Source of the DNA: Pseudonocardia benzenivorans CB1190
Lineage (GTDB): Bacteria > Actinomycetota > Actinomycetes > Mycobacteriales > Pseudonocardiaceae
Direction of reading: 5' to 3'
Assembly: GCF_000196675.2 (NCBI RefSeq)
Contig: NC_015312.1
Coordinates: 1,550,001-1,614,000 of the forward strand
DNA: 64,000 bases
Shown here: positions 1 through 64,000 of the stretch, piece by piece
Position numbering within the stretch: the first letter of the stretch is position 1
Layout: each line of letters starts with the position of its first letter
The notes under the pieces: model-generated
What the model was told of the DNA's origin: nothing
Seen by the model: the letters and a program-made list of their open reading frames with translations, nothing else
Databases searched by the model: none
Position numbers and translations under genes: made by a program

Positions 1-389
1 AGGGTGACGACGGCGACCTCCGGCGCGAGGTGCAGCGGGACCTCCGGGGTGGTGTGCAGCGCGATGCCCAGCCAGACGGCGCGGGCGTCGGCCGGGGATG
101 TGCCGTGGTCGAGCAGGAAGGCCTCGGCGACCTCGGCGCCGTCGATCTCGAACCGGCGGTCCCGGGTGCGGTGGGTGTCGGTGAGCCCGAGATCGTGGAA
201 GAGGGCGCCGACGTAGGCGAGTTGGGGATCGACCTCGAGCCCGCGCGCCGCGGCCTTGAGAGAGCCCCAGAGGAACACACGGCGGGAGTGGTGGAACAGG
301 GTGTCGTCGGCCGCGGCGCGGACGAGTTCGGTGGCCTGGCGGACGAGTTCGGTGTCGGGGATCTCGATCCCGGCGATCGTCTCCGGCAT
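1..389 (-). CDS. HD-domain hydrolase, 3' end outside window
   Basis: About 129 residues are visible from an ATG at 389 (MPETIAGIEIPD) and the frame runs off the window edge, so the C-terminus is missing. An HD-type metal-binding pattern is present: HHSRRVFLWG followed by GALFHDLGLT, where the HD pair should bind a divalent metal. This resembles the small cyanamide-hydratase-like HD proteins, but the substrate cannot be told from the sequence. It lies 125 bases downstream of a GlxA-type regulator on the same strand, so it may be that regulator's target or be co-transcribed with it. The family call is fairly safe; any specific activity would be a guess. Confidence 0.7.
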   Translation of the reverse strand, partial: MPETIAGIEIPDTELVRQATELVRAAADDTLFHHSRRVFLWGSLKAAARGLEVDPQLAYVGALFHDLGLTDTHRTRDRRFEIDGAEVAEAFLLDHGTSPADARAVWLGIALHTTPEVPLHLAPEVAVVT

Positions 390-514
390 GGGGTGCTCTC
401 CTGTGCTGCTCGCGCGAACTGGACTGGTTCCAGTCTTGCGGGCGGACACCTGCACACCCACCGCAACACCTGCCGTGCGTCCCACAGATCCGGACACTCC
501 CGCGCGGGGGGAGA

Positions 515-1525
515 TCACGGCGTCCGGCGGGGCTCCGCGCCGCGGCGCGTCGTGCCGAACCGTGCCCGGTACTGGCTCGGAGAGAGCCCGAGTCGGTTGA
601 CGAAGGTGCGCCGCATCGTCTCCGCGCTGCCGAATCCCGACCGCGTGGCGACCTGCGCGACGCCGTGCCCGTCGGCGAGCAGGGCCCGGGCGTGGTCGAG
701 CCTGACCTGCTCGACGAACCTGGCCGGGGTGGACTGCAGCTCCGTCGCGAACATCCGGGTCAGCTGGCGCGGGCTGACCCCGACCCGCGCGGCCAGGGCG
801 GGTGCACTGTGGTCGAGGTCGGGGCGGGCGGCGACCAGGTCGACCACCGTGCGCAGGCTGGGCGTGCGGGGCGGGCGTCGCTCCAGAGTCGCCGAGAACT
901 GCGACTGTCCACCCGGGCGCTGCATGAACATCACCAGATCGCGGGCCACCGTGCGGGTCAGCTCGGGCCCGTGGTCCTGCTCGAGGAGCGCGAGCGCGAG
1001 ATCCATCCCGGCCGACACCCCGGCGGAGGTGAAGACGCCGTCGTCCTCGACGAACAGCGCGTCCGGCTCCACCCGGACCAGGGGGCGGGTCCGGGCCAGC
1101 AGCGAGGCGTGCTGCCAGTGGGTGGTGGCCCGTCGACCGTCGAGCAGGCCGGCCGCCGCCAGGGCGAACGAGCCGGTGCAGATCGACACGACCCGCCGGC
1201 TGCGTGCCGCCAGCTCTCGGACGGCCCCGACCAGATCCGGCGCGACCGGCCGTTCGGCGAGCACGTCGCCGCCGGCGACGATCACGGTGTCGGGATCGGG
1301 TGCGGACTCCGCGGCGCCGTCGACGGGCAGTCGGAGCCCGACCGAGGTCCGCACCGGCATGCCCGTGGGGGAGACGTAACCGAGCCGGTAGCGGGCACCG
1401 AACCGGTGGGCGTCGGCGAAGACCTCGGCGGGGCCGGTGACGTCGAGCATCTTCACCCCGTCGAACACGACGAAGACGATGTCGCGGGCGTCGGGTCCAC
1501 CGTGTCCGCCCCGTCCGCCTGACAT
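515..1525 (-). CDS. GlxA-type transcriptional regulator (DJ-1/PfpI domain + AraC HTH)
   Basis: 336 residues. The N-terminal half is a DJ-1/PfpI (class I glutamine amidotransferase-like) domain: FVVFDGVKMLDVTGPAEVF, then VVSICTGSFALAAAGLLDGR, with the Cys at the nucleophile-elbow position. The C-terminal 100 or so residues are a double helix-turn-helix of the AraC family (VGVSPRQLTRMFATEL and GFGSAETMRRTFVNRLGLSPSQYR). Such proteins are activators or repressors of nearby catabolic operons; the effector is unknown. I start at the ATG at 1525 because the residues before it are low-complexity. The next genes on both sides (HD hydrolase downstream, amidohydrolases upstream, all minus strand) are plausible targets. 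A paralogue sits at 24652-25593. Confidence 0.85.
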   Translation of the reverse strand: MSGGRGGHGGPDARDIVFVVFDGVKMLDVTGPAEVFADAHRFGARYRLGYVSPTGMPVRTSVGLRLPVDGAAESAPDPDTVIVAGGDVLAERPVAPDLVGAVRELAARSRRVVSICTGSFALAAAGLLDGRRATTHWQHASLLARTRPLVRVEPDALFVEDDGVFTSAGVSAGMDLALALLEQDHGPELTRTVARDLVMFMQRPGGQSQFSATLERRPPRTPSLRTVVDLVAARPDLDHSAPALAARVGVSPRQLTRMFATELQSTPARFVEQVRLDHARALLADGHGVAQVATRSGFGSAETMRRTFVNRLGLSPSQYRARFGTTRRGAEPRRTP

Positions 1526-1631
1526 GGCGTCGCCGCCCCCTTGCCCGGACGCCACTCGTCCGGCCACCAGTGTGGCAGCGCCCCCGGACGCGGCGGCGCG
1601 GCGGCCGCGCCCCGGGAGCGGATCGCGGGAG

Positions 1632-2630
1632 TCAGAGACGCAGCAGGCGCGCGGCGTTCGCCGTCAAGGTGGGGCCGAGGCCGCCGGCAGGGTGCTCGCC
1701 CGCGCCGGAGTCCCAGCCCGCGAAGTTGGTGCCGAACACCAGGCGCTCGGTTCCCGCGTGCTTGACGAGAAGCTCCAGCGACTCCTCGTCGTGCACGTGG
1801 GTGTCGAACCAGATGCGCTTGTAGTAGTGGTCGAATCCGTTGTCGCGCAGGGCCTTGGTCGCCCACGGCCGCTTCTCGACGGCGCGGGCGAACCGGCCCG
1901 ACACGAAGGCCGCGGCGCCGCCGCCGTGGGAGATGCAGACGTCGAGACCCGGGTGGCGCTCGAGCACCCCGCCGAAGACGATCGCCGCGACGGCCAGCGT
2001 CTCCTCGTAGGCGAAGCCGAACGTCAGGTCGAGGTCGAAGCGACGCAGCCGCGGGTCGTCGGCCGGGCCGTTCTTGCCCAGCGGGGACGGGTGCACGAAC
2101 AGCGGCGCGTCCAGGTCGACCAGGGCTTCGTACAGTGGGTCGAGCTCGGGGTCGTCGAGGGTGCGCCCGGCCGGGTCGGTGTCGATGTAGACGCCGGGCA
2201 TCCCCAGGTCGCGCACGGCGCGGCGGGCCTCGGCCACCGAGGCGGCGATGTCCTGCACGGGCAGCTGGGCCGTCGCGAGCAGGCGCCCCTTGTGCTTGCC
2301 GACGAGCTCCGCGAGCCCGTCGTTGTGCTTGCGCGCGAAGTCGGCGGCGGCGTCGGCGGGGAGGTCGTTGAAGTACGTGATCGGGTTGGGGGACAGGACC
2401 TGCAGGTCGATCCCCGCGGCGTCCATGGCGGCGAGCCGGACGTCGACGTCCATGAACGGGCTGCCCGCGTACTTGACGCCCATCAGCCGGTAGTCGCCGA
2501 CGCGGTAGAACGGCACGCCGTCGTCGGTGGTGCCGAGCTCGGGGCCCGCGGCGCCCGCGGCTCCTTCCGTCAGCTCCAGCACCGCGTGGGCGTGGACGTC
2601 GATGATCTTCGGGGCCGTGCTCTCAGACAT
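1632..2630 (-). CDS. Amidohydrolase of the ACMSD/decarboxylase type
   Basis: 332 residues with the features of the amidohydrolase-2 (ACMSD-like) TIM-barrel family: the N-terminal metal motif IIDVHAHAV, the mid-barrel CISHGGGAAAFVSGRF, and the C-terminal VFGTNFAGWDSG where family members carry the metal-binding Asp. Family members decarboxylate or hydrolyse aromatic or alpha-keto acids with a bound divalent metal. Its ATG overlaps the last 8 bases of the preceding amidohydrolase gene (2623-3984), so the two are translationally coupled and probably act in the same pathway. The substrate is not readable; a role in breakdown of an aromatic or cyclic amide compound is inference from neighbours. 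Confidence 0.8.
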   Translation of the reverse strand: MSESTAPKIIDVHAHAVLELTEGAAGAAGPELGTTDDGVPFYRVGDYRLMGVKYAGSPFMDVDVRLAAMDAAGIDLQVLSPNPITYFNDLPADAAADFARKHNDGLAELVGKHKGRLLATAQLPVQDIAASVAEARRAVRDLGMPGVYIDTDPAGRTLDDPELDPLYEALVDLDAPLFVHPSPLGKNGPADDPRLRRFDLDLTFGFAYEETLAVAAIVFGGVLERHPGLDVCISHGGGAAAFVSGRFARAVEKRPWATKALRDNGFDHYYKRIWFDTHVHDEESLELLVKHAGTERLVFGTNFAGWDSGAGEHPAGGLGPTLTANAARLLRL

Positions 2631-3984
2631 GCGACATCCGCTCCAGCTGCTCCTCGGTGAACGCCAGGGACCGGGTCAGCGGGCAGGCGGCCAGGAACCG
2701 CACCTGGTCCGACGTCCGCTGCTTGTGCTCCGGGATGGGAGTGGTGAGGTCGATCCGCTTGCCCGCCTTGATGACCTCGGCGATCTTGTCCTTCTGCTGC
2801 AGGATGCGCACGTCGGCGAGCGGATCACCGTCGATCACCAGGACGTCGGCGACCCTGCCGTGCTCGAGGGTGCCGAGGTCGTCCTCCATGCGCATCGCGA
2901 ACGCGCCGTTCTTGGTCGCGGCGACGATGGCCTCCATCGGCGACATGCCCATGTAGTCGACGAACATCTCCAGCTCACGGGCGTGCCACTCGCCGACCGG
3001 CGTGACGGCGAAGCCCGTCTCCGACCCGGTGAGGAACTTGACCCCGGCCGCGTGGGCCTTGGTGAGCTGCTTGGCGGTGACCTCGATCTCGGCGCGGAAG
3101 ACGTCGAGCAGCTCGGGGGCGGTGCCGACCTTCTCGCCGTAGTCGGCGAGGTTGCCCAGCAGGGTGAACGTCGGGCACATCGCGGCGCCGGTCTCGATGA
3201 CGGCCTCGATGGCCTCGTCGTCGAGGTAGGAGGCGTGGTAGATCAGGTCGACTCCGGCGCGGGCGGCGTCGCGCGTCGACTCGGAGTTGCGGCAGTGCGC
3301 GACGACCTTGGTGTTGAGCTCGTGCGCGGTGTCGCAGACGGTGCGCAGCTCGTCGATGTTCCAGACCTTGACCTCGGGGCCCTTCATCGACGGGATCAGG
3401 CCCGTCACCATGATCTTGATCCAGTCGACGCCGTACTTGATCTGACGACGGATCTCGTTGACCATCACGTCCCGCCCGGTGACGACGGTGGCGTAGCCGG
3501 TACGGCCCTCGTCCTTGATCATCCGGCCGGCGGTGCCGCCGAGCATCGTCATCAGCGCCTGGCCGCCCGCGCGCATCCGCGGGCCCTCGACGATCCCGGC
3601 CTCGATGGCGTCGCGCAGCTCACAGCCGATGTTCCACAGGCAGTCCGCGTCGAGCACACTCGTGACGCCCGCGCGCAGCACCTTGCGCGCGTTGTACGCC
3701 GAGAGCATCGAGCTGTAGGCCTCGGTGCGGTGGTTGAACAGCTCGTCGTTGCCCGTGGGCTCGCCGAACGTCAGGTGGGTGTGCGCGTCGATCAGCCCGG
3801 GCATGACCGTGCGGCCCGTCGCGTCGATGCGCTCGTCGACGCCGTGCACCTCCGCGTCGTCGACCGCCTGCCGGCCGAGCGCGGTGATGCGGCCGTCGCG
3901 GAGCAGGACCGCCTCGTCCGCACGGGCGGGGGAGCCCGTGCCGTCGATGACCGTGCCGCCGGTGATGAGGATGCTGCCGCTCAC
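2623..3984 (-). CDS. Metal-dependent amidohydrolase (imidazolonepropionase-like)
   Basis: 453 residues. It has the classic amidohydrolase-1 layout: an N-terminal beta-sandwich strand (ILITGGTVIDGTGSPARADEAVLLRDGRI), the HxH metal pair in MPGLIDAHTHLTFGEPTG, a carboxylated-Lys-type strand (DWIKIMVTG), further His ligands (KVVAHCRNSES, LIYHASYLDD), the Asp region (LTGSETGFAVTP) and the closing DDLGTLEHGRVADVLVIDGDPLADV. I chose the GTG at 3984 because GGAGG sits 4 bases upstream; longer in-frame starts lack a ribosome site. Relatives cleave cyclic amides and prolidase-type substrates. It is the first gene of a two-gene overlapping unit and faces an SDR/TrmB pair across a 293-bp divergent gap. 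Confidence 0.85.
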   Translation of the reverse strand: MSGSILITGGTVIDGTGSPARADEAVLLRDGRITALGRQAVDDAEVHGVDERIDATGRTVMPGLIDAHTHLTFGEPTGNDELFNHRTEAYSSMLSAYNARKVLRAGVTSVLDADCLWNIGCELRDAIEAGIVEGPRMRAGGQALMTMLGGTAGRMIKDEGRTGYATVVTGRDVMVNEIRRQIKYGVDWIKIMVTGLIPSMKGPEVKVWNIDELRTVCDTAHELNTKVVAHCRNSESTRDAARAGVDLIYHASYLDDEAIEAVIETGAAMCPTFTLLGNLADYGEKVGTAPELLDVFRAEIEVTAKQLTKAHAAGVKFLTGSETGFAVTPVGEWHARELEMFVDYMGMSPMEAIVAATKNGAFAMRMEDDLGTLEHGRVADVLVIDGDPLADVRILQQKDKIAEVIKAGKRIDLTTPIPEHKQRTSDQVRFLAACPLTRSLAFTEEQLERMSHV

Positions 3985-4277
3985 GGCGCCTCCTGGGAAC
4001 GTCGTCGTAGCTGGAGTCGATCCGTGGCGCAGACCCGCCGTAAGAAGCCTGACGACTAGTCGCGCCGTGTGGTCAGTGTCGCACACCCTCCGGGGGCGCG
4101 GGGAGTCCCCGCGGTCGGGGCTTTGTGGGCGAATCGTGCGGATTTGCACCGGTCCGGGGCACGACGCGCGGGGAAGACCTGTAGACGGGCACCCGATGCC
4201 GCACTAGCGTCGTCAGAAAGCCAACGCCGCTCGTCGGATTGTCGTCCGGGGAGCGGGAGCGACGACGGAGGTCGGCC
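3985..4277. promoter_or_regulatory. Divergent intergenic control region
   Basis: 293 bp between the divergently transcribed amidohydrolase (3984) and SDR (4278) genes; both promoters must lie here. GGAGG at 4267-4271 is the ribosome site of the SDR. I see only a weak inverted pair (GTGTG at 4067, CACAC at 4082) and no convincing -35/-10 pair. The TrmB-type regulator encoded just downstream of the SDR is the natural candidate to bind here. Confidence 0.4.
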
Positions 4278-5054
4278 GTGACGAACGAGTGGGCCGTGGT
4301 CACCGGCGCGGGCAACGGCATCGGTGCCGTCATCGCCCGCAACGCCGTCAAGGAGGGATACCGGGTCGCCGCGTGGGACGTCGACGCCGCGGCGGTCGAG
4401 GCCGTGGCAGCCGACCTGGGCGGGGCATGCGTGCCGTCGGTCGTCGACGTCACCGACGAGGAGTCGGTGGCCGCGGCCGTAGCCGCGTTGCCGGTGGCGC
4501 CCGCGCTGCTGGTCAACAACGCGGGGATCGCCCGCTTCGGGCCTCTCCTGACTCTTGCCGCCGCCGAGTGGCGCGCCGCGGTCGAGGTGAACCTCACCGG
4601 GACGTTCCTGGTCGGGAGGGCCGTCGCCGCCCGCATGATCGAGGCAGGTGGCGGGGCGATCGTCAACATGGCGTCGATCAACGGCCTCGCCGCGGCCCCC
4701 AACGCAGGCGCCTACACCGCGTCCAAGGCCGGCATCGTCATGCTCACCGAGCACATGGCGATCGAGTGGTCGCCCTCGGGTGTGCGCGTCAACTGCATCG
4801 CGCCGGGCCTGATCAACGCCGGGATGTCCGACGCCGTCAACGCCGACCCCGAGGTGCGGCGGCTGCGCGAGAGCCGGGTCCCGCAGGGCCGCCTCGGCAC
4901 CGCCGACGACATCGCCGACGCCGTGCTCTTCCTCGCCTCGGCCAAGGCGTCCTACATCTCCGGGCAGACCATCGCCGTCGACGGCGGCATCAGCAAGGGT
5001 GCGCTCGCCTCGCTGCCGCGGCCGAAGTCGGTCGACTCGGTCGGCGTCGAGTAG
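4278..5054 (+). CDS. Short-chain dehydrogenase/reductase
   Basis: 258 residues, normal classical-SDR length. The cofactor motif is TGAGNGIG near the N-terminus, followed by the VNNAG strand motif, the catalytic Ser region (NMASINGLAA), the YxxxK pair in YTASKAG, and a C-terminal VDGGIS typical of FabG-like members. It should be an NAD(P)-dependent alcohol/ketone oxidoreductase. The GTG at 4278 is chosen because GGAGG lies 6 bases upstream; an ATG at 4239 in the same frame adds only an Arg-rich stretch. It is followed by a TrmB-type regulator and faces the two amidohydrolases, suggesting it oxidises or reduces an intermediate of that pathway. Confidence 0.9.
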   Translation: MTNEWAVVTGAGNGIGAVIARNAVKEGYRVAAWDVDAAAVEAVAADLGGACVPSVVDVTDEESVAAAVAALPVAPALLVNNAGIARFGPLLTLAAAEWRAAVEVNLTGTFLVGRAVAARMIEAGGGAIVNMASINGLAAAPNAGAYTASKAGIVMLTEHMAIEWSPSGVRVNCIAPGLINAGMSDAVNADPEVRRLRESRVPQGRLGTADDIADAVLFLASAKASYISGQTIAVDGGISKGALASLPRPKSVDSVGVE

Positions 5055-5122
5055 TGCTCGTACGCCCCGACCAGCGGCGGGGGAGTCCCGCCACTCCACC
5101 TGCGGATGCGACGATGGGGCGC

Positions 5123-6013
5123 ATGTCCCAGCAGAGCGTCATCGAGGAGCTCCAGCGCCTCGGGATGTCGGGTTACGAGGCCAAGGCCTACGTCGCCCTG
5201 GTCGCGGCCGGCACGCCGCTCAACGGCTACGAGGTGGCCAAACGCTCCGGCGTTCCGCGCAGCACCGTCTACGAGACGCTGGCGAAGCTCGTCGGGCGCG
5301 GCGCCGCGTACGAGGTACGTGCGGGTGAGGCGAGCGTCGGCTACATCTCCCTGCCGCCGTCGGCCCTGCTCGACCGGATGCGGCGCGACTTCGACAGCTC
5401 CATCGACACGCTGCGCGAGGCCCTCCCGCAGGTCGCGTCGCCGCCGCAGGTGCGGCTCGTGCACAACCTGTCCGACCGGGAGTCGCTGCTCGCCCGGGCC
5501 GAGGACGTCGTGGCCGCCGCGCGCGACGACCTCTTCCTCTCCGGCTGGCCGGCCGAGATCGAGCCGCTCAAGCCGGTCGTGCGCCGCGCCGACGACGAGG
5601 GCGTCGACGTCTCGGTCGTCATGTTCGGCGACGATCCCGATCCCGTCGGGACGACGATCCCGCACCGGTTCTCCACGCCCGACGTGGCGCTGGAGAACCT
5701 GGGCTGCCGGCTGCTCGTCGTCGCCGCGGACCGGGAGCAGGCCGTGATCGGCGGGGTCGTCAACGGCGACGCGTGGGGCGTCTTCACCGACGACCCGGCC
5801 GTGGTGCTGGTGGCGGTCGAGTACGTGCGCCACGACATCGCGATGCACCTGATCGCGGAGAAGTTCGCGCCCGACGACTTCGAGTCGTTCTGGACCTCCG
5901 ACCCGGCGCTGCGCCGGCTGCGTGCCGACCACGGCATCCCCGCCGCGCTGCTGGCCCGCGGCCCGGTCGGCGCCTCGGCGCCGCCGCGGCGCACCCGGCG
6001 CGGCCAGCACTGA
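5123..6013 (+). CDS. TrmB-family transcriptional regulator
   Basis: 296 residues. The N-terminal winged helix-turn-helix (VIEELQRLGMSGYEAKAYVALVAAG, then GYEVAKRSGVPRSTVYETLAKLVGRGAAYEV) is diagnostic of TrmB-type regulators, and the C-terminal two-thirds is the phospholipase-D-like effector domain (LFLSGWPAEIEPL, DVSVVMFGDD). Members often sense sugars or other small ligands. An ATG at 5114 is an equally possible start three codons earlier; neither has a clear ribosome site. It follows the SDR by 68 bp on the same strand and is the likely local regulator of the amidohydrolase/SDR genes (inference). The 3' end lies in a convergent gap containing a three-arm repeat. Confidence 0.8.
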   Translation: MSQQSVIEELQRLGMSGYEAKAYVALVAAGTPLNGYEVAKRSGVPRSTVYETLAKLVGRGAAYEVRAGEASVGYISLPPSALLDRMRRDFDSSIDTLREALPQVASPPQVRLVHNLSDRESLLARAEDVVAAARDDLFLSGWPAEIEPLKPVVRRADDEGVDVSVVMFGDDPDPVGTTIPHRFSTPDVALENLGCRLLVVAADREQAVIGGVVNGDAWGVFTDDPAVVLVAVEYVRHDIAMHLIAEKFAPDDFESFWTSDPALRRLRADHGIPAALLARGPVGASAPPRRTRRGQH

Positions 6014-6093
6014 GCCGGGCAGGCCCGATCGAGCGGGCCCGCCGCACGGACCCGGCCGCCACCGCAGCGCTGCTGCGGGCCGGTCCGAGGACG

Positions 6094-6169
6094 GTGAGGT
6101 TGCGGCCGACGTCCGGCGCGCAACCTCACGGCTGCTCTCCACCTGGCGCACTGCGGTGAGGGTTGCGCG
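6094..6169 (+). repeat. Three-arm palindromic repeat, copy 1
   Basis: Arms: GTGAGGTTGCG at 6094-6104, its complement GCGCAACCTCAC at 6118-6129, and a third arm with one extra G (GTGAGGGTTGCGCG) at 6156-6169. Start-to-start spacings are 24 and 38 bases, identical to the copies at 9278 and 25673. It fills the convergent gap between the TrmB regulator and the MFS gene and could act as a bidirectional terminator or as a REP-like mobile repeat. Confidence 0.85.
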
Positions 6170-6176
6170 TGGGGCC

Positions 6177-7424
6177 TCAGTTTGCGGGCGCACGCCCGGC
6201 CCGGGCCCGTGCCGTCACCGCCCGGCAGCGCACGAAGCACAGCACGCTCGCCGCGGCGAGGCCCGCGCTCACGCCCCAGCCGAGCCCGTAACCGCCCGTC
6301 GCGTCGACCGAGAGCCCGAACAACGGCGCGCTGAGCAGCGCGCCCAGGTAGTAGCCGGCCATCGTCGCGCCCGACGCGCGTCCGACGAGGTCCGGTGCGG
6401 TGGCCACGACGGCGGCATGCATCAGCCCTATCGCCGTGAGCTGGGCGACGCCGCCGAGGACGAGTCCGGCCGTCATCGACACCGGTCCGGCGACGATGCC
6501 CAGCCACAGCAGCGCGACCCCGGCCGTCGCCGCGGCGGTGAGCAGCACGACCGGGCGGACGCGGTCGCCTCCGGTGCGGTCGGCCCGTCCGGCCAGCACG
6601 ATCATCGCGACGACGGCGACCGCCGACCCGATCGAGGCGAGCGCGCCCGCCGTCGCGACCGACATCCCGCCGACCTCGTCGAGGTAGGCGACTGACCACG
6701 AGTAGATGGGTTGGGTGCCCGCGATGAGCAGGAACGCCGCCACCGGGTACCAACCGAACCCCGCGGGCAGGCGGACGCGCCGGGGCGTGCCGGGACCGTC
6801 GCCGACGAGGTCGTGGGCCTCGACGACCGCCGCCGCCGGGTCTCCCGCGCTCCGCGCCGCCGGGAGCAGCCGGAAGCACAGGACCGCGACGACGACCAGC
6901 ACCGGCACGACGACGGCGAGGACCGGACGCCAGCCGAACGCGGCCGCCGCGGCGACCCCGACGAGTGACTGGACTGCGCCGATCGCCGGGACGCCGGCGG
7001 TGCGGACGGCCATCGCGACGCCGTGCCGCGCGGGCGCGATGCTCGCCGCGACGGCCATGTTCGTGCCGGCGTTGGCCAGCGCGTAGCCGGCCCCGGTGAC
7101 GGCGGCCATGACCAGCAGCGACGGGTAGGTCGGCACGAGCACGGCGAGGAGCAGGCCGGCCGCGACGACCAGCAGGTCGAACCCGACGGCCTTGTGGGCG
7201 CCGAGCCGCTCGGCCCACGCGCCGCCGACCGTCGACGCCACGCCCGTCGCGCCGAAGAACACCCCGATCAGCACACCGAGGGCGGGTTTGGAGATGCCGA
7301 GGTCGGCCTCGAACAACGGACCGAGGTAGCCGAAGAGGAAGCCGGGGATGCTGCCGAGCCCGATGCCCGCCGTCGCGACGGCGAGGACGACACCGCCGCG
7401 GCGGGCCGGTCGGCCGTGGGTCAC
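6177..7424 (-). CDS. MFS transporter
   Basis: 415 residues, mostly hydrophobic, about 12 membrane-spanning segments in two halves. An MFS-like cytoplasmic loop follows helix 2-3 (GGAWAERLGAHKAVGFDLL) and a counterpart occurs in the second half (LAGRADRTGGDRVRP). N-terminus: VVLAVATAGIGLGSIPGFLFGYLGPLFEADLGIS. It is a secondary transporter, direction and substrate unknown. The start codon is 3 bases after the stop of the ThuA-domain gene, so both are one operon, and the transporter may import or export the small molecule that the ThuA protein handles. Confidence 0.85.
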   Translation of the reverse strand: MTHGRPARRGGVVLAVATAGIGLGSIPGFLFGYLGPLFEADLGISKPALGVLIGVFFGATGVASTVGGAWAERLGAHKAVGFDLLVVAAGLLLAVLVPTYPSLLVMAAVTGAGYALANAGTNMAVAASIAPARHGVAMAVRTAGVPAIGAVQSLVGVAAAAAFGWRPVLAVVVPVLVVVAVLCFRLLPAARSAGDPAAAVVEAHDLVGDGPGTPRRVRLPAGFGWYPVAAFLLIAGTQPIYSWSVAYLDEVGGMSVATAGALASIGSAVAVVAMIVLAGRADRTGGDRVRPVVLLTAAATAGVALLWLGIVAGPVSMTAGLVLGGVAQLTAIGLMHAAVVATAPDLVGRASGATMAGYYLGALLSAPLFGLSVDATGGYGLGWGVSAGLAAASVLCFVRCRAVTARARAGRAPAN

Positions 7425-7427
7425 GCG

Positions 7428-8135
7428 TCAGCCACGGGTGGCCCAGGCGATCGCCCGGCGCACCATCTCGCGGTGCTCGGGCACCTCGTAGGACGGGACG
7501 TGATGCCCCAGCGCGTCGTAGACGACCCGCCCGCCCCCGTGCTCGCGGGCCCACAGCAGCGGCTGCGGCCGGCCGTTCTCGTCACCGGGCCTGCGTGCCT
7601 GCAGGAGCGGTTCGACCCCGGGGCGCATGTCGAGGTCGCTGTAGACCTCGTCGACGATGCGGAAGTCGTCCAGCCCCTCGACGATCGGGTGTGACGACGC
7701 CACCGTGACCGCGACCTCCGGGCCCAGCGGCGGGTGCGACGACGAGCCCCACACCCATGCCCCGCCGAGGGTGTCGCCCCAGCCCGGCCAGTCGTCGAAA
7801 CAGATGCCGGCCGTGTGCATCCCGAGGACGCCGCCGCCCGCGGCGAGATGCCGCGCGAGGGCGTCGCGGGCCCGCGCCGAGGGGCTCGCGCCTTCCTCGG
7901 CGGCCTTGTCGCGGTAGCGGTCCGGCGTCGTGTCGCCCGTCATCGACCAGCGCAGCGCGTTGACGACGAACAGCGCGGCCCCGGGAAGTGCCAGCAGCGC
8001 GGAGTCGACCCCAGCGGTGCCGGTGTGCACCTCGACCTCGAGCCCGGCTTTCTCCAGCAACTCGGTCAGGCAGGCCGTGGTGGCCGGGAAGTCGTGGGTG
8101 AGGCCTCCGGACAGAACGACGGCGCGCACGACCAC
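7428..8135 (-). CDS. ThuA-domain protein
   Basis: 235 residues matching the ThuA (trehalose-utilisation) family, a glutamine-amidotransferase-like fold: RAVVLSGGLTHDFPATTACLTELLEKAGLEVEVHTG at the start, a central GGGVLGMHTAGICFDDWPGWGDTLGGAW with the conserved His, HPIVEGLDDFRIVDEVYSD, and a C-terminal GGGRVVYDALGHHV. The biochemical role of the family is poorly defined; members occur in sugar and polyol catabolic operons, often next to transporters. Here it is the first gene of a two-gene operon with an MFS transporter. An imperfect inverted repeat lies just upstream (8149-8173). Confidence 0.85.
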   Translation of the reverse strand: MVVRAVVLSGGLTHDFPATTACLTELLEKAGLEVEVHTGTAGVDSALLALPGAALFVVNALRWSMTGDTTPDRYRDKAAEEGASPSARARDALARHLAAGGGVLGMHTAGICFDDWPGWGDTLGGAWVWGSSSHPPLGPEVAVTVASSHPIVEGLDDFRIVDEVYSDLDMRPGVEPLLQARRPGDENGRPQPLLWAREHGGGRVVYDALGHHVPSYEVPEHREMVRRAIAWATRG

Positions 8136-8148
8136 CTCCGACGGCGTG

Positions 8149-8173
8149 AGGGTTCTGACGACTATCAGACCCT
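8149..8173 (-). promoter_or_regulatory. Candidate operator of the ThuA-MFS operon
   Basis: Imperfect inverted repeat with half-sites AGGGTTCTGA (8149-8158) and TCAGACCCT (8165-8173), one base short of exact complementarity. It begins 14 bases upstream of the ThuA start codon, so it would overlap promoter or leader. The regulator is unknown. Confidence 0.4.
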
Positions 8174-8375
8174 AACTGTCGGGGGCGCCGGTGCGCATCC
8201 CTCTGCCGTGGTCTGGTCGCCGGAGGCGGTCCGGTGCAGGTTGCCCGCGAGATCGGCCGCGCCGAGTGCTCGGCTCGGGTGGGACGCCATTTCCGAGAGC
8301 GGTGCTCTTGACAGAGTGCGGTGCGCGGCGAATGCTGGTCTCAAGTGAGAGCGCTGATCTCGTTCGGGAGCAACG

Positions 8376-9050
8376 ATGACAACTAAGGTGCACGTTTCCA
8401 CCTCGGCCACCGGTTCGGACCACGTGGCCCGTCCGTGGGCCGGGCCGGCCGCACTCGCCGCCGCCGGCGTCCTCTTCCTCGTCTATCCCGCGCTGCGTCC
8501 CGGCGGCGACGCCGTCCCTAGTACCACCGCGGCAGCCTTCGCCGACTGGCGCTGGCCGATCGCGCACCTGGCGGGCGTCGTCGGGTTCGCACTGGTCGCG
8601 GCCGGACTGCTCGCGCTCCGCGACCGGCTCGCCGGTACCCCGGGTCGTCGCCTCGCCGGGTGGGCGCTCGGGACCTGGGCCACGGGCACCGCACTCGTCC
8701 TGCCCTACTACGGCGCCGAGGCGTTCTCGCTGCACGCGCTGGGCGCACACGTCCCCGACACCGCGACGCTGCTCGCGCTCACCGACGCCGTCCGGATGGG
8801 TTCGGTCCAGATGACGGTGTTCGGCGTCGGGCTGGTGCTGCTCGCGGTCGGCGGTGTCCTGGCCGCGGTCGCCGCGGCCCGCTCGGGTGTGCTGCCCCGC
8901 TGGTCGGGCGTCGTGTTCGCCCTCGGCTTCGCGCTGTACCTGCCGCAGTTCTGGTTCCCGATGGAGCTGCGGGTCGTGCACGGCGCGCTCGTCGCCGTCG
9001 GCTGCATCGTCCTCGCGGTGGCGCTGCAGAGGTCCCGTCTCGCGCGCTGA
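8376..9050 (+). CDS. Integral membrane protein, unknown function
   Basis: 224 residues with about six hydrophobic segments (for example WAGPAALAAAGVLFLVYPAL, IAHLAGVVGFALVAAGLLAL, MTVFGVGLVLLAVGGVLAAV and WSGVVFALGFALYLPQFWF) and no charged catalytic motif. A ribosome site GGGAG lies 5 bases before the ATG. I do not recognise a named family; it resembles the small multi-spanning DUF proteins common in actinobacteria. It stands alone, divergent from the ThuA operon, and ends in a repeat-rich convergent gap before boxB. Confidence 0.65.
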   Translation: MTTKVHVSTSATGSDHVARPWAGPAALAAAGVLFLVYPALRPGGDAVPSTTAAAFADWRWPIAHLAGVVGFALVAAGLLALRDRLAGTPGRRLAGWALGTWATGTALVLPYYGAEAFSLHALGAHVPDTATLLALTDAVRMGSVQMTVFGVGLVLLAVGGVLAAVAAARSGVLPRWSGVVFALGFALYLPQFWFPMELRVVHGALVAVGCIVLAVALQRSRLAR

Positions 9051-9133
9051 TCGTCGGGTCGGGGGATCGGGCGTGGCCCGCCACAGCGGCGGTCTTTGCT
9101 CGGGTTGCACCTTCGGGCCTGGTGGCTCGTCCA

Positions 9134-9200
9134 GTGATCGTCGCGTGCGGGACATGGCCGCCGAATCTGGCGCTGTTGTCCCAGGTCCGCTGATCTTGAT
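9134..9200 (+). repeat. Second dispersed repeat family, degenerate copy
   Basis: GTGATCGTCG at 9134 is followed by a GGACATG-type block (9150-9156), and a decayed second unit begins at 9190 (CTGATC), 56 bases later. The same layout occurs at 38652-38752, where units lie 57 bases apart; a GCACCTTC string precedes both. Both sites are convergent gaps. Confidence 0.45.
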
Positions 9201-9277
9201 GGTGCTCGCCCCAGCGCCGGCTCGCGCGGCCCGGCACCGCCTCGCGGGCGCGCATCCACGAGGCCCAATGCGGAGCG

Positions 9278-9351
9278 GTGAGGTTGCGGCCCACCGTGTG
9301 CGCGCAACCCCACGGTCGTCCCGCAGGTGTTTCACAGCGGTGAGGTTGCGC
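9278..9351 (+). repeat. Three-arm palindromic repeat, copy 2
   Basis: GTGAGGTTGCG at 9278-9288, GCGCAACCCCAC at 9302-9313 and GTGAGGTTGCGC at 9340-9351. Spacings of 24 and 38 bases match copies 1 and 3 exactly. It lies downstream of boxB in a convergent gap. Confidence 0.85.
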
Positions 9352-9363
9352 TCGCCTGGTGGC

Positions 9364-9468
9364 GGCGCCCGACCCCGCGGCGCCCGACCCCGCGGCGCCC
9401 GACCCCGCGGCGCCCGACCCCGCGGCGCCCGACCCCACGGCGTGCGACCCCACGGCGTGCGACGCCGG
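9364..9468 (+). repeat. 15-bp tandem repeat, seven units
   Basis: Unit GGCGCCCGACCCCGC: four exact copies (9364-9423) followed by three diverging copies ending at 9468. The unit length is a multiple of three, so every frame stays open through it, which creates spurious long reading frames. It is non-coding by context and is expected to vary in copy number between strains. Confidence 0.9.
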
Positions 9469-9549
9469 TCGACGGCAGCCGGGCCGGGTGACGCCGAGCA
9501 GCCCGGCCGCGCGATGCGGCCCGGCTGCGGAGCGTCGGTGGGTGCGGGA

Positions 9550-10962
<1,413 letters not shown>

Positions 10963-10971
10963 GGTCTGTCC

Positions 10972-12729
10972 TCACACCCGCTTGCGGTCGAAGTCGGCCC
11001 GGCGGCCCGTCCCGTAGCGGCGCAGTGCGCCGTCGGGTCCGGACGCGTTGGGGCGCACGAAGATCCAGTTCTGCCACGCGGTGAGCCGGGAGAAGATCCG
11101 CGACTCCATGGTCTCGGGGCCGACGAACCGGTGGTTGGCCTCCATGCCGGTGAGCGCGTCGGGTGACAGCGACGCCCGCTCCTCCAGCATGATCCGGATC
11201 TCGTCGTCCCAGTCGATGTCGTCGGGCGCGTCGGTGACCAGGCCCAGCTCCAGGGCCTCACGGGCCTCGATCCGGCGGCCGACCTCCTGGCGCAGCTTCG
11301 CGACGTGGTCGTCGTCGCCGTAGAAGCGCGAGCCGAGCCGGGTGAGGCCGTTGCTCATCGGGAAGGCCCCGAAGTTGGAGTCGGACAACATGATCTGGGC
11401 TTCGTCGCCCTGCTCGGAGCCTTCCTCGTCGAGGGTGCCGTCGAGCATGTACTGCCGGTCGCACGCCAGCGCCAGCTCCAGCAGTGCCCCGGCGAAGCAG
11501 GAGCCCGGCTCGATCAGCGCGATCAGCGAGCGTGACGTGACGTCGAGCCGCTTGAGGACGCGCTTGAAGTAGTGCCGTATCTCGTTGACGAGCCAGTCGT
11601 CGCGGGAGTGCTCGGCGATGACGCGCTCCATGGCGAGAGCGTCCTCGACGTCGCCGCGGGTGCGCAGGACCCAGGTGCCGAGCTCGAGCTCGTTGGCGCG
11701 CAACCGCAGGATCAGGTCGTCGAGCTCGCGGGTCATCGCGAGCGGCCAGAAGTCGGCCCCCAGCTCGTGGACGCGCTCCAGCGACTCGGGCACGCCGCCC
11801 TCGGGCCCGCGCACCGTGATCTCGACGAGCCCGCGGGCGCGGTCGAACGCCGCGGACACGTGCCGGTAGCGGATCCCGTCGGCGGTCTCCTCGCGCTGCA
11901 GCGGCGGCAGCGCGATGCCGGTGGCGTCGGCGGGGCGTGACGACGCCGCCGCGGCCTCGACCGCCCGCGCCTGGACCGTCTCGTCCCACGAGCGCTTGGG
12001 GATCGTCTCGTCGACGAGCCGCCACTCGACGGCCTGCCTGCCGCGGATGCCCTCGGAGCGGGTGGCGAAGACGTCGGCCCGGTCCTTGCGGACGCGTCGC
12101 TTGTCGACGACCCGGGTGAGCCCGCCGGTGCCGGGTAGGACACCCAGCAGCGGGACCTCGGGCAGCGACACCGCGGACGAGTTGTCGTCGATGAGCAGGA
12201 TCTGCTCGCACGCCAGGGCCAGCTCGTAGCCGCCGCCGGCGGCGGTGCCGTTGACGGCGGCGATCCAGGTCTGGCCGGAGTTGGCCGTCGCGTCCTCGAT
12301 GCCGTTGCGGGTCTCGTTGGTGAACTTGCAGAAGTTCACCTTCCACGGGTGGCTGGACTGCGCGAGCATCCGGATGTTGGCGCCCGCGCAGAAGTTGCGG
12401 TCCTTCGCGCTCGTCACGACGACCGCGCGGACCTCCGGGTGCTCGAAGCGCAACCGCTGGGTGGCGTCGTAGAGCTCGATGTCGACGCCGAGGTCGTAGG
12501 AGTTCATCTTCAGCTCGTAGCCGGGGACGATGCCGCCGTCCTCGGCGATGTCGAGCCGCAGGTAGGCCACGCCGGTCTCGGCGGCGCGCGCGAGGTCGAG
12601 CGTCCAGTGCCGGTAGTGCTCGGGCGTGGCGTCGAAGGAGACGGCGGGCGTCTCGGCCGGGTCCGGAGCGGCCGCGGACCCGTCGGCGACGGCAGCGGCG
12701 TCGGTGTCGATCGCCTGTGGGGTGGTCAT
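10972..12729 (-). CDS. boxC: 2,3-epoxybenzoyl-CoA dihydrolase BoxC
   Basis: 585 residues, a double crotonase-fold protein of the BoxC type. BoxC opens the epoxide ring of 2,3-epoxybenzoyl-CoA with two waters, giving 3,4-dehydroadipyl-CoA semialdehyde and formate. Recognisable blocks: VPGYELKMNSYDLGVDIELYDA, the oxyanion-hole segment FCAGANIRML, NGTAAGGGYELALAC, and a second crotonase-like half ending near RRYGTGRR. The first 30 residues are an Ala/Asp-rich extension. A GGAGG ribosome site precedes the ATG. It has its own promoter region (12765-12810) with the same layout as that of the ligase gene, and boxB follows 9 bases later. Confidence 0.95.
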   Translation of the reverse strand: MTTPQAIDTDAAAVADGSAAAPDPAETPAVSFDATPEHYRHWTLDLARAAETGVAYLRLDIAEDGGIVPGYELKMNSYDLGVDIELYDATQRLRFEHPEVRAVVVTSAKDRNFCAGANIRMLAQSSHPWKVNFCKFTNETRNGIEDATANSGQTWIAAVNGTAAGGGYELALACEQILLIDDNSSAVSLPEVPLLGVLPGTGGLTRVVDKRRVRKDRADVFATRSEGIRGRQAVEWRLVDETIPKRSWDETVQARAVEAAAASSRPADATGIALPPLQREETADGIRYRHVSAAFDRARGLVEITVRGPEGGVPESLERVHELGADFWPLAMTRELDDLILRLRANELELGTWVLRTRGDVEDALAMERVIAEHSRDDWLVNEIRHYFKRVLKRLDVTSRSLIALIEPGSCFAGALLELALACDRQYMLDGTLDEEGSEQGDEAQIMLSDSNFGAFPMSNGLTRLGSRFYGDDDHVAKLRQEVGRRIEAREALELGLVTDAPDDIDWDDEIRIMLEERASLSPDALTGMEANHRFVGPETMESRIFSRLTAWQNWIFVRPNASGPDGALRRYGTGRRADFDRKRV

Positions 12730-12764
12730 CGGAGCCTCCTGCGCAGCAGCGCGGTCGGATTGCC

Positions 12765-12810
12765 AGAAACTCTACAACACGACCGCGCCACGCGCCAACT
12801 CTGTAGAACG
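12765..12810 (-). promoter_or_regulatory. boxC promoter/operator, TTCTAC-N27-GTAGAGTT
   Basis: Read on the minus strand: TTCTAC, 27 bases, then GTAGAGTTTC, the latter ending about 38 bases before the boxC ATG. TTGGCG lies 18 bases before a TAGAGT hexamer and may be the -35/-10 pair. The same two blocks with the same 27-base spacer lie in front of the benzoate-CoA ligase gene. This suggests one regulator controlling both transcription units. Confidence 0.6.
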
Positions 12811-12818
12811 TCGACGTG

Positions 12819-14417
<1,599 letters not shown>

Positions 14418-14447
14418 CGACTGGCTCCTGTGCCGGTTCGGGAGATG

Positions 14448-14493
14448 GAACTCTACTGGTGAACAGCGTTGCGTCAACGATTCGTAGAAGTTC
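14448..14493 (-). promoter_or_regulatory. Benzoate-CoA ligase promoter/operator
   Basis: Minus strand: TTCTAC, 27 bases, GTAGAGTTCC, ending about 30 bases before the ligase ATG. TTGACG followed after 16 bases by TAGAGT makes a good -35/-10 pair inside this block, and the outer TTCTAC would then be an activator or repressor half-site. Shared with the boxC promoter at 12765-12810. Confidence 0.6.
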
Positions 14494-14649
14494 GTCCGCC
14501 GTCCCGGGCGTTCCGCAGGCTCGCCGAGCGATCTTCCCAACATCTCGGCAAGCTGTTACGAACAACGCTGTATCCCGGCGGCTGTGACCCTGCGCACCCA
14601 GCATCGTCGCGCTCGCCGGAACGCTGGACAACCACGCGATGGAGGGTCG

Positions 14650-15771
14650 ATGAAGACCAAGGCCGCAGTGCTGCGCGGTGTAGGACAGCCGTTCGTGATC
14701 GAGGAACTGACGCTCGACCCGCCCAAGGCGGGCGAGGTCCTGATCAAGTACGTCGCCGCGGGGCTCTGCCACTCCGACGAGCACCTGCGTCACGGCGACA
14801 TCGTGCCGCGCTTCCCGATCGTCGGCGGCCACGAGGGCGCCGGGATCATCGAGGAGGTCGGGCCCGGGGTCACCCGGCTCAAGCCCGGCGACCATGTCAT
14901 CTGCTCGTTCCTGCCGGTCTGCGGGCACTGCCGGTTCTGCGCGTCGGGGATGACCAACCTCTGCGACACCGGCGCCACCATCCTCGACGGTGTGCTGCCC
15001 GACGGCACCTACCGCTTCCACGACGCCGACGGCGAGGACCTCGGCGGCATGTGCATGATCGGCACCTTCGCCGAGCGCGCCACGATCTCGGAGTACTCCT
15101 GCATCAAGGTCGCCGAGGACGTTCCGCTCGACAAGGCGGTGCTGATCGGGTGCGGGGTCCCGACCGGATTCGGGTCGGCCGTGCACGCCGCCGAGACCCA
15201 GCCCGGCGACACGATCGCGATCTACGGCGTCGGCGGCATCGGGGTCAACGCCGTCCAGGGCGCGGCGTTGGCCGGTGCGGCCAACGTCGTCGCGATCGAC
15301 CCGCTCGCCAACAAGCGCGAGATGGCCGAGAAGGTCGGGGCCACGCACTCCGCCGCCACCGCGGAGGAGGCCCACGAGCTGATCCAGCAGCTCACCAACG
15401 GTGTCGGCGCCGACAAGGCGATCGTCACCGTCGGCATCGTCGACACCGAGGTCACGACGAACGCGTTCCACGCCATCCGCAAGGGCGGCACGGTCGTCGT
15501 CACCGGTCTGGCCGACCCGACCAAGAACACCATCGAGATCCCGGGCGCGCTGCTCACCTTGTTCGAGAAGCGCATCCAGGGCTCGCTGTTCGGCTCGGGC
15601 GACCCGTTCAAGGACATCCCGCGGCTCGTCGACATGTACCAGGCGGGTCAGCTCAAGATCGACGAGCTGATCACGAACACGTACAGCCTCGAGGACATCA
15701 ACAAGGGCTACGAGGACCTGATCAACGGCGTCAACGTGCGTGGCGTGATCATCCACGACCCCGCCGCCTGA
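14650..15771 (+). CDS. Zinc alcohol dehydrogenase, NDMA-dependent type
   Basis: 373 residues, medium-chain dehydrogenase. Catalytic zinc: the Cys in GLCHSDEHLRHG, then GGHEGAGII. Structural zinc: CGHCRFCASGMTNLC. Rossmann nucleotide motif: IYGVGGIGVNAVQGA. Long MDR members with the insert seen here (ILDGVLPDGTYRFHDADGEDLGGMCMIGTF) are the mycobacterial/rhodococcal class that keep NAD(H) tightly bound and use NDMA as artificial acceptor in vitro. GGAGG precedes the ATG by 5 bases. It is divergent from the benzoate-CoA ligase gene; a role upstream of benzoate (oxidising an aromatic alcohol) is possible but is inferred from position only. Confidence 0.85.
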   Translation: MKTKAAVLRGVGQPFVIEELTLDPPKAGEVLIKYVAAGLCHSDEHLRHGDIVPRFPIVGGHEGAGIIEEVGPGVTRLKPGDHVICSFLPVCGHCRFCASGMTNLCDTGATILDGVLPDGTYRFHDADGEDLGGMCMIGTFAERATISEYSCIKVAEDVPLDKAVLIGCGVPTGFGSAVHAAETQPGDTIAIYGVGGIGVNAVQGAALAGAANVVAIDPLANKREMAEKVGATHSAATAEEAHELIQQLTNGVGADKAIVTVGIVDTEVTTNAFHAIRKGGTVVVTGLADPTKNTIEIPGALLTLFEKRIQGSLFGSGDPFKDIPRLVDMYQAGQLKIDELITNTYSLEDINKGYEDLINGVNVRGVIIHDPAA

Positions 15772-15871
15772 CCGATCCTGACCGAACGGCCAGGACCCGT
15801 TCCGACGGCCGTTCCCCCAACGCGCGGCCATCCGGGAGACCCGGGTGGCCGCGCCGGAGGTAGCCCCGCAC

Positions 15872-17785
15872 GTGACCACAGTGACCCCGCCCGACTCCCG
15901 GACCCCCACGCCCGTCGTCGGGCTGCAGCGGGAGCGGGAGGTCCTCACCGTCGCCCTCGCGACCGGCCGCCACGTCGTCATCGAGGGACCGCCCGGCACC
16001 GGCAAGTCGACGCTGCTGCGCTCCATCGCCCGCGACGCGGGCCGGCACGTCGTCTTCGTCGAGGGCAACGCCGAGCTGACCCCCGCCCGCCTGGTCGGCG
16101 CGTTCGACCCGTCGCAGGTGCTCGCCGAGGGCTACCTGCCCGCGAGCTTCGTCGACGGCCCGCTGCTCACCGCGATGCGCGGCGGCCCCGACCTCGGCGA
16201 CGGGGCCGCGCCCGGCGGTGGGCTGCTCTACCTCGAGGAACTCAACCGCGTTCCCGAGGAGACCCTCAACGTCCTCATCACCGTGCTCACCGAGGGCGAG
16301 ATCGCCGTCCCGCGGCTGGGCACGGTCCGGGCCGGGCCCGGGTTCCGGCTGATCGCGGCCATGAACCCGTTCGACGCCATCGGCACGGCCCGGGTCAGCC
16401 AGGCCATCGCCGACCGGATGTGCCGCGTGGTGCTCGGCTACCAGGACGAGGACGCCGAGCGCGCCATCACGACGTCGGTCAGCGGTGTGCGCGGCTGGGT
16501 CACCGACCTGTCGGTGCTGCTCACCCGGGCCACCCGCGAGCACCGCGACCTGCGGATGGGCTCGTCGGTGCGGGGCGCGATCGACCTCGCGCTGGTCCTC
16601 ACCGGGCTCTCGGAGCTGCGCGGGGAGGCGGTCCTCGCCCGCGAGACCGCGCGCGACGCCGCGCACGCCGCGCTGTCGGGCCGCGTCCGCATCGCCGACG
16701 GGGTCGACCGCACCCCCGAGTCGGTCATCGACGAGCTGCTCGACCGGTTCTGGCCCGAGAACGAGCCGCGGCCACCCGACCGCTCCTCCGACGACGCCGG
16801 GGGCGGTGAGCCGGGAAAAGCTGAGGGCCCGCCGCCTCCCGCGGCGGGCCGCGGCAAGGAACCCCCGCACCGGAACCGCGGGAAACGGACGCTCGGCCGG
16901 CAGGAGCTCGGCGCGCGCCACGAGATGTTCGACGACATCTCCCCGGAGCTCGGCGAGCTGGACGAGGAGGCCTTCGACCAGGCGCTCGCCGAGGACCCGG
17001 AGGCCGCGGCGGCGCTGCTGGCCGACCTGGCCGTCGCCACCGACGGGCAGCTGCGGGCCGCCGCGCGCCGGCTCGCCGGACGGGTGTTCATCCAGCTCGG
17101 CAAGGTCGGCCCGGCCAGGGCTCGCGGCACCCGGCGGATCGCGCCGGTCCGCGGCGGCTCCGGCGACCTCGACCTCGACCGCACCCTCGACGGCTGGCAG
17201 CCCGGGACGGCCCGCCGGCCGGCCGGCGACGAGCTCGTCACCCGCGACTGGACGGCGCACCGGCGGGCGATCTGCCTCGTCGTGGACATCAGCGGGTCGA
17301 TGCAGGGGCTGGCGGTCGCGCTGGCCGCCGTCGCGGCGGCGGGGGTGGTGCTCGCCTCGGAGGCGGGCGGGACGCGGCTGGAGCCGGGTGTGCTCGCGTT
17401 CGGCGCCGACGTGCGGACCCTGCAGCCGCAGGGTGTCCGCACGCCGCCGGACCGGCTCGTCGGCGAGCTCGTGGCCCTGCGCGGGCACGGCACCACCGAC
17501 CTCGCCGCCGCCCTGCGCGCCGCCTCGCTCGGGCTGGCGGGAGCGGTCGCCGAGGAGCGGGTCGTCGTCCTGCTCTCGGACTGCCTGCACACCACGGGCG
17601 ACGACCCGGCCACCGCGCTCGGCGGCATCGACCGGCTGCACGTGCTCGTCCCGCTCGGGCCGGGGGAGGACGGTCGCGACGCCGAGGTGGCCGCGGCCGC
17701 GCTGGCCGCCAGGGGCGGCGGGACCAGCCGGACGGTCCGCCGGCTCAAGGAGATCGGCCCGGCGCTGACCCGCGTGCTGGGCTGA
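15872..17785 (+). CDS. MoxR-type AAA ATPase fused to a VWA domain
   Basis: 637 residues in two parts. The N-terminal half is an AAA+ ATPase (Walker A GPPGTGKST, Walker B LLYLEELNRVPEE, sensor AAMNPFDAIG) like MoxR or Mg-chelatase BchI. A Pro/Gly/Arg-rich linker (about residues 300-345) leads to a C-terminal von Willebrand A domain with the MIDAS motif DISGSM and the Thr/Asp partners (GHGTTDLAAAL, LLSDCLH). MoxR and VWA are usually separate genes acting together as a metal-insertion or maturation chaperone; here they are one chain, as in BchD/ChlD-like proteins. GTG at 15872 has GGAGG 11 bases upstream; GTG at 15845 is an alternative. The client protein is unknown. Confidence 0.85.
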   Translation: MTTVTPPDSRTPTPVVGLQREREVLTVALATGRHVVIEGPPGTGKSTLLRSIARDAGRHVVFVEGNAELTPARLVGAFDPSQVLAEGYLPASFVDGPLLTAMRGGPDLGDGAAPGGGLLYLEELNRVPEETLNVLITVLTEGEIAVPRLGTVRAGPGFRLIAAMNPFDAIGTARVSQAIADRMCRVVLGYQDEDAERAITTSVSGVRGWVTDLSVLLTRATREHRDLRMGSSVRGAIDLALVLTGLSELRGEAVLARETARDAAHAALSGRVRIADGVDRTPESVIDELLDRFWPENEPRPPDRSSDDAGGGEPGKAEGPPPPAAGRGKEPPHRNRGKRTLGRQELGARHEMFDDISPELGELDEEAFDQALAEDPEAAAALLADLAVATDGQLRAAARRLAGRVFIQLGKVGPARARGTRRIAPVRGGSGDLDLDRTLDGWQPGTARRPAGDELVTRDWTAHRRAICLVVDISGSMQGLAVALAAVAAAGVVLASEAGGTRLEPGVLAFGADVRTLQPQGVRTPPDRLVGELVALRGHGTTDLAAALRAASLGLAGAVAEERVVVLLSDCLHTTGDDPATALGGIDRLHVLVPLGPGEDGRDAEVAAAALAARGGGTSRTVRRLKEIGPALTRVLG

Positions 17786-17793
17786 GGACGGCC

Positions 17794-17865
17794 GTGCCCG
17801 ACGACGCCGCGTTCGTCGAGGCGACCGAGCCGTTCCGGCGTGAGCTGCTCGCGCACCGCTACCGA
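17794..17865 (+). pseudogene. Remnant of an ECF-type sigma factor gene (N-terminus only)
   Basis: A GTG at 17794 starts DDAAFVEATEPFRRELLAHRYR, which looks like region 2 at the N-terminus of actinobacterial ECF sigma factors of the large SnoaL-fused group (typically xxAAFxxLTEPYRRELLAHCYR). After about 24 residues the similarity ends and the frame continues as meaningless Gly/Ala/Arg. No region 4 follows before the PIG-L gene at 17944. I read it as the stump of a deleted sigma gene; chance similarity is possible because the match is short. Confidence 0.45.
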
Positions 17866-17943
17866 GGCGCGGGTGACCGTCGGGAAGCCGGCGCTGCTGC
17901 TGCCGTGATCCTTCCCCGGCGCGTGCCCGGATAGGGTCACGTC

Positions 17944-18753
17944 GTGGGAACGATCGTGAGCTTCCATGCCCATCCCGACGACGAGTCGATCGGGTCGGCC
18001 GGCACCCTCGCCCGGGCGGCGGCCGAGGGGCACCGCGTCGTGCTCGTGTTCGCCACGCGCGGCGAGCTCGGTGAGCCCGTGCCGGGCGTGCTGGCCGACG
18101 GCGAACAGCTGGCCGTGCGCCGGTCCGCCGAGTGCTTCGAGTCGGCGAAGGTGATCGGCGCGTCGCGGGTGGAGTTCCTCGGCTACGTCGACTCCGGGAT
18201 GATGGGCGAGCCCTCCAACGACGCGCCCTACTGCTTCTGGCAGGCCAAGGTGGAGCACGCCGCGAAGCGCCTCGCGCTGATCCTCGACGAGGAGGAGCCC
18301 GACGTCCTCACCGTCTACGACGACAACGGCGGCTACGGCCACCCCGACCACATCCAGGTGCACCGCGTGGGCAGGCGGGCGGCCGAGCTCGCGGCGGTGC
18401 CGGTCGTCGTGCAGGGGACGATCAATCGCGACTGGATGGTCCGGGGGATGACGGGGCTGGCCAAGGAGGGCGGGCTGCCCGACGGGTGGGAGCCGCCGAA
18501 CCTGGACGACGCCACGTTCGGCAAGCCCGAGTCCGAGATCACCCACCGGGTCGACGCCGTCGACTACGTCGCGCAGAAGCGGGCGTCGATGCGCGCGCAC
18601 GCGAGCCAGATGGGTCCCGACCACTTCATGCTCGCGATGCCCGAGCCCATGTTCGCGATGGGGATGGGCACGGAGTTCTACATCGTCGACCCGGTACCGA
18701 GCCCTGCCGCCGCTCCCGACGTCTTCCTGGACCTCTTCGCCCCGCTGCGCTGA
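17944..18753 (+). CDS. PIG-L family deacetylase (LmbE-like)
   Basis: 269 residues. The zinc-binding motif AHPDDES is right at the N-terminus (SFHAHPDDESIGSAGTLARAAAEGH), followed by VFATRGELGEP, the family Arg/Glu region (RRSAECFESAKVIGASRVEFLGY) and the second His block GYGHPDHIQVHRVG. In actinobacteria this family includes MshB (mycothiol biosynthesis) and Mca (mycothiol-conjugate amidase). The length fits either, but the C-terminal half lacks clear diagnostic identity, so I leave it as a de-N-acetylase acting on an amino-sugar amide. It stands alone between the sigma remnant and ctaD. Confidence 0.85.
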   Translation: MGTIVSFHAHPDDESIGSAGTLARAAAEGHRVVLVFATRGELGEPVPGVLADGEQLAVRRSAECFESAKVIGASRVEFLGYVDSGMMGEPSNDAPYCFWQAKVEHAAKRLALILDEEEPDVLTVYDDNGGYGHPDHIQVHRVGRRAAELAAVPVVVQGTINRDWMVRGMTGLAKEGGLPDGWEPPNLDDATFGKPESEITHRVDAVDYVAQKRASMRAHASQMGPDHFMLAMPEPMFAMGMGTEFYIVDPVPSPAAAPDVFLDLFAPLR

Positions 18754-18953
18754 CGGGCCCGGGCGGCCACCGTCGACGGACCGAAGTGTGACGCGACGGG
18801 TCCGGCCCCCCGGTGGTCGTTCTACCCCCCGTAGAGCAGAATGAGCCCGCGACGCGGTCGGGTCGTGCCGGTCCCCGAACCCGGCGACCGGACGGCCCTT
18901 CCGCGCGATATAGAGTCCGGCCTGCCCACCACAGGCCAGTGCAGGAGGCACCA

Positions 18954-22700
<3,747 letters not shown>

Positions 22701-22715
22701 CCGACGGTCCGCGGC

Positions 22716-23060
22716 TCACCGGGCGTGCGTGACCCCGCCCTCGCGGTCCTCGGGCATCACGTATCCCGGTTCCAGCAGGCCCCGGTCGTCGACCAGCCCG
22801 CTCAGCGCCGCGACCCAGTGCTCGTAGTACTCCCAGCGGCCCTCGGCGTCCGACGGTGCGTCCTGCCAGGCTCCGATGGCGCCGATCAGGCGCTGCTGGA
22901 ACTCCTCCCACGGGTAGTGGCCGAACTCCGACAGCGCCACGGCCAGCCCGAACGCCCGCCGCTGCCACGGGGCGTCGAAGTCGGGCCGGCCCACGTCGCC
23001 GACGCAGGACGGGTGGAACCCGGCCTCGGGGTCGAAGTCGTCGTCATGGTCCCCGGACAT
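22716..23060 (-). CDS. Nitrile hydratase accessory (activator) protein
   Basis: 114 residues. FDAPWQRRAFGLAVALSEFGHYPWEEFQQRLIGAI, then YYEHWVAALSGLVDDRGLLEP, is the pattern of the small nitrile hydratase activator/self-subunit-swapping chaperone family, itself related to the N-terminal part of the beta subunit. In cobalt-type systems this protein delivers the metal and drives modification of the active-site cysteines of the alpha subunit. Its ATG overlaps the alpha stop (TGATG), and it is the third gene of the beta-alpha-accessory operon. An acidic N-terminus (DHDDDFDPE) is seen. Confidence 0.9.
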   Translation of the reverse strand: MSGDHDDDFDPEAGFHPSCVGDVGRPDFDAPWQRRAFGLAVALSEFGHYPWEEFQQRLIGAIGAWQDAPSDAEGRWEYYEHWVAALSGLVDDRGLLEPGYVMPEDREGGVTHAR

Positions 23061-23692
23061 CAGCGGGTCCCGGCCCCTGGCGCCGCCGCCAGCGCGACGC
23101 CCATCATCGCTTCGGTGGTGACCAGCTCGGCCAGCTCGTCCTCGGTCATCCCGTCGGTACCGGCCGGCCGCTGGGGGACGACGAACCACCGCGAATGGCC
23201 GCTGGAGTCCCAGACCCGGACCTCGGTGTCGTCGTCGAGCGGGACGCCGAGCTCGGTGAGCACGACCCGGGGCTCCCGTGCGGCGCGGGCCCGGAACACC
23301 GGGTCCTTGTACCAGTAGGGCGGCAGCCCGAGCACCGGCCACGGGAAGCACGAGCACAGCGTGCAGATGACGACGTTGTGCACGCCCGGCTCGTTGCGGA
23401 CCGCGGCGAGGTGCTCGCCCTCGGCGCCCGCCATCCCGACCGGCAGGTCGAGCTCGGAGACGGCCTTCGGGGTGTCGGCGACGAGCCGGTCGGAGAAGGC
23501 CGGGTCGACCCAGGCCCTGGCGACGATCCTGCGCCCGTTGAGCGGGGTCATCTCCGACTCGAAGTAGCCGAGCACCTTGTCGACGGTCTGCCCGGAGATG
23601 ACGCCCTTCTCGATCAGCAGCGCCTCCAACGCGCGCACCTGCGCGGCGCTCGCGGCCTCGCGGTCGTCGGGATAGGAGAACCGCTCGGTCAT
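23060..23692 (-). CDS. nthA: Nitrile hydratase subunit alpha, cobalt type
   Basis: 210 residues. The metal-claw motif is V-I-C-T-L-C-S-C at residues 108-115 with cysteines 110, 113 and 115. Thr between the first two Cys marks the non-corrin cobalt class (iron enzymes have Ser). The following FPWPVLGLPPYWYKDPVFRARA and the C-terminal VPQRP block are typical. The enzyme hydrates nitriles to amides in the cytoplasm as an alpha-beta dimer or tetramer. The ATG overlaps the stop of the beta gene by 4 bases. No cobalt transporter gene is visible in the cluster, so cobalt supply must come from elsewhere. Confidence 0.95.
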   Translation of the reverse strand: MTERFSYPDDREAASAAQVRALEALLIEKGVISGQTVDKVLGYFESEMTPLNGRRIVARAWVDPAFSDRLVADTPKAVSELDLPVGMAGAEGEHLAAVRNEPGVHNVVICTLCSCFPWPVLGLPPYWYKDPVFRARAAREPRVVLTELGVPLDDDTEVRVWDSSGHSRWFVVPQRPAGTDGMTEDELAELVTTEAMMGVALAAAPGAGTR

Positions 23693-24444
23693 CGCCGTGC
23701 CTCCGGGCCGGGGGTGAGATAGGACTGGTATAGCTCGGCGTAGAGCGGACCGGCGTGCGCCTCGGCGCTCGCACCCCACAGCTCGTGCGGGTCGAACCGG
23801 ACGACGTAGACGGGGACGGGGTCGCCGAGCCCGTCCTCCCCGGTGGAGTGGAAGTACGCGTAGTTGCCCTCGAAGACGCGCTCCACCGTGCCGCGGCGTC
23901 CACGCAGGTAGCCGGGGAGTCGGGTGTGGTCGGCGGCGGGCGGGTCGGCGACGACGACGGTGTCGCCCACGGCGAAGTCCGGGGTCGCGGGGCCGCGCCG
24001 GGGCGAGTCGCCCTCGCGCAGGTACCGCTGCACCTGGGCGTCGATCGCCGGCTCCGCGCGGCCGGGCAGCGGGGCGTCCGGGTCGGCCCGGTAACGCGCG
24101 GTCGCGGCGGCGAACTCGTCGCGGTCGACGTAGCCCTGCTCGACGAGGAACGCGGAGATGCCGCCGAGCCACTTCTCGTAGTAGCGGAGCCGGAAGTAGT
24201 CGAACGGGTCCATCGCCTCCGCGCCGGTGCGCAGGTCCGCCCACGTCCAGGTGCTGTCGAACGTCGTCGGCACGGAGTCGATGTCGTAGCCGGGCAGGGC
24301 GTCGCGCAGCGACGCGCTCAGCCCCATCATCGCGGTGTGGATCCCGAAGATCCGTTTCTCCCAGTCCTCGACGAAGACCCGTCGCTCGAAGTCGATCGGC
24401 CCTTCGAGGCCCTCGAGCCCGCCCAGGTGGTGCTGCAGCTTCAC
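23689..24444 (-). CDS. nthB: Nitrile hydratase subunit beta
   Basis: 251 residues. The N-terminus MKLQHHLGGLEGLEGPI follows the family pattern (HDLGGxxGxGPI), then FVEDWEKRIFGIHTAMM, a central YYEKWLGGISAFLVEQGYV, and a C-terminal SH3-like barrel (FAVGDTVVVADPPAADHTRLPGYLRGRRGTVERV, then VYVVRFDPHELWG). Beta precedes alpha here, the order known from cobalt-type operons; iron-type operons usually have alpha first. I use the GTG at 24444 with a G-rich ribosome site. The gene is first in the operon and divergent from a GlxA-type regulator, 207 bp away. Confidence 0.95.
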   Translation of the reverse strand: MKLQHHLGGLEGLEGPIDFERRVFVEDWEKRIFGIHTAMMGLSASLRDALPGYDIDSVPTTFDSTWTWADLRTGAEAMDPFDYFRLRYYEKWLGGISAFLVEQGYVDRDEFAAATARYRADPDAPLPGRAEPAIDAQVQRYLREGDSPRRGPATPDFAVGDTVVVADPPAADHTRLPGYLRGRRGTVERVFEGNYAYFHSTGEDGLGDPVPVYVVRFDPHELWGASAEAHAGPLYAELYQSYLTPGPEARR

Positions 24445-24651
24445 GATGCCCCCGTCTCGATGCGGCGGTTCGGGACGCTACCGGCGGCGGCGCGGCGCGA
24501 TGGGCCAGAAAGCGATCACATCCGGCCATCCGGCCGCGTTGTCGCCGGGCCCGGATACGCCCGGATGCCGATCCGGCTCCGCCTTGCCGCGAACCGCCCG
24601 GATCACCGAGCCCGTCGGCGGCGATCCGTCGGACACCCTTAGGCTCCGGCG
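24445..24651. promoter_or_regulatory. Divergent promoter region, nitrile hydratase / GlxA regulator
   Basis: 207 bp holding both promoters. It contains several ATCCGG-type words on both strands, including CATCCGG near 24519 and CCGGATG near 24556, which pair as a long-spaced inverted repeat, plus further CCGGAT words between. These are candidate binding sites for the adjacent AraC-type regulator. I see no clear -10 box. Confidence 0.35.
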
Positions 24652-25593
24652 GTGCCTGCCGCGCCCCGACCCGCACGGCGGCCGACGCTGCCCGTCGCCG
24701 TGCTGGTGGTCGACGGCGTCCGGCTCCTCGACGTCACCGGCCCGCTGGAGGTCTTCGACGTCGCCACGACCCTCGGCGCGCCCTACGAGGTGGTCGTCTG
24801 CTCTCCCGACGGCGCCGACGTGCGCGCGTCGAGCGGACTGCGCATCGGCGTCGACCACGCGGTGGCCGACGTCGGTGCCGTCGACACCCTCGTCGTGCCC
24901 GGCGGTGAGTTCCTGGTCTCCGCGGCCCCGCCCCCGGCGCTGCTCGACGGCGTGCGCGCGCTGGCCACCGGTGCCCGCCGGGTCACGTCGGTCTGCGCCG
25001 GGTCGTTCGCGCTCGCCGCGGCAGGGCTGCTCGACGGGCGCCGGGCCACCACGCACTGGCGGCACACCGCGACGTTCGCCCGCCGCTACCCGGCCGTCGA
25101 GGTCGACGAGGAGTCGATCTACGTCCGGGACGGGGCCCTGCTGACCTCGGCGGGCGTCACCGCGGGGATCGACTTGGCGCTGGCGCTCGTCGAGGAGGAC
25201 GCCGGCGACGACGTGGCCCACGCCGTCGCCCGCGACCTGGTCGTGTTCATGCGCCGGTTCGGCGAGCAGCCGCAGCTCTCGGTGCCCTCGCGGACCCTGC
25301 GGCCCCGCCGCCGTCCGCTCGCGGCGCTGTGCGACGAGATCGCCGCCGACCCGGCCGCCGACCACAGCGTGCCGGCGCTGGCCGCCCGGGCGGGGCTGAG
25401 CGTGCGGCACCTCAGCCGCACGTTCCGGGCGCAGATCGGCTGCAGCCCGGCCGAGTACGTCGCCGAGGTCCGCCTGGAGGCCGCCGTCGCCCTGCTCCGC
25501 TGCGGCGAGACCGTCGCGGCCGCAGCCCGCCGCGCCGGCCTGGGCAGCGAGCAGACGCTGCGCCGCCGGCTGCGGACCCGCACGGGTGACTGA
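24652..25593 (+). CDS. GlxA-type transcriptional regulator, second paralogue
   Basis: 313 residues with the same two-domain layout as 515-1525: DJ-1/PfpI part (VAVLVVDGVRLLDVTGPLEVFDV, TSVCAGSFALAAAGLLDGRRATTHW) and C-terminal AraC HTH pair (AARAGLSVRHLSRTFRAQIGCSPAEYVAEVRLEAA and ARRAGLGSEQTLRRRL). The two window copies share long stretches (LLDGRRATTHW, VFMxR), so they are recent paralogues or the same subfamily. Being divergent from the nitrile hydratase operon, it is the obvious candidate to control it, perhaps in response to a nitrile or amide; this is inference. The GTG start lacks a strong ribosome site. Confidence 0.85.
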   Translation: MPAAPRPARRPTLPVAVLVVDGVRLLDVTGPLEVFDVATTLGAPYEVVVCSPDGADVRASSGLRIGVDHAVADVGAVDTLVVPGGEFLVSAAPPPALLDGVRALATGARRVTSVCAGSFALAAAGLLDGRRATTHWRHTATFARRYPAVEVDEESIYVRDGALLTSAGVTAGIDLALALVEEDAGDDVAHAVARDLVVFMRRFGEQPQLSVPSRTLRPRRRPLAALCDEIAADPAADHSVPALAARAGLSVRHLSRTFRAQIGCSPAEYVAEVRLEAAVALLRCGETVAAAARRAGLGSEQTLRRRLRTRTGD

Positions 25594-25672
25594 TCCGGCT
25601 CTCGCGCCGGGTCCGGTAGCACCGCTGCCCCCCTGCACCGCCGGCGAGACGCCCACTCGCGTGCGGGCAGCC

Positions 25673-25745
25673 GCGAGGTTGCGGCCGGCCGTTCCGGCGC
25701 GACCTGGCTGCTGTCGCCGGGCGCCCGCACAGCAGTGAGGTTGCG
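25673..25745 (+). repeat. Three-arm palindromic repeat, copy 3
   Basis: GCGAGGTTGCG at 25673-25683, a decayed complement GCGCGACCTGGC at 25697-25708, GTGAGGTTGCG at 25735-25745. The 24/38-base spacings are kept although the middle arm has mutated. TGCTGTC after arm 2 and AGCA before arm 3 extend the stem as in the copies at 36872 and 40890. Convergent gap between the GlxA regulator and dinG. Confidence 0.8.
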
Positions 25746-25755
25746 GCCGGGTTCG

Positions 25756-27792
25756 TCAGGCGTCGCGCAGGCGGGTGAGCGCGGCGCGGACCTTCTCCGG
25801 ATCGTGCGTCTGCCAGAACGGCGGCAGCGAGGCCCGCAGGAAGCCGCCGTAACGGGCGGTCGCGATGCGGGAGTCGAGGATCGCGACGACCCCGCGGTCG
25901 TCCATCCCGCGCAGCAGCCGACCCGCACCCTGGGCCAGCAGCAGCGCGGCGTGGGTGGCCGAGACCGTCAGGAAGCCGTTGCCGCCGCGGGCGTCGGTGG
26001 CGCGCTGCCGGGCGCCGACGAGGGGGTCGTCGGGCCGGGGGAACGGGATCCGGTCGATGATCACGCACGACAGCGACGGTCCCGGCACATCGACGCCCTG
26101 CCACAGCGACAGCGTGCCGAACAGCGAGGTCTCGTCGTCCTCGGCGAACCGCTTGACCAGCAGCATCGTCGAGTCGTCGCCCTGGCACAGGAGGGGGGTG
26201 GACAGTCTGCCCCGCAACGCCTCGGTGGCCTGCTTGGCCGCGCGCATCGACGAGAACAGGCCCAGCGTGCGCCCGCCGGCCGCCTCGACGAGCCCGGCGA
26301 TCTCGTCGAGGTAGGCGGGCGGCAGCCCGTCGCGCCCGGGCGGGGGCAGGTGCCGAGCGGTGTAGAGGATGCCGCTGCGCGCATGGACGAACGGCGACCC
26401 GACGTCGAGCCCCGACCAGCGTGGCGCGTCGGGGTCCGGGACCGGATCGCCCGCCGTGGCGGCGACCGCGGCCGCGGGCGGGAGCCCCCACTGCCGGGCC
26501 AGCGCGTCGAAGGAGCCGCCGAGGGTCAGCGTCGCGGAGGTCAGGATCGTGGTGGACCGGCCGAAGAGCCTGTCGCGCAGCAGCCCGCCCACCCACAGCG
26601 GGGCGGCCCGCAGCACCCGGGTGCGCGCGCCCTCGGGCCCCTGCTCACCCAGCCACACGACGTCGCGCCGCACGGCCGGGTCGTCCTCGGCGAACGCCCC
26701 GAGGACCCGGACGGCGACGTCGAGCACCTCGTCGACCAGCGCGAGCGCGACCTTGCGACCCGCGGCGCCCTCCGGGTCCTCCCGGCGCTCGCCGCCGAGG
26801 CCCTGCTTGCACGCGGCGGCGGCGTCGCGGATCACCGAGAGGATGCCGGAGACGCCCTTGGGGAGCTCGTCCCAGCGCCCCGGCTGCAGGTCCTCCAGGA
26901 CCAGCGCGAGGCCCTCGCCTGCCTCGGCCAGCCGGTCGGCGGTCTTCTGGTCGACGAGCTTGCCGCAGCGCCGCGCGGCCGCCGCGACCGTGGCGGGGGT
27001 GAGCTCGGCCGTCGCGGCCCCGGTGACGCGGTCGACCAGCTCGTGCGCCTCGTCGACGACGACGACGTCGTGCTCGGGTAGCACCTGCGCCTCGCCCATG
27101 GCGTCGATCGCGAGCAGGGCGTGGTTGGTGACGACGACGTCGGCCCGGCCGGCCTCGGCGCGCGCCTTCTCGGCGAAGCAGTCGTCGCCGACGGGGCAGC
27201 GGGCGGCGCCCAGGCACTCGCGCGCCGACACCGAGACCTGCCGCCACGCCGAGTCCGGCACTCCGGGGACGACCTCGTCGCGGTCGCCGGTCTCGGTGTC
27301 GGACGCCCACTCGTGCAGGCGCTTGACGTTGCGCCCCATGGCCGAGACGGCGAACGGGTCGAACAGCTGCTCCTCGACGTCGTCGAGCATCGACTCGTCG
27401 CCGTGCAGCTTGTTGAGGCACAGGTAGTTGCGCCTGCCCTTGAGGATCGCGAAGGTCGGCGTGCGCCCGAGCAGCGGCGTGAGGGCCTTCGCCAGCCGTG
27501 GCAGGTCGCGGTCGACGAGCTGGCGCTGCAGGGCGATCGTCGCCGTCGACACCACGACGGTGGAGTCCGCGGCGACGGCGTGCCGGATGGCGGGCACGAG
27601 GTAGCCCAGCGACTTGCCGGTACCGGTGCCCGCCTGCACGGCGAGGTGCTCGTGGTCGGCGATCGCCTTGCGCACCGCCTGCGCCATCGCGTCCTGCCCC
27701 TCGCGACGGGCCCCGCCGAGCGACTCGACCGCCGCCTCGAGGAGCTCGGCGACGCCGGGGAGGTCACGGGTCGACGGCAGCGCAGCGGGCAC
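25756..27792 (-). CDS. dinG: DinG/XPD-family ATP-dependent helicase
   Basis: 678 residues, superfamily 2 helicase. Walker A AGTGTGKSLGYLVPA, motif Ia STATIALQRQLVDRDL, the DEAH box VVVVDEAHELVD, and C-terminal motifs including SLSCVIIDRIPFPRPDDP and QGAGRLLRGMDDRGVVAILDSR. The iron-sulfur cluster cysteines of the XPD/DinG class are present: one in NYLCLNKL and three in ECLGAARCPVGDDC. It unwinds DNA or R-loops 5' to 3'. The start is a GTG at 27792. Single gene, divergent from the thioesterase gene. Confidence 0.92.
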   Translation of the reverse strand: MPAALPSTRDLPGVAELLEAAVESLGGARREGQDAMAQAVRKAIADHEHLAVQAGTGTGKSLGYLVPAIRHAVAADSTVVVSTATIALQRQLVDRDLPRLAKALTPLLGRTPTFAILKGRRNYLCLNKLHGDESMLDDVEEQLFDPFAVSAMGRNVKRLHEWASDTETGDRDEVVPGVPDSAWRQVSVSARECLGAARCPVGDDCFAEKARAEAGRADVVVTNHALLAIDAMGEAQVLPEHDVVVVDEAHELVDRVTGAATAELTPATVAAAARRCGKLVDQKTADRLAEAGEGLALVLEDLQPGRWDELPKGVSGILSVIRDAAAACKQGLGGERREDPEGAAGRKVALALVDEVLDVAVRVLGAFAEDDPAVRRDVVWLGEQGPEGARTRVLRAAPLWVGGLLRDRLFGRSTTILTSATLTLGGSFDALARQWGLPPAAAVAATAGDPVPDPDAPRWSGLDVGSPFVHARSGILYTARHLPPPGRDGLPPAYLDEIAGLVEAAGGRTLGLFSSMRAAKQATEALRGRLSTPLLCQGDDSTMLLVKRFAEDDETSLFGTLSLWQGVDVPGPSLSCVIIDRIPFPRPDDPLVGARQRATDARGGNGFLTVSATHAALLLAQGAGRLLRGMDDRGVVAILDSRIATARYGGFLRASLPPFWQTHDPEKVRAALTRLRDA

Positions 27793-27986
27793 CCGGGGAG
27801 GCTACCCGGCGCACCCGACGGTCCCGAGCCGCGCGGGCGAGGTGTTCACCATCGCAGTGACGGGCCTATCTCCGGGCCGACCGGGTATACACGGAACCGT
27901 CCGGCACCGATCGTGATCCGCTTCCGCGGGTCGGGGGCGCCGGAATCCCGCACCGCCGCGGGACGCACGAGAAGAGACCGCCGACG

Positions 27987-28874
27987 ATGATTCCTGCCTT
28001 CGCACCGCCGCGACAGGAGCCGTCGCTGTACCCGGTCCTGTTCGACCGCACGCCGCGCTACCACGAGCTCGAGCCGTGCGGCGCCGTCGCCCGCACCTCG
28101 GTGCTGCGCTGGTTCGAGCAGGCCCGCCGGGCCGTCGAGCGCCGCGCGTTCGGTGAGCAGCGGCCGTTCGTCCGGCCGCCGCTGGCGGCCGAGCGCGTCG
28201 AGGTGCTCGGCCCGCTGCCCTCGCACGGTGACTACCAGGTCGGCGTGGGGGTCAGCGCGATCAACGGGTCGTCGTTCTCCTGCACGTACGGACTGTTCGT
28301 CGCGGGGGAGTGCGTCGCGCTCGGCGACTCGGTCAGCGTCCACTCCCGCGACGGGATGCCCGCCGAGCTGCCGCCCGACGTCCGCGACCGGCTCGCCGCG
28401 ATGGACAGCACCCGGATCCCGGTGCGGGTCGTCGACCGCGACCCGGCCCGGCTGGTCCGCGACGCCTACCCGTTCGGCGTCGACGTCCGGGCCCGGTTCG
28501 GCGACCTCGACCCGGGACGCACCGTCGGCAACGTCGCGCTCGCCGGCTGGTACCTCGACGTCCTCGCCGAACTGCACGTCGACGTGCTCGGTCACGAGCT
28601 GCACGGGCCGGTCGGCTGCACGGTCGACGGCCTGGCACCGCGGTCGCTCTCGGTCGACCACCTCACCGACGTCGCCTACCCGGGGAGCTACCGGGTCGGC
28701 GTCGCCGTCGTGTGCCTCGACGACACGTCGGTGCACTACGCCTGCGGGCTGTTCGACGGCGCGCACTGCCTCGGGCTGGCCGAGGCGATCGGCGCCCGCA
28801 CCGTCGCGGCGACCCGCGAGCGCGCGGCGATCGACCTGGGCCCGCGGTTCGAGGCGCTGCGGCTGCGGCCCTGA
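27987..28874 (+). CDS. Tandem hotdog-fold acyl-CoA thioesterase
   Basis: 295 residues made of two hotdog domains. The first begins VLFDRTPRYHELEPCGAVARTSVLRWFEQARRAVERRAF; the second begins VRARFGDLDPGRTVGNVALAGWYLDVLAELHVDV. The D(x)DPxGxVxxxxxxxWxxxAR-like pattern of 4-hydroxybenzoyl-CoA-type thioesterases is present in both, the second with Asp in the catalytic region. It likely hydrolyses an acyl- or aroyl-CoA; with benzoyl-CoA genes nearby an aroyl-CoA is possible but the operons are 15 kb apart. The stop codon lies inside a 16-bp tandem repeat. Confidence 0.75.
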   Translation: MIPAFAPPRQEPSLYPVLFDRTPRYHELEPCGAVARTSVLRWFEQARRAVERRAFGEQRPFVRPPLAAERVEVLGPLPSHGDYQVGVGVSAINGSSFSCTYGLFVAGECVALGDSVSVHSRDGMPAELPPDVRDRLAAMDSTRIPVRVVDRDPARLVRDAYPFGVDVRARFGDLDPGRTVGNVALAGWYLDVLAELHVDVLGHELHGPVGCTVDGLAPRSLSVDHLTDVAYPGSYRVGVAVVCLDDTSVHYACGLFDGAHCLGLAEAIGARTVAATRERAAIDLGPRFEALRLRP

Positions 28875-28916
28875 CCTTCGTCGGCCCTGACCTTCGACGG
28901 CCCTGACCTTCGACGG
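28869..28916 (+). repeat. 16-bp tandem repeat across the thioesterase stop codon
   Basis: Three units of CCCTGACCTTCGACGG (the first has T for A) at 28869-28884, 28885-28900 and 28901-28916. Each unit carries a TGA. The first TGA is the thioesterase stop; since the unit is not a multiple of three, the other TGAs fall in the other two frames, so stops exist in all three frames. Confidence 0.9.
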
Positions 28917-28972
28917 CCCCGCCTGCGGTCAGGCCCCGGCCCCCGGCGCCGACCCCGGTCGGCCCCGACTGG

Positions 28973-29530
28973 TCAGCGGAGTGCGACGCCCGCCCGCCGC
29001 AGCTGCTCCAGCGCCGCCCTCGTCGTCTCCGGCGCGACGCCCGCGCAGTGTTCGAGCAGCACCGTGGTCGCGAAACCGGCGGTGACGGCGTCGAGCGCGG
29101 TGGCGCGCACGCAGTGGTCGGTCGCGAGCCCGACGACGTGCACGTCGTCGACGCCCCGGCCGCGCAGCCAGTCGGTGAGCCCCGCTCCGCGGGGCTCGCT
29201 GCCCTCGAACCCGGAGTACGCCGCGGCGTAGGAGCCCTTGTCGAACACCGCCTCGATCGGCGCCACGTCGAGAGCCGGGTGGAACGCCGCCCCCGGGGTG
29301 TCGGCGCGGCAGTGCACCGGCCACGTGTCGACGAAGTCGGGCGTCTCGCTGAAGTGCGCTCCCGGGTCGATGTGGTGGTCACGGGTGGCGACGACGTGGT
29401 CGTAGCCCGTCTCGCGCATGTGGGTCGAGATGCCCGCGGCCACCGCCGCCCCGCCCGCGACGGCGAGCGACCCTCCCTCGCAGAAGTCGTTCTGCACGTC
29501 GACGACGATCAGCGCGCGCACCTCAGGCAC
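28973..29530 (-). CDS. pncA: Nicotinamidase PncA
   Basis: 185 residues, isochorismatase-like hydrolase. Catalytic triad Asp in VVDVQNDFCEGGSLAV, Lys in VFDKGSYAAAYSGFEG, Cys in GLATDHCVRATALDA; metal-binding Asp/His residues in TRDHHIDPGAHF. It deamidates nicotinamide to nicotinate for NAD salvage. The ATG overlaps the pncB stop by 8 bases, and the pair performs consecutive steps of the Preiss-Handler route. The same enzyme activates pyrazinamide in mycobacteria. Confidence 0.95.
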   Translation of the reverse strand: MPEVRALIVVDVQNDFCEGGSLAVAGGAAVAAGISTHMRETGYDHVVATRDHHIDPGAHFSETPDFVDTWPVHCRADTPGAAFHPALDVAPIEAVFDKGSYAAAYSGFEGSEPRGAGLTDWLRGRGVDDVHVVGLATDHCVRATALDAVTAGFATTVLLEHCAGVAPETTRAALEQLRRAGVALR

Positions 29531-30830
29531 CGCCGCCCGCGGCCGGGAACACCGTCGGGATCGCGGGTTCGCCGCGCGAGAGCTTGAGGCCCTCCCACGG
29601 CACCGAGACGAGCGCGGCCCGCAGCCGTTCGCGGCTCTGCTCCAGCGGCTCCAGGTCGGGCACGGGCTCGCCGCCGCGCATCAGCGGTACCGGGACGACG
29701 CGGTCGTGCGGGCCGAGGACCGGCGGGCGCCCGTAGGGGTGCACGATCTCCTCGACCGCGGTGCCCGTCGGCTTGTGCGTGCGGACCGCGGACTTGCGGC
29801 CACCCTTGGACTCTTTCGACGCGCTGCGCTTCGCCACGGCCCGCCCGTCGACCTCGACCAGCTTGTAGACGAGCCCCGCCGTGGGCGCGCCCGAGCCCGT
29901 CACCACCGAGGTGCCGACGCCGTAGGAGTCCACCGGCTCGGCGCGCAGCGACGCGATCGCGTACTCGTCGAGGTCGCCGGACAGGACGATGCGCGTCCCG
30001 GTGGCGCCCAGCCGGTCGAGCTGCTCGCGGGCCTGCTGGGCCATCACACCCAGGTCGCCGGAGTCGATGCGGATCGAGTCCAGCCCCGGGCCGGCCGCGG
30101 TGATGGCGTTCTCGATGCCCTGCCGGATGTCGTAGGTGTCGACGAGCAGCGTCGTCTTCACCCCGAGCGAGGCGACCTGGCTGCGGAAGGCTGAGAGCTC
30201 GTCGTCGTGCAGCAGGACGAACGCGTGCGCCGCGGTCCCCGCCGTCGGGATGCCGTAGCGGCGCCCCGCCTCGAGGTTCGACGTCGCCGCGAACCCGGCC
30301 AGGTAGGTCGCCCGCGCGGCCGCGACGGCGCTCTCCTCGTGGGTGCGCCGCCCGCCCATCTCGATGATCGGCCTGCCGGCCGCCGCGGTGACCATGCGCG
30401 CCGCCGCCGAGGCCACGGCGCAGTCGTGGTTGAGGATCGACAGCGCGAGCGTCTCGAGCATGACGACGTCGGCGAACGTGCCGGTCACCGAGAGGATCGG
30501 CGAGCCGGGGAAGTACAGCTCGCCCTCCGGGTAGCCGTCGACGTCGCCGCGGAACCGGTAGTCCGCCAGCCAGTCGAGGGCCGCCGCGTCGACGACGCCC
30601 ACGAGGGTCTCGAGTTCCGCGTCGCCGAACCGGAACGCGGCCAGCGCGTCGACCAGGCGCTGCGTGCCCGCGACGACGCCGTAGCGGCGGCCGTCGGGCA
30701 ACCGGCGCGCGAACACCTCGAACGCGCACTGCCTGCCGGCCGTGCCGTCGGCCAGGGCGGCCGCGACCATGGTCAGCTCGTACCGGTCGGTGAACAGGGC
30801 CGTACTGACCGACCCCGGATGCCCGTTCAT
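29523..30830 (-). CDS. pncB: Nicotinate phosphoribosyltransferase PncB
   Basis: 435 residues. Family blocks: TALFTDRYELTMVAAAL at the N-terminus, AFEVFARRLPDGRRYGVVAG, LNHDCAVASAAARMV, the catalytic-His region GRRTHEESAVAAARATYLAGFAATSN, then LVDTYDIRQGIENAI and RIDSGDLGVMAQQAREQLD. It converts nicotinate plus PRPP (with ATP) to nicotinate mononucleotide. First gene of the pncB-pncA operon, divergent from clpS with only 56 bp between starts. Confidence 0.95.
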   Translation of the reverse strand: MNGHPGSVSTALFTDRYELTMVAAALADGTAGRQCAFEVFARRLPDGRRYGVVAGTQRLVDALAAFRFGDAELETLVGVVDAAALDWLADYRFRGDVDGYPEGELYFPGSPILSVTGTFADVVMLETLALSILNHDCAVASAAARMVTAAAGRPIIEMGGRRTHEESAVAAARATYLAGFAATSNLEAGRRYGIPTAGTAAHAFVLLHDDELSAFRSQVASLGVKTTLLVDTYDIRQGIENAITAAGPGLDSIRIDSGDLGVMAQQAREQLDRLGATGTRIVLSGDLDEYAIASLRAEPVDSYGVGTSVVTGSGAPTAGLVYKLVEVDGRAVAKRSASKESKGGRKSAVRTHKPTGTAVEEIVHPYGRPPVLGPHDRVVPVPLMRGGEPVPDLEPLEQSRERLRAALVSVPWEGLKLSRGEPAIPTVFPAAGGGA

Positions 30831-30886
30831 GGAACGGGAGCCTATGTGGCCTGCGCGTCAGGGTGCACGGATGACACCATGTGGGC

Positions 30887-31183
30887 ATGCCCGCGCCGCT
30901 ACCCGTCCCCACCCGCCAGGTGGAAGAGGTCACCGACGAGGCAGGCACCGCCGACACGCCGTGGCAGGCCATCGTCTGGAACGACCCGGTCAACCTGATG
31001 TCCTACGTCACCTATGTCCTGCAGAAGCTGTTCGGCTACCCGGAGCCGAAGGCCACCGCCCTGATGCTCGACGTGCACCACAAGGGCAAGGCGGCCGTCT
31101 CGTCCGGCGACAAGGACAAGATCGAGATCGACGTCGCCAAGCTGCACGCCGCGGGCCTCTGGGCCACCATGCAGCGCGCATGA
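30887..31183 (+). CDS. clpS: ClpS adaptor protein
   Basis: 98 residues. The ClpS core is clear: [47 protein letters not shown], including the N-end-rule substrate pocket (NDPVN) and the His pair. ClpS hands proteins with N-degron residues to ClpAP or, in actinobacteria, ClpCP. Starts at ATG 30887 (a GTG two codons earlier is possible). It precedes a DUF2017 gene by 13 bp, a pairing conserved in actinobacteria. Confidence 0.95.
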
Positions 31184-31196
31184 GAGAGCAGGGCAC

Positions 31197-31754
31197 GTGA
31201 ACGGCTGGAGACGGTCGGGCCGCGGCGCCAAGGCGCGCCTGGTCGCGACGTTGGAGCAGCAGGAGGTCGTCGTCCTGCGCGGGCTGGTGGGCGAGGTCCG
31301 CGAGATGCTCGCGGCCCGCTCGGCCGACGCCCCGGCCGACGAGCTGGCCGAGCTCACCGGCATCCGCACCGGCTCGTCCACCCCGCCGGAGGACCGGGTG
31401 CTCGCCCGGCTGCTGCCGGAGTTCTCGCGCGACGACCCGGCGCTCGCCGGCGCCCTGCGCTCGCTGCACGAGCCGGCGCTGATCGAGGCGAAGGACGGCG
31501 CCGCGGTCACCGTGCTGGAGTCGCTCCCCGACGGCGGGGGCCGCGTCGAGCTCACCCCCGAGCAGGCCGACGCCTGGCTCACCGCGCTCAACGACGTCCG
31601 GCTCGCGCTGGGCACCGCGCTCGACATCCAGGAGGACATGCCCGAGGAGCTGCCGCCCGACGACCCGCGCGCCGCGCACCTGGGCGTCTACCACTGGCTG
31701 ACGTTCGTCCAGGACGCGCTGGTGCAGTCGCGGATGCAGCTGCTCCAGCGCTAG
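31197..31754 (+). CDS. DUF2017-family protein
   Basis: 185 residues, all-helical by composition, with the DUF2017 layout: ATLEQQEVVVLRGLVGEVREML, EDRVLARLLPEFSRDDPALAGALRSLHEPALIEAK, LTPEQADAWLTALNDVRLALGTALDIQ and the closing LGVYHWLTFVQDALVQSRMQL. Function unknown; constant linkage to clpS suggests a role in targeted proteolysis. Its TAG stop shares a CTAG palindrome with the stop of the gene running the other way. Confidence 0.85.
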   Translation: MNGWRRSGRGAKARLVATLEQQEVVVLRGLVGEVREMLAARSADAPADELAELTGIRTGSSTPPEDRVLARLLPEFSRDDPALAGALRSLHEPALIEAKDGAAVTVLESLPDGGGRVELTPEQADAWLTALNDVRLALGTALDIQEDMPEELPPDDPRAAHLGVYHWLTFVQDALVQSRMQLLQR

Positions 31755-32056
31755 CTCTTCCTGTCGGAGTGCCCGAGATCGCGATCGGGCGCCACGCGGT
31801 CGCGGACCAGCTGCTTGAGCACCGGCAGCTCGGGGAACCCGCCCTGCTCGCGGCGGTCCCACAGCATCTCGTCGTCCAGCCTGACGGTGAACACCCCGCC
31901 CGTGCCCGGGACGAGGGCGACCTCGCCGAGGTCGGCGGGGAACGTCGTCAACAGCTCCTGGGCGGTCCAGCCGGCGCGCAGCAGCCATCGGCACTGGGTG
32001 CAGTAGGTGATCTCCAGGCGGGGCGCGGGCACCCGCAGATCATGCCAGCCGAGCAT
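31751..32056 (-). CDS. Rdx/SelW-like thioredoxin-fold protein
   Basis: 101 residues. LEITYCTQCRWLLRAGWTAQELLTTF carries the CxxC motif (Cys19, Cys22) at the place where SelT/SelW/SelH proteins have Cys-x-x-Sec; here Cys replaces Sec, so no selenium is needed. GTGGVFTVRLDDEMLWDRREQGGFPE completes the Rdx fold. Probable small thiol redox protein of unknown partner. It is of interest because selB, selA and selD are encoded 17 kb away. It converges on the DUF2017 gene, the two stop codons overlapping by 3 bases. Confidence 0.85.
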   Translation of the reverse strand: MLGWHDLRVPAPRLEITYCTQCRWLLRAGWTAQELLTTFPADLGEVALVPGTGGVFTVRLDDEMLWDRREQGGFPELPVLKQLVRDRVAPDRDLGHSDRKS

Positions 32057-32136
32057 GCCCTTCCCACTATTCGGGAAATGTGAGCGGCGACCGAGTCGTT
32101 CGCCGTGGCCCGGCCCGGCAACGTACCCTTGGGATC

Positions 32137-32616
32137 GTGCTGGTGATCCGGAGAGACCTGGTGGACGAGATCGTCGCCCACGCCCGTCGGGACCATCCCG
32201 ACGAGGCCTGCGGCGTCATCGCCGGTCCCGAGGGCTCCGATCGCCCCGAGCGGTTCATCCCGATGCTCAACGCGGCGCGCTCGCCCACGTTCTACGAGTT
32301 CGACTCGGGCGACCTGCTGCGCCTCTACCGGGACATGGACGCCCGCGACGAGGTGCCGGTCGTGATCTACCACTCGCACACCGCGACGGAGGCCTACCCG
32401 TCGCGCACCGACATCTCCTATGCCTCCGAGCCGTTCGCGCACTACGTGCTGGTGTCCACGCGCTCGCAGAACGACGAGGCGAGCGGGCCCGGGGACGAGG
32501 CGGAGTTCCGGTCCTACCGGATCGTCGACGGCGTGGTCACCGAGGAACAGGTCGAGGTCGTGGAGACTTATATGTTCGCGCACACCGGCGCGGACGACGT
32601 CCCCGACAACGCCTGA
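32137..32616 (+). CDS. mec: JAMM/MPN+ metallopeptidase, CysO-cysteine peptidase Mec
   Basis: 159 residues from a GTG at 32137. JAMM zinc motif: the catalytic Glu region HARRDHPDEACGVIAG and YHSHTATEAYPSRTDISYA (HxHx7-11D). In mycobacteria this peptidase releases cysteine from the CysO-cysteine adduct. It stands directly before cysO and cysM, completing the three-gene O-phosphoserine/CysO cysteine pathway. Because the CysO here ends in two residues after Gly-Gly, this peptidase may also trim CysO (see findings). Confidence 0.93.
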   Translation: MLVIRRDLVDEIVAHARRDHPDEACGVIAGPEGSDRPERFIPMLNAARSPTFYEFDSGDLLRLYRDMDARDEVPVVIYHSHTATEAYPSRTDISYASEPFAHYVLVSTRSQNDEASGPGDEAEFRSYRIVDGVVTEEQVEVVETYMFAHTGADDVPDNA

Positions 32617-32684
32617 GCTGCCGCGTCCGCGGCCGTCCGACCACCCGAGTCCGATCCCAGTACGACCGACCAGGAGCACACCGA

Positions 32685-34017
<1,333 letters not shown>

Positions 34018-34031
34018 CCCCCGCGCGCGCC

Positions 34032-34053
34032 GATGGTCGCCATGGCGACCATC
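34032..34053 (+). terminator. Palindromic terminator after cysM
   Basis: Perfect 22-bp palindrome with half GATGGTCGCCA, 14 bases after the cysM stop, without a T-run. A nearly identical hairpin with the same downstream bases (CGSCGCTCAC) follows the amidase-like gene at 54983-55004. Confidence 0.6.
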
Positions 34054-34134
34054 GCCGCTCACGACCTCCCGGCGCTCGCTGTGGGTGAGCTGAGTGGCGG
34101 CTGAGTGGGTGCCGACACGCGTACGCTTCGCGGT

Positions 34135-34794
34135 ATGGACGCGACCGTGCCTCCGCTCGGCCCGACTCCCGCTTCTCCGGCGCCGCGCCGTTCGACGGCC
34201 CGCATCATCCCGGCCAGGCCGGTGCCCGCGGCGATCACGATGCTCGCGTTCACCGTCGTGCTCTACCTGATCGAGCTCGTCGACCAGCTGACCCCGCTGC
34301 ACCTCGACGACGACGGCATCCACTCGCGCAGCGTCAGCGGCCTGACGGGGATCATCTGGGCGCCGCTGCTGCACGGCGGCTGGGCGCACCTGGCCGCCAA
34401 CACGATCCCGTTCCTCGTGTTCGGGTTCCTCGTGATGGCGGGCGGGATCGGGCAGTTCGTCGCCGTGACCGCGTTGATCTGGGTGGTCAGCGGGCTGGGC
34501 GTCTGGCTGCTCGGGCCCTCGAACACGTCGACGATCGGGATGTCGGGCGTGATCTTCGGCTGGCTGGTGTTCTTGCTGGTCCGGGGGTTCTTCGCGCGCA
34601 GCCTCGCGCAGATTGCCGTCGCCGTCGTGCTGTTCGCGGTCTGGGGGAGCGTGCTGCTCGGCGTGATCCCGGGGCGACCGGAGATCTCGTGGCAGGCGCA
34701 CCTGTTCGGCGCCCTCGCCGGGCTGCTCGCGGCGTTCCTGGTGGCGCGGGCGGACAGATCGGTCGGGACGCGGGCCACCGGGGTCGACGCGTGA
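34135..34794 (+). CDS. Rhomboid-family intramembrane serine protease
   Basis: 219 residues, about six membrane segments. Rhomboid hallmarks: the [18 protein letters not shown] segment in helix 2, the catalytic Ser in [13 protein letters not shown] (GxSG), and the catalytic His in [17 protein letters not shown]. It cleaves membrane proteins within the bilayer; substrates unknown. ATG at 34135. The stop overlaps the murI GTG by 4 bases, so both are coupled, as seen in many actinobacteria. Confidence 0.92.
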
Positions 34795-35618
34795 CCGATC
34801 CCGACCGCGACGCTCCCATCGGCATCTTCGACTCGGGCGTCGGGGGCCTCACCGTGGCCCGCGCCGTGATCGACCAGCTGCCCGCCGAGCGCATCGTCTA
34901 CGTCGGCGACACCGAGCACGGCCCCTACGGTCCGCTGCGCATCCCCGAGATCCGGCGGCACGCGCTCGCGATCGGCGACGAACTGATCGAGCGCGGGGTC
35001 AAACTGCTGGTCATCGCATGCAACACCGCGTCGGCGGCCTGCCTGGCCGACGCCCGCGAGCGCTACCCGGTGCCCGTCGTCGAGGTCGTGCTGCCCGCGG
35101 TGCGCCGCGCCGTCGCCGCGACCCGCAACGGTCGCATCGGTGTCATCGGGACCTCGGCGACGATCACCTCGGGTGCCTACGCCGACGCCTTCTCCGCGGC
35201 CCGCGACGTCTCGGTCACCTCCGTGGCGTGCCCGCGGTTCGTCGACTTCGTCGAGCGGGGTGTGACGAGCGGGCGCCAGATCCTCGGCATCGCGCAGAGC
35301 TACCTCGAGCCGTTGCAGCGCGCCCGCGTGGACACCGTCGTGCTGGGCTGCACGCACTACCCGCTGCTGTCCGGGCTGCTGCAGATCGTGCTGGGGCCGG
35401 AGGTCACGCTCGTCTCCAGTGCCGACGAGACCGCGAAGGACGTCGTCCGCACGCTCATGGCCGCCGACCTGCTGCGCGACCCCGAGACCGACCCCCCGCC
35501 CGGCCCGCACGAGTTCCTCGCCACGGGCGACCCGGAGCCCTTCCGGCGCCTCGGCCGGCGGTTCCTGGGCCCGGAGATCGGGCCGGTCGTGGGGCGGGCG
35601 GGGTTGCAGCGCCTCTAA
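34791..35618 (+). CDS. murI: Glutamate racemase MurI
   Basis: 275 residues. [28 protein letters not shown], and the two catalytic cysteines in [12 protein letters not shown] and [13 protein letters not shown] are all present. It supplies D-glutamate for peptidoglycan. The TAA stop (35616-35618) is immediately followed by the left end of an IS5-type element and is the duplicated target; the protein is therefore intact. In relatives murI is followed by the MBL hydrolase, rph and rdgB genes; here the IS and two membrane-protein genes lie between. Confidence 0.95.
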
Positions 35619-36604
35619 GAGAGTGTTGTAGAACCTCGGTGGTCAGTCTTTGAGGTCTTCTGCTAGTCGGCGGGCGGCTTCCTTCTCGATGTCGCTGCGG
35701 GGAGCGGGGAGTTCCTCACCGGCGAGGCGGGCGGCCATCAGCCGGATCATCGCGAACTTGATCATCGCCTCGGCGTGGGCAGTCTTGCGTTCGTAGTCCC
35801 GGGCCAACCGTCTACACCTCGTCAACCAGCCGAAGGTTCTCTCGACCACCCACCGGCGGGGCAGCACCTGGAACCCTTTCACGTCGGCGTTACGCGGCAC
35901 CGCGACCACCTCCAGCCCCTCACTGCGCCGGGCCCAACCGACCAGGCCGGCGTCCACCGAGTTGACATAGCCGCCGTCGACCCACACCAACCCGAGCAGC
36001 GGGAACCGGGCCCGGGCACCGGACAGCATCAACCGGGCCCCGGCCCGGTCCTGCACCGACGCCGAGTGCACCACCACGTGCAGCACCAGGCCCAGGGTGT
36101 CGACCAGCAGGTGGCGCTTGCGGCCCCGGACGCGTTTACCGGCGTCGTAGCCGATCTGTTCACCGCCCTCGCTGGACCTCGCCGACTGGGAGTCCAGCAC
36201 CGCCGCCGAGGGCTGCGGGTCACGCCCGTCGGCGATGCGGACCCGCTCACGCAGCACCTCGTGGACCCGGTCCCAGGTGCCGTCGCGGGTCCAGGCCCGA
36301 AACCACTGGTAGGCGATGCTCCACGGGGCCAGATCGTGCGGGACCAGCCGCCAAGCGCACCCGCTGACCAGCACATAAGAGATCGTGTCGATGATCAACC
36401 GGCGGGAGTGCACGTACGGGCGCCCGCCCAACACCGCCGCCGGGCGGGGCAGCAACGGCTCGATCAACACCCACTGGGCGTCGGTCACCGAGGAGTCATA
36501 CGCCGGTTTGCAGGTACAGACACACACCCGACCGGATGATCAACAGGTCCGGGCGACTACTACGGCCGCCACGCCGAGTGATCACCAGGTTTCACAACAC
36601 TCTC
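35619..36604 (-). mobile_element. IS5-family insertion sequence (986 bp)
   Basis: Terminal inverted repeats begin GAGAGTGTTGT at both ends (left 35619 onward, right 36604 reading back) and continue with AACCT and GTGRTCA partly conserved. The flanks are TAA/TAA (35616-35618 and 36605-36607); with TIRs one base shorter the duplication would read CTAAG. One transposase gene fills the element on the minus strand. It looks intact and recent, since repeats and frame are undamaged. Confidence 0.88.
35643..36527 (-). CDS. IS5-family transposase
   Basis: 294 residues. N-terminal DUF4096-type region (VTDAQWVLIEPLLPRPAAVLGGRPYVHSRRLIIDTISYVLVSGCAWRLVP), then the DDE catalytic residues: Asp in AVLDSQSARSSEGGE, Asp in LVWVDGGYVNS, Glu in RRWVVERTFGWLTRCRRLARDYER. 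A GTG at 36527 gives the full frame; the true start could be a later GTG at the VTDAQW segment. Single frame, no programmed frameshift needed. Confidence 0.92.
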   Translation of the reverse strand: MCVCTCKPAYDSSVTDAQWVLIEPLLPRPAAVLGGRPYVHSRRLIIDTISYVLVSGCAWRLVPHDLAPWSIAYQWFRAWTRDGTWDRVHEVLRERVRIADGRDPQPSAAVLDSQSARSSEGGEQIGYDAGKRVRGRKRHLLVDTLGLVLHVVVHSASVQDRAGARLMLSGARARFPLLGLVWVDGGYVNSVDAGLVGWARRSEGLEVVAVPRNADVKGFQVLPRRWVVERTFGWLTRCRRLARDYERKTAHAEAMIKFAMIRLMAARLAGEELPAPRSDIEKEAARRLAEDLKD

Positions 36605-36729
36605 TAAGCCGTGCCGCGGGGGCGTCCCCATCGGCACGCGCCGCGGTCCGGCCCGGCCTCGTCCGGTCCGGGGCGGTCGGCCGTGTCCCGCACGGTCCGG
36701 CTGCGGTCGGGCGAAGTCCGGGCGTGGCC

Positions 36730-36841
36730 CGGCGCGGTCGGGGTCGCGTCCTGGGTTCGGCGTGGTCGGGGTCGCGTTCTGGGTTCGGCGTGGTCGGGGT
36801 CGCGTTCTGGGTCCGGCGCGGTCCGGGCCGAGCCACGGGTC
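36730..36841 (+). repeat. 28-bp tandem repeat
   Basis: Units starting CGGCGTGGTCGGGG at 36730, 36758 and 36786 differ at only two or three positions; a fourth, clearly diverged unit begins at 36814. The 28-bp period is not a multiple of three, so it is not coding. Confidence 0.85.
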
Positions 36842-36871
36842 GGTCGCGGTCCGGGTCGAGCCCCGGATCCG

Positions 36872-36923
36872 CGCGCAACCTCACTGCTGTCCCGCGGCCG
36901 CAGAGCAGCAGTGAGGTTGCGCG
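36872..36923 (+). repeat. Palindromic repeat, copy 4 (two arms)
   Basis: Exact 18-bp inverted repeat: CGCGCAACCTCACTGCTG at 36872-36889 and its complement at 36906-36923, with a 16-base loop. The start-to-start spacing of the core arms (36873 and 36911) is 38, as in all other copies; the third arm is missing or decayed near 36849. This is the only copy not in a convergent gap: it lies upstream of a plus-strand gene. Confidence 0.9.
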
Positions 36924-36982
36924 GAAGAGGGCGGCCAGGACCACGGCGCCGGGTGCGCGGGGGGCTCGGGTAGCGTCGCCGC

Positions 36983-37351
36983 GTGATCGGCGCGCTGGTG
37001 ATCGTGGTGTACGTGGCGACGGGGCTGCTCGCCCTGTACGGCCTCGTCCGCACGGTGCAGGGCCGTCATCCCGGGCGTGACATGCGGATCGCCGTCGGCG
37101 TCGTCGAGGCGTTGCTCGTCGTCCAGGCGGCGATCGCGGCGTTCCGCGTTCTCGGTGGTGGCGTGACGTTGCCGGAGCAGGGCACGTTCCTGATCTATCT
37201 CGTCGTGTCGGTCTGCGTGCTCCCGATCGGGCTGCAGTTCGCCGTCACCGAGCCGACGACGCGGTGGGGCGGCGCGGTCGTCAGCGTCGCGGCGATCGGC
37301 ACCGGCGTCGCCGTGTGGCGGCTCGCCGAGCTGTGGGCCGCACATGTCTGA
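36983..37351 (+). CDS. Small integral membrane protein, unknown function
   Basis: 122 residues with about four hydrophobic helices (ALVIVVYVATGLLALYGLV, VGVVEALLVVQAAIAAF, FLIYLVVSVCVLPIGLQFAV, VVSVAAIGTGVAVWRLAEL). GTG start at 36983. The stop overlaps the start of the next membrane-protein gene by 8 bases, so the two are made together and may form a complex. I do not recognise the family, though paired small membrane proteins between murI and the MBL/rph block are seen in related genera. Confidence 0.75.
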   Translation: MIGALVIVVYVATGLLALYGLVRTVQGRHPGRDMRIAVGVVEALLVVQAAIAAFRVLGGGVTLPEQGTFLIYLVVSVCVLPIGLQFAVTEPTTRWGGAVVSVAAIGTGVAVWRLAELWAAHV

Positions 37352-37823
37352 GTCGTCGGGATCGCCGTCGTCGGGCTCGGCGTCGTCGGGCTCGGGGTCG
37401 TCGGGCTCGGGGTCGTCCGGGTCCGGCCACGGGCCCCGGCCCACGTCCAGCGGGCCCGGGCGGGTGCTGATCGCCGTCTACGCGATCTTCGCCCTGTCCG
37501 CGACCGCCCGCGCCGGCGTCCAGATCGCGACGAACTTCTCCGAGGCACCCCTCGCCTACCTGCTCTCGGCGTTCGCGGGCGTGGTCTACATCCTCGCGAC
37601 GATCGGCCTCGCGGGCACCGGCCCCGGCAGGCGCAGGCTCGCGTGGGTGGCCGTCGGGATCGAGCTCGTCGGCGTCCTCGCGGTCGGCACCCTCACCGCG
37701 CTCGACACCGCCGACTTCCCCGACGACACCGTGTGGTCGCTCTACGGCCGCGGGTACGGCTTCGTGCCGCTCGTGCTGCCGTTGATCGGCCTGTGGTGGC
37801 TGCGCCGCACGCGCGGACGTTAG
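37344..37823 (+). CDS. Membrane protein with Ser/Gly-rich N-terminus
   Basis: 159 residues. Residues 2-36 are almost only Ser, Gly and Pro (repeats of SSGSGSSGSG), probably disordered and cytoplasmic. Four membrane segments follow (VLIAVYAIFALSATARAGV, LAYLLSAFAGVVYILATIGL, LAWVAVGIELVGVLAVGTL, GFVPLVLPLIGLWWL). The DNA of the Ser/Gly part is itself an imperfect repeat of TCGTCGGGCTCGG words, prone to length change. Overlaps the preceding gene by 8 bases. Function unknown. Confidence 0.75.
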   Translation: MSESSGSPSSGSASSGSGSSGSGSSGSGHGPRPTSSGPGRVLIAVYAIFALSATARAGVQIATNFSEAPLAYLLSAFAGVVYILATIGLAGTGPGRRRLAWVAVGIELVGVLAVGTLTALDTADFPDDTVWSLYGRGYGFVPLVLPLIGLWWLRRTRGR

Positions 37824-37847
37824 CGGCGGCCGTTAGCGTCTGCGGCC

Positions 37848-38636
37848 ATGCGGCTCACCGTCCTCGGCTGTTCGGGCAGCGGACCCGGCCCCGACTCGCC
37901 CGCCTCCGGCTACCTCGTCGACGCCGGCGGCACCCGCGTCGTCGTCGACCTCGGGAACGGCACCGTCGGTGCGCTGCAGCGGCACCTGGACCCGTGGGAG
38001 CTCGACGCCGTCGTCCTCTCGCACCTGCACCCCGACCACTGTGCGGACGCCTCCGCGCTGGTCGTGCACCGTCGCTACCACCCGTTCCCGCCGTTCGACG
38101 CCACCGCCCGCCCGCTGCCGGTGTACGCGCCCGCGGAGGCGCCCGAGCGGCTCGGCGCCGCCTATGCGCCGTCGGCCGCCGAGCGAGCCGAGACCGACCT
38201 GACCGACGTCTGCGCGTTCCATCCCCTGACCGACGGCGCCACCGCGACGATCGGGACCGACGTCCTGCTCCGCGCGGGCGCGGTCGACCACCCCTGCGAG
38301 GCCTACGCGATCCGGCTGGAGCACGGTGGGCGGACGCTGGTCTACAGCGGCGACACGGGGCCGAGCGCCGGGCTCGTCGAGACGGCCCGCGGCGCCGACG
38401 TCCTGCTCTGCGAGGCGACGTGGCCGCACGTGACGCAGTGGTGGGACGAGCCGCCGCCCGGGGTGCACCTGTCCGGGAGGCAGGCGGGGGAGCACGCCGC
38501 GGCCGCCGGGGTCGGGCGGCTCCTGCTCACCCACGTCCCGGTGTGGTTCGACGGCGAGGCCCTGCTCGCCGAGGCCGGCGAGGTGTTCGACGGTCCGGTC
38601 GAGCTCGTGCGGCCGGACGCGACGTACGAGATCTGA
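37848..38636 (+). CDS. MBL-fold metallo-hydrolase (RNase Z-like)
   Basis: 262 residues. Begins RLTVLGCSGSGPGPDSPASGYLVDAGG and has the metal motif LSHLHPDHCAD, the later His in AGAVDHPCEAYAIRL, the Asp in LVYSGDTGPSA, and a C-terminal LLTHVPVW. This is the cyclic-phosphodiesterase/RNase Z-like hydrolase that sits before rph in many actinobacteria, an association suggesting RNA or nucleotide processing. Here a minus-strand DUF2231 gene separates it from rph. Confidence 0.9.
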   Translation: MRLTVLGCSGSGPGPDSPASGYLVDAGGTRVVVDLGNGTVGALQRHLDPWELDAVVLSHLHPDHCADASALVVHRRYHPFPPFDATARPLPVYAPAEAPERLGAAYAPSAAERAETDLTDVCAFHPLTDGATATIGTDVLLRAGAVDHPCEAYAIRLEHGGRTLVYSGDTGPSAGLVETARGADVLLCEATWPHVTQWWDEPPPGVHLSGRQAGEHAAAAGVGRLLLTHVPVWFDGEALLAEAGEVFDGPVELVRPDATYEI

Positions 38637-38651
38637 CTCGCACCTTCTCGC

Positions 38652-38752
38652 TCTCGGGTGATCGTCGGTTGCAGGACGTGCGGCGCACCCGGGTGCTGTG
38701 GGCCTGTTCTCGGCGTGATCGCCGGTTCCGGGACATCGGCGCACCCGGATGC
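38652..38752 (+). repeat. Second dispersed repeat family, two-unit copy
   Basis: Two 45-bp direct units beginning TCTCGG at 38652 and 38708, sharing GTGATCGYCGGTT and GGCGCACCCGGRTGC. They lie 2 bases after the GCACCTTC string that also precedes the 9134 copy. Convergent gap between the MBL gene and the DUF2231 gene. Confidence 0.6.
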
Positions 38753-38786
38753 GCTCTCGTCCCCCTTTCGGCGATCAGCGGCGGGA

Positions 38787-39395
38787 TCAGCCGCCGACGC
38801 CCTGCCAGACGGACTGGGCCCCCGCGTCGCCGATCCAGACGACGAGCGCGGCGACCGCGATTCCCGCGAGCGCGGCGAGGAGGCCGGCGGTCGTCGCGAC
38901 GCGACGCAGGGTCACCGCCCGGATCGCTGCCCGCGTCGCCGTCTGTGTCGTCGCCCGCGTCGTCGCCCGGGTCGTCGCGGGTGCCGTCGCTCCGGTGCGG
39001 GGCCCGACGCCGCCCGCGGCGATCGGCTCGATCTCGGCGACGGCCGCCGCGGCCCGGTCGGCCATCCGACCGACGACGACGCTGACCAGCACGAGCAGCC
39101 CGAACAGGACCGCCCAGGGCAGCAGGTTGTCCGCGCGCTCCTCGTGGACCTCGACGAGCGGGCTGCCGCCGCCGAGGGCCTCGCGGAGCTGGTCGCCGGT
39201 GCGCGTCGCGATCGGCACGGCGAGCACGCCGACGATCGTCACGAGCGCGAGCGGGATGCCGAGGGAGCGACGCAGCGACGGGCGCAGCGCGACGACGACC
39301 GCGCCGATCGCCGCGAGGGGGAGCAGCACGACGGCGGCGTGCACGACGAGCGGATGGGCGGGGATTCCGCCGACCGTAAGCATTTGAACATTCAA
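38787..39395 (-). CDS. DUF2231 membrane protein
   Basis: 202 residues. The N-terminus MLTVGGIPAHPLVVHAAVVLLPLAAIGAV with the HPLVVH motif is the DUF2231 signature, a possible haem- or metal-binding membrane family of unknown role. Four membrane segments, with a Thr/Ala/Arg-rich cytoplasmic loop (repeats of TRATT, about residues 140-165). It is inserted on the opposite strand between the MBL and rph genes, breaking an otherwise usual gene order. Confidence 0.8.
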   Translation of the reverse strand: MNVQMLTVGGIPAHPLVVHAAVVLLPLAAIGAVVVALRPSLRRSLGIPLALVTIVGVLAVPIATRTGDQLREALGGGSPLVEVHEERADNLLPWAVLFGLLVLVSVVVGRMADRAAAAVAEIEPIAAGGVGPRTGATAPATTRATTRATTQTATRAAIRAVTLRRVATTAGLLAALAGIAVAALVVWIGDAGAQSVWQGVGG

Positions 39396-39453
39396 GCAGG
39401 GTGCGTGTGAGGTGTACGTGTGCGGCCGTTCGGCCCCTGCCTAAGCTGTCGCG

Positions 39454-40209
39454 GTGACGCGAGCAGACGGCAGGGCCGACGACGAACTGCGCCCCGTGCG
39501 CATCACCCGCGGCTTCCAGAAGCATCCGGCGGGCTCCGTGCTCGTCGAGTTCGGCGACACCAAGGTGCTGTGCGCGGCGAGCGTGACCGACGGCGTCCCG
39601 CGCTGGCGCAAGGGCAGCGGCCTGGGCTGGCTGACGGCCGAGTACGCGATGCTCCCGTCGGCCACCAACACCCGCAGCGACCGGGAGTCCGTCCGCGGCC
39701 GGATCGGCGGCCGCACGCACGAGATCAGCCGCCTCATCGGCCGGTCCCTGCGTGCCTGCATCGACCTCAAGGCGTTGGGTGAGAACACGATCGCGCTCGA
39801 CTGCGACGTCATCCAGGCCGACGGCGGCACCCGCACGGCGGCGATCACCGGGGCCTACGTGGCACTCGCCGACGCGGTCACCTGGCTCGCCGCCCACAAC
39901 CGGCTCGCCGACCCGAAGCCGATCTCCTGCCAGGTGGCCGCGGTGAGCGTCGGGGTCGTCGACGGACGCGTCCGGCTCGACCTGCCCTACGAGGAGGACT
40001 CGCGGGCGGAGGTCGACACCAACGTCGTCGCCACCGACACCGGCACGCTCATCGAGGTGCAGGGCACCGCGGAGGGCGCGACGTTCTCCCGCCGCACCCT
40101 CGACGCGATGCTCGACTCCGCGCTCGCCGGCATCGCCACCCTCGCGACGCTGCAGGCCGAAGCGCTGGCCGCCCCCTACCCGGGCACCCTGCCGGGGGTC
40201 ACGGCGTGA
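39454..40209 (+). CDS. rph: Ribonuclease PH
   Basis: 251 residues. [33 protein letters not shown], then [23 protein letters not shown] (phosphate-binding Arg residues), [23 protein letters not shown], and [17 protein letters not shown]. RNase PH trims tRNA 3' ends phosphorolytically. The GTG start is at 39454; the stop overlaps the rdgB GTG by 4 bases. Confidence 0.97.
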
Positions 40210-40820
40210 CCGCACTGCTCGTCGCCACCCGCAACACCGCCAAGCTCTCCGAGCTCCGCCGCCTGCTCGACGCCTCCGACCTCGGCGGCATCGCCCTCTG
40301 GGGGCTGCGCGACGTCGAGGAGTTCCCCGAGGCCCCCGAGACCGGTGCGACGTTCCAGGAGAACGCGCTGGCCAAGGCCCGCGACGCGGCCGCTGCCACC
40401 GGGATGCCTGCCGTCGCCGACGACTCGGGCCTGGCCGTCGACGCCCTCAACGGCATGCCGGGGGTGTTCTCGGCCCGCTGGTCGGGCCGCCACGGCGACG
40501 ACGAGGCCAACCTCGATCTCGTGCTCGGCCAGATCCACGACGTGCCCGACGAGCGCCGTGGCGCCGCACTCGTGTGTGCGGCGGCGCTCGTGGTCCCGGG
40601 GGGCGACGAGACCGTCGTGGTGGGGGAGTGGCGTGGGCGGCTCGTCCGGGAGCGGCGGGGCACCAACGGCTTCGGCTACGACCCGATCTTCGTCCCCGAC
40701 GGCGAGCAGCGGACCTCCGCCGAGCTCGCTCCCGAGGAGAAGGACGCCGCCTCGCACCGCGGCATCGCCATGCGGGCGCTGCTCCCGCACCTGCGCTCCC
40801 TGACGGCCGCCGCCCGCTGA
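40206..40820 (+). CDS. rdgB: RdgB/HAM1-type XTP/dITP pyrophosphatase
   Basis: 204 residues. [18 protein letters not shown] (phosphate-binding), [43 protein letters not shown], and [13 protein letters not shown] are the family motifs. It removes non-canonical purine nucleotides from the pool. Translationally coupled to rph, the standard arrangement. Confidence 0.96.
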
Positions 40821-40889
40821 GCGGCCGCGCCCGGGTCGCGCACGGGAGTCCGCCACTGCCCTGGGCGCTGCCGCACGCCCCCACACCGG

Positions 40890-40939
40890 GCGCAACCTCA
40901 CCGTCGACCCGATGGCTCGGAGCAGCAGTGGGGTTGCGC
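40890..40939 (+). repeat. Palindromic repeat, copy 5 (two arms)
   Basis: GCGCAACCTCAC at 40890-40901 and GTGGGGTTGCGC at 40928-40939, start-to-start spacing 38, with AGCAGCA before the second arm as in copy 4. No clear third arm. Convergent gap between rdgB and the carboxymuconolactone decarboxylase gene. Confidence 0.82.
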
Positions 40940-40981
40940 TCGGGTGCGTCGGCCGCGCTCGTCGTAGGTGGGGCGCTCGGC

Positions 40982-41386
40982 TCAGTCCCGGGGGTCGTCC
41001 TCGGCGAGGACGCGGCGCGCGACGGCGAAGGCCGAGTTCGCGGCCGGGACGCCGGAGTAGATCGCGCACTGCAGCAGGACCTCGACGATCTCCTCGCGGC
41101 TCAACCCGTTGCGCAGCGCGCCGCGCAGGTGCAGCTCCAGCTCGCCGAGATGGCCGTGCGCGACGAGCGACGTCAGGGTGATCGCGCTGCGCATGCGGCG
41201 GTCGAGGCCGGGACGCGTCCAGATCCCGCCCCACGCATAGCGGGTGATCATCTCCTGGAACGCGGCGGTGGTGTCGTCGGCGCGGGCCAGCGCCGCATCG
41301 ACGTGCGCGGGCCCGAGCACCTCGCGGCGCACCGCGAGGCCGTCGGGGTCGAGGTCGAGAGGGATCGCGTGGTCGGGGGTCGTCAC
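40982..41386 (-). CDS. Carboxymuconolactone decarboxylase family protein (PcaC-like)
   Basis: 134 residues: FQEMITRYAWGGIWTRPGLDRRMRSAITLTSLVAHGHLGELELHLRGALRNGLSREEIVEVLLQCAIYSGVPAANSAF. The conserved YxWGxxW, the Glu/His pair and the Cys-His-like region (QCAIYSGVP) point to gamma-carboxymuconolactone decarboxylase, a step of the protocatechuate branch of the beta-ketoadipate pathway. No other pca genes are nearby, so it may be a relative with another substrate. Confidence 0.85.
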   Translation of the reverse strand: MTTPDHAIPLDLDPDGLAVRREVLGPAHVDAALARADDTTAAFQEMITRYAWGGIWTRPGLDRRMRSAITLTSLVAHGHLGELELHLRGALRNGLSREEIVEVLLQCAIYSGVPAANSAFAVARRVLAEDDPRD

Positions 41387-41515
41387 ACACGGACGCTAAC
41401 GCCGCGACCCCCGGCATGCCCCACAACGTTCCCGGATGGCGGAAGCGGAACCCGCCGCGACGTCGCGCGACCCGGGGGTGCGGCGCCGCCGTCACGGGTC
41501 GGTACCGTCGAGGTC

Positions 41516-42229
41516 GTGCGGTGGTGGCGCCCGGCGGGCACGGTTCTGGGCGTGGTCGTCGCCCTGGCCGTCGCGCTGCTGCTCCTGCGGCTCTACGGGG
41601 TGCCCGGGATGTCCGACGTCCGCGCCACCGTGGCGGCTGCGGGGGTGTGGGCACCGCTGGCCTTCCTCGCGCTGCAGGCCGGGCTGACCGTCGGGCCGGT
41701 ACCCCGGACGGTGTTCACGCTCGTCGCCGGGGCGCTGTTCGGGTGGGCCGCCGGGCTCGTCCTGACCCTCGTGGCGACGACCCTCGCCGCGGTCGTGGCC
41801 TTCGCCCTCGTGCGGGTCACCGGCGGGCGGCTGGTCGAGCGCTACGCGCGCGGGCGCGCCGTGGACTGGGTGCGGTTACGGCTGGACCATCACGGGCTGC
41901 TGGCGGTGACGTCGCTGCGGCTCGTGCCCGCGGTGCCGTTCGCCGCGCTCAACTATGTCGCCGGGCTGTCCGCCGTGCGGTTCTGGCCCTACCTGCTGGG
42001 GACAGCCGTCGGCATCGTGCCGGGGACGGTCGCGATCGTCGTGCTGGGTGACGCCGTCACCGGGACACCCCCGCCCGCCCTGGTCGTCGTGTCCGCGGTC
42101 TGCGGGCTGGTCGGGCTGGCCGGTGTGGTCGTCGCGGCCCGCCGACCGATCCCGGAGGAGGTCCCCGAGCCCGAGCCGTTCCAGCACCCTCTGCAGCACC
42201 CTCTGCCCTTTGGGGAAACGACCCGTTAG
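41516..42229 (+). CDS. TVP38/TMEM64 (DedA-like) membrane protein
   Basis: 237 residues, about six membrane segments. The SNARE-associated/VTT core is visible: VGPVPRTVFTLVAGALFGWAAGLVLTLVATTLAAVVAFALVRVTGGRLVERY, then LRLVPAVPFAALNYVAGLSAVRFWPYLLGTAVGIVPGTVAIVVLGDA. The family moves or scrambles lipids or lipid carriers. GTG at 41516. The C-terminus has a short repeat (QHPLQHPL) encoded by a 15-bp DNA duplication, and the stop lies 11 bases from a tRNA on the other strand. Confidence 0.85.
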   Translation: MRWWRPAGTVLGVVVALAVALLLLRLYGVPGMSDVRATVAAAGVWAPLAFLALQAGLTVGPVPRTVFTLVAGALFGWAAGLVLTLVATTLAAVVAFALVRVTGGRLVERYARGRAVDWVRLRLDHHGLLAVTSLRLVPAVPFAALNYVAGLSAVRFWPYLLGTAVGIVPGTVAIVVLGDAVTGTPPPALVVVSAVCGLVGLAGVVVAARRPIPEEVPEPEPFQHPLQHPLPFGETTR

Positions 42230-42954
42230 TGCTGGTCGGGTGGTGCCGGCGGCGGGATTCGAACCCGCACTGACGGTCTCCTAAGGACCGCGCCTCTGCC
42301 AGTTGGGCTACGCCGGCGGCTCGCGCCACACCAGGTCGGGGTCAGCGCGTGGCAGTTCGGACACAGGATACGGAGGTTTGCCAGGCGGTTGTCGGTGTGG
42401 TCACCGTTCACGTGGTCGAGCTGCAGCGGAAGCGGCGTGCCGCGCCACTCCGTAAGTCCGCACTCCTGACAGTGGGCGGGTCGGAGGCCCTCGGCGATGA
42501 GGCGCTTGCGTAAGGTCGACGTGGGGTACGTCGACCCGCGCACGAGGATCTCGGCGAGCTTCCGCGTCCTGCGCCGCCGTGCCTCCTCGGCCCAGCGCAT
42601 CCTGGTGAAGTGGCTGGTGTCGAGCCGGAGGCGGCGGATGTGTGCATTCATCATCCGGTGGACGCCTCCGTTGGGGGTGTACCCGAGCCTGCGGCTGACC
42701 TCGGAGACGGAGTCGCTCACGCGGACGACCTCTGCGAGCTTCTCGTCCGTCCAGGACCGCCGCGGCTCCCTGCTGGAACCCACACCCGACCCGGGGATGT
42801 GCCGCGCTTCGACGCCGAGCCGCGCGATGTGCCGGCGCAGGTGGTCGTACCTGCCGGGCCTGGTGCCGAGCCGCCGGCACACCTCCGCCAACGTTGCGCT
42901 CGCCGCGACCGCCTCGACCAGCTGTTCGTCGGTCCATCGTCTCGCTCTGGGCAT
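42226..42954 (-). CDS. HNH endonuclease whose frame runs through a tRNA gene
   Basis: 242 residues from the ATG at 42954. Two helix-turn-helix-like repeats form the N-terminal half (RWTDEQLVEAVAASATLAEVCRRLG and RSWTDEKLAEVVRVSDSVSEVSRRLG), suggesting DNA recognition. The C-terminal nuclease has HCQECGLTEW, LQLDHVNGDHTDNRLANLRILCPNCHAL, a zinc-stabilised HNH domain with the catalytic His after Asp. Relatives end near CPNCHALTPTW; here the frame continues for about 30 residues made by the tRNA and ends 15 bases beyond it. This type is often beside tRNA genes and may be a homing-like element. It could be cut short if the tRNA is processed from the same RNA. Confidence 0.85.
   Translation of the reverse strand: MPRARRWTDEQLVEAVAASATLAEVCRRLGTRPGRYDHLRRHIARLGVEARHIPGSGVGSSREPRRSWTDEKLAEVVRVSDSVSEVSRRLGYTPNGGVHRMMNAHIRRLRLDTSHFTRMRWAEEARRRRTRKLAEILVRGSTYPTSTLRKRLIAEGLRPAHCQECGLTEWRGTPLPLQLDHVNGDHTDNRLANLRILCPNCHALTPTWCGASRRRSPTGRGAVLRRPSVRVRIPPPAPPDQH
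42241..42317 (-). tRNA. tRNA with UAG anticodon (reads CUA), short variable arm, CCA encoded
   Basis: Acceptor GCCGGCG/CGCCGGC (7/7 pairs), discriminator A and encoded CCA (42241-42243). D arm GCCC...GGC with three pairs, anticodon stem CGGTC/GACCG, loop CTTAGGA giving anticodon TAG, variable loop TCAGT (5 bases), T arm GCGGG-TTCGAAT-CCCGC. The anticodon reads leucine codon CUA, but bacterial leucine tRNAs have a long variable arm; this one is class I. Its amino acid is therefore uncertain. It lies inside the HNH reading frame on the same strand. Confidence 0.88.
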
Positions 42955-43007
42955 GCGCTGATGTTCGCGAACATCCGTTCGACGCGGAACGGAAATGTAC
43001 GCGAAGA

Positions 43008-43475
43008 TCACACCTTGAGGTCCTTGCGGAGCTTGGCGACGTGACCGGTGGCGCGGACGTTGTACATCGCCTTCTCGATCTTCCCCTCCTCGTCGACGAG
43101 GAAGGTGGAGCGGATGACACCGGTGACCTTCTTGCCGTACATGGTCTTCTCGCCGAAGGCGCCCCAGGCCTGCAGGACCTCCCGGTCGGGATCGGAGAGC
43201 AGCGGGAAGGTGAGGTCCTGGGCGTCGCGGAACTTCGCGAGCTTCGCGGGCTTGTCGGGCGAGATCCCGACGACGTCGAGCCCCGCGTCGCCGAGCTCGG
43301 CGAGGTTGTCCCGGAAGTCGCAGGCCTGCTTGGTGCAGCCGGGGGTGCTGGCGGCGGGGTAGAAGTAGACGATCACCTTGCGGCCGCGGTAGTCGGCCAG
43401 CGAGACGGGCTTGCCGTCGGCGTCGGGCAGGGTGAAGTCGGGCGCCGGGTCGCCCTCGGCGAGTCGCTCGGTCAT
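43008..43475 (-). CDS. bcp: Thioredoxin-dependent thiol peroxidase (Bcp/PrxQ)
   Basis: 155 residues. GDPAPDFTLPDADGKPVSLADYRGRKVIVYFYPAASTPGCTKQACDFRDNL contains the peroxidatic Cys (TPGCT) and the nearby resolving Cys five residues later, the atypical 2-Cys Bcp pattern. GVIRSTFLVDEEGKIEKAMYNVRATGHVAKL is the typical C-terminus. It reduces hydroperoxides with thioredoxin. Single gene, divergent from a DUF3618 gene. Confidence 0.95.
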   Translation of the reverse strand: MTERLAEGDPAPDFTLPDADGKPVSLADYRGRKVIVYFYPAASTPGCTKQACDFRDNLAELGDAGLDVVGISPDKPAKLAKFRDAQDLTFPLLSDPDREVLQAWGAFGEKTMYGKKVTGVIRSTFLVDEEGKIEKAMYNVRATGHVAKLRKDLKV

Positions 43476-43623
43476 GGGCGACGATCCTTCCAGGTTCGGC
43501 GCCGTCGTGGCGCAGGTACGGCCTCGGCGCGGCCCGCCCGACGCCGGCGGGTGCTGTGATCTACGGTGTTGCCTCGCAGGCCCTGCGGACCGCAGCGGGG
43601 CCACCCGCATCCGAGGAGGAGTC

Positions 43624-43845
43624 GTGGCGCGCGACCCCGAAGCCATCCAGCGTGAGATCGAGAAGACGCGCGACCAGCTCGCCGAGAGCCTCGACGCCCT
43701 CACCGAGCGTGCCCACCCGAAGCGCTTCGTCGACCAGGGCAAGCAGCAGGTCGCGGCGAAGCTCGAGGACCCGAAGATCAAGTATGCCCTGATCGGCGTG
43801 GGTGCTGTCCTGGCGCTCGCGGTGCTGCGCAAGCTGTTCCGCTGA
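43624..43845 (+). CDS. DUF3618 small membrane-anchored protein
   Basis: 73 residues. RDPEAIQREIEKTRDQLAESLDALTERAHPKRFVDQGKQQV is the DUF3618 amphipathic helix, followed by a C-terminal membrane segment (YALIGVGAVLALAVLRKLF). GGAGG lies 4 bases before the GTG. Members are common in actinobacteria, often near Bcp; function unknown. Confidence 0.9.
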   Translation: MARDPEAIQREIEKTRDQLAESLDALTERAHPKRFVDQGKQQVAAKLEDPKIKYALIGVGAVLALAVLRKLFR

Positions 43846-43855
43846 CCGGCTCGGG

Positions 43856-45058
43856 TCAGGCGAGCGTGCGGGCCAGCTCCTCGACCTCGGCGAGCCCGAC
43901 CCCCGCGGCCACCAGCGCCCGGTAGCGCGCGACGCGGCGCGCGGCGCCGAAACCGGCGACGGCCACGAGGGTGTCGTCGCGCAGCAGCCCGACGACGGTG
44001 CCCTTGACCGGGCCCCCGTCGAGCCCGTCGCCGTGCAGCGGGATGCGTCGCGTCGCCTCGGTCGGTCGCCCGAACAGCTGAACCTTCATGCCGAACTGGT
44101 CGGACCAGAAGTACGGCACCGCGGGGGGCGGGGCCTCGCCGCCGGCGATGGCGGCCCCGACGGCGGCGGCCTGTTCGACGGTGTTGGTCCAGTGCTCGCG
44201 TCGGACGGGACGCCCGGCGACGTCGTCGTGCCACGCCGCGACATCGCCGACGGCCCACAGCGCCTCGGCGCCCTCGACGCGACCGGCGGCGTCGCACACG
44301 AGCCCGCCCGTGACGTCGATCCCGCTGTCGGACAGCCACTCCAGGCGCGGGACGCCACCGATGCCGACGAGCGTGACGTCGGCGTCGACGCGGTCACCGT
44401 CGGCCAGCAGCAGGGTGTCGCCGTCGAAGCCGTCGATCCCGACGCCGGTGCGCAGCGTCGCGCCCGACTCGGTGAGCAACCGCGCGCACAGGCCCCCGAG
44501 CTCCTCGCCCAGCGCCCGCGCGAACGGCACGGACAGGGCCTCGAGCACGGTCACCTCGATGCCCCGGTCGCGCGCGGTGCTGGCCACCTCCGCGCCCACG
44601 AACCCGGCACCCACGATCGCCAGCGACGACGCCTTGTCCAGGGCCGCGCGCAGGGCCAGCGAGTCGTCCAGGGTGCGCAGCGTGAACACCGAGTCGGGTT
44701 GGCCGGGCAGCCTGCGTGCCGACAGCCCGGTCGCGACGACGATCGCGTCGGCGTACATCGTCGCGCCGTCGTCGAGCACGACCTGACCAGGCCGCCAGTC
44801 GACGGCCCGCGTGCCGAGATAGGTGCGCACGCCGAGGTCGTCGTAGGTGTCCTCGGCGCGCAGCCGGACCCGGTCGGGCTCCCACGAGCCGGCGAGGAGC
44901 TGCTTCGACAGCGGCGGTCGGTCGTACGGCAGGTGCGGCTCGTCGCCGACGAGGCTGATCCGCCCGTCGTATCCGTTGGCGCGCAGCGCTTCGACGGTCC
45001 TCAGACCGCCGAGACCGGCGCCGACGACGAGCACGTGCTGGACGGGGGCGGCTCGCAC
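43856..45058 (-). CDS. FAD-dependent ferredoxin reductase-type oxidoreductase
   Basis: 400 residues. FAD-binding VLVVGAGLGGLRTVEALRANG, the LPYDRPPLSKQLL block of the BphA4/rubredoxin-reductase group, NAD-binding LAIVGAGFVGAEVASTARDRG, and the second FAD motif ALWAVGDVAAW. Such proteins pass electrons from NADH to a ferredoxin serving an oxygenase or P450. No ferredoxin or oxygenase gene is adjacent. BoxB (9.5 kb) needs a reductase, but a BoxA-type enzyme is different, so linking them would be speculative. The gene begins 93 bases upstream-side of the sigma-factor gene's 3' end, same strand. Confidence 0.88.
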   Translation of the reverse strand: MRAAPVQHVLVVGAGLGGLRTVEALRANGYDGRISLVGDEPHLPYDRPPLSKQLLAGSWEPDRVRLRAEDTYDDLGVRTYLGTRAVDWRPGQVVLDDGATMYADAIVVATGLSARRLPGQPDSVFTLRTLDDSLALRAALDKASSLAIVGAGFVGAEVASTARDRGIEVTVLEALSVPFARALGEELGGLCARLLTESGATLRTGVGIDGFDGDTLLLADGDRVDADVTLVGIGGVPRLEWLSDSGIDVTGGLVCDAAGRVEGAEALWAVGDVAAWHDDVAGRPVRREHWTNTVEQAAAVGAAIAGGEAPPPAVPYFWSDQFGMKVQLFGRPTEATRRIPLHGDGLDGGPVKGTVVGLLRDDTLVAVAGFGAARRVARYRALVAAGVGLAEVEELARTLA

Positions 45059-45151
45059 CTCGTGGGCTCCAATCCGCCGGGTCGGCGCCCGGCCGCGACC
45101 ATCTTCGCCGATGCGGTCCGCGACGCCGAGCCACGGTCGGGGGACGCGCGC

Positions 45152-45931
45152 TCAGCCCGGCGCGGAGTCCTGGTCCAGCCGCGACCGCAGCCGGTCGAGG
45201 GTCTGCGCGAGCAGCCGCGACACGTGCATCTGCGAGATGCCGACCTTCTCCGCGATCTGGGTCTGCGTCATGTTGCCGAAGAACCGCAGCATGACGATCG
45301 TGCGCTCGCGCTCGCCCAGCTCGGCGAGGACGGGGCGCAGCGCCTGCCGGGTGTCGACGCGGTCGAGCTCCGCGTCGGCCTCCCCGACGAGCTCGCCGAC
45401 CGTGGCGCTGCCCTGCTCGGAGGAGAGCATCTCGTCGAGCGAGGAGCTGCGGTAGGCGTCGGCGGCCTCGAGGCCCTCGAGGACGTCGGCGACGGGCATG
45501 CCCAGGTACTCGGCGATCTCGGTCGGCTTGGGGGCGCGGCCGAGGCGCTGCGAGAGGTCGGAGACCGCGCCGTTGAGCGAGACGTGCAGGTCCTTGAGCC
45601 GCCGGGGCACCCGCATCGACCAGCCCAGATCGCGGAAGTGCCGGCGTACCTCGCCGCTGATCGTCGGGACGGCGAAGGAGAAGAAGTCGGAGCCCTTGTC
45701 CGGGGCGAACCGGTCGATGGCGTTGATCAGCCCGACCGTCGCGACCTGCGTGAGGTCGTCGAGCGGCTCGCCACGGTGCGCGAAGCGCCGGGCGATGTGC
45801 TGGGCGACGGGCAGGTACCCGCGGACGAGCTCGTCGCGCAGCGCCTCGCGCCGCGGGTCGTCGGGGGCGAGCCCCGCGTACTCCTCGAGGAGCGGGACGA
45901 GATGGCCGTACTCCGGGTCGGTTCGACTCAC
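45152..45931 (-). CDS. sigF: Stress sigma factor of the SigB/SigF/SigG group
   Basis: 259 residues, group 3 sigma-70. Region 2: VRGYLPVAQHIARRFAHRGEPLDDLTQVATVGLINAIDRFAPDKGSDFFSFAVPTISGEVRRHFRD. Region 3 follows (VPRRLKDLHVSLNGAVSDLSQRLGRAPKPTEIAEYL) and region 4 has the HTH (RTIVMLRFFGNMTQTQIAEKVGISQMHVSRLLAQTL). GTG at 45931 overlaps the stop of the anti-sigma gene by 4 bases. It is expected to be held by that RsbW-type kinase and freed by STAS antagonists, two of which are encoded in this window. Confidence 0.92.
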   Translation of the reverse strand: MSRTDPEYGHLVPLLEEYAGLAPDDPRREALRDELVRGYLPVAQHIARRFAHRGEPLDDLTQVATVGLINAIDRFAPDKGSDFFSFAVPTISGEVRRHFRDLGWSMRVPRRLKDLHVSLNGAVSDLSQRLGRAPKPTEIAEYLGMPVADVLEGLEAADAYRSSSLDEMLSSEQGSATVGELVGEADAELDRVDTRQALRPVLAELGERERTIVMLRFFGNMTQTQIAEKVGISQMHVSRLLAQTLDRLRSRLDQDSAPG

Positions 45932-46380
45932 CTCTCGGTCGCGCCGGCGCTCTTGCCCAGGACGATGCCGACGACGGGGCGGCCGTCGGGCCCGTCCGTG
46001 CGGCTGACCGAGACCTCGTCGGTGAGCGTCTCGAGGACACGCCAGCCGAACGTGTCGGTCGCGACGGTCGTGTCGACGCCCGCGCCCTCCACCTCGGCGC
46101 TGACGTCGATGCGGTCCTGGCGGACCTGGAAGCGGCAGCGCAGGGCCGAGCCCGGCGCGGCGACGTCGACCAGCGTCGCGCAGGCCTCGTCGACGGCCAT
46201 CCGCAGGTCGGAGATGGCGTCGAGGTCGAAGTCGGCGCGGGCGGCGAGATCCGAGGCCACGGCCCGGATCGTCGGGATCAGCGCGGCCGACGCAGTGGTC
46301 CGGACCTCGACCGTGGGGCTGCCGTCCCCGGCGGCGGGGTCGGTGAGTTCGGCGGGGTCCCAGTCGTCCCTGTCGGACAC
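45928..46380 (-). CDS. rsbW: Anti-sigma factor RsbW (HATPase kinase)
   Basis: 150 residues from the GTG at 46380. The ATPase/kinase fold of the RsbW/SpoIIAB group is seen: VEVRTTASAALIPTIRAVASDLAARADFDLDAISDLRMAVDEACATLV (N-box with Glu/Asn-equivalent), then DTFGWRVLETLTDEVSV, a reduced G-box. It should bind the sigma factor encoded next and phosphorylate a STAS antagonist. The 24 N-terminal residues are acidic (DRDDWDPAELTDPAAGD). A SigF-type promoter lies 85 bases upstream. Confidence 0.9.
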   Translation of the reverse strand: MSDRDDWDPAELTDPAAGDGSPTVEVRTTASAALIPTIRAVASDLAARADFDLDAISDLRMAVDEACATLVDVAAPGSALRCRFQVRQDRIDVSAEVEGAGVDTTVATDTFGWRVLETLTDEVSVSRTDGPDGRPVVGIVLGKSAGATER

Positions 46381-46878
46381 GCGGGCGCTTCTCCCTTCGC
46401 GGGCTGTGCGGGTGCGGCCCGGGCGTGGCCCGGTCACGGTCGTGGGTGCTCTCGGGCATCTTGCTACCCGTGACGGGGACGGATCAATCATCAGCCGCCG
46501 ACACGCCACACGTGGGCGCCCGAGGGGCCGCCGGTGCGGGGCCGGGAGGTCGCCGTCCCGGCGGGCGGGAGGGCTCGGCCGGCGCCGGGACGCCGTCCGG
46601 ACGCCGTCAGCGGTCGTCCCGCGGGACGGTGCGACGTCCGCGTCGGGGGCACGCGCCGCGCGGCGTGCGGCCGTGCCGTTCGTCCTCGTGGGCACGCCGG
46701 TGCGGGCCGTCCCGACCGGTGGTCGACGGGGCGGTTCCGCTCACGGATCACGTCGGACCGTTCGCCGTTCGGCCCCGCCCGGACGCCGGGGACGCCCGTA
46801 CGGCCGTGTTGACTTCGGAGGTAGAGACCTGCGGCAGCGCCGCCGCCGGGTCGACGTCAGCAGGGGGAATTCACGGTA
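46381..46878. other. Long divergent gap between rsbW and a hypothetical gene
   Basis: 498 bp without a supportable gene. It holds the candidate SigF promoter (46465-46489, minus strand). TTGACT near 46808 is the only clear -35-like word for the plus-strand gene. The middle is Gly/Arg-rich coding-like noise in all frames. Confidence 0.6.
46465..46489 (-). promoter_or_regulatory. SigF-type promoter of rsbW-sigF
   Basis: Minus strand GATT (46489-46486), 16-base spacer, GGGTA (46469-46465), fitting the SigB/SigF consensus GNTT-N14-17-GGGTA. It is 85 bases from the rsbW start and would give autoregulation, as known for the mycobacterial usfX-sigF operon. Confidence 0.55.
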
Positions 46879-47544
46879 ATGACAGCGGTTCCGGAGATGC
46901 GTGTGTCCGGTCCGGTGGTCGCGTTGCCGGCCCGGACGGGCCTGCGCACGGGCCCGGCCCGCATCGTCGCCGTGGCGGGGTCGATCACCGAGCTGACGCG
47001 CCCGGAGTCGGATCTGGCGCGCATCCTCGACAGTGTCGGCGTCGCGGACCTGCTGGTCGCGTGTGAGGACGGCCCCGGCCCGCTGTGCGCGCCGACGCCG
47101 CTGTTCAGCTACCTCGACTACCCGGACTACGACGACGACCCGGACCCCGTCGATGTGGATCCTGTCGATGTGGATCCTGTCGATCTGGACTACGACGAGG
47201 ACGAGGACGACCAGGGCGGTACCGGGTGGACCGCCCCGGAGCCGCGCGAGCCCGTCGAGCCGATGGCCGCCCGCGACGGGGACGAGCTCCCCGGTGTGCG
47301 GCTGCACCGGCTCGGCCTGCCGCAGCTGTCGGCCTCGTCCGAGGACGATCTCGTCGCCGCGATGAGCGAGCTCGTCGGGTTCGATCCCGAACCCGGGGTG
47401 TACTGCCTGGCGCCGATCACCGCGCCCGACGACGCGGCCCGATCGGTCCTCGTGCGCGCCGCCGAGCGGATCGCGCAGGTCTACGGTCTGCCGCTGCTCA
47501 GGTACCGCTGCCTCGAGCTCGCCGTCGTCCCCGGCGAGGGCTGA
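46879..47544 (+). CDS. Hypothetical acidic protein
   Basis: 221 residues. No family recognised. The N-terminal 60 residues look like a folded strand/helix mix (VVALPARTGLRTGPARIVAVAGSITELTR), the middle is a very acidic stretch with VDVDP repeats (YDDDPDPVDVDPVDVDP..., then DYDEDEDD), and the C-terminal part (LHRLGLPQLSASSEDDLVAAMSELVGFDPEPGVYCLAPI) seems folded again. A 15-bp DNA repeat (CCTGTCGATGTGGAT, three units, 47146-47190) encodes the VDVDP units. It ends convergently with whiB3. The ATG follows a weak site; expression is plausible since codon use is normal. Confidence 0.65.
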   Translation: MTAVPEMRVSGPVVALPARTGLRTGPARIVAVAGSITELTRPESDLARILDSVGVADLLVACEDGPGPLCAPTPLFSYLDYPDYDDDPDPVDVDPVDVDPVDLDYDEDEDDQGGTGWTAPEPREPVEPMAARDGDELPGVRLHRLGLPQLSASSEDDLVAAMSELVGFDPEPGVYCLAPITAPDDAARSVLVRAAERIAQVYGLPLLRYRCLELAVVPGEG

Positions 47545-47745
47545 GCTTCCGGACGCTCGCGCACGTCGCCCCGGCCCGTTCGGCAGCCTGGCCGGCACCC
47601 GACCCGTAAGCCTGCCCGCGCCCGGGACCCGGCGACCCGCCCGGAAGACGACTCGACCGGGCCGGCCGCGGCGCGGCCGACCCGGTCGTGACGCCGGTAT
47701 CCCGTCGTCCGTCCTGCCCCCGACGGTCGGGACGGACAGGGACCG

Positions 47746-48039
47746 TCAGCTGGCGGCCGCGAGCTCGCGCCGCTCGATGATCGCCCGGCGCTCGGCCTCG
47801 GCGAGCCCACCCCAGACGCCGAAGGGTTCGCGGGTCGCGATGGCGAACTCACGGCACTGCTCAAGCACGGGGCAGCGGTGGCAGACCTCTTTGGCCTGCG
47901 CGGTGCGGCGGGCGCGCGAGGGGTTGCGCTCCCCGTCGGGATGGAAGAAGACCGCGCTGTCCATGCCCCGGCAGGAGCCGAGTCGCTGCCACTGCCACGC
48001 ATGGTCCATGGGGCCGGGGAGTCGTGACACGTCGCTCAT
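47746..48039 (-). CDS. whiB3: WhiB-family iron-sulfur regulator, WhiB3/WhiD-like
   Basis: 97 residues. Four cluster-binding cysteines at 23, 53, 56 and 62 (GSCRGMD, CHRCPVLEQC), the turn motif FGVWGGL and a basic C-terminal helix (ERRAIIERR). The N-terminus LPGPMDHAWQWQRLGSCRGMDSAVFFHPDGER closely follows WhiB3 of mycobacteria and WhiD of Streptomyces. These proteins bind the primary sigma factor and respond to O2/NO; WhiB3 controls lipid and redox metabolism. A 386-bp gap lies upstream with a perfect CRP-like palindrome. Confidence 0.92.
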   Translation of the reverse strand: MSDVSRLPGPMDHAWQWQRLGSCRGMDSAVFFHPDGERNPSRARRTAQAKEVCHRCPVLEQCREFAIATREPFGVWGGLAEAERRAIIERRELAAAS

Positions 48040-48425
48040 CGCACGTCCTCGCTGAGGATCGGGCGGCGCTGCGAGTCCGCGCTGTCTCCACCGTTCGCTC
48101 GCTGTCGCTCACTCATGGCGGACCCACCTCGCTCTTCGTTCTGACCCGGCCGCATACCGGGTGGCCGACGACGTTCTTCCCGGGGGATCCGGGCTCCAAA
48201 CGCGACGGACGGCGACGACGCGGACACGCTGACGCGACGGCGCAGCGTCGCGACCCGAGCGAGGTGGCGACGGCGCCGGGCCGGGTGACGCTGCTGAGGA
48301 TGTTCTCCCAGCTCAGGCCGCGTGCGGGCGAGATCGAAAAGCTGGCGGAGTGTGCGCTCTGTGGTCGCTACTCGCGCGTTGGAACGCAGAAAAAGTGACG
48401 TACGTCACTCTGAGATGGTGCCCGA
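48040..48425. other. Leader/promoter region upstream of whiB3
   Basis: 386 bp between whiB3 and the STAS gene, both minus strand. Less GC-biased than its surroundings near 48380-48420 (GCAGAAAAAGTGACG). It holds the CRP-like palindrome at 48394-48409. No supportable gene. The long leader is typical of whiB genes. Confidence 0.6.
48394..48409. promoter_or_regulatory. CRP-like operator palindrome
   Basis: AGTGACGTACGTCACT, a perfect 16-bp palindrome fitting the CRP/GlxR layout AGTGA-N6-TCACT. It lies 355 bases upstream of the whiB3 start and 17 bases after the STAS gene stop. In mycobacteria whiB1 is under CRP control, which makes a CRP-family site here credible. Confidence 0.6.
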
Positions 48426-48827
48426 TCAGGTGGGGGCGAGCGCCGCCTCGACGGTGTCGTGGATGTCGAACATCGGCAACAGCCCCGCGATCGACAGCGG
48501 CCGCAGCACCCGGCGGCCCGTGCACGCCAGCCGGAGGCCGACGCCGTCGGCGTGCGCGGCCTCTCGAACCTCGATGAGCGCGGCCAGCCCGCTGGTGCCG
48601 AGGAACGTCACGCCGTCGAGGGCGACGACCACCAGTTCGACCGCCTCGTCGTGCACCTGCTCGAGCAGCGCCGCCCGCAGCTGCGGCGACGTGAGCATGT
48701 CCACCTCGCCGCCGACGGTCACCACCACCGCGCCCGCCTCCGGGTGCGTGACGCCGACCGCGATCTGGTCGGGTCCGTCGGTCCGGGACGACGCCGCGGC
48801 GGGGTCGGAGGCGGAGGAGGCCTGCAT
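48426..48827 (-). CDS. STAS-domain anti-sigma factor antagonist
   Basis: 133 residues from the ATG at 48827. QIAVGVTHPEAGAVVVTVGGEVDMLTSPQLRAALLEQV, then LVVVALDGVTFLGTSGLAALIEVREAAHADGVGLRLACTGRRVLRPLSIAGL. The TFLGTSGL segment holds the Ser that RsbW-type kinases phosphorylate. In its unphosphorylated form it should free the SigF-type sigma factor encoded 2.5 kb away. A longer in-frame start is possible but adds no conserved sequence. Confidence 0.9.
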   Translation of the reverse strand: MQASSASDPAAASSRTDGPDQIAVGVTHPEAGAVVVTVGGEVDMLTSPQLRAALLEQVHDEAVELVVVALDGVTFLGTSGLAALIEVREAAHADGVGLRLACTGRRVLRPLSIAGLLPMFDIHDTVEAALAPT

Positions 48828-48874
48828 TGCGGTCACGGTAGGGCCGGGACCGCCGTCGTGCCAGTCCTGGCGCC

Positions 48875-50680
48875 TCATCGCAGGCGGTGCGCCCCGTCGG
48901 CTGTCCGGATCGTGCGTCCCGTGCGCCCCAGGTGTTCCATGAGCGGCACGGCCACCCGGCGCGACGTCCGCAGCGCCTGCCGGGCCTCGCTGACGGTGAA
49001 CTCCTCCCCGAGCCCGGCGAGTATCTCGATCGCGCGGTCGTCCGCGTCGGCGAGCAGCACCACGCCGTCGGCGAGCCTGAGGACCGCCCGGGCTCGCACC
49101 AGCGACGCGATCTCCCGTGGACCGAGCCCCAGCTCGGCGAGGCGCTCGGCGCTCGGGGCGGCGAAGGGGTCGTCGGCGAGGTCGGCACGCAGCCCGTCGA
49201 GACCGCGTCGGACCGCCGCCGGCAGCTCCGCCGTGGCGGAGCGGGCGACGCGGCCCTCCCGGTGCACCAGCCCGGGAGCCGCCGACGCACCGAGCAGCGC
49301 GTCGAGCAGCCGGGCGTCGGGCAGGTCCGCGGCACGGCGGGCCGCCTCCGTGGACAGGCCGGGGTCGACGGGGTCGGCCGCGTCGTGGTGGTCGACGGCG
49401 GCCCGCAGCCTCTCGACGATCCCGTCGACGGCACCGGGGTCGAGGAGCCATCCGCCGGCCGCGGGGACGCGCGCCGCGAGATCGGCGACCTCGGTGCGGG
49501 GGACGCCCATCGCGACGAGGTCGGCCGCCCGCACCAGCGTGCGCCGTGCCAACTCGCCCGCGCCGTCGGCGACGCCCGGCATCGTCGCGAGCTGCGCGGC
49601 CCGCGCGACCGCGGCACCCCGTCGGCGCAGCAGGGGCGGCGCGACGTCGAGCACGAGCCCGCCCGCGGCCACCCGCCGCCTGCCCGGGTCACGCAGCACG
49701 ACGACGTCGCCGATGCGCAGCGGCAGCACCCGGGCGAGCCGCAGCCGGGCGGTGTCCGCACCGAGCGGCCGTACCCGCACCGGGACCGCGGCGGATCCGA
49801 TGTGGAGGCTCAGCCCGGCGGGCAGCGTCCCGGCGTCGGCGGGGGCACCGCGAGGATCGCGCAGCCGCACGTCGACCACGTCGGTCCCGGCGAACGCGCC
49901 CGGCGTGACGAGCAGGTCGCCGCGGCCGACCGCCTCCCGCGGCGTCCCGCGCAGGTTCACCGCCACCCGCGCCACGCCCGTCACCTCGGGTCGCGCCTCA
50001 CCGAGCGCCTGCAGCCCGCGTACGGCGACCCCGCGCGGGCCGTGCGCCCCGACCAGCTCGAGCTCGTCGTCGACCCGGACGGTGCCCGCCGGCAGCGTCC
50101 CGGTGACGACGGTGCCCGCGCCGCGGATGGTGAACGCCCGGTCGATCCACAGCCGCACGTCGGCCCCGGGGTCGGGCTCGGGCAGCGCGGTGGCGAGGTC
50201 GTCGAGCGCGGCACGCAGCGCGTCCATCCCGTCGCCGGTGACGGCCGAGACGCAGACCGCGGGCGTGTCGGCGAGACCGGTGCCGGCGAGGCGGTCGCGG
50301 GCCTCCTCCAGCGCGAGGGACGGATCGAGCAGATCGGCACGGGTGATCACCAGCAGGCCCTGCCGGACGCCCAGCGCGGCGAGTGCGTCGAGGTGCTCGG
50401 CGGACTGCGGCATCCAGCCCTCGTCGGCGGCGACGACGAACAGCGCCGCGGGCACGGGGCCGACGCCGGCGAGCATCGTCGTGACGAAACGCTCGTGCCC
50501 GGGGACGTCGACGAACGCGACGGTGTGCCCGCCCGGCAGCCTCGTCCACGCGAAGCCGAGGTCGATGGTCATCCCGCGGCGGCGTTCCTCGGCGAAGCGG
50601 TCGGGTTCCATCCCGGTCAGCGCGCGGACCAGCGTCGACTTGCCGTGGTCGACGTGGCCTGCGGTGGCGATCACCTGCAC
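48875..50680 (-). CDS. selB: Selenocysteine-specific elongation factor SelB
   Basis: 601 residues. GTPase motifs: G1 ATAGHVDHGKSTLVRALTG, G2 region RRRGMTIDLGFAW, G3 DVPGHERFV, G4 ITRADLLD. Translation-factor beta barrels follow (FTIRGAGTVVTGTLPAG), and the C-terminal third is the winged-helix array that binds the SECIS hairpin (EFTVSEARQALRTSRRVAVPLMEHLGRTGRTIRTADGAHRL). It carries Sec-tRNA to UGA codons. The GTG at 50680 is used; selA ends 4 bases before it. Confidence 0.96.
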   Translation of the reverse strand: MQVIATAGHVDHGKSTLVRALTGMEPDRFAEERRRGMTIDLGFAWTRLPGGHTVAFVDVPGHERFVTTMLAGVGPVPAALFVVAADEGWMPQSAEHLDALAALGVRQGLLVITRADLLDPSLALEEARDRLAGTGLADTPAVCVSAVTGDGMDALRAALDDLATALPEPDPGADVRLWIDRAFTIRGAGTVVTGTLPAGTVRVDDELELVGAHGPRGVAVRGLQALGEARPEVTGVARVAVNLRGTPREAVGRGDLLVTPGAFAGTDVVDVRLRDPRGAPADAGTLPAGLSLHIGSAAVPVRVRPLGADTARLRLARVLPLRIGDVVVLRDPGRRRVAAGGLVLDVAPPLLRRRGAAVARAAQLATMPGVADGAGELARRTLVRAADLVAMGVPRTEVADLAARVPAAGGWLLDPGAVDGIVERLRAAVDHHDAADPVDPGLSTEAARRAADLPDARLLDALLGASAAPGLVHREGRVARSATAELPAAVRRGLDGLRADLADDPFAAPSAERLAELGLGPREIASLVRARAVLRLADGVVLLADADDRAIEILAGLGEEFTVSEARQALRTSRRVAVPLMEHLGRTGRTIRTADGAHRLR

Positions 50681-50684
50681 CCGA

Positions 50685-52019
50685 TCACCCCTTGCGCGGG
50701 GCCGGGCCGACGGCCAGCACGGCGGCGGCCAGGGCCGCGTCCGACCCCGGGGGCAGCGCACGCAGGTCGAGCAGGCAGCGGCCGTGCTCGAGCCGTCCGA
50801 CGACGGCGGGCTCCCCGGCCCGCAGCGCCGCCGCGAAGCGCTCCGGCAGCGACACCGCGGCGCTCTGCAGCGTCACACCCGGCGCGCCGCCCCCGCCGAC
50901 CGTCGCGACCGAGTCCACGGCGTGCGCGTCGACACCGGCCGCAGCGAGCCGCGTCGCGAGGTCGCGGGCCCTGCGGCGCAACGACTCCGGGTCGGCGTCG
51001 AGCGCGGCGCGGGTGGGGGTGGGCGGGCCGGTGAGGGTGGCCTCGACGGCGGCGAGCGTCAGCTTGTCGACGCGCAGCGCGCGCGCCAGCGGGTGCCGGC
51101 GCAGGGCCGCGACGAGCTCGGCGCCCGGCCCGGGCCCGCCCAGCAGCAGTCCGGCCTGCGGCCCGCCGAGCAGCTTGTCGCCCGAGGCCGTGACCAGGTG
51201 CGCGCCCTGGGCGAGCGTGGTCGCGGCGTCGGGCTCGTCGGGCAGCAGCGGGTGCGGGACGAGCAGCCCCGACCCGATGTCGGCGACGACGGGCACGCCG
51301 TGCGCACCGGCGATCCGTGCCAGCTCGGCCACCCCGACGGACGAGGTGAACCCGGTGATCGTGAAGTTCGACGGGTGCACCTTCAGCACGAGGCCGGTGT
51401 CCGGGCCGATCGCCTCGGCGTAGTCGCGGGGATGCACGCGGTTGGTCGTGCCGACCTCGCGCAGCCGCGCGCCCGTCGACACCAGCAGATCCGGGATGCG
51501 GAAGCCGTCGCCGATCTCGACGAGCTCACCGCGCGCGACGACGATCTCGCGGCCGGCCGCGAGGCCCGTCGCCACCAGGGCGAGGGCGGCGGCGCCGTTG
51601 TTGACCAGGTGGGCGGCGCCCGCGCCGGGGACCGCGGCGAGCAGGGCGTCGACCGTGGCGGCTCCGCGGCGGCCGCGTCCGCCCGACGCCAGGTCGAGTT
51701 CGACGTCACAGGTCCCGGCGGCGACGGCGAGCGCGTCGACGACGGCGGCCGAGAGCGGGGCCCGGCCCATGTTGGTGTGCAGCAGGACGCCGGTGGCGTT
51801 GAGGACGCGGCGCAGCGACGTCGCCGAGGGCGGGAGCGCGGCCAGCGCGGCGTCGGCGACGGCGTCGGGGGCGATCTCGCCGAGCCGTGCCCGCTGCTGG
51901 GCCGCGGTGACCGAGCGCTTCACCAGGTCGCGGCCCAGCCGCGCGACCGCCGCGGCGACGCGGGGCTCGGCGAGGACGGCGTCCGTGCGCGGCACGAGCC
52001 GTCGATGATCGGCACTCAC
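50685..52019 (-). CDS. selA: L-seryl-tRNA(Sec) selenium transferase SelA
   Basis: 444 residues. N-terminal helical region (LGRDLVKRSVTAAQQRARLGE), then RVLNATGVLLHTNMGRAPLS, HLVNNGAAALALVATGLAAG, VVARGELVEIGDGFRIPDLL, EVGTTNRVHPRDY and the PLP Lys in TASGDKLLGGPQAGLLLGG. It converts Ser-tRNA(Sec) to Sec-tRNA(Sec) with selenophosphate. Coupled to selB and divergent from selD with only 33 bp between start codons. Confidence 0.96.
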   Translation of the reverse strand: MSADHRRLVPRTDAVLAEPRVAAAVARLGRDLVKRSVTAAQQRARLGEIAPDAVADAALAALPPSATSLRRVLNATGVLLHTNMGRAPLSAAVVDALAVAAGTCDVELDLASGGRGRRGAATVDALLAAVPGAGAAHLVNNGAAALALVATGLAAGREIVVARGELVEIGDGFRIPDLLVSTGARLREVGTTNRVHPRDYAEAIGPDTGLVLKVHPSNFTITGFTSSVGVAELARIAGAHGVPVVADIGSGLLVPHPLLPDEPDAATTLAQGAHLVTASGDKLLGGPQAGLLLGGPGPGAELVAALRRHPLARALRVDKLTLAAVEATLTGPPTPTRAALDADPESLRRRARDLATRLAAAGVDAHAVDSVATVGGGGAPGVTLQSAAVSLPERFAAALRAGEPAVVGRLEHGRCLLDLRALPPGSDAALAAAVLAVGPAPRKG

Positions 52020-52052
52020 TCGGTCACCCTATTCACGACCTAGTCTGACAGC

Positions 52053-53087
52053 ATGCCCGTCGCGCGCCGCCTCACCGAGTTCAGTCACGGCGGGGGGTGC
52101 GCCTGCAAGCTGGCCCCCGGCCGACTGGCCGACGTCCTCGCCCGCATCACCCCGCCCGCGCACCCCGACCTGCTGGTGGGCACCGAGACCGGCGACGATG
52201 CGGCCGTCTGGCGCCTCGACGCCGACCGCGCGCTCGTCGCCACCACCGACTTCTTCACCCCGATCGTCGACGACGCGCGCACGTGGGGCCGGATCGCCGC
52301 GGTCAACGCGGTCTCCGACGTCTACGCGATGGGCGGCCGCCCGCTCTTCGCGCTCAACCTCGTGGCGTGGCCGTCGGACGACCTGCCCGAGGAGCTGCTG
52401 GCCGAGGTGCTCGCCGGCGGGGCCGACGCGGGCGCGGAGTGCGGCTTCGCCGTCGTCGGCGGGCACTCGATCGACGATCCCGAGCCGAAGTACGGCCTCG
52501 CCGTGGTCGGGGAGGTGCATCCCGACCGGGTGCTCACCAACACCGGCCTGCGCGACGGCGACGCGCTCGTGCTCACCAAACCGCTCGGGGTCGGGATCGT
52601 GTCGTCGGCGGTGAAGGGCGGGACCGCGCCCGCCGAGGTGGTCGCGGCCGCCGTCGCGTCGATGACCTCGCCCAACGCCGAGGCCTCGGCCGCGGCACTC
52701 GCCGCCGGGGCGACGGGCTGCACCGACGTCACCGGGTTCGGGCTGCTGGGGCACCTCAAGAAGATGGTGGCGGCGTCCGGTGTGGACGCGGTCGTCGAGG
52801 TCGACTCCGTACCCGTCGTCGACGGCGCCCGGACGCTGCTGGAGTCCGGCGTCGTGCCCGGTGGGACGCGGCGCAACCGCGAATGGACCGTCGACGTGGT
52901 CGACGTGGGGGAGCGCTCCGAACACGACCGGCTGCTGCTCGCCGACGCCCAGACCTCCGGCGGCCTGCTGTTCGGCGCGGAGCCCGCCGCGGCCGCCGAC
53001 GCCGTCGCGGCGCTGCGGGAGAAGGGGCTGACCGCGGCGGTCGTCGGCCGCGTGTCCGCCGGCACCGGCCGGATCGCGCTCATCTAG
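52053..53087 (+). CDS. selD: Selenophosphate synthase SelD
   Basis: 344 residues. The active-site segment is HGGGCACKLAP with Cys16, Cys18 and Lys19, the Cys version rather than a Sec enzyme. ATP-binding glycine-rich and Asp motifs follow: GDDAAVWRL, TTDFFTPIVDD, NAVSDVYAMGGRPLFALNL, VVGGHSIDDPEPKYGLAVVG, GFGLLGHL. It makes selenophosphate from selenide and ATP. Its TAG stop (53085-53087) is part of the CTAG at which an IS982-type element is inserted; the protein is complete. Confidence 0.96.
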   Translation: MPVARRLTEFSHGGGCACKLAPGRLADVLARITPPAHPDLLVGTETGDDAAVWRLDADRALVATTDFFTPIVDDARTWGRIAAVNAVSDVYAMGGRPLFALNLVAWPSDDLPEELLAEVLAGGADAGAECGFAVVGGHSIDDPEPKYGLAVVGEVHPDRVLTNTGLRDGDALVLTKPLGVGIVSSAVKGGTAPAEVVAAAVASMTSPNAEASAAALAAGATGCTDVTGFGLLGHLKKMVAASGVDAVVEVDSVPVVDGARTLLESGVVPGGTRRNREWTVDVVDVGERSEHDRLLLADAQTSGGLLFGAEPAAAADAVAALREKGLTAAVVGRVSAGTGRIALI

Positions 53088-54064
53088 ACGAGTAAGTCCT
53101 AACGGCGTGCCGGGCCCGGGACGTGACAGGAGGGTGTTGAAGATCAGTTTGTGACGACCGACCTCAACACCCTCCTGACCGCACTCTACGTCAAGATCGA
53201 CGACTGGCTGGGCAAACGCACCCGCCCGGGCAGGCCACCGAAGCTCTCCGACGCCGAGCTGCTCACCCTGGCCGTGGCGCAGGTGCTGCTGGGAGTCCGC
53301 TCCGAGGCCCGTTGGCTACGGTTCGTGCCCCGGGCGCTACCAGCCGCGTTCCCGTACCTGCCGGGCCAGTCCGGCTACAACAAGCGGCTGCGCTCGGCGG
53401 TGTCACTGATCAAGCGGGTCATCCGCGAGCTGGCCGGCGACACCGACCTGTGGGCCGACCCCGTCTGGGTCGTGGACTCCACCCCGGTCGAGTGCGCCCG
53501 TTCCCGGCCCACCGCGAAACGCTCGAACCTGGCCGGGTGGGCCGGCTACAGCTACTGCCCGTCGCACTCGCGGTGGTTCTGGGGGCTGCGCCTGCACCTG
53601 GTCTGCACCCCGGCCGGACTGCCGATCACCTGGGCATTGGCCGACCCGAAGCTCGACGAACGCCAGGTCCTGATGGCCGTGCTCGACCACGACCCCACCC
53701 TCACCACCGACCGGCCCGGCCTGACCATCATCGCCGACAAGGGCTACGTCTCCCGCGAACTCGACACCTACCTGGCCGAGCGTGGCGTGGTGCTGCTGCG
53801 GCCCTCCTACCGCAACCGCACCCCACGCCCGGGCGAACACCTGCTCAAACCGATCCGCCAGCTCATCGAGTCGGTCAACGACACCCTCAAGGGCCAACTC
53901 GATCTCGAGCTGCACGGCGGACGCAGCATCGACGGCGTCAGCGCCCGGATCGGGCAGCGCCTGCTCGCCCTGACCGCCGCGATCTGGCACAACCGCGCCA
54001 CCGGACAGCCCATCACCCGATCCTTGATCGCCTACGACCACTGACCGGGTTCGGACTTACTCGT
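53088..54064 (+). mobile_element. IS982-family insertion sequence (977 bp)
   Basis: Terminal inverted repeats ACGAGTAAGTCCKAAC at both ends, flanked by CTAG on each side (53084-53087 and 54065-54068). CTAG is its own complement, so it could be target duplication or the last TIR bases. One intact transposase gene. It separates selD from the convergent methyltransferase gene and leaves both coding regions whole. Confidence 0.88.
53151..54044 (+). CDS. IS982-family transposase
   Basis: 297 residues. N-terminal TDLNTLLTALYVKIDDWLGKRTRPGRPPKLSDAELLTLAVAQVLLG is characteristic of IS982. DDE-type residues: Asp in VWVVDSTPVECARS, Asp in IIADKGYVSRELD, Glu in QLIESVNDTLKGQLDLELHGGRS. GTG start at 53151. 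The frame is intact. Confidence 0.92.
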   Translation: MTTDLNTLLTALYVKIDDWLGKRTRPGRPPKLSDAELLTLAVAQVLLGVRSEARWLRFVPRALPAAFPYLPGQSGYNKRLRSAVSLIKRVIRELAGDTDLWADPVWVVDSTPVECARSRPTAKRSNLAGWAGYSYCPSHSRWFWGLRLHLVCTPAGLPITWALADPKLDERQVLMAVLDHDPTLTTDRPGLTIIADKGYVSRELDTYLAERGVVLLRPSYRNRTPRPGEHLLKPIRQLIESVNDTLKGQLDLELHGGRSIDGVSARIGQRLLALTAAIWHNRATGQPITRSLIAYDH

Positions 54065-54114
54065 CTAGCGGGAGTGGGGATCACCCTCCACGCCGGTGAC
54101 ACCCCCCACGGGCG

Positions 54115-54882
54115 TCATCCGGCGCGGCGGCCCCACGCCGAGACGATCGCGCCGCCGGGCACCCACGTCCGCGGCTCGCGCAGCGCCGCCTCCCAGCGGG
54201 CGAACGTCTCCTCGTCGGCGAGGCCGCCGGTGGCCTCGTGCAACTGCCCGACGGTCAGCAGCATCCACTCCGCCTCCGGACCGCCCCCCTCCGCGAACGG
54301 CACGTGGCAGTCGACGCCGATCCCGTCGAGCCCGCGGGACGTCAGCATCCCGGGCAGCGCGCGTCCCATGTCGACGTCGATCAGCTGCCGGAGAACCCGT
54401 TCGGCATGGCGCATCATCGTCTCGTGCGGAGTGCCCGGGACCATCGCGGCGGTGCTCACCGAGTCGCACTCCTCGACGAGCAACCATCCGCCCGGTCGCA
54501 GTGCCGCGACGAACCGGTCGAGCACCTCGTCGCGTTCGGCGAGGTGGGCCAGCAGGAACCGGACGTGCACGAGGTCGAACCCGTCGCCCGGCAGCGGGTC
54601 GACCCGCACGTCGCACTCGTGCACCGACACCGGCGGTGGCAGGTCGGAGAGGAACCGGACGTCGATGTCGACGGCTGCGACCTCCCCTCCGGGACCGACC
54701 CGGTCGGCCAGCCAGCGGGCGATCGACCCACCGCCCGCGCCGACCTCCAGGCAGCGCATGCCGGGCCCGACGCCCAGGGCCGTCAGGTGCCGGATCGTCC
54801 CGGGGTCGTAGGTCGCCTCCATGCAGTCCATCCGCCGCCGCGCCCGGTGCCAGGAGTTCTGCAGCGAGTACTCGGTGCTCAT
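54115..54882 (-). CDS. Class I SAM-dependent methyltransferase
   Basis: 255 residues. SAM-binding motif LEVGAGGGSIARWLADRVGPGGEVAAVDIDVRFL, then DLVHVRFLLAHLAERDEVLDRFVAALRPGGWLLVEE. The N-terminus MSTEYSLQNSWHRARRRMDCMEATYDPGTIRHL resembles the UbiE-like small-molecule methyltransferases of actinobacteria. Substrate unknown. The only AGGAGG ends 1 base before the ATG at 54882, which is too close, so the true start may be slightly later or use another site. Converges on selD, with the IS in between. Confidence 0.85.
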   Translation of the reverse strand: MSTEYSLQNSWHRARRRMDCMEATYDPGTIRHLTALGVGPGMRCLEVGAGGGSIARWLADRVGPGGEVAAVDIDVRFLSDLPPPVSVHECDVRVDPLPGDGFDLVHVRFLLAHLAERDEVLDRFVAALRPGGWLLVEECDSVSTAAMVPGTPHETMMRHAERVLRQLIDVDMGRALPGMLTSRGLDGIGVDCHVPFAEGGGPEAEWMLLTVGQLHEATGGLADEETFARWEAALREPRTWVPGGAIVSAWGRRAG

Positions 54883-54982
54883 GCCTCCTGATGGTCGTAC
54901 CGTTCGCATCCGGACGGAGGAGCGACGTGAAGCGCGTCACAGCCGATTTCGCGGCGGCGGGTCGCTGCCGGTCGCGAGTGGC

Positions 54983-55004
54983 GATGGTCGCTACAGCGAC
55001 CATC
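54983..55004 (-). terminator. Palindromic terminator after the amidase-like gene
   Basis: GATGGTCGCT, 2 bases, AGCGACCATC: a 10-bp stem with a 2-base centre, 5 bases beyond the amidase-like stop. Same core and same flanking CGCTCAC as the hairpin after cysM. Confidence 0.6.
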
Positions 55005-55009
55005 GGCGC

Positions 55010-56344
55010 TCACAGGAGGCAGGCAGCCGTCGCGAGCAGGAGCGGTTCGCTGCCGGGGCGCCCGACCAGCTGCACCGGCACCCGCGTTGCGCCCCAACGG
55101 ACCGGGACGACCAGTGCGGGCAGCCCGGCGAGGTTCCAGGCCTGTGTGTACGGGACCGGGACGGGCCGCGTGCCGCGCATCGTCGCGGTCGTGGAGCCGA
55201 CGGCGGGAAGGACGAGGACGTCGTAGCGACCGCCGTCGAGCCAGCCGGCCATCCGGTCGCGCCATGCCGTGGCCACGCCGGAGCCGATCCGGTCGCGGCG
55301 CAGCTCGCGCCGGCCCCGCCGCACGACACCCGACGTGCGCCTGCCGAGAACGTCGGCGTCCAGGCCCACGTCCGCTGCCTCCTGCGCGACCCCTGCGCGC
55401 CAGCGCCGTGACCATTCGCGCGCCAGGCCCGACGGGTAGGGCGGGTCGGTGTCGACCGTCGCGACGCCCAGCTCCGCGAACCGTCGGGCGGCCTTGCGGA
55501 CGGCGTCGTGGTGGTCCGGGTCGAGCCGTCCACGGCCTGCGGGGCTGCGCACCGAGACCGCGACCCGGCGCGGGATGCCGACGGCGTCCAGGTCGCCGAT
55601 CGTGGTGCCGGACAACGCCTCGAACATCAGGGCGGCGTCGGCCGGGGTGCGCGCGAGCAGTCCGGTCTCGGCCAGCCCGAACCACCGCTGCGACGCGGCG
55701 CCGGGGAGGGGGAGCACGCCGGGGCCCGGCTTGAGCCCGACGAGCCCGCAGTAGGCCGCGGCGAGCCGCACCGATCCGCCGCCGTCGCGGCCCAGCGCCA
55801 GCGCAGCCATGCCGGCGGCGACGGCCGCGGCGCCCGCCCCGCAGGGGTTCGACGGCGGCAGCGCGATGTCGACGGGCCCACCCGCGCCGGGGGCCTTCCG
55901 GGTGAACCCGCACACTCCGAGCTCGGCCGTCCGGGTCCGGCCCAGGACGATGGCGCCGGCGGCACGCAGCCGGCGGACCAGGGTGTCGTCGCGGCGGGCC
56001 GGCTCGCCGGACGCGCCGCAGCCGTGCCCGGTGACCAGCCCGGCGAGCGCGACGTCGTCCTCGACCGCGACGGGCACGCCTGCCAGCGGCAGCGCGAAGC
56101 GGTCGGGCCGGGCGTCGATGCCGGTGGCCTCGGCGCGCACCCGATCGGGGTCGATGCCGGCGAACCCGGTGGCGTGGAACGCCCCGACCCGGCGGTCGAC
56201 GTCGGCGGCGCGGGTCAGGTGGGCGTCGGCGACGTCGGCAGCGGTCGCGTCGCCGTCGCGCACGCGGGCGGCGATCGTCGCAGCCGGGGCGCCCGCGAGC
56301 CCGGACATGTCCGGGCCCGCTCGGTCGGAGAGCGCGCTGGCCAT
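55010..56344 (-). CDS. Amidase-signature homologue lacking catalytic residues
   Basis: 444 residues with the amidase-signature fold: LAGVPVAVEDDVALAGLVTGHGC, AALALGRDGGGSVRLAAAYCGLVGLKPGPG, and a C-terminal YTQAWNLAGLPALVVPV. Active members need Lys (GVPxxVKD), a cis-Ser in GGSSGGS and a nucleophile Ser in GGS(I/V)R. Here the Lys is Glu (residue 95, GAG), and the GGSSGGS segment is missing (NPCGAGAAAVAAG), while the nucleophile Ser191 remains. It is therefore probably not a working amidase; the frame is intact, so it may have another role or be an early pseudogene. Standing alone with its own terminator. Confidence 0.8.
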   Translation of the reverse strand: MASALSDRAGPDMSGLAGAPAATIAARVRDGDATAADVADAHLTRAADVDRRVGAFHATGFAGIDPDRVRAEATGIDARPDRFALPLAGVPVAVEDDVALAGLVTGHGCGASGEPARRDDTLVRRLRAAGAIVLGRTRTAELGVCGFTRKAPGAGGPVDIALPPSNPCGAGAAAVAAGMAALALGRDGGGSVRLAAAYCGLVGLKPGPGVLPLPGAASQRWFGLAETGLLARTPADAALMFEALSGTTIGDLDAVGIPRRVAVSVRSPAGRGRLDPDHHDAVRKAARRFAELGVATVDTDPPYPSGLAREWSRRWRAGVAQEAADVGLDADVLGRRTSGVVRRGRRELRRDRIGSGVATAWRDRMAGWLDGGRYDVLVLPAVGSTTATMRGTRPVPVPYTQAWNLAGLPALVVPVRWGATRVPVQLVGRPGSEPLLLATAACLL

Positions 56345-56478
56345 CGACCTACTCTGGCATCCGCGCCGGTCGACGCCGTTCCGACCCGCCGGGGGCGGGC
56401 CGATGTCGATCGCCCCGAATGGGCGTGTTCACCCGGATGGCGGGGCGGTCGCGGCCCTCGGGTACGGCGTGGACGGGC

Positions 56479-56871
56479 TCAGGCGGTGGGGCTCAGCGCT
56501 TCCGGCACACCGTCGGCGGTGTCGAAGAGACCGAGCAGGCCGGTCGCCTCCAGCGCGCGCGTGACGATCCGCGACCCGCACACCAGCGTCAGGCGGCGGC
56601 CCTGCTGCTGCACGTCGTCCTTCGCGGCCACGAGCGCCGCCAGCCCGGCCGACCCGAGGAACGTGACCGACGACAGGTCGAGGACCAGCAGGTTCGCGGA
56701 CGGGAGCGTCGCGGCGATGCGTTCGGACAGCATCGGAGCGGTCAGCGTGTCGACCTCTCCACTGACCTGGAGAACCACCGCTCCGTCGCCGTGGTCGACG
56801 GCGTCGAAACGGATCACCTCGGCGGAGGACTCGCCGACTTCTTCGGCGGAGTCGCCCGACTCACCGCTCAT
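56479..56871 (-). CDS. STAS-domain anti-sigma factor antagonist, second copy
   Basis: 130 residues. VIRFDAVDHGDGAVVLQVSGEVDTLTAPMLSERI, then LVLDLSSVTFLGSAGLAALVAAKDDVQQQGRRLTLVC. The phosphorylatable Ser lies in TFLGSAGL. A 20-residue acidic Ser/Glu-rich head (SGESGDSAEEVGESSAE) precedes. With the STAS protein at 48.4 kb and the RsbW-SigF pair at 46 kb it offers a second input to the same or another anti-sigma factor. Confidence 0.9.
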   Translation of the reverse strand: MSGESGDSAEEVGESSAEVIRFDAVDHGDGAVVLQVSGEVDTLTAPMLSERIAATLPSANLLVLDLSSVTFLGSAGLAALVAAKDDVQQQGRRLTLVCGSRIVTRALEATGLLGLFDTADGVPEALSPTA

Positions 56872-57205
56872 GCGCACGGCGCTCCCTCGATGGCGTCTGC
56901 GGACAGGGCGCGACTGTGGTCTCAACCGCCCGCCAACCCTACGGCGCCCGCCGGAAGGCACACAACACGGCCCCCGCCGCGACGGTCGACGCCGCACGGA
57001 CACGGAGGTCGGAGGCCCTTTCCGCGCGACGCCGACCCGACGCGCACCGGGTCGTGGTGTGGGTGGCCGCACCCCCGCTGGCGAGGAGCCCCCCGCCCGG
57101 CCCCGCCGGGCAGCATGATCGCGAGCGACTCCCCGCGACCGGCAGGTTCGTCCCCGTCACCGGACGGCAGCAGCGCCGACCGGACGAGTCGACGAGGAGG
57201 CCGCC
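56872..57205. other. Divergent gap between STAS and AOX-like genes
   Basis: 334 bp containing both promoters. AGGAGG at 57194-57199 is the ribosome site of the AOX-like gene. I find no GGGTA-type SigF element and no clear inverted repeat. No gene supported. Confidence 0.5.
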
Positions 57206-58081
57206 ATGAGCGTCCCGACCCTTCCCGAGGCCACCCACCCCGGCCTGCGGCCCGGCGCCGTCCCGGCCCCCCGCACCCCGGCCGACGACCTGCCGACCGT
57301 CGAGTTCCGGCCGCAGTTCCCGTCGCCGCGCCACGTGGCCCGCACCGTGCAGGGTCCGCCGGCCGCGGCACCGCCGCCCGGCGCGGGACCGGGCGCCCAC
57401 CCCGCCGGGTACACCGCGGCGGCCACACCGCGGTTGGGCCGCAGGGCGTTGCGCCGTGAGCAGGAGGTCACGCTGGCGGCCCCGCGGCGCCGCTACGGGC
57501 TCGTCGCGAGACTGCTGTTCGTCACGATGGACCTGCTGTACGGCAGGCGCCGGACGTTCGAGAAGTTCCAGGTGCTCGAGATCGTCGCGCGCATCCCGTA
57601 CCAGATCTGGGAGAACGCCGCCTACCGCGCGCTCACCCGTCGGCACCGCGACGCCGGTGTGGCGCACCGCATCCGCGAACGGATCGAGGAGAACCGCGAG
57701 CAGCAGGACAACGAGCAGTGGCACCTGTTGATCACCGCGGAGCTGGTCGCCCGGGGCGGCCGCCGGCTCGGCGCCTTCCGGTACCGCTTCCTGCCGTGGC
57801 TGATGGCGGTCGGGTACTACCACACCGCGTGGCTGCTGTTCGTCGTCGCGCCGCGCTGGAGCTACCGGCTCAACGCCGACTTCGAGGACCACGCCGAGCA
57901 CGAGTACGCGCTGTTCGTCGCCGAGCACCCCGAGTTCGAGACGTGCGCCCACGGCTCGGTCTTCGCCGAGCAGTACGGCGCACACCCCTCGGTCGCCGAC
58001 CTGTTGCGCCAGATCGGGCACGACGAACGGATGCACAAGCAGGAGTCGGAGCGCTACCTGCGGGAGGGGAAGCCGGCGTGA
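57206..58081 (+). CDS. Alternative-oxidase-like diiron protein
   Basis: 291 residues. A Pro-rich tail of about 75 residues is followed by a four-helix diiron core of the alternative-oxidase type: E125 (LEIVARIPY), E170xxH173 (DNEQWHLL), acidic residues around 227-233 (FEDHAEHEYALF), and E274xxH277 (DERMHKQES). The segment FRYRFLPWLMAVGYYHTAWLLFVV would be the membrane-contact helix. AOX is an interfacial ubiquinol oxidase; bacteria of this group have menaquinone, so quinol oxidation here is a hypothesis. Other ferritin-like functions are possible. Good AGGAGG site before the ATG. Confidence 0.65.
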   Translation: MSVPTLPEATHPGLRPGAVPAPRTPADDLPTVEFRPQFPSPRHVARTVQGPPAAAPPPGAGPGAHPAGYTAAATPRLGRRALRREQEVTLAAPRRRYGLVARLLFVTMDLLYGRRRTFEKFQVLEIVARIPYQIWENAAYRALTRRHRDAGVAHRIRERIEENREQQDNEQWHLLITAELVARGGRRLGAFRYRFLPWLMAVGYYHTAWLLFVVAPRWSYRLNADFEDHAEHEYALFVAEHPEFETCAHGSVFAEQYGAHPSVADLLRQIGHDERMHKQESERYLREGKPA

Positions 58082-58223
58082 CCCCTGCCGGCGCGGGCCG
58101 TCGGATCGGGCGTCCGGTAACGCTTTCGGTGTCCGATCCGACGTTGTCGTCGTCGGGCCGTGGAACGGTGCGACGATCCCGGTGTGCCCGCCGGGGGCAC
58201 GTCGGGGACTGTCGGTGGGACCG

Positions 58224-59009
58224 GTGAACGCGATGTACGACGCGACGACGCGCGAGGTCGTAGCGCCCGTGCCCGACGAGTCCGTCGCCGCCGCGGCGAC
58301 CCCCGACCCGGCGCCGCCGGAGCTGGTGGTCCGCGGGCTGCGCAAGACCTACGAGGCCGAGACGGCCCCGGTGCGCGCGCTGCGCGGGGTGGACCTGACC
58401 GTCGGGCGCGGCGAGTTCGTCGCACTGATGGGCCCGTCCGGCAGCGGGAAGTCGACGTTGCTGCACCTGCTCGCCGGCCTCGACCGCGCCGACGAGGGCT
58501 CGGTGAGCATCGCCGGCATCCGCACCGAGGAGCTGTCCGCGACGCGGCTCGCCCGGCTGCGCCGCCGCCACGTCGGGCTGGTGTTCCAGTTCTTCCACCT
58601 GATCGACCACATGTCCGCGCTGGAGAACGTCGCGCTGGCCGCGCTCGTCGCGGGCGCGAAACCCGCCGAGGCGACCGAACGGGCCCGCGACCTGCTCGAC
58701 ACGCTGGGCCTGCTGGAGAAGGCGGGGGAGAGCCCGGCGAACCTGTCCGGCGGGCAGCGGCAGCGGGTCGCGATCGCGCGGGCCCTGGCCAACCGGCCGA
58801 CACTGCTGCTGGCCGACGAGCCGACCGGTGCGCTGGACTCCGACGGCGCGGCCGAGGTGCACGACCTGTTCACCCGCATGCACCGCGTCGGCCAGACGAT
58901 CCTCATGGTCACCCACAGCGCCGACGTGGCCGCGGGCGCGCAGCGCATCGTGCGGATGCGCGACGGCGTGCTGCTCGGGGAGATCGCGACCACCGGGGAG
59001 CAGCGGTGA
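58224..59009 (+). CDS. ABC transporter ATP-binding protein (MacB/LolD type)
   Basis: 261 residues. Walker A ALMGPSGSGKSTLLHLLAG, Q-loop GLVFQFFHLI, signature NLSGGQRQRVAIARALAN, Walker B LLLADEPTGALD, H-loop MVTHSADVA. This is the class that works with FtsX/MacB permeases, and such a permease is the third gene of this operon. GTG at 58224 (ATG at 58233 possible). The stop overlaps the kinase GTG by 4 bases. Confidence 0.95.
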   Translation: MNAMYDATTREVVAPVPDESVAAAATPDPAPPELVVRGLRKTYEAETAPVRALRGVDLTVGRGEFVALMGPSGSGKSTLLHLLAGLDRADEGSVSIAGIRTEELSATRLARLRRRHVGLVFQFFHLIDHMSALENVALAALVAGAKPAEATERARDLLDTLGLLEKAGESPANLSGGQRQRVAIARALANRPTLLLADEPTGALDSDGAAEVHDLFTRMHRVGQTILMVTHSADVAAGAQRIVRMRDGVLLGEIATTGEQR

Positions 59010-60727
59010 TCCGGGCGGCGTCGGCGGCGCCGGGGCGGCGGGCCCGCCGGTCGCTGCTGCTGTCGGGTCTGATCGTCGCGGTCGGTGTCGCGTCGGTGGC
59101 AGTCTGCGTCGGACTGCTCGGCGGCGGTCCGCCACTGTGGGTGTCGGCGCTGATCGCCGTCGCCCCGCTCGTCGTGGCCGTCGTGGCGGGGTTCAGCGGC
59201 CGGGTGCGCCGGGCGAGCACCACCGTGCTGGTCGCCGCGTCGGACTTCGCGGGGCTCGCCGTCGCCGTCGACGCCGGGCTGATCCTCACCCTGCTCGTGC
59301 TCGGCCGCTTCCCCTCGCCGGCCCAGCACGACCTGGTCGACGCCGCGATGCTCGGCATGCTGCTCGTCGCGACGCTCGCGGGGCCGCTCGGCAGGCGGGC
59401 CGGCCGCTCGGCGCGGATGTCGTTGCTGGGCACCCGGCGGTCGCCCGACGAGCTGCTCGCCGAGTTCGCCGAGCGCGCGGGCCGCGGCACCCCGGTCGAC
59501 GACCTGCTGCGCCGGCTCGCCGAGACCATGCGCCGTGACTGGCGGTTGTCGTCGGTACAGATCTGGACGTTGGTGCCCGACGAACCCGGGCTGCACCGCA
59601 CGCTCGTCGTCCCCGAGCCGTACGAGGAGTCCCCGCCGCCCGCGCCGCTCGACGCCGCCGAGCTGGCCACGCTCGAACGCGCGGGCGTCGCCGGGCCGGG
59701 GTGGCTGCGGCTGTGGCTGCCGCGGCTGGTTGCCGAACAGGACGAGGCCGGCGGGCAGCCCCAGCTGCGGCTCGCGCCCGCCGTGCACGGCGGCCGGGTG
59801 CTGGCGCTCGTCGTCGTCGAACGGCCCGCCGACGCCGACCGCTTCACCACCGTCGACGAGCGGGCACTGGCCGAGGTGGCCCGCAGGCTCGCGATCGTGC
59901 TGCGCAACCGCGACCTCGACGAGGCGTTGCAGGCCACGCTGGCCGACCTGCGGCGCAGCAACGCCGACCTGCAGGCCTCCCGCGGCCGGCTCGTCCGCAC
60001 CGCCGACGCCGAGCGCCGGCGCATCGAACGCGACCTGCACGACGGCGCCCAGCAGCACCTCGTCGCGCTCGCCGTCGGGCTGCGGCTGGTGCGCGACGGG
60101 CTGTCGCAGTCCGCGGCCCGGCCCGAGGGGACCGTCGACCCGAACCTCGAGATGCTCGACGAGCTCGACCGCGGTGTCCGGGAGTCGATCCAGGCGCTGC
60201 GCGACCTCGCGCACGGCATCTACCCGCCGCTGCTGCGCGACTCCGGGCTGGGCGAGGCGCTGCGCGCCGCGGCCAAGCGCAACCCGCTCGACGTGTCCGT
60301 GCAGGCCGCCGGGCTGTCCCGGCACTCCGAGCAGCTCGAGGCCGCCGTCTACTTCTGCTGCCTGGAGGCTCTGCAGAACGCGGCGAAGCACGCGCCGGAG
60401 TCGTCGGTCGTCGTCACGCTGGAGGAGGACGCGGACGGGCCCGACGCCGAGCTGCGGTTCGCCGTGACCGACACCGGTCCGGGCTGCGACGTCGACAACA
60501 TGGCCGCGGGCGCGGGCATGCAGAACATGGCCGACCGGCTCGGTGCGATCGGCGGGACGCTGGAGCTGAGCTCCGCCCCTGGCCGGGGGACGACCGTCAG
60601 CGGCCGGGTCCCGCTGAGCGGCGCGCCGCTGCCCGTCACGACGGTGACCGGCCCCGTCACGCTGCCGACCGACGTGCGCGAGCAGCGTCGGGCCGCCGTC
60701 GGGTCCGTGCCGCCCCCCGGAGGCTGA
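59006..60727 (+). CDS. Sensor histidine kinase (NarL-partner type, HisKA_3)
   Basis: 573 residues. Four membrane segments in the first 130 residues, a GAF-like sensor region (LLRRLAETMRRDWRLSSVQIWTLVPDEPGLHRTLVV, then VVVERPADADRFTTVDERALAEVARRL), a coiled stretch, the phospho-acceptor His345 in RRIERDLHDGAQQHLVAL, and the HATPase with N-box ALQNAAKHA and G1 DTGPGCDVDN. Its response regulator is not encoded next to it. It lies between the ATPase and permease genes, coupled to both, which suggests that it senses or controls the transporter. Confidence 0.93.
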   Translation: MIRAASAAPGRRARRSLLLSGLIVAVGVASVAVCVGLLGGGPPLWVSALIAVAPLVVAVVAGFSGRVRRASTTVLVAASDFAGLAVAVDAGLILTLLVLGRFPSPAQHDLVDAAMLGMLLVATLAGPLGRRAGRSARMSLLGTRRSPDELLAEFAERAGRGTPVDDLLRRLAETMRRDWRLSSVQIWTLVPDEPGLHRTLVVPEPYEESPPPAPLDAAELATLERAGVAGPGWLRLWLPRLVAEQDEAGGQPQLRLAPAVHGGRVLALVVVERPADADRFTTVDERALAEVARRLAIVLRNRDLDEALQATLADLRRSNADLQASRGRLVRTADAERRRIERDLHDGAQQHLVALAVGLRLVRDGLSQSAARPEGTVDPNLEMLDELDRGVRESIQALRDLAHGIYPPLLRDSGLGEALRAAAKRNPLDVSVQAAGLSRHSEQLEAAVYFCCLEALQNAAKHAPESSVVVTLEEDADGPDAELRFAVTDTGPGCDVDNMAAGAGMQNMADRLGAIGGTLELSSAPGRGTTVSGRVPLSGAPLPVTTVTGPVTLPTDVREQRRAAVGSVPPPGG

Positions 60728-60728
60728 C

Positions 60729-63089
60729 GTGGGCGGCGGTGGGTTCGGCGCCGTCCGCGCCGTCGCACGCGCCGAGCTGCGCACCGGCTGGCGGGCGCTG
60801 CTGCTCATGGCACTGGTGTTCGGGTTGGTCGGCGGCATCGCCACCGGGGCGATCGCGCTGGCCGAGCGGACCGCGACGGCCTACCCGCGGCTGGTCGAGG
60901 CCGTCGCGCTCGACGACGCCCGGGTGCTCGTCGCCGCCGACCAGCCACAGCTGGCCGCGGCCGTGCCGTCGCTGCCCGGCGTCGCCGAGGTCCGTACCGA
61001 CCAGGCGTGGATCGCCCAGATCGACGGTCCGGCGCTGCGCTTCGTCTCGATCGGGGCGCCGACGACCCAGCACGACGACCTGGTGCGGCCCGTCGTCGTC
61101 GCCGGGCGGATGCCCGCCCGTGAGGCGCCCGACGAGGTCCTGCTCAGCGAGTCCATCGCCGCCGACAGCGGGCTCGGTGTGGGCTCGCGGATCACCCTGC
61201 GGATGCTGACCCTGCAGCAGGTCTCGATGTTCGACGTCGGCTTCGGCCCGCCCGCGGGCCCGACCACGCAGGTGACGGTCGTCGGCATCGGTCGGATGCC
61301 GACGTGGGGCGGGGCGCTCGCGGCCGTGCAGGCGGGCCCCGCGTTCGCGGCGAAGTTCCTGCCCGACATCGTCGGGTACGCCATCTACGCCCGGTTCGCG
61401 CCCGAACCCGATGCGGCGCAACGCTTCGGGGCCGCGTTCGCGCGGACCGCCGCCGTCGTCGACCAGATCTCGCCGTCGGTGGTGGCCCAGTACGTCCCGC
61501 ACAGCGTCGAGCTGCCGGGGGCGGCCGTCGACCCGGCGGTGCGGGCGGCCGAGCAGGTGCTCGTCGGTGGGCTGGTGGTGTTCGTGATCGTGCTCGGCCT
61601 CGGCGGGCTGCAGGTACTCGGGCAGAGCCTGTTGCGCCACCACTCCGCGCGGCGCGCCACGCAGCGCGTCGAGTCGGCGTTGGGCATGGACGTCGTGGAA
61701 CGCACGGCCGCCCGGGTGCTCGCCGCGGCGGGGGCGGGCGTGGTCGCCGGGATCGTCGGTGGGGCCGTCATCCTCGCCGCGGGCTGGCTGGAGCCGCTCG
61801 GCAGCCAGGCCAGGTTCGAGCCCGCGCCGGGGTTCCGCCCCCAGTGGGAGCTGGTGATCATCGGCGGGCTGGGCATCGGCGTCGTGTTCCTGATGACGGT
61901 GGCCGTCACGGCCGCGGTCGCCGGCCGGGCCCAGCAGCCGACCGTCACCCGGCCCCGCCCGGGCGGCACGCGGCTGCTGCGCCGCTGGCCCGCCGCGCTC
62001 CTGGGCACCCGGCTCGCGCTGCACGGTCGCGTGGGCAGGCGGGGGCTGCCCGCGGGCACGACGGCCGTCGCCGCCTCGCTCGCCATCGCGGGGGTCGTCG
62101 CGGCCGTCGCGCTGGGCGCCAGCCTGGAGCGGCTCGTCGACACCCCGGCGCGGTACGGGCAGGGCGCGGACATGACGATCGTCGACGCCCGCGAGGCCGA
62201 CGTCGGCCGGCTGGTGGCCGATCCGCGGGTCGCCGCGCTCGACGTCGGCGCCAGCGGTACGGCCACCCTCGCCGACGGGACGCCGATCGAGACGACGAGT
62301 CGCGAGGTGCGCAAGGGCAGCCTGCCGGTCGCTCTCGCGGGAGGACGGCTACCCGTCGGGCACGACGAGGTCGCCGTCGGTCCGCGCGCCGCGTCGACCC
62401 TGGGCGTCAACGTCGGGGACACGCTCGACATCCGCCGGGTCCACGGCGGCACCTCGACGCTGCGGATCGTCGGGGTCGCCGTCCTCACCTCGCAGAACAA
62501 CGGGGCCGTCGGCGACGGCCTGCTCGTCGCGCCGACCGTGATGCGCGAGCTCGTGCCCGGCCAGCCGCTGTTCGACGCGGCGGTCGTCGCCGCGCCCGGC
62601 GCCGCCGACGCGCTCTACGCGGAGCTGGCGCAGAACCTGGAGGTCTTCCCGCGCCAGGTGCCCGACGCGGTACGCAACCTCGGCGACCTCGTCACGCTGC
62701 CGGAGATCCTCGCGCTCGTGCTGGCCGTCGTCGCCGGCGCGGGGATGGTGCACGCGCTGCTCACCGCGGGCCGCCGGCACGCCCGCGAGGTCGCGGTGCT
62801 GTCGGTCCTCGGGGCGACCCCCGGCCAGGTGCGCTCGACGCTGGCGGTGATGGCCGCGGCGACCGTCGTGCCGGCGCTCGTCGTCGGCGTCCCGCTCGGG
62901 CTCGGCGCCGCGCGCGTGCTGTGGTGGCAGCTGGCCACCGCGACGGGCGTCGCGGGCGACCTCGCGGTGCCGTGGCGGCTGCTGCTCGTCGTGGTCCCCG
63001 CGGTGCTGGCGGGGGCCCTGCTGCTCTCGCTCGCCCCGGCGAAGCGCGCCGCGCGGACCCCGCCCGCCGTCGCGCTCGCGGGCGGCTGA
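60729..63089 (+). CDS. FtsX-type ABC transporter permease
   Basis: 786 residues. One membrane helix near the N-terminus, a large extracytoplasmic region, then two FtsX modules (VLVGGLVVFVIVLGLGGLQVLG with following helices around residue 280, and ILALVLAVVAGAGMVHALLTAGRRHAREVAVLSVLGATPGQVRSTLAVM near residue 660). The C-terminus LAPAKRAARTPPAVALAGG is typical. GTG start 1 base after the kinase stop. With the LolD-type ATPase it probably extracts or releases a lipid, peptide or lipoprotein, or acts as a mechanotransmitter; substrate unknown. Confidence 0.93.
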   Translation: MGGGGFGAVRAVARAELRTGWRALLLMALVFGLVGGIATGAIALAERTATAYPRLVEAVALDDARVLVAADQPQLAAAVPSLPGVAEVRTDQAWIAQIDGPALRFVSIGAPTTQHDDLVRPVVVAGRMPAREAPDEVLLSESIAADSGLGVGSRITLRMLTLQQVSMFDVGFGPPAGPTTQVTVVGIGRMPTWGGALAAVQAGPAFAAKFLPDIVGYAIYARFAPEPDAAQRFGAAFARTAAVVDQISPSVVAQYVPHSVELPGAAVDPAVRAAEQVLVGGLVVFVIVLGLGGLQVLGQSLLRHHSARRATQRVESALGMDVVERTAARVLAAAGAGVVAGIVGGAVILAAGWLEPLGSQARFEPAPGFRPQWELVIIGGLGIGVVFLMTVAVTAAVAGRAQQPTVTRPRPGGTRLLRRWPAALLGTRLALHGRVGRRGLPAGTTAVAASLAIAGVVAAVALGASLERLVDTPARYGQGADMTIVDAREADVGRLVADPRVAALDVGASGTATLADGTPIETTSREVRKGSLPVALAGGRLPVGHDEVAVGPRAASTLGVNVGDTLDIRRVHGGTSTLRIVGVAVLTSQNNGAVGDGLLVAPTVMRELVPGQPLFDAAVVAAPGAADALYAELAQNLEVFPRQVPDAVRNLGDLVTLPEILALVLAVVAGAGMVHALLTAGRRHAREVAVLSVLGATPGQVRSTLAVMAAATVVPALVVGVPLGLGAARVLWWQLATATGVAGDLAVPWRLLLVVVPAVLAGALLLSLAPAKRAARTPPAVALAGG

Positions 63090-63157
63090 GCCGCAGCCCG
63101 GGGAAACCCGGCGCGCGAGCCGCTCCGCTCGCGCCCGCGGGGGTGCGGGCTCGAGAG

Positions 63158-63937
63158 TCAGCTGCGGCCGTCGTCCGGTCCGTCGGGGCGGTCGGCGGAC
63201 TGCTGCATGGCGTGGAGGCGCTGCTGCGTGAAGACGTCGGCCGGCCCGTCCTTCGTCCGCGCCGGGTCGAGCGCATGCCGCAGCCAGGACTCGGACGCGC
63301 TCACGTGGACCGTGGACGCTGCGCTGGCCAGGAACGGGTCCCGGGCGATGATCGCTTCGACGATGCGGCTGTGCTGTTCGAAGGTGAAGTTCTTGGTGCC
63401 CTGCTGGATGACGCCGCGGGCGACTCGCGCGTTGATCGCCCGCTTTCCTATTGCATCCATCAGCGTGCAGAGGGTGGCGTTCCCGGTGATGGATACGACC
63501 TGGCGGTGGAACTCCAGGTCGAAGGCGATGAGCTCTTCGTCGTCACGGGCGTCGTTGAGGCGGTGGAGGCTCTTGGTGAGGATCGTGATGTCCTCGTCGG
63601 TGGCCCGTTGCGCGGCGAGGCCCGTCGCCGCCGGTTCCAGGAGCCTGCGGACCTCGAAGATCTCGAGGAGGGTGCCGTCGTGCATGAGGTCGAGCGCGAA
63701 GCCCAGACCACCGAGCAGGGTCTCGGGCTGGAGGTTGGAGACGAAGGTCCCGTCGCCGCGGCGGATCTCCAGCACACGTGCCTCGCACAGGGCACGGACC
63801 GCCTCCCGCAGGGCGTTGCGGGAGACCTGCAGCTTCGCAGCCAGTTCGGACTCCGCAGGCAGCCGGTAGCCGGGGCCGAGCTGGCCCTCGACGATCAGGT
63901 CGCGGATCTTCTGGATGGCACGGTCGGCGGCAGACAC
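63158..63937 (-). CDS. GntR-family regulator, FadR/FCD subgroup
   Basis: 259 residues. N-terminal winged HTH AIQKIRDLIVEGQLGPGYRLPAESELAAKLQVSRNALREAVRALCEARVLEIRRGDGTFV and an all-helical FCD ligand domain (EVRRLLEPAATGLAAQRATDEDI, FDLEFHRQVVSITGN, EQHSRIVEAIIARD) with the Asp/His metal-binding pattern. GTG start. The partly symmetric CCAGTATTACCAGG at 63965-63978, 28 bases upstream, could be an autoregulatory operator; FCD regulators often bind TGGT-type half-sites. Its target lies outside the window or is itself. Confidence 0.9.
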   Translation of the reverse strand: MSAADRAIQKIRDLIVEGQLGPGYRLPAESELAAKLQVSRNALREAVRALCEARVLEIRRGDGTFVSNLQPETLLGGLGFALDLMHDGTLLEIFEVRRLLEPAATGLAAQRATDEDITILTKSLHRLNDARDDEELIAFDLEFHRQVVSITGNATLCTLMDAIGKRAINARVARGVIQQGTKNFTFEQHSRIVEAIIARDPFLASAASTVHVSASESWLRHALDPARTKDGPADVFTQQRLHAMQQSADRPDGPDDGRS

Positions 63938-64000
63938 GACAGCCCTTCACTCGGCGTGGAGGATCCAGTATTACCAGGTCGGGTGGCCTGTCCCCACTTT

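Follow-up and report, generated by a model that had tools for sequence, protein, structure and literature searches.

A tRNA gene that combines a leucine anticodon with the short variable loop of a class I tRNA lies at positions 42241..42317 (minus strand) of the window, the whole 64,000-nt (64-kb) stretch of Pseudonocardia DNA analyzed here, and raises the question of which amino acid such a tRNA carries, which codon it serves, and whether it works for the host or for a mobile element. ARAGORN identified no other tRNA in the window and called this one tRNA-Leu(UAG), and Rfam RF00005 matched 42244-42317 (E 1.7e-9) at 56.5 bits, against a cut-off of 29; alignment and pair counts agreed with its assignment as a class I tRNA-Leu(UAG). 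An earlier note on this DNA had described four well-folding arms and a UAG anticodon on a class I body with a five-base variable loop and an encoded CCA, and had proposed covariance scoring; the RF00005 score, which is well above the cut-off, together with ARAGORN and direct reading, bears this description out. Direct reading revealed a 7-pair acceptor stem, a 5-pair T stem and the anticodon loop CTTAGGA, in which the anticodon UAG (positions 34-36; 42281..42283, minus strand), also given by ARAGORN and by the alignment, reads CUA. A misread anticodon was considered and rejected, given the clear 5-bp stem with its 7-nt loop and the Rfam match. The variable loop TCAGT (positions 44-48; 42269..42273, minus strand), located by direct reading and alignment, replaces the long arm and has 5 nt where a class II arm has at least 10, and its U48 is able to make a Levitt pair with A15. 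The 3′ end of the tRNA carries the discriminator A73 (42244) and the encoded CCA (42241-42243), both on the minus strand, while the D arm, aligned at 42292..42308 (minus strand) as a 3-bp stem with an 11-nt loop CAACTGGCAGA, has the layout of a class II tRNA-Leu (A14, A15, G18G19 and A20a).

A census of the 7.44-Mb host genome returned 46 tRNA matches, all of them (46/46) read by ARAGORN. Three of the leucine tRNAs are class I, with the anticodons UAG (in the window), UAA (C1:965270) and CAA (C1:4148119), and only two, GAG (C1:5457464) and CAG (C1:135459), are class II. Neither the census nor the class II patterns detected a class II tRNA-Leu with anticodon UAG, UAA or CAA in the host genome, and the normal class II tRNA-Leu(UAG) that had been proposed as a check was thus not found elsewhere; the class I tRNAs are therefore the only detected host readers of CUA, UUA and UUG. 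Codons were counted in ORFs of at least 150 aa from the window and from twenty 20-kb stretches, with third-position G+C above 0.85, a filter that excludes AT-rich (mobile) genes. Among the 10,354 leucine codons of these picked ORFs, CUA was found 63 times (0.61%), UUA 3 times (0.03%) and UUG 358 times. The description of CUA as extremely rare consequently holds as far as its rarity in GC-filtered ORFs is concerned, but the codon is present, and UUA, which is a regulatory codon in actinomycetes (bldA), is far rarer. The host tRNA-Leu(UAG) was also compared outside the anticodon, although scores of this kind cannot decide where the class I Leu tRNAs came from: its identity was 0.75 to Leu-UAA, 0.72 to Cys, 0.69 to Leu-CAA and 0.69 to Arg-CCG, and 0.64 (GAG) and 0.57 to the two class II Leu tRNAs of the host. 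An origin by arm loss from these class II tRNAs was considered and found unsupported, the three class I tRNAs being 0.69-0.82 identical to each other versus 0.51-0.64 to class II.

Judged by its sequence, the window tRNA is not a lone oddity but a member of a widespread actinobacterial family of short-armed leucine tRNAs. The family signature comprises C12 C13 A14 A15 with G21 A22 G23, a 5-nt variable loop and A73; it was invariant in 40 aligned members, and the window tRNA fits it. Matches to the D-arm motif (≤2 mismatches) were found in 47 of 60 relatives, some of them by chance, because a reversed control gave matches too, and ARAGORN read a class I tRNA-Leu in 30/30 loci of one set fetched from relatives and in 37/40 of another. 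Across 118 genomes of the host's taxonomic class, a first pattern for the class I form matched 49 genomes and proved too strict; the looser pattern that superseded it matched 96, of which one (G089) was a non-tRNA, leaving 95. In a sample of the phylum the looser pattern matched 38 of 149 genomes (G089 included), with 29 among the 136 outside the class. The class I UAG form was present in named genomes at 120 loci at least and, among the matches listed, occurred in Amycolatopsis, Saccharopolyspora, Lentzea, Prauserella, Nocardioides, Nocardiopsis, Nakamurella and Ilumatobacter, and the class I UAA form was found in records of Nonomuraea gerenzanensis and Nocardia farcinica. What fails, at least in Actinomycetota, is the premise behind the puzzle, namely that every bacterial tRNA-Leu is class II. 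In P. autotrophica, the tRNA-Leu(UAG) (L100 460-535 and L131 1959-2034) has C33 instead of the near-universal U, in the loop CCTAGGA.

The 40 class I sequences (39 distinct), picked among those read for equal D-loop length, with other D-loop lengths excluded, formed an ungapped alignment of 74 columns. Cloverleaf pairing held in 98.8% of 780 cells, and both-side changes were observed in 16 of the 20 pairs; none of 500 shuffles reached as high a value, and sliding the partners lowered pairing to 35-52%. This covariation indicates that the fold of the family is under selection. Two of the 40 aligned members lacked A20a; among the 120 listed UAG members A73 was present in all 120 and the seven acceptor pairs in 119, and CCA was encoded in 16. 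That the window gene is a silent or decaying copy, as might be imagined from the reading frame of an HNH gene that crosses it, is scarcely credible against its intact stems, its A73 and encoded CCA, the covariation of its family, and the lack of any other detected UAG reader in a genome where CUA is in use.

The two forms of tRNA-Leu exclude each other by anticodon. For UAA, 60 of the 118 genomes had class I only, 18 class II only, none both and 40 neither; for CAA, the corresponding numbers were 63, 30, 1 and 24, and for UAG they were 13, 57, 0 and 48, after removal of two non-tRNA matches (G118:C36 and G115) from the class II pattern results. Fisher tests of the exclusion, which ignore relatedness and hence do not correct for kinship, gave p values of 6e-7 (UAA), 3e-12 (CAA) and 1e-4 (UAG). 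The genomes with neither form indicate that the patterns miss genes. The sole genome of the 118 with both class I and class II tRNA-Leu(CAA) was G146 (C1:2228439 and C1:2395638), and a class I CAG or GAG was found in three (G100, G140 and G157). In two other genomes of the order (L056 and L089), two or more short-armed Leu tRNAs, CAG and GAG included, stand together in runs of tRNA genes. Within the host's own genus, the pattern search detected no class II tRNA-Leu(UAG) in any of 36 genomes, once two of its 8 matches, those in G002 and G026, were set aside as chance matches to non-tRNAs, and the class I UAG form was found, among the matches read, in 4 of the 36 (G000, G024, G028 and G031); the remaining genomes gave UAA and CAA members of the family or matches that were left unread.

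The identity of the amino acid was approached from the tRNA, from the codons and from the synthetase. According to the available part of PMC9976931, the leucine identity elements of E. coli are A73, A14, A15-U48, G18G19 and A20a, and the long arm is dispensable for leucine identity there. All of these elements are present in the window tRNA. CUA and the other codons were then compared with their alignment columns in genes of the 120 listed class I UAG loci, restricted to homologues 40-92% identical and to sites that had four or more of them, a comparison that shows the meaning of a codon, not which tRNA reads it; 70 of 239 CUA sites, 16 of 57 UUA sites and 106 of 1567 UUG sites were testable. 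In strongly conserved columns (≥80% one residue), CUA stood at leucine in 34 of 36 cases, UUA in 11/11 and UUG in 51 of 54, and the CUG control in 970 of at least 999. Over all testable sites, leucine was on top at 49 of 70 CUA (70%), 15 of 16 UUA and 76 of 106 UUG sites, and at 1241 of 1455 sites (85%) for CUG. Arginine was on top at 13 of the 70 CUA sites, presumably because frames or starts had been called incorrectly.

In the host, a single LeuRS scored above the family cut-off, and its sequence is related to bacterial LeuRS of solved structure; a second LeuRS was considered and rejected, all remaining matches lying far below the cut-off. The host LeuRS gene itself contains three UUG codons, in columns that are leucine in 21/21, 20/20 and 20/22 other sequences. 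More widely, with 7 of 30 LeuRS loci removed by the extraction filter, leucine was on top at 18 of 22 UUG codons in LeuRS genes of class I CAA genomes, another residue at 4, and at 19 of 21 in those of class II CAA genomes. The presence of the identity elements, together with the placement of CUA, UUA and UUG mostly at leucine columns, makes charging with another amino acid unlikely. A tRNA that carries some other residue and recodes or mistranslates CUA, as the earlier note had entertained, could draw on a body about as close to some other class I host tRNAs (the Cys and Arg-CCG values given above) as to its leucine kin, and on the arginine-topped CUA sites. This reading is highly improbable and is not favoured, because the leucine identity set of the window tRNA is complete and the strongly conserved CUA columns are leucine almost throughout; that class I and class II UAG tRNAs never co-occurred in any of the 118 genomes also counts against it.

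The surroundings of the gene bear on whether it serves the host. An HNH endonuclease ORF (42226..42954, minus strand; phrog_10822, E 7.5e-57; start codon uncertain) is its neighbour and stands outside the function of the tRNA; its frame is shifted such that its 3′ end crosses the whole tRNA and its stop begins 13 bases past it. Nearby lie genes that we take, from their translations, to be rph and rdgB (39454..40820, plus strand) and a Bcp-type peroxiredoxin (43008..43475, minus strand, start presumed), and at 35643-36527 (minus strand) an ORF that is presumably IS5-type transposase-like. By tblastn of the window neighbours against the 120 listed loci, rph was found in 24, rdgB in 26, bcp in 27 and any of the three in 38, or in 25 of the 80 loci having at least 1.5 kb on each side; where found, rdgB was at most 2 kb away from the tRNA in 23 of 26 loci and bcp in 21 of 27. 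Several loci of Nocardioides and Nakamurella had all three genes and Ilumatobacter rph and rdgB only, while most Amycolatopsis and Lentzea loci, among the matches listed, had none. A fixed chromosomal place of the UAG tRNA was thus only partly borne out by these 38 loci, and the presence of the neighbours in part of the loci indicates a place common to distant genera; in others the place has moved, or the tRNA was regained.

HNH sequence adjoined the tRNA in 4 of the 120 listed loci (L124, a remnant, L128, L131 and L231). The HNH gene of L131 (2052-2690) and those of Gordonia phage Sixama (L316 1268-1510) and Mycobacterium phage CicholasNage (L317 1135-1503) abut a tRNA-Leu or a tRNA-Leu-like sequence, namely a tRNA-Leu(UAG) in Sixama and a stretch uncalled by ARAGORN in CicholasNage. 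In these three and in L128, the HNH frame ends at a TAG that U8-A9-G10 of the tRNA or tRNA-like stretch make up; the frame in L231 is a different one. In P. pini, no HNH gene is present and a short remnant RILCPNCHAITE stands just before the class I tRNA-Leu(UAG) (L124 about 2700-2753), which suggests that an earlier HNH copy was lost. The HNH gene of the window was probably inserted next to the tRNA at a later time.

Relatives of the tRNA also occur on mobile elements. A class I tRNA-Leu was confirmed by ARAGORN in Pseudomonas phage ZC03, Myxococcus phage Mx1, Mycobacterium phage Bonray, Gordonia phage Sixama and a Calothrix plasmid, and similar stretches were found in Corynebacterium, Streptomyces and Rhodococcus phages and on plasmids from several actinobacteria; a match in an Aeromonas phage was rejected as a different tRNA. 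On the Calothrix plasmid (L320), two or more short-armed Leu tRNAs stand in a tRNA run.

A tRNA that serves the codon use of a mobile element, as had also been put forward from the sequence, and that belongs to a phage or to an HNH module would agree with these phage and plasmid genes, several of them within tRNA arrays, with the HNH gene that overlaps the tRNA here and abuts its counterparts in Sixama and CicholasNage, and with the 82 of 120 listed loci in which none of rph, rdgB and bcp was found near the tRNA and the place is thus not fixed. We nevertheless consider it very unlikely. An HNH gene adjoins the tRNA in just the few listed loci given above, one of them a remnant, and P. pini, which keeps the tRNA with that remnant only, points the same way. 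The recurring neighbours span genera as distant as Pseudonocardia and Nocardioides. Moreover, the window tRNA stands alone in its 64 kb, with no other tRNA that would make it an array member, no other UAG reader was detected in the host, and its chromosomal relatives extend across the phylum, even though phages and plasmids carry relatives too.

The window tRNA thus very probably functions as a leucine tRNA for CUA codons and is a member of the actinobacterial class I tRNA-Leu family. It would be charged by the single, ordinary LeuRS of the host, since the features that bacterial LeuRS recognizes are A73 and the tRNA corner (A14, A15-U48, G18G19 and A20a), the long arm not being among them. 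The long arm is absent from this family, in which the 5-nt loop (often NCAGT) provides U48, and the class I UAA and CAA tRNAs of the host would read UUA and UUG by the same reasoning. A broader history is conceivable but rather doubtful: a separate class I tRNA-Leu lineage that passed between phages and chromosomes, in some cases linked to HNH genes whose end lies within the tRNA at U8-A9-G10, may have repeatedly replaced class II tRNAs for rare leucine codons across Actinomycetota, while the main CAG and GAG tRNAs stayed class II.

A cell that holds short-armed and class II Leu tRNAs together, presumably with one LeuRS, offers a natural test of what LeuRS reads, and bears on tRNA identity and the isotype calls of tRNA finders as well as on the design of orthogonal tRNAs and the rare leucine codons of actinomycetes. 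Such genes are already on record, phage records labelling them plainly tRNA-Leu, and the pattern may be undiscussed. The available parts of PMC9976931 and PMC7609411 give the long variable arm as a trait of cytosolic tRNA-Leu, which both reviews place in class II, and that of PMC7609411 describes no bacterial class I tRNA-Leu. A search of titles and abstract openings in the open-access literature likewise found no report of one, which is weak evidence of absence.

Compared with known systems, the window tRNA shares with bacterial class II tRNA-Leu the leucine anticodon, A73, A14, A15-U48, G18G19, A20a and a 3-bp D stem with a similar loop, and differs from it in having no long arm and in having C12-G23 and C13 instead of G12-C23 and G13. 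Human mitochondrial tRNA-Leu(UUR) has no long arm either and, in the available part of PMC9976931, is specified mainly by A73 and A14; it is organellar, with a partly unfolded anticodon branch, whereas the window tRNA forms a full bacterial cloverleaf. The non-canonical tRNAs covered in the available part of PMC7609411 are, like the window tRNA, natural departures from the standard tRNA structure. The tRNA-Leu genes of phages ZC03, Mx1 and Bonray share the CCAA...GGCAGAG layout of the D arm and the short variable loop with the window tRNA; unlike it, they lie in phage genomes, those of ZC03 and Bonray inside runs of tRNA genes.
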